Origin: Lachnospiraceae bacterium
GTDB taxonomy: Bacteria; Bacillota; Clostridia; Lachnospirales; Lachnospiraceae
Direction: 5' to 3'
Assembly (NCBI GenBank): GCA_017477005.1
Contig: JAFUXY010000015.1
Location: forward strand, 1-10,864
DNA length: 10,864 nt
This document shows positions 1 through 10,864 of the stretch, in pieces (position 1 is the first letter of the stretch; the number at the start of each line of letters is the position of its first letter). A program made the translations under genes and the position numbers. The notes under the pieces were generated by a model, which saw only the letters and a program-made list of their open reading frames with translations, was not told the origin of the DNA and searched no databases.

Positions 1-153
1 AAGTCTACGAAATGCCCTTATTGTCCGACCTGTTCGGCCTATGGTCTCGAGGCAATTCAAAAATATGGGGCGGCCAAAGGTAGTGTTTTGGCGGCTTGGC
101 GTATTTTGCGCTGCAATCCATTCTCAAAGGGAGGCTATGATCCGGTTCCGTAG
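1..153 (+). CDS. yidD: YidD, membrane protein insertion efficiency factor (3' end only)
   Basis: Frame 1 is open from the first base to a TAG at 151-153 and encodes the last 50 residues of YidD. Visible family hallmarks are a Cys-rich start ([15 protein letters not shown]), then KYGAAKGS, then WRILRCNPF and the C-terminal GGYDPVP. YidD proteins are normally about 70-85 residues, so roughly the first third lies outside the window. In other bacteria YidD is a small membrane-associated protein that helps YidC-dependent insertion, and its gene sits between rnpA and yidC. Here yidC starts 31 bases downstream on the same strand, matching that operon. The gene is cut by the window edge; nothing suggests it is broken. 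Confidence 0.93.
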
Positions 154-173
154 GGTAGAAAATTGTTTTGCTT

Positions 174-179
174 GAGGAG
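174..179 (+). promoter_or_regulatory. Ribosome binding site of yidC
   Basis: GAGGAG lies five bases before the ATG at 185. An in-frame GTG at 179 overlaps this motif and would have no site of its own, so the ATG at 185 is the better start. Confidence 0.75.
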
Positions 180-184
180 TGTAT

Positions 185-1447
185 ATGTTGTTTTTGACAT
201 CCTATAATGGCCAAATCCTTGGGCCGATTGCGCGGCTCTTGGGCGCCATTATGAACGCCATTTACGAATTTCTGACAAAGCAGTGCGGTATTACAAACGG
301 CAGTATCGCATTGTCTATCATTATTTTTACAATTTTTATTTATCTGTGTATGTTTCCACTGACGTATCGTCAGCAAAAATTTTCTGTTCTGACTCGCAAG
401 ATGCAGCCAGAGATGAAAGCGATTCAAAAAAAATACAAGGGTCGTCGAGATCAGGCTTCTGTTCAGGCGATGAACGAAGAGACGCAGGCGCTCTACGACA
501 AATATGGTACGAATCCGACAGGTAGCTGTGTGCAGATGGCGATTCAGATGCCGATTTTGTTTGCGCTGTACCGGGTATTTTACAATGTTCCGGCTTATTT
601 GTCGGGAGTCAAGGAAGTTTTTTCTCCTTTGGTGAGTGGCATCATGGAGACGGATAGCTTTCAGGATGCGATGACTTCCTTGCATGAGCAGGCCAATCTG
701 AGAAATGTAGTGGTTGATTTTTCCGTGAAGGACAACCAGGCCTTGTCGAATTATATAGTCGATGTGCTTTACAAACTCCCGGAGCAGGGATGGCAGTGGG
801 TAGCCGAAAAATTTCCGAGTCTTTCTACGGAAATTTCCGGTGTACAGGACAAACTGGCTCAGATCAATTATCTTGGACCGATCAATATTTCCGATACGCC
901 TTGGAATATGGCAAAGACAGGATTGTCGAGTCATGCGTGGGGTCTGATGGTCTGTGCAGTTTTGATCCCTCTTTTGGCGTATTTATCTCAGATGCTCAAT
1001 ATCATGCTGATGCCCACTCAGAGTGGCGGAGATGATGCGATGGCACAGCAGATGCGGACGATGAATCTGATGATGCCTTTGATGTCGGTATTTTTTACCT
1101 TTATTACACCGGCTGGTCTGGGTATTTATTGGATTATTGGCGCAGTGGTGCGTATTGTTCAGCAGTTCTTTTTGAACAAGCATTTTGAGAAGATCGATCT
1201 TGAGGCGATTATAGAAGCCAACAAGGAAAAAGCAGAAAAGAAGGCGGAGAAGAGAGGGATTCATCGCAGTCAGATTATGAATGCTGCGACAATGAATACG
1301 AGATCTTTTTCTGAGAAGGCCAAGGTTGGAACCGGCGATTCAGAAGCTTTGAATAAGGCGGCTGCGTTGAGAGACCAGGCCAAGCCGGGCACGCTGGCCG
1401 CGAAAGCAAATATGGTGAAACGATTCAATGAAAATGCGAAGGATTGA
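185..1447 (+). CDS. yidC: YidC/Oxa1/SpoIIIJ-family membrane protein insertase
   Basis: This encodes 420 residues of a YidC-type insertase, which moves proteins from ribosome or SecYEG into the cytoplasmic membrane. The 60KD_IMP core is clear: a membrane helix around residues 40-58 ending FPLT, the charged cytoplasmic hairpin (KMQPEMKAIQKKYKGRR, about 71-87), the NPTGSC and QMPILFALY segment (about 109-128), and further helices near 250-270 and 292-325 with the PAGLGIYW motif. It lacks the large periplasmic domain of Gram-negative YidC. Instead it carries a loop of about 110 residues between the second and third core helices, a feature I associate with clostridial YidC. The C-terminal 80 residues are very basic, fitting a ribosome-binding tail. 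No lipobox is visible. The position of the conserved groove arginine (E. coli R366) is Tyr53 here. jag follows after 35 bases. Confidence 0.95.
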   Translation: MLFLTSYNGQILGPIARLLGAIMNAIYEFLTKQCGITNGSIALSIIIFTIFIYLCMFPLTYRQQKFSVLTRKMQPEMKAIQKKYKGRRDQASVQAMNEETQALYDKYGTNPTGSCVQMAIQMPILFALYRVFYNVPAYLSGVKEVFSPLVSGIMETDSFQDAMTSLHEQANLRNVVVDFSVKDNQALSNYIVDVLYKLPEQGWQWVAEKFPSLSTEISGVQDKLAQINYLGPINISDTPWNMAKTGLSSHAWGLMVCAVLIPLLAYLSQMLNIMLMPTQSGGDDAMAQQMRTMNLMMPLMSVFFTFITPAGLGIYWIIGAVVRIVQQFFLNKHFEKIDLEAIIEANKEKAEKKAEKRGIHRSQIMNAATMNTRSFSEKAKVGTGDSEALNKAAALRDQAKPGTLAAKANMVKRFNENAKD

Positions 1448-1482
1448 AACGACTGTTTTTCACAGGAAAGGGAGGTTTGAAT

Positions 1483-2271
1483 ATGGCAATGAGGGAATTT
1501 ACTGGGAAAACTGTTGAAGAAGCTCTGACATCTGCGACAATCGAACTGGGTGTGACGAGTGATCGTTTGAATTATGAGATTATTGAAAAAGGGAAGGCAG
1601 GCATTTTTGGCATTGGCGGGAAAAATGCTGTGATTCGAGTCAGTATCAAGGAAGAGGAGCCTGCACCTGCTTCAAAAACCTGGGAACCTGTTGTTGAAAA
1701 ATCGGTTTCTGAACCGACTCCTGTTTCTACAAGTAGAGAGAAGGAGATTGTCTCTGAAAAAACTGGTTCGATTGTTGAAAAAGAATCAGAAGAATTGGAG
1801 CCTATCGATGGAGATGAAGCTATTGCACTGGCAAAGGAGTTTTTGTCTTCTGTATTTCATGCGATGGGTTTGGAAGTCGAGCTAGAGGTTGATTTTGATG
1901 AAGAGAACCTCATGCTTTCCATTGAAATGAGCGGGCCTGAGATGGGAATCATTATTGGAAAGAGGGGACAGACGTTGGATTCTCTGCAATATCTGACAAA
2001 TCTAGCGGTCAACCGCAAGCTTCCTTCGTATGTACGGGTGAAGATGGATACGGAGGATTATCGCAGACGTCGGAAGGCGACTTTGGAGAATTTGGCGAGA
2101 AATGTAGCGTACAAGGTGAAGCGTACTATGCGGCCGATTTCTTTGGAGCCTATGAATCCTTATGAGAGACGAGTGATTCATTATGCGCTGCAGCATGATT
2201 CCTATGTCAAGACAGAAAGCGAAGGAGAAGAGCCCTATCGTCATGTTGTCGTGTCTTTGAAGGAAAAATAA
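1483..2271 (+). CDS. jag: Jag/KhpB (SpoIIIJ-associated) RNA-binding protein
   Basis: This encodes 262 residues with the full three-part Jag layout. An N-terminal Jag_N domain (about 1-55) contains the KGKAGIFGIGGKNAVIRV stretch. A Glu/Ser/Pro-rich linker covers about 56-108. A KH domain has the GKRG loop at 159-162. The C-terminal R3H domain carries the R-x3-H motif at Arg229-His233. In Firmicutes Jag/KhpB binds RNA, pairs with KhpA and influences cell elongation and division; its gene classically follows the yidC homologue. The ATG at 1483 was chosen because GGAAAGGGAGG (1465-1475) ends seven bases before it. The frame is open upstream to a TTG at 1444, but that codon overlaps the yidC stop and lacks a binding site. 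Confidence 0.95.
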   Translation: MAMREFTGKTVEEALTSATIELGVTSDRLNYEIIEKGKAGIFGIGGKNAVIRVSIKEEEPAPASKTWEPVVEKSVSEPTPVSTSREKEIVSEKTGSIVEKESEELEPIDGDEAIALAKEFLSSVFHAMGLEVELEVDFDEENLMLSIEMSGPEMGIIIGKRGQTLDSLQYLTNLAVNRKLPSYVRVKMDTEDYRRRRKATLENLARNVAYKVKRTMRPISLEPMNPYERRVIHYALQHDSYVKTESEGEEPYRHVVVSLKEK

Positions 2272-2346
2272 GAGACTACGGACTTTTTCAATGTTTAGGA
2301 ATCTTCAAAATATCACGTTATTTCTTTTAGGTTTCTTATTGGATAC

Positions 2347-2376
2347 ACCTCGCTATTTTATTAGCGAGGTTTTTTT
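2347..2376 (+). terminator. Intrinsic terminator after jag
   Basis: A perfect 9-bp stem (ACCTCGCTA at 2347-2355 with TAGCGAGGT at 2362-2370) encloses a six-base loop and runs straight into a T-tract at 2370-2376. It should end the yidD-yidC-jag transcript. It lies between jag and mnmE, with the mnmE start only 22 bases beyond, so it might also act as an attenuator for mnmE. Confidence 0.9.
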
Positions 2377-2398
2377 GAAGGATATTAGGTAAAAAAGC

Positions 2399-3823
2399 AT
2401 GTTTATGTTTAGTGGAGAAGATACAATAGCGGCTGTTGCAACTGGTATGGGAAATGCTGGCATCGGTATTATTCGGGTGAGCGGTGATCAGGCAATTTTT
2501 GCTGTGGATCGTATTTTTCGAGGTAGAATTTCGCTATGCGATTTGGAATCCCATAGTCTTTTGTATGGTCATATAGTTGACCAAGAAGAAATCATTGATG
2601 AGGTTTTGGTGACGGTTTTTGTGGCGCCTCGTTCTTATACAAGAGAAGATGTGGTAGAAATTTCTTCGCATGGCGGCGCTATTGTGATGCAGCGAATTTT
2701 GAATTTGGTGCTTTCTCAAAACATTCGCTTGGCAGAGCCAGGCGAGTTCACCAAGCGCGCTTTCTTAAATGGCCGAATCGATCTGGCACAGGCAGAATCA
2801 GTAATGGATATCATTGCATCCGACAATGAACAGATGCTTTCCAATTCTCTACGTCAATTAGATGGGGAATTATCAGAAGAAATTCGAAATCTGCGAGAAA
2901 GAATCCTGCACGAAACGGCTTTTATCGAGGCAGCATTAGACGATCCGGAGCATTATGATTTGGAGGACTATGCACCTCATTTGTTGGAATGCGTCAAAGA
3001 TTGGCGGTCGGAAATTTCTTCACTTTTGGCTTCATCGAAGCAGGGTAGGATACTTAGAAATGGAATTCGTACAGTCATTGTTGGAAAGCCAAATGCGGGA
3101 AAATCTTCCTTATTAAATGCGTTGGCCAAATCAGAAAGAGCCATTGTGACAGAAATACCTGGTACAACACGAGATACGATCGAGGAAAAAGTGCGATTTG
3201 AAGATATGGTTTTGGTTCTGATTGATACGGCTGGTATCCGGGATACAGACAATCTCGTTGAACAGATAGGAGTGGAACGGAGTCTATCGGCATTGGAATC
3301 GGCGGATATGATCTTGTTTGTAATGGATATCAGCCAGCCCTTGTCTGATGAGGATGTGGCGATTATTCAAAGGTTGAATTTTGAAAAGACGATTCCTTTA
3401 TTTAATAAGGTGGATTTGATAGAAGCTTTAGGTAATGGTTCTTCTGAAATTTTATCCACATATCAACAATTTTTAGTGGATCATGCGCTCCCTATGGATT
3501 GGATTGATCGAGGTGTTTTTCTTTCGGCAAAGCAGAGAAGGGGGTTTGCAGAGTTAGCTACAGAGATAAAATGTCGATTACAGTTGGATATTGTGGATAA
3601 GTCTGTGGATATCTTGATAACAAGTGAACGGCATGCCAAATTATTGCGTGATGCGGATGTGAGTATGTCGCATGTGGAAAACTCTATTTCCTGTGGATTA
3701 CCGGAAGATTTTTATACGGTGGATTTGATGGAGGCCTACACAGCGCTCGGTTCTATTCTTGGTGAAGAAGTAGAAGACGATTTGGTGGATAAAGTGTTTC
3801 GAGATTTTTGTATGGGTAAATGA
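2399..3823 (+). CDS. mnmE: MnmE, tRNA U34 modification GTPase
   Basis: This encodes 474 residues, close to the usual MnmE size (about 450-465). With MnmG, MnmE builds the 5-carboxymethylaminomethyl group on wobble uridine 34 of certain tRNAs, using methylene-tetrahydrofolate, GTP and K+. The N-terminal tetrahydrofolate-binding domain (about 1-120) shows DTIAAVATG, GIGIIRVSG and EPGEFTKRAFLNG. The helical domain is interrupted by a complete G domain: P-loop GKPNAGKS at 229-236, PGTTRDT for G2 and the K-loop, DTAG at 276-279, NKVD at 336-339. The protein ends in FCMGK, the catalytic C-(I/L/M)-G-K tail. The start is ATG 2399; a second in-frame ATG lies at 2405, and an AGG at 2387-2389 suits the first. 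No clear promoter of its own was found. It converges on rsmG, with 17 bases between the stops. Confidence 0.97.
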   Translation: MFMFSGEDTIAAVATGMGNAGIGIIRVSGDQAIFAVDRIFRGRISLCDLESHSLLYGHIVDQEEIIDEVLVTVFVAPRSYTREDVVEISSHGGAIVMQRILNLVLSQNIRLAEPGEFTKRAFLNGRIDLAQAESVMDIIASDNEQMLSNSLRQLDGELSEEIRNLRERILHETAFIEAALDDPEHYDLEDYAPHLLECVKDWRSEISSLLASSKQGRILRNGIRTVIVGKPNAGKSSLLNALAKSERAIVTEIPGTTRDTIEEKVRFEDMVLVLIDTAGIRDTDNLVEQIGVERSLSALESADMILFVMDISQPLSDEDVAIIQRLNFEKTIPLFNKVDLIEALGNGSSEILSTYQQFLVDHALPMDWIDRGVFLSAKQRRGFAELATEIKCRLQLDIVDKSVDILITSERHAKLLRDADVSMSHVENSISCGLPEDFYTVDLMEAYTALGSILGEEVEDDLVDKVFRDFCMGK

Positions 3824-3840
3824 ATTTTTTTCCAGGGTTC

Positions 3841-4608
3841 CTATAAGGGATGTTTTGACGGCATACCGGCTTGGCGTGGGTATTTTTTCATGGTTGGCCT
3901 TGTCTTTTGGATTACAACGAGTGTTCTGTTGATATTTTCATCAACTTCCAAATTATTCGCTTTAGTTGATGGTAATGTAAACTCATAGGCAGTACATAGC
4001 TTTCCACCAAGTTCTTTGATTGCATGTTTGGCTTGATGAATTTCTTCTTTCGCGTCTCCTCCTTTATAGGAAATGAAATAACCTCCGGTTTGTACAAATG
4101 GAAGAGCGTATTCAGCCAGGGTCGAAAGATTGGCAACAGCTCGACTTAGACATAGATGATAGGTTTCTCGTTTTCCGTTTTGTCTGGCCAATTCTTCGGC
4201 TCTTGCATGAATGGGAGAAATATTTGTTATGGAAAGATCTGCCGCTGCTTCGTTTATAAAGGCAATGCGTTTTTTTAAGGAATCGAGGAGAGTGTAGCTT
4301 GCCTCTGGAAAAAACACAGCGAGTGGAATCCCCGGGAATCCGGCCCCTGTACCAAGGTCTAATATTTTGGCATTGCTTTGATAGAGAGAAGAAATACTAT
4401 TTTTTATAATGTCTTTTAATAAATAGACAGACAAGGAGTCTAATAGATGCTTGACTAAAAAGGCGTCAAAATCCGTAATCCTCGTCAAATTCACAGATTT
4501 ATTTTTTTCAATGAGTATTTCATAGAAGCGGTAAATTTTCCCGGCCTGTTCATCTGTACAATCCAGTCCTATGGTGGCGAGGACTTGCTGTATTTTTTTT
4601 TCGTACAT
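3841..4608 (-). CDS. rsmG: RsmG (GidB), 16S rRNA G527 N7-methyltransferase
   Basis: This encodes 255 residues, slightly longer than the typical 210-240. RsmG uses S-adenosylmethionine to methylate guanosine 527 (E. coli numbering) of 16S rRNA; its loss gives low-level streptomycin resistance in other bacteria. Visible motifs are NLTRITD and the HLLDSL helix (about 40-59), SAM motif I DLGTGAGFPGIPLA (84-97), LLDSLKKR (107-114), SRAVANLSTLAEYALPF (155-171), and the typical basic tail ending KYPRQAGMPSKHPL. The ribosome binding site is weak (AAGAGAA before the ATG). The gene lies opposite to mnmE and mnmG rather than downstream of mnmG as in many Firmicutes. It follows the CPBP protease gene on the same strand by 68 bases, with no visible terminator between, so the two may be cotranscribed. 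Confidence 0.95.
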   Translation of the reverse strand: MYEKKIQQVLATIGLDCTDEQAGKIYRFYEILIEKNKSVNLTRITDFDAFLVKHLLDSLSVYLLKDIIKNSISSLYQSNAKILDLGTGAGFPGIPLAVFFPEASYTLLDSLKKRIAFINEAAADLSITNISPIHARAEELARQNGKRETYHLCLSRAVANLSTLAEYALPFVQTGGYFISYKGGDAKEEIHQAKHAIKELGGKLCTAYEFTLPSTKANNLEVDENINRTLVVIQKTRPTMKKYPRQAGMPSKHPL

Positions 4609-4677
4609 AGTGATTCTCTTTCTTATTCCTCAATCGACGATGCTATCAATGCTGCCTTATTTGGATGTCTAATTTAT

Positions 4678-5349
4678 TCAACCTGTAAAATAGGACAAGA
4701 TCAGGGCCAAAGTATTGTAGCCAGCATGTACCAAAATATTCAGGATCAAATTTTGGCGGTTCATATAGAGACCTCCCAATACAAGTGCAATGAAAAAGTA
4801 AGCCAGGAAAGCACCAAGTGCAAACTCTACGGTATGAGCCAATGCAAATAAGGCGGATGAGATCAATATCATACAAATTCCCACGAATCCCTTTCGATTT
4901 TTGATCATAGCACATCGAAAAACCGATTCCTCTGTGATTGGCGCTGCAATGACGGCCATATAGGTTGTGAAATAAAAATTGGTGTCCTTCAGATGATTCA
5001 AATAGGTTTGATTGGTGGTAGTAGAAGAGTGGTCAATTTGTTGAATAAAGATTCCTCCAATAATCGACGCACCATATACCATCAAAATGAGCGGAATGAC
5101 CATAGCTAGTAGCTGTCCCATTCCCTGTATGTCCGTTGCTATTTTTTTGTGGTAATAAATAATCGAAAAGAGTGGAAGAAAAAAATAGATGAACATATTG
5201 ATATACAATGCGATTACATTTTCCGGAAGGGAAGGGATGAGTCCGTTTTTTGACAAAAGCATCAGCCCCATAGCGATAGGATAGGGCAGTATAATAGAAG
5301 TCAGTATATAAATAACGATAATCGGGATGGATTTTGGTTGTGTATTCAT
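4678..5349 (-). CDS. CPBP family intramembrane glutamic endopeptidase
   Basis: This encodes 223 residues of a hydrophobic, multi-helix membrane protein with the CPBP (Abi/Rce1-like, PF02517) signature in its C-terminal half: EExxxR at Glu140-Glu141-Arg145, FxxxH at Phe168-His172, and NxxxHxxxN at Asn204-His208-Asn212. The family includes Rce1 and bacterial enzymes linked to bacteriocin self-immunity, but the substrate here cannot be told. About six or seven membrane helices are likely. The ATG at 5349 is preferred: AGGAAAG lies six bases upstream and a reverse-strand promoter would start transcription near 5392. The frame is open to an ATG at 5391, but that codon has no binding site and would sit at the transcript's first bases. 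It is transcribed divergently from the 55-aa gene and heads toward rsmG. Confidence 0.88.
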   Translation of the reverse strand: MNTQPKSIPIIVIYILTSIILPYPIAMGLMLLSKNGLIPSLPENVIALYINMFIYFFLPLFSIIYYHKKIATDIQGMGQLLAMVIPLILMVYGASIIGGIFIQQIDHSSTTTNQTYLNHLKDTNFYFTTYMAVIAAPITEESVFRCAMIKNRKGFVGICMILISSALFALAHTVEFALGAFLAYFFIALVLGGLYMNRQNLILNILVHAGYNTLALILSYFTG

Positions 5350-5355
5350 AGATCG

Positions 5356-5362
5356 CTTTCCT
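5356..5362 (-). promoter_or_regulatory. Ribosome binding site of the CPBP gene
   Basis: Read on the reverse strand, AGGAAAG ends six bases before the ATG at 5349. It decides the start in favour of this ATG over the in-frame ATG at 5391. Confidence 0.6.
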
Positions 5363-5398
5363 GATTCGAGTTTTGTTTTAATATTAAACATCTAACGT

Positions 5399-5428
5399 AT
5401 TTTACAATGTTTATAACTATTCCGTCAA
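5399..5428 (-). promoter_or_regulatory. Probable sigma-A promoter for CPBP-rsmG
   Basis: On the reverse strand, TTGACG (+ strand 5423-5428) is followed after 18 bases by TAAAAT (5399-5404). Each hexamer differs from consensus at one position. Transcription would begin near 5392, leaving a leader of about 43 bases before the ATG at 5349. Confidence 0.55.
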
Positions 5429-5429
5429 G

Positions 5430-5443
5430 CTATACTCGTATAG
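5430..5443. promoter_or_regulatory. Palindrome between divergent promoters, possible operator
   Basis: CTATAC, a two-base centre, then GTATAG form a perfect 6-bp inverted repeat. It lies one base upstream of the reverse-strand -35 and ten bases upstream of the forward -35. That suits a dimeric regulator acting on one or both promoters. No regulator gene is next to it, so the role is inferred from position and symmetry alone. Confidence 0.4.
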
Positions 5444-5453
5444 TCACGAAAGT

Positions 5454-5482
5454 TTGACAGTATTTGTGTTTCAGTGTATATT
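5454..5482 (+). promoter_or_regulatory. Sigma-A promoter for the orf55-mnmG-coiled-coil operon
   Basis: A perfect TTGACA (5454-5459) is spaced 17 bases from TATATT (5477-5482), one mismatch from the consensus -10. Transcription should begin near 5489, giving a leader of about 54 bases before the ATG at 5543. Confidence 0.75.
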
Positions 5483-5542
5483 TTTTGGAAGAAACTATTT
5501 TTTAGGAAAACGATTGATTTTACATAGAATGGAGGTATATTT

Positions 5543-5710
5543 ATGGCAATAAATGTACAGGAATACTATGGAAGGTTGTTTGACCAATTGGAAATAGTGG
5601 AGCGTATCGAGGAATCATTGAATGAAAGTGTGGAAATTGCTCGTGCAGAAATAGAGCGTCAGAAACGAAACATCAATCGGAAGTTGTATCAAAATCCTCC
5701 TTTGTACTAG
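5543..5710 (+). CDS. Small protein of unknown function, 55 aa
   Basis: This is an ATG-started gene with a strong ribosome binding site, GGAGG (5531-5535), seven bases upstream, and a near-consensus promoter further up. The product begins MAINVQEYYGRLFDQLEIVE and ends NRKLYQNPPLY. The middle is charged and rich in Glu, Arg and Ile/Leu, so one or two amphipathic helices or a short coiled coil are likely. There is no signal peptide, membrane segment or metal-binding Cys/His set. I do not recognise the family. It ends 33 bases before mnmG and appears to be the first gene of that operon. Good expression signals make it a likely real gene rather than a chance frame. Confidence 0.7.
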   Translation: MAINVQEYYGRLFDQLEIVERIEESLNESVEIARAEIERQKRNINRKLYQNPPLY

Positions 5711-5743
5711 AACACTGAGGATGAATAAAGAAGGCGATAGAAA

Positions 5744-7630
5744 ATGAAACAAAAATTGGAAGAATCGTATGACATTGTTGTAGTGGGAGCGGGGCATGCG
5801 GGCTGTGAGGCGGCCTTGGCTTCTGCTAGACTCGGTCTTTCTACTATATTATTTACGATCAGTATGGACTCGGTGGCGATGATGCCCTGCAATCCATCTA
5901 TTGGTGGTAGTTCCAAAGGACATCTGGTTCGCGAAGTGGATGCCTTGGGCGGAGAGATGGGAAAAGTGATTGACTGTACCTTTTTGCAGTCAAAAATGTT
6001 GAACCGTTCCAAAGGTCCGGCTGTTCACTCATTACGAGCACAGGCGGACAAATTGATGTACTCGATTGAAATGCGAAAACGTCTGCAATACACTAAGAAT
6101 TTGACATTGCGGCAGGCAGAAGTGGCAGAGGTGGTTGCTTCTTCAGATGGAAAAGCTGTCTCCGGCGTCAAGACTGTTTCGGGTGCCTTTTATCATGCAA
6201 AAGCGGTGATACTTTGTACCGGAACTTATTTGAATGCTCGTTGTCTGTATGGAGATGTGATTGAACAGACCGGACCGAATGGATTGAAGGCAGCGACTCA
6301 TTTAACCAATTCGTTGCTCCAGTTGGGTATTCGGATGCAGCGTTTCAAGACAGGAACTCCGGCGAGGGTGGATCGTCGTTCTCTTGATTTTGACAAAATG
6401 GTCGAACAATTTGGAGATGAAGTGATTACTCCTTTTTCGTTTTCGACAGATCCGGCTTCAATTCAAAAAGAACAGGTGAGTTGTTATCTGACATATACAA
6501 ATGAAAAAACTCATGAGATTATTCGAGCACATTTAGACGAGTCTCCAATGTATGGTGGCGTGATTGAAGGAACTGGACCACGATATTGTCCTTCGATTGA
6601 GGACAAGGTGGTCAAGTTTTCTGATAAAGATCAACATCAGCTTTTCATTGAGCCAGAGGGTGTGCACACAAATGAGATGTATATTGCCGGGATGAGTTCA
6701 TCGATGCCTGAGTTTGTGCAGCATGAGATGATCCATACGGTTCCTGGTATGGAGCATGCCGAGATTGTTCGAAATGCATATGCGATTGAGTACGATTGTA
6801 TAGAGCCGGATCAGCTGCTGCCGACTTTGGAATGCAAGGCGATACGAGGTTTGTTTTCCGGTGGGCAGTTCAACGGCAGCAGTGGTTATGAGGAGGCGGC
6901 GGCGCAGGGAATTGTTTGTGGAATCAATGCGGCGCGGTTTGTGCTGGGACTAGAGCCTATTACTATTGACCGTTCGCAAGGGTATATCGGCGTGTTGATC
7001 GATGATTTGGTCACAAAGGAAAATCATGAGCCGTATCGGATGATGACCTCGAGAGCGGAATATCGTCTGCTGCTGCGACAAGACAATGCCGATTTGCGCT
7101 TGACTCCATTGGGTCACGAAGTTGGGCTTGTGGACGACAATCAATTTGAAGCCTTGGTTGAAAAGAAAGATCAAATCGAGTCAGAGGTAATGCGTTTGGG
7201 GCGAGTAGTAGTTGGTGCAAATCAAAAAGTGAATTCTTTGTTGGAAGAACTTGGCTCTGCGCCGCTTGATACGGGGGTAACATTATCTGATTTGGTGAAG
7301 CGTCCTGAATTAAACTATGATTTACTTTCAGCGTTGGATAGGGATCGGCCTGATTTAACAGACGATGTTAGAGAACAAGTCAACATTCAGGTGAAATATG
7401 CTGGTTATATAGATCGGCAGAAAAAACAGGTAGAACGATTCAAAAAACTAGAGAATAAACTTATACCAGAAGATATTGATTATGGAAAGGTTTCTTCTCT
7501 ACGTTTGGAGGCGAGGCAAAAATTGGCTAATCTTCGTCCACAAAATATTGGTCAGGCTTCGAGAATTTCAGGAGTTTCGCCTGCGGATATTTCTGTGCTG
7601 CTGGTGTATCTGGAAGGCTATAGGAGATAA
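5744..7630 (+). CDS. mnmG: MnmG (GidA), FAD-dependent tRNA U34 modification protein
   Basis: This encodes 628 residues, normal for the long MnmG form. MnmG binds FAD and NADH and works in a complex with MnmE to install the (carboxymethyl)aminomethyl group at C5 of tRNA wobble U34. The N-terminal Rossmann motif [10 protein letters not shown] sits at 15-24, followed by PCNPSIGG with Cys49 and [15 protein letters not shown]. The second conserved cysteine region, [11 protein letters not shown] with Cys282, is present. The FAD-binding C-half shows [14 protein letters not shown] and [21 protein letters not shown]. The GidA-associated C-terminal helical domain includes YAGYIDRQ and the [19 protein letters not shown] end. 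AAGAAGG at 5728-5733 serves the ATG at 5744. mnmE is about 1.9 kb upstream, separated by the reverse-strand rsmG-CPBP pair. Confidence 0.97.
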
Positions 7631-7646
7631 ACAAAATATTGTAGTA

Positions 7647-7652
7647 GGGGGG
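7647..7652 (+). promoter_or_regulatory. Ribosome binding site selecting a TTG start
   Basis: A GGGGGG run followed by AAG lies six bases before TTG 7659. It is the only good site in the short space after mnmG, and no ATG or GTG in this frame is near. Confidence 0.6.
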
Positions 7653-7658
7653 AAGAAT

Positions 7659-8165
7659 TTGGTAGCAGAATATTTGAAAAAAGAGCGGAAAAAGTTTGAT
7701 GCAATTGCGAAAAAAAATCGTGATGAGATTTCGCAGTTGGAGACAAAATTAATTGAAAATGAAAAATTTACTTCTTTATTGGAAGCGGAAACACAGAAAG
7801 TATTTCGTGATTTTACGCCTAGAGATGTAGACAACAAAAATCGAAAGCAGATTAATCAATTAAAGCAAGATAGAGAAAAATTGTTAAATCGAAAAAATAC
7901 TCTTCAGGATCAATTGGATGAGGCTAATGCGGCTTTGAAGGAATTGAGAGCTTCGATCACCGAAGTAAAGGATCTGGAAATGCAGGCGGCTGATTCTCGC
8001 TGGTTCGAAGAAAATGTATATGATGCGGGAGAGAGCAATGAAGAGCCATCGGATGAATCCTTGGTCAGTGGAAAAGCCGCCGAGCGGTTGAAAGGTATTT
8101 TGGAATATTTAATCGAAGATCCTGCTCGTGCCAAAGAAGAGCTGGAAAAGATGATTCGTATTTGA
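7659..8165 (+). CDS. Coiled-coil protein of unknown function, 168 aa
   Basis: This gene starts 28 bases after the mnmG stop, probably in the same operon. The frame is open back into mnmG, but that part is out-of-frame mnmG sequence; the TTG at 7659 with its G-rich binding site is the likely start. The product is highly charged (Lys/Glu/Gln). Residues about 5-65 and 70-110 have heptad-like spacing typical of two coiled-coil helices (for example KQINQLKQDREKLLNRK). An acidic spacer (about 122-138) follows, then a short helix with AAERLKGILEYLIEDPARAK. No membrane segment, signal peptide or catalytic motif is visible. The layout recalls cytosolic coiled-coil input regions of DegS-type kinases, but there is no kinase domain. 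I do not recognise it. Confidence 0.75.
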   Translation: MVAEYLKKERKKFDAIAKKNRDEISQLETKLIENEKFTSLLEAETQKVFRDFTPRDVDNKNRKQINQLKQDREKLLNRKNTLQDQLDEANAALKELRASITEVKDLEMQAADSRWFEENVYDAGESNEEPSDESLVSGKAAERLKGILEYLIEDPARAKEELEKMIRI

Positions 8166-8200
8166 TATGTTTCTATATGATGTTCTATTTTTGTTCATGA

Positions 8201-8226
8201 GGGGTGGCAACTATTGCTGCCACCCC
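8201..8226. repeat. GC-rich inverted repeat (terminator-like stem without U-tract)
   Basis: GGGGTGGCA (8201-8209) and TGCCACCCC (8218-8226) form a perfect 9-bp stem with an eight-base loop, 35 bases after the coiled-coil gene. The run that follows is AAAAAA, not T, and T-rich sequence lies upstream. It therefore has no standard terminator polarity on either strand. It may still slow polymerase or protect the 3' end of the mnmG operon message. Confidence 0.55.
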
Positions 8227-8248
8227 AAAAAATCATCATATTTTGATG
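8227..8248 (-). terminator. Weak candidate terminator for the MscS-type gene
   Basis: On the reverse strand CATCA, a five-base loop and TGATG form a 5-bp stem, followed by one A and a six-T run (complement of 8227-8232). The stem is short and AT-rich, so efficiency is doubtful. Position and polarity fit the end of the reverse-strand channel transcript. Confidence 0.3.
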
Positions 8249-8269
8249 TTGAAAGAAGTCTTTCACATC
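8245..8269. repeat. Inverted repeat next to the mobile element
   Basis: GATG plus TGAAAGA pairs with TCTTTCA plus CATC, with one bulged T and a two-base centre. Its last base is the first base of the left CTAA duplication, so the mobile element inserted beside this hairpin. No T-tract follows on the forward strand. Confidence 0.5.
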
Positions 8270-8272
8270 TAA

Positions 8273-8405
8273 GGAACCACTGATTTAATCGTATTTCCAT
8301 AAAAACCATGCACAAAAATCGCATAAGAAAGCCTCTGCGGGACTAGCTTCGCGTCGCATTCGTGCTGCGATTTGGCGCAAAGGAAATGCTTTAATCAGCG
8401 TTTCC
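8273..8405. mobile_element. Probable MITE, 133 bp, with 4-bp CTAA target duplication
   Basis: The left end (8273-8298) and the reverse complement of the right end (8382-8405) share GGAA-x-C-x-CTGATT-x-AA and an inner ATTTCC. That is 20 matches over 24 positions with a 2-base gap. Direct repeats CTAA flank both ends (8269-8272 and 8406-8409), as a transposition target duplication would. A further perfect 8-bp arm pair, AAATCGCA (8316-8323) and TGCGATTT (8366-8373), lets the element fold into a long imperfect hairpin. There is no coding frame. A 4-bp YTAR-type duplication fits mobilisation by an IS5-group transposase, but that assignment is an inference. The right copy of the duplication ends two bases before the stop codon of the MscS-type gene. 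Confidence 0.75.
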
Positions 8406-8411
8406 CTAAAT

Positions 8412-10864
8412 TTATGATTTTTTTGTCTGACTGAATAATTGGCTGTTTATCACATTTTCGCACTTTTCATTTACAATCATGATATTGCTGTAGGTTTCTA
8501 TGAAGTCGTATTTTTCACATACACGCCGCAACTGAGCGTACAATGCTCGTTCTACGGGTGGTCTGTCTATTTCGTGGCAAAACGCTACGACTCGAATGGT
8601 AATAAAATCCTGATTTACTCCTATCAAATTTCGAAATTCCATATCCAGTATCTGAGGTATTTTTTCGGAAAAATGGATCATCTCTTTTTTAATGGTTTCT
8701 TCCACTTTATCAAATTCTACATAGGAATGGAGCTGGAAATCGCAGGTAGCAAGCGACACAAAGTTCGAAGCATTGATAATATTCCTCATTTCTGAATTAT
8801 TGACTATTTTTACATTTTGATCATCGTCTTTTAATTTTGTGGTTCTAAGTCCTATGTCAGTTACCATCCCGCGGAATCCAGATGAATCAAACACGATCTC
8901 GCCTACGCGGTAGCTTCCTTCAAAAATAATGAACAGTCCTGCCAACAAATCCGTCATCAACGATTGAGCTCCGAAACCGATTACGGCTGTCAAAATTCCT
9001 GCCGATGCGAGCAAGGTGCCAGGCCGTACGCCTATCTCGGTCAGGCAAATGTACAAGGTCATCATCAATGTGGCATATTTAGTGAGGCTCTGCAGTAGCC
9101 TACAAATGGTAGCATTTTTCGAATTCATAGATTTTGCGATATATTTGAGCAAACTGCTGATGATGGTTTCGATTGTTGTGTTAAATACGATGATGATGAA
9201 GCATTTCGCAATGGCGATATTGGTCAATCCCTTTTCCCAGTTGTTTTCCACGATATATTTAATGATGAATAAACGATCTTTGTTTATCAGATACAATATG
9301 ATCAAAGACACACCAATGATCAGATAAATCGTCTTGAATAAAGTCGAAAAGTTTTCTTCAGATGTAGCTTGTTTTGTTTCGTAAATTTTTATTTTGATAT
9401 TTTTCGGTTTTTCAGCGAGCACCACTTTGAAATACAAAAATGGAAATAATAGGCAGGTAATGAAAAAGAAAATGAATATTCCATATATAAACAAAGTAAT
9501 ATAAATTACATCTGTTCCATAGTCTGCTTCTGTCAGATAAAACACAGCGTATTTATCGTTCATGGCGCATTTTCCATAATATTTTTGATCAAAGACATTG
9601 ACATATCCAATATAATTATTGTAGATCTTGGAATCAGGAATGCCGACCTCATTTGGATCCATTTTGATCATGCTTTCATCTGATGCATAGAATATTTTGT
9701 CTGTGTCTCGGTTGATCGCAATGAGCATATTCATAGAAGCGTTGAATCTTCTAAGCGTATTGGTGGTTTTCAAGCTCGTTGTCGATTTTCTATATTTTGA
9801 AGGCAATACAGTCAATATGAGTACGCCATCCTGTTTCCCTTCTTTGTCAAAAAGTCGAATGCCAATTTTTTGATCGTATTGTGTCGTAAGTTCATTCTCC
9901 ATTGGCTGTTGTATATAGAAATCAACACCGTGCAAGATTCTCGAAAAATCGTAGGAACGATCATTTTCATTTTTGGTATTGATCGACGTGTCTTTTAGGT
10001 CAGAATCGGTTTCAACCTGTTTTCCATCCATATTGTAGACGACCATGTATTCAATATTGAGTGCATTACTCAATTGTTTCATATCCGTTTTGTTTCGTAG
10101 CTCTGGTTTTCTTGAGAGAATGGTTGATGCTGTTTTGGCAATCGTAACAAATCGACTGTTGTATTCTTTTTCATAGTTGTCTAATGTGGTTTCGTTTTCT
10201 GTGATCGTATTGATAATATGATCGGCCTTGTAGGAATCGGAATCGGCTTGTTCATATTGAAAAGTCAATATATTCAAAAAGCCAGTCATGATCATGATGG
10301 CGATTGATCCGCAAATGGACAATACAGCGAGTTGTCTCCAGGTTCCTTTGAGCTGCGAATCTCTTTCTTCGTCGATATTGCTGCTTCTTTCCTTTACAAT
10401 GCAAACAACGTAGCCTGTTATCAAAATAATTAAAACAAATATTGAGAATAGACAAGGATGCAGTGATTGAACGATTTTTCTTACAAATATGTCGTTGGTG
10501 ACAGCCAAGATTAAATATACATTTTGGCTTTTTACATATCTTGTACTTCCAAAATAAATTTGATCTTTTACTTTGAAGAACGTGCTTTGTCCGTCTAAGA
10601 ATAAATCGGACGAAAAGCCATAGGCTAATGCATTTTTTCCTAAGATGTCCTCTTTATTGTCTATATCTGCATAATATATTTGATAATTATTTCTGGATAC
10701 AACGAACGTAGTGATATCGGAATTGCTGTTGATATTGTCGATTATTTTTTCCCATGATATGGATGATTTGACTATGTCATAATATTCTTTTGGATTGATT
10801 TCTATGACAGCTTCTCGATCCTCATCGATTTTTGCCGCATAATAGAATAATTCTTTTCCTTTGT
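8412..10864 (-). CDS. Sensor-fused MscS-type mechanosensitive channel (5' end outside window)
   Basis: The frame runs without a stop from the window edge to TAA at 8412-8414, so at least 816 residues are visible. The TTG at 10506-10508 is only an internal codon, because the upstream codons continue a sensible protein. Numbering from the first full codon: an extracytoplasmic sensor end (1-133), helix TM1 (134-156), a charged cytoplasmic loop, TM2 (178-199), a second extracytoplasmic module (about 202-450), TM3 (451-478), TM4 (511-526), TM5 (549-572), TM6 (597-610), and an MscS pore helix (617-648, with AGILTAVIGFGAQSL and FEGSYRVGEIV). The MscS beta domain and alpha/beta C-terminus follow. The sensors look dCache-like and repeated. 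Alternating topology puts both sensors outside and the MscS tail in the cytoplasm. MscS channels open under membrane tension and release osmolytes; sensing of a small ligand is inferred. Confidence 0.88.
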   Translation of the reverse strand, partial: KGKELFYYAAKIDEDREAVIEINPKEYYDIVKSSISWEKIIDNINSNSDITTFVVSRNNYQIYYADIDNKEDILGKNALAYGFSSDLFLDGQSTFFKVKDQIYFGSTRYVKSQNVYLILAVTNDIFVRKIVQSLHPCLFSIFVLIILITGYVVCIVKERSSNIDEERDSQLKGTWRQLAVLSICGSIAIMIMTGFLNILTFQYEQADSDSYKADHIINTITENETTLDNYEKEYNSRFVTIAKTASTILSRKPELRNKTDMKQLSNALNIEYMVVYNMDGKQVETDSDLKDTSINTKNENDRSYDFSRILHGVDFYIQQPMENELTTQYDQKIGIRLFDKEGKQDGVLILTVLPSKYRKSTTSLKTTNTLRRFNASMNMLIAINRDTDKIFYASDESMIKMDPNEVGIPDSKIYNNYIGYVNVFDQKYYGKCAMNDKYAVFYLTEADYGTDVIYITLFIYGIFIFFFITCLLFPFLYFKVVLAEKPKNIKIKIYETKQATSEENFSTLFKTIYLIIGVSLIILYLINKDRLFIIKYIVENNWEKGLTNIAIAKCFIIIVFNTTIETIISSLLKYIAKSMNSKNATICRLLQSLTKYATLMMTLYICLTEIGVRPGTLLASAGILTAVIGFGAQSLMTDLLAGLFIIFEGSYRVGEIVFDSSGFRGMVTDIGLRTTKLKDDDQNVKIVNNSEMRNIINASNFVSLATCDFQLHSYVEFDKVEETIKKEMIHFSEKIPQILDMEFRNLIGVNQDFITIRVVAFCHEIDRPPVERALYAQLRRVCEKYDFIETYSNIMIVNEKCENVINSQLFSQTKKS

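Follow-up and report, generated by a model that had tools for sequence, protein, structure and literature searches.

Tandem dCache-like sensor modules fused to an MscS-type channel in Lachnospiraceae and other Clostridia

MscS channels are widespread tension valves. dCache receptors pass their signals to a different kind of output, namely a chemoreceptor, a kinase or an enzyme. What, then, does a gene encode in which modules resembling dCache sensors stand in front of an MscS pore? Such a gene lies in the window studied here, a DNA stretch of 10,864 bases that makes up a whole contig (C17) of a Lachnospiraceae MAG. The initial annotation, made from the letters alone, described two tandem dCache-like sensors fused to an MscS channel and suggested that an extracellular ligand gates or tunes the channel.

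According to the available text of a Cache survey (PMC4822843), Cache domains form the largest superfamily among the extracellular sensors of prokaryotes; the survey defines an ion-channel output class via VWA_N and VGCC_alpha2, i.e., of the alpha2delta type. The available texts on MscS relatives describe dual gating of MscK by force and an external ion (PMC9653487) and MscS subfamilies with ligand-binding domains or large extracellular loops (PMC4560390). An MscS channel with an added sensor is thus already a known type. In literature searches that left subscription journals mostly outside, we found no description of a Cache-MscS or dCache-MscS fusion or of a pairing of MscS with a solute-binding protein (SBP). 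A term search in the available text of papers on gut sensors gave no mention of MscS.

The channel gene and its predicted architecture

The channel gene occupies positions 8412..10862 of the minus strand, on which all its features given below lie, and is a single stop-free frame of 816 codons. The contig stops at base 10864, and therefore the 5' end of the gene is missing. The MAG has a size of 2.6 Mb in 538 contigs and is 76% complete. When this genome was searched with the family profile for the lost end, only the window, a paralogue on contig C226 and a shorter MscS frame were found.

The initial annotation had assigned an MscS pore, beta domain and C-terminal domain to the C-terminal part, and this is borne out by Pfam matches over their cut-offs and by structure alignment to 3udc_A. 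Residues 593-633 match PF21088 with 32.3 bits (cut-off 23.1) and residues 635-699 match PF00924 with 41.9 bits (cut-off 20.2). The solved sequences nearest to the window protein are MscS channels (3t9n, E 1.8e-17), and the core has the fold that defines the MscS superfamily. Two predicted membrane helices corresponding to TM1 and TM2 of MscS (residues 548-609, 9036..9221) start where the MscS chains begin to align, at about residue 546. They are followed by the pore-lining helix TM3 (residues 614-648, 8919..9023), aligned to the solved MscS structures 3t9n and 3udc, and by the cytoplasmic beta and C-terminal alpha/beta domains (residues 649-785, 8508..8918; VIA alignment to 3udc_A over 539..814). 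Pfam detected no extra cytoplasmic output domain in the window protein or in 48 family members. An identity with MscK or MscM was considered and rejected, as the NCBIfam models score 23.4 bits against a cut-off of 991 and 31.9 bits against 809, respectively.

Ahead of the channel part lies a complete dCache-like module, called sensor 2 below (residues 197-448, 9519..10274). Its AF2 model has a long first helix, two PAS-like subdomains and flanking membrane helices, as expected of a dCache fold, and resembles solved dCache receptors over about 203..447 (Foldseek/VIA). The membrane-distal subdomain, which holds the invariant columns of the module, comprises residues 258-352 (9807..10091), and the membrane-proximal one residues 366-445 (9528..9767). 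The membrane helix before the module (residues 178-196, 10275..10331) was detected by hydrophobicity and lies within an 85-residue AF2 helix (167-251); the one after it (residues 455-473, 9444..9500) is supported by both AF2 and hydrophobicity. The sensor assignment had been said to fail if structure prediction gave no PAS-like fold outside the membrane; the prediction gives two PAS-like subdomains in sensor 2.

Of sensor 1, only the membrane-proximal part is left in the window (residues 1-122, 10497..10862). AF2 predicts strands 50-56, 61-65, 93-98, 101-110 and 115-122 there, followed by a membrane helix (residues 138-156 by hydrophobicity, 10395..10451; AF2 helix 123-160). Where relatives have sensor 1 complete, these residues align to its second half, and full-length relatives have two mutually homologous sensor modules in tandem. 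In the relative from the complete genome of Lachnospiraceae bacterium CE91-St61 (L096) both modules are dCache-like by predicted secondary structure, sensor 2 also by fold search. The tandem arrangement proposed initially thus holds for full-length relatives, while the window itself has about 122 membrane-proximal residues of the first module and the whole of the second. Two sequence strings had been quoted as patterns behind the Cache label; they correspond to residues 273-288 and 335-350, which both fall in the second one.

The Cache label stands on the predicted fold and on matches in relatives, not on a sequence match of the window protein, for which Cache models gave no Pfam match at E up to 1. 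PF02743 (dCache_1) matches 33 of 48 family members at E 0.001, and relatives match it in the region of sensor 2. In L074 the match covers residues 370-574, in the second module, and with 49.7 bits (E 4.7e-13) it is over the Pfam gathering score of 45 bits; the same protein has a PF00924 match. The other scores observed are 20.7-40.9 bits, below the cut-off. A sequence search of PDB with the profiles of both sensors gave 0 matches.

Between the sensors and the MscS core there are a first added membrane helix (residues 508-526, 9285..9341; AF2, hydrophobicity) and a conserved family motif around W542 (residues 536-549, 9216..9257). Hydrophobic spans of the window protein are at about 138-156, 178-196, 455-473, 508-526, 546-572 and in the pore region 610-646, and AF2 predicts a further helix at 581-609. 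The models suggest eight membrane helices, counting the missing first one, and would put both sensors and the loop with W542 outside and the beta domain inside. The AF2 pTM values are 0.60-0.65, so the relative placement of domains is not usable. The model of L096 has a low-confidence cytoplasmic linker between the last sensor helix and the channel helices, which makes a mechanical coupling from sensor to pore not obvious.

In a 62-row alignment the invariant columns are G280, T285, F306, L310, Q331, G334 and G346 in sensor 2, and G622, G631, D638, G642, G654, R673, T675 and N689 in the pore and vestibule. W542 (also 25/25) and Y596 are invariant in the same alignment.

Distribution and integrity of the fused frame

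A scan of named genomes revealed 66 loci besides the window, all of which match from sensor 2 into the MscS membrane helices. This number is a lower bound, because two short peptide patterns were used for the scan. A count of this domain order, proposed in the initial annotation, thus gives 66 named loci, in 60 of which one uninterrupted stop-to-stop frame of 886-1161 aa carries it. Four of the remaining six have frames of 573 aa (L078), 730 aa (L090), 599 aa (L125) and 835 aa (L104), and two (L118 and L120) are cut by contig ends. Two of the loci (L077 and L091) come from one MAG. Record titles name Lachnospiraceae, rabbit Oscillospiraceae MAGs, Mediterraneibacter, Dorea, Butyrivibrio, Oribacterium, Pullichristensenella and others; by these titles, many carriers are gut and rumen Clostridia. 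At the level of sequence, the fusion is a conserved family.

These loci also bear on whether the frame could be an artefact, i.e., a frameshift, a chimeric assembly or two genes run together. The MAG is fragmented (538 contigs), the gene is cut by a contig end, and two relatives have in-frame stops, all of which would fit such an explanation. On the other side, the same order is found in one frame in 60/66 other loci, including the one from a complete genome. We rejected an artefact, the chance of which we regard as practically nil.

Several irregular frames were observed among the relatives. In the second channel-gene copy of the window's own genome (C226; locus L024, 4825-7917), an in-frame TAA stands between the sensor modules. 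In genome G031 there is an in-frame stop inside sensor 1 (L028, 3467-6541, minus strand). In a same-genus genome (L025, 2872-5508 / L073) the frame ends early and lacks the MscS C-terminal domain.

When the window's own genome and 60 relatives were searched, 42 of the 61 matched at E 0.001, mostly through MscS frames of ordinary length; sensor and MscS stand in one frame in five of these genomes besides the own one (G003, G004, G005, G031 and G038). The sensor-2 profile matched 72 of 397 same-family genomes at E 1e-6. At least 18 of the 72 have a frame with sensor and MscS, judging by loci that were read or aligned (L046 and L072 are cut by contig ends), and many weaker matches belong to other output proteins. 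Among 398 genomes sampled evenly across the phylum, scoring no more than two candidates in each, the fused form was found at E 1e-60 only in the window's genome and in G816, whose 1100-aa frame agrees with the profile all the way from sensor 1 into MscS. The window protein alone, used as a query in viral_contigs and genome_contigs, found no relative.

The same sensor module heads other outputs as well. Eight non-channel proteins with it comprise, by Pfam, four MCP, two GGDEF, one hybrid histidine kinase and one SpoIIE protein. At locus L071 (1834-4245) we observed 5TM-5TMR_LYT, HAMP and a SpoIIE phosphatase in one protein, with a weak sensor-2 profile match between them.

Alignments A7/A8 contain 61 of the 66 loci and the window; three short frames (L078, L090, L125) as well as L104 and L134 were left out. 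A9 took in 35 of 61 and A10 36 of 62 available stretches, and A12 consists of 47 relatives and the window. The tree has 79 rows after removal of six duplicates, three loci sharing contigs with named ones and three short frames. Neither of its two main clades includes the window, which sits on a long branch of unsure position; L029, L045, L061, L064 and L065 are also among the long branches of unsure placement.

The solute-binding-protein gene and other neighbours

An SBP gene was found upstream of the channel in 34 of the 66 loci by tblastn with the proteins found beside 14 loci. Four of the 66 loci have fewer than 600 bases upstream, so the proportion among assessable loci is 34/62. The two genes are closely packed: in 33 of 34 cases both genes share a strand and the end of the SBP gene is less than 300 bases away from the channel frame, and in 31 of 34 the SBP stop and an in-frame channel start are -4 to 16 bases apart, in many cases with a GGAGG-like stretch in the interval. 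The three exceptions are L078, whose channel frame is interrupted near its start, L135, where the first listed start is 138 bases downstream, and L081, where the tblastn SBP match ends 4 bases before the channel frame.

All five partner proteins scanned are of the SBP_bac_3 type (PF00497, 96.4-103.7 bits against a cut-off of 26.4); the partners also match PF10613 below its cut-off. The protein of L096, the only one compared with NCBIfam, agrees best with an aspartate/glutamate-binding model, though at 112.8 bits against a cut-off of 373. A crude pattern detected a lipobox-like motif in 9 of 14 SBPs checked.

As a control, 38 loci were taken, four of which proved to be family members (L008, L009, L010 and L046). 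Of the other 34, 15 are MscS loci whose frames measure 200-640 aa; the remaining 19 encode different proteins with the sensor module, 8 of which were scanned with Pfam. Only one of the 34, examined mostly with 1.5-kb flanks, has an SBP match, which is non-adjacent.

The pairing is not universal. No SBP match was found in 28 of the 62 assessable loci, among them the window's relatives L073 and the C226 paralogue (L024), and one whole clade has no SBP partner. On the tree, SBP presence is clustered, with 3 changes against a mean of 26.3 after shuffling. Most of it is therefore due to inheritance, so that the 34 cases do not count as independent. For the window gene the upstream region is lost at the contig end. 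Elsewhere in its genome SBP matches lie on three contigs: those on C246 and C262 look like ordinary SBP genes, the one on C262 adjoining an ABC ATPase frame, and the third is on C60.

Flanking genes other than the SBP gene vary between loci. Among 10 flanking proteins from 6 loci, none has an ABC permease domain; one, downstream in L105, is an FHA-ABC ATPase. Ten of the 66 loci have an aquaporin gene nearby (the two scanned match PF00230), and none of the 38 control loci has one. In seven of the 66 loci the gene directly precedes the SBP gene. In L096 it comes right after the channel gene, and in L101 and L088 it follows at a distance of about 1.2 kb; in L079 the aquaporin match is short and partial. 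The seven loci are all in one lineage of the tree, which makes this linkage weak evidence. The clade that lacks a binding protein has a recurring neighbour, a gene for an uncharacterised protein of about 220 aa: it adjoins the channel gene in L084, L102 and L131 and is the second gene after it in L128.

Two observations concern the remainder of the window. The usual gene order is mnmE-mnmG-rsmG. In the window, rsmG (GidB) and a CPBP/Rce1-like protease gene (3844-5391, minus strand) are inverted between mnmE and mnmG. After mnmG there is a frame (7641-8162, plus strand) that looks coiled-coil-like by eye and has no Pfam match at E 1e-5.

Proposed function and relation to known systems

Among known systems, dCache receptors (Mlp24, Tlp3, PctA-C, TlpC, PscC, sporulation kinase D) share with the sensors described here the long first helix, two PAS-like subdomains and flanking membrane helices; they differ in that here the output is a channel and two modules stand in tandem. 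Ionotropic glutamate receptors and the bacterial GluR0 pair an SBP_bac_3-type ligand domain with a channel. Unlike in these receptors, in the present family the SBP is a separate gene, the pore is another one, and Cache modules lie in between. The bCNG channels have a cytosolic, C-terminal ligand domain. An identity with bCNG was rejected, as Pfam found no cyclic-nucleotide-binding domain in the window protein or in 48 members; what is shared is that bCNG are MscS superfamily members named ligand-gated (reference titles in the available text of PMC4560390).

The small MscS channels (2vv5, 3t9n, 3udc) have the same pore helix, beta domain and C-terminal domain as the window protein. They are of about 280-290 residues with 3 membrane helices (PMC4560390, available text), whereas full-length relatives of the window protein are of about 950-1050 residues with 8 predicted helices and two sensor modules. 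Another large MscS homologue, MscK (KefA) of E. coli, is similar in having a periplasmic domain at its N-terminus and is gated by both tension and an external ion, but this domain has about 500 residues and there are 11 membrane helices; the available text of PMC9653487, from which these data come, does not mention a Cache fold for MscK. In the alpha2delta protein of animal calcium channels, two double-Cache domains are tied to an ion channel (PMC9901441 and PMC4822843, available texts). However, alpha2delta is a separate auxiliary subunit of an unrelated channel, while here the sensors are fused to MscS.

We consider it somewhat probable that the protein is a subunit of an MscS-type channel, that its two dCache-like modules in tandem face outwards, and that a small molecule outside the cell tunes the tension threshold of the channel. 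The initial annotation had already suggested gating or tuning by such a ligand; this proposal gains support from the SBP gene upstream in 34 of 66 relatives and from the related sensor modules that precede chemoreceptor, GGDEF, histidine kinase and SpoIIE domains. By homology, seven subunits would make up the conducting channel, with the sensors forming a crown on the outer side and the MscS vestibule on the inner side. A small molecule would bind the sensor from outside, either directly or, in the relatives having one, via the co-encoded amino-acid-type binding protein, which may interact with the crown. The bound state might then shift the membrane helices beside the sensors, and through this coupling the tension needed for pore opening would be raised or lowered. 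In this way solute release may be matched to the conditions outside.

The same data can be read in other ways. The dCache-like modules could be a spacer or tether that responds to turgor or to the distance from the wall and, with no ligand involved, determines the tension threshold. MscS-type output is osmotic by ancestry and aquaporin genes are near 10/66 loci, which speaks for a purely mechanical role; nevertheless, we hold it to be rather unlikely, since in related genomes relatives of the module stand ahead of chemoreceptor and other signal domains and the tight pairing with an SBP gene points to a solute signal. The channel could instead be a regulated export valve that releases amino acids or osmolytes, with the SBP and the sensors reporting the outside concentration as feedback. 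Its partner is indeed an amino-acid-type SBP, with the aspartate/glutamate-binding model as the best one for the L096 copy, and the ten neighbouring proteins lack an ABC permease domain. Yet the lineage of the window and one whole clade show no SBP partner, and an export valve seems to us distinctly unlikely. The long added N-terminal parts would also suit a non-conducting receptor, in which the MscS part is an oligomeric scaffold signalling through the cytoplasmic vestibule. Against this stand the pore helix and vestibule, which are among the most conserved parts, and the Pfam result that no additional cytoplasmic output domain is found; we regard such a receptor as very improbable.

Ligand tuning of the tension threshold, the reading we prefer, has a more specific variant for the clade in which the SBP gene abuts the channel gene. 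There, a ligand-loaded amino-acid-type SBP could dock on the tandem dCache crown and open or close the MscS pore. The pair would then be a two-gene, extracellular-ligand-gated channel of gut Clostridia that arose independently of glutamate receptors. This variant is speculative, and we consider it doubtful at present.

If a ligand-loaded SBP does gate the channel, a safety valve against osmotic stress would have turned into a channel under chemical control. The Cache-MscS fusion together with the SBP would couple external chemistry directly to the flow of ions or osmolytes, without a phosphorelay or a second messenger. The family offers a testable system for roles of large MscS homologues beyond osmotic rescue.
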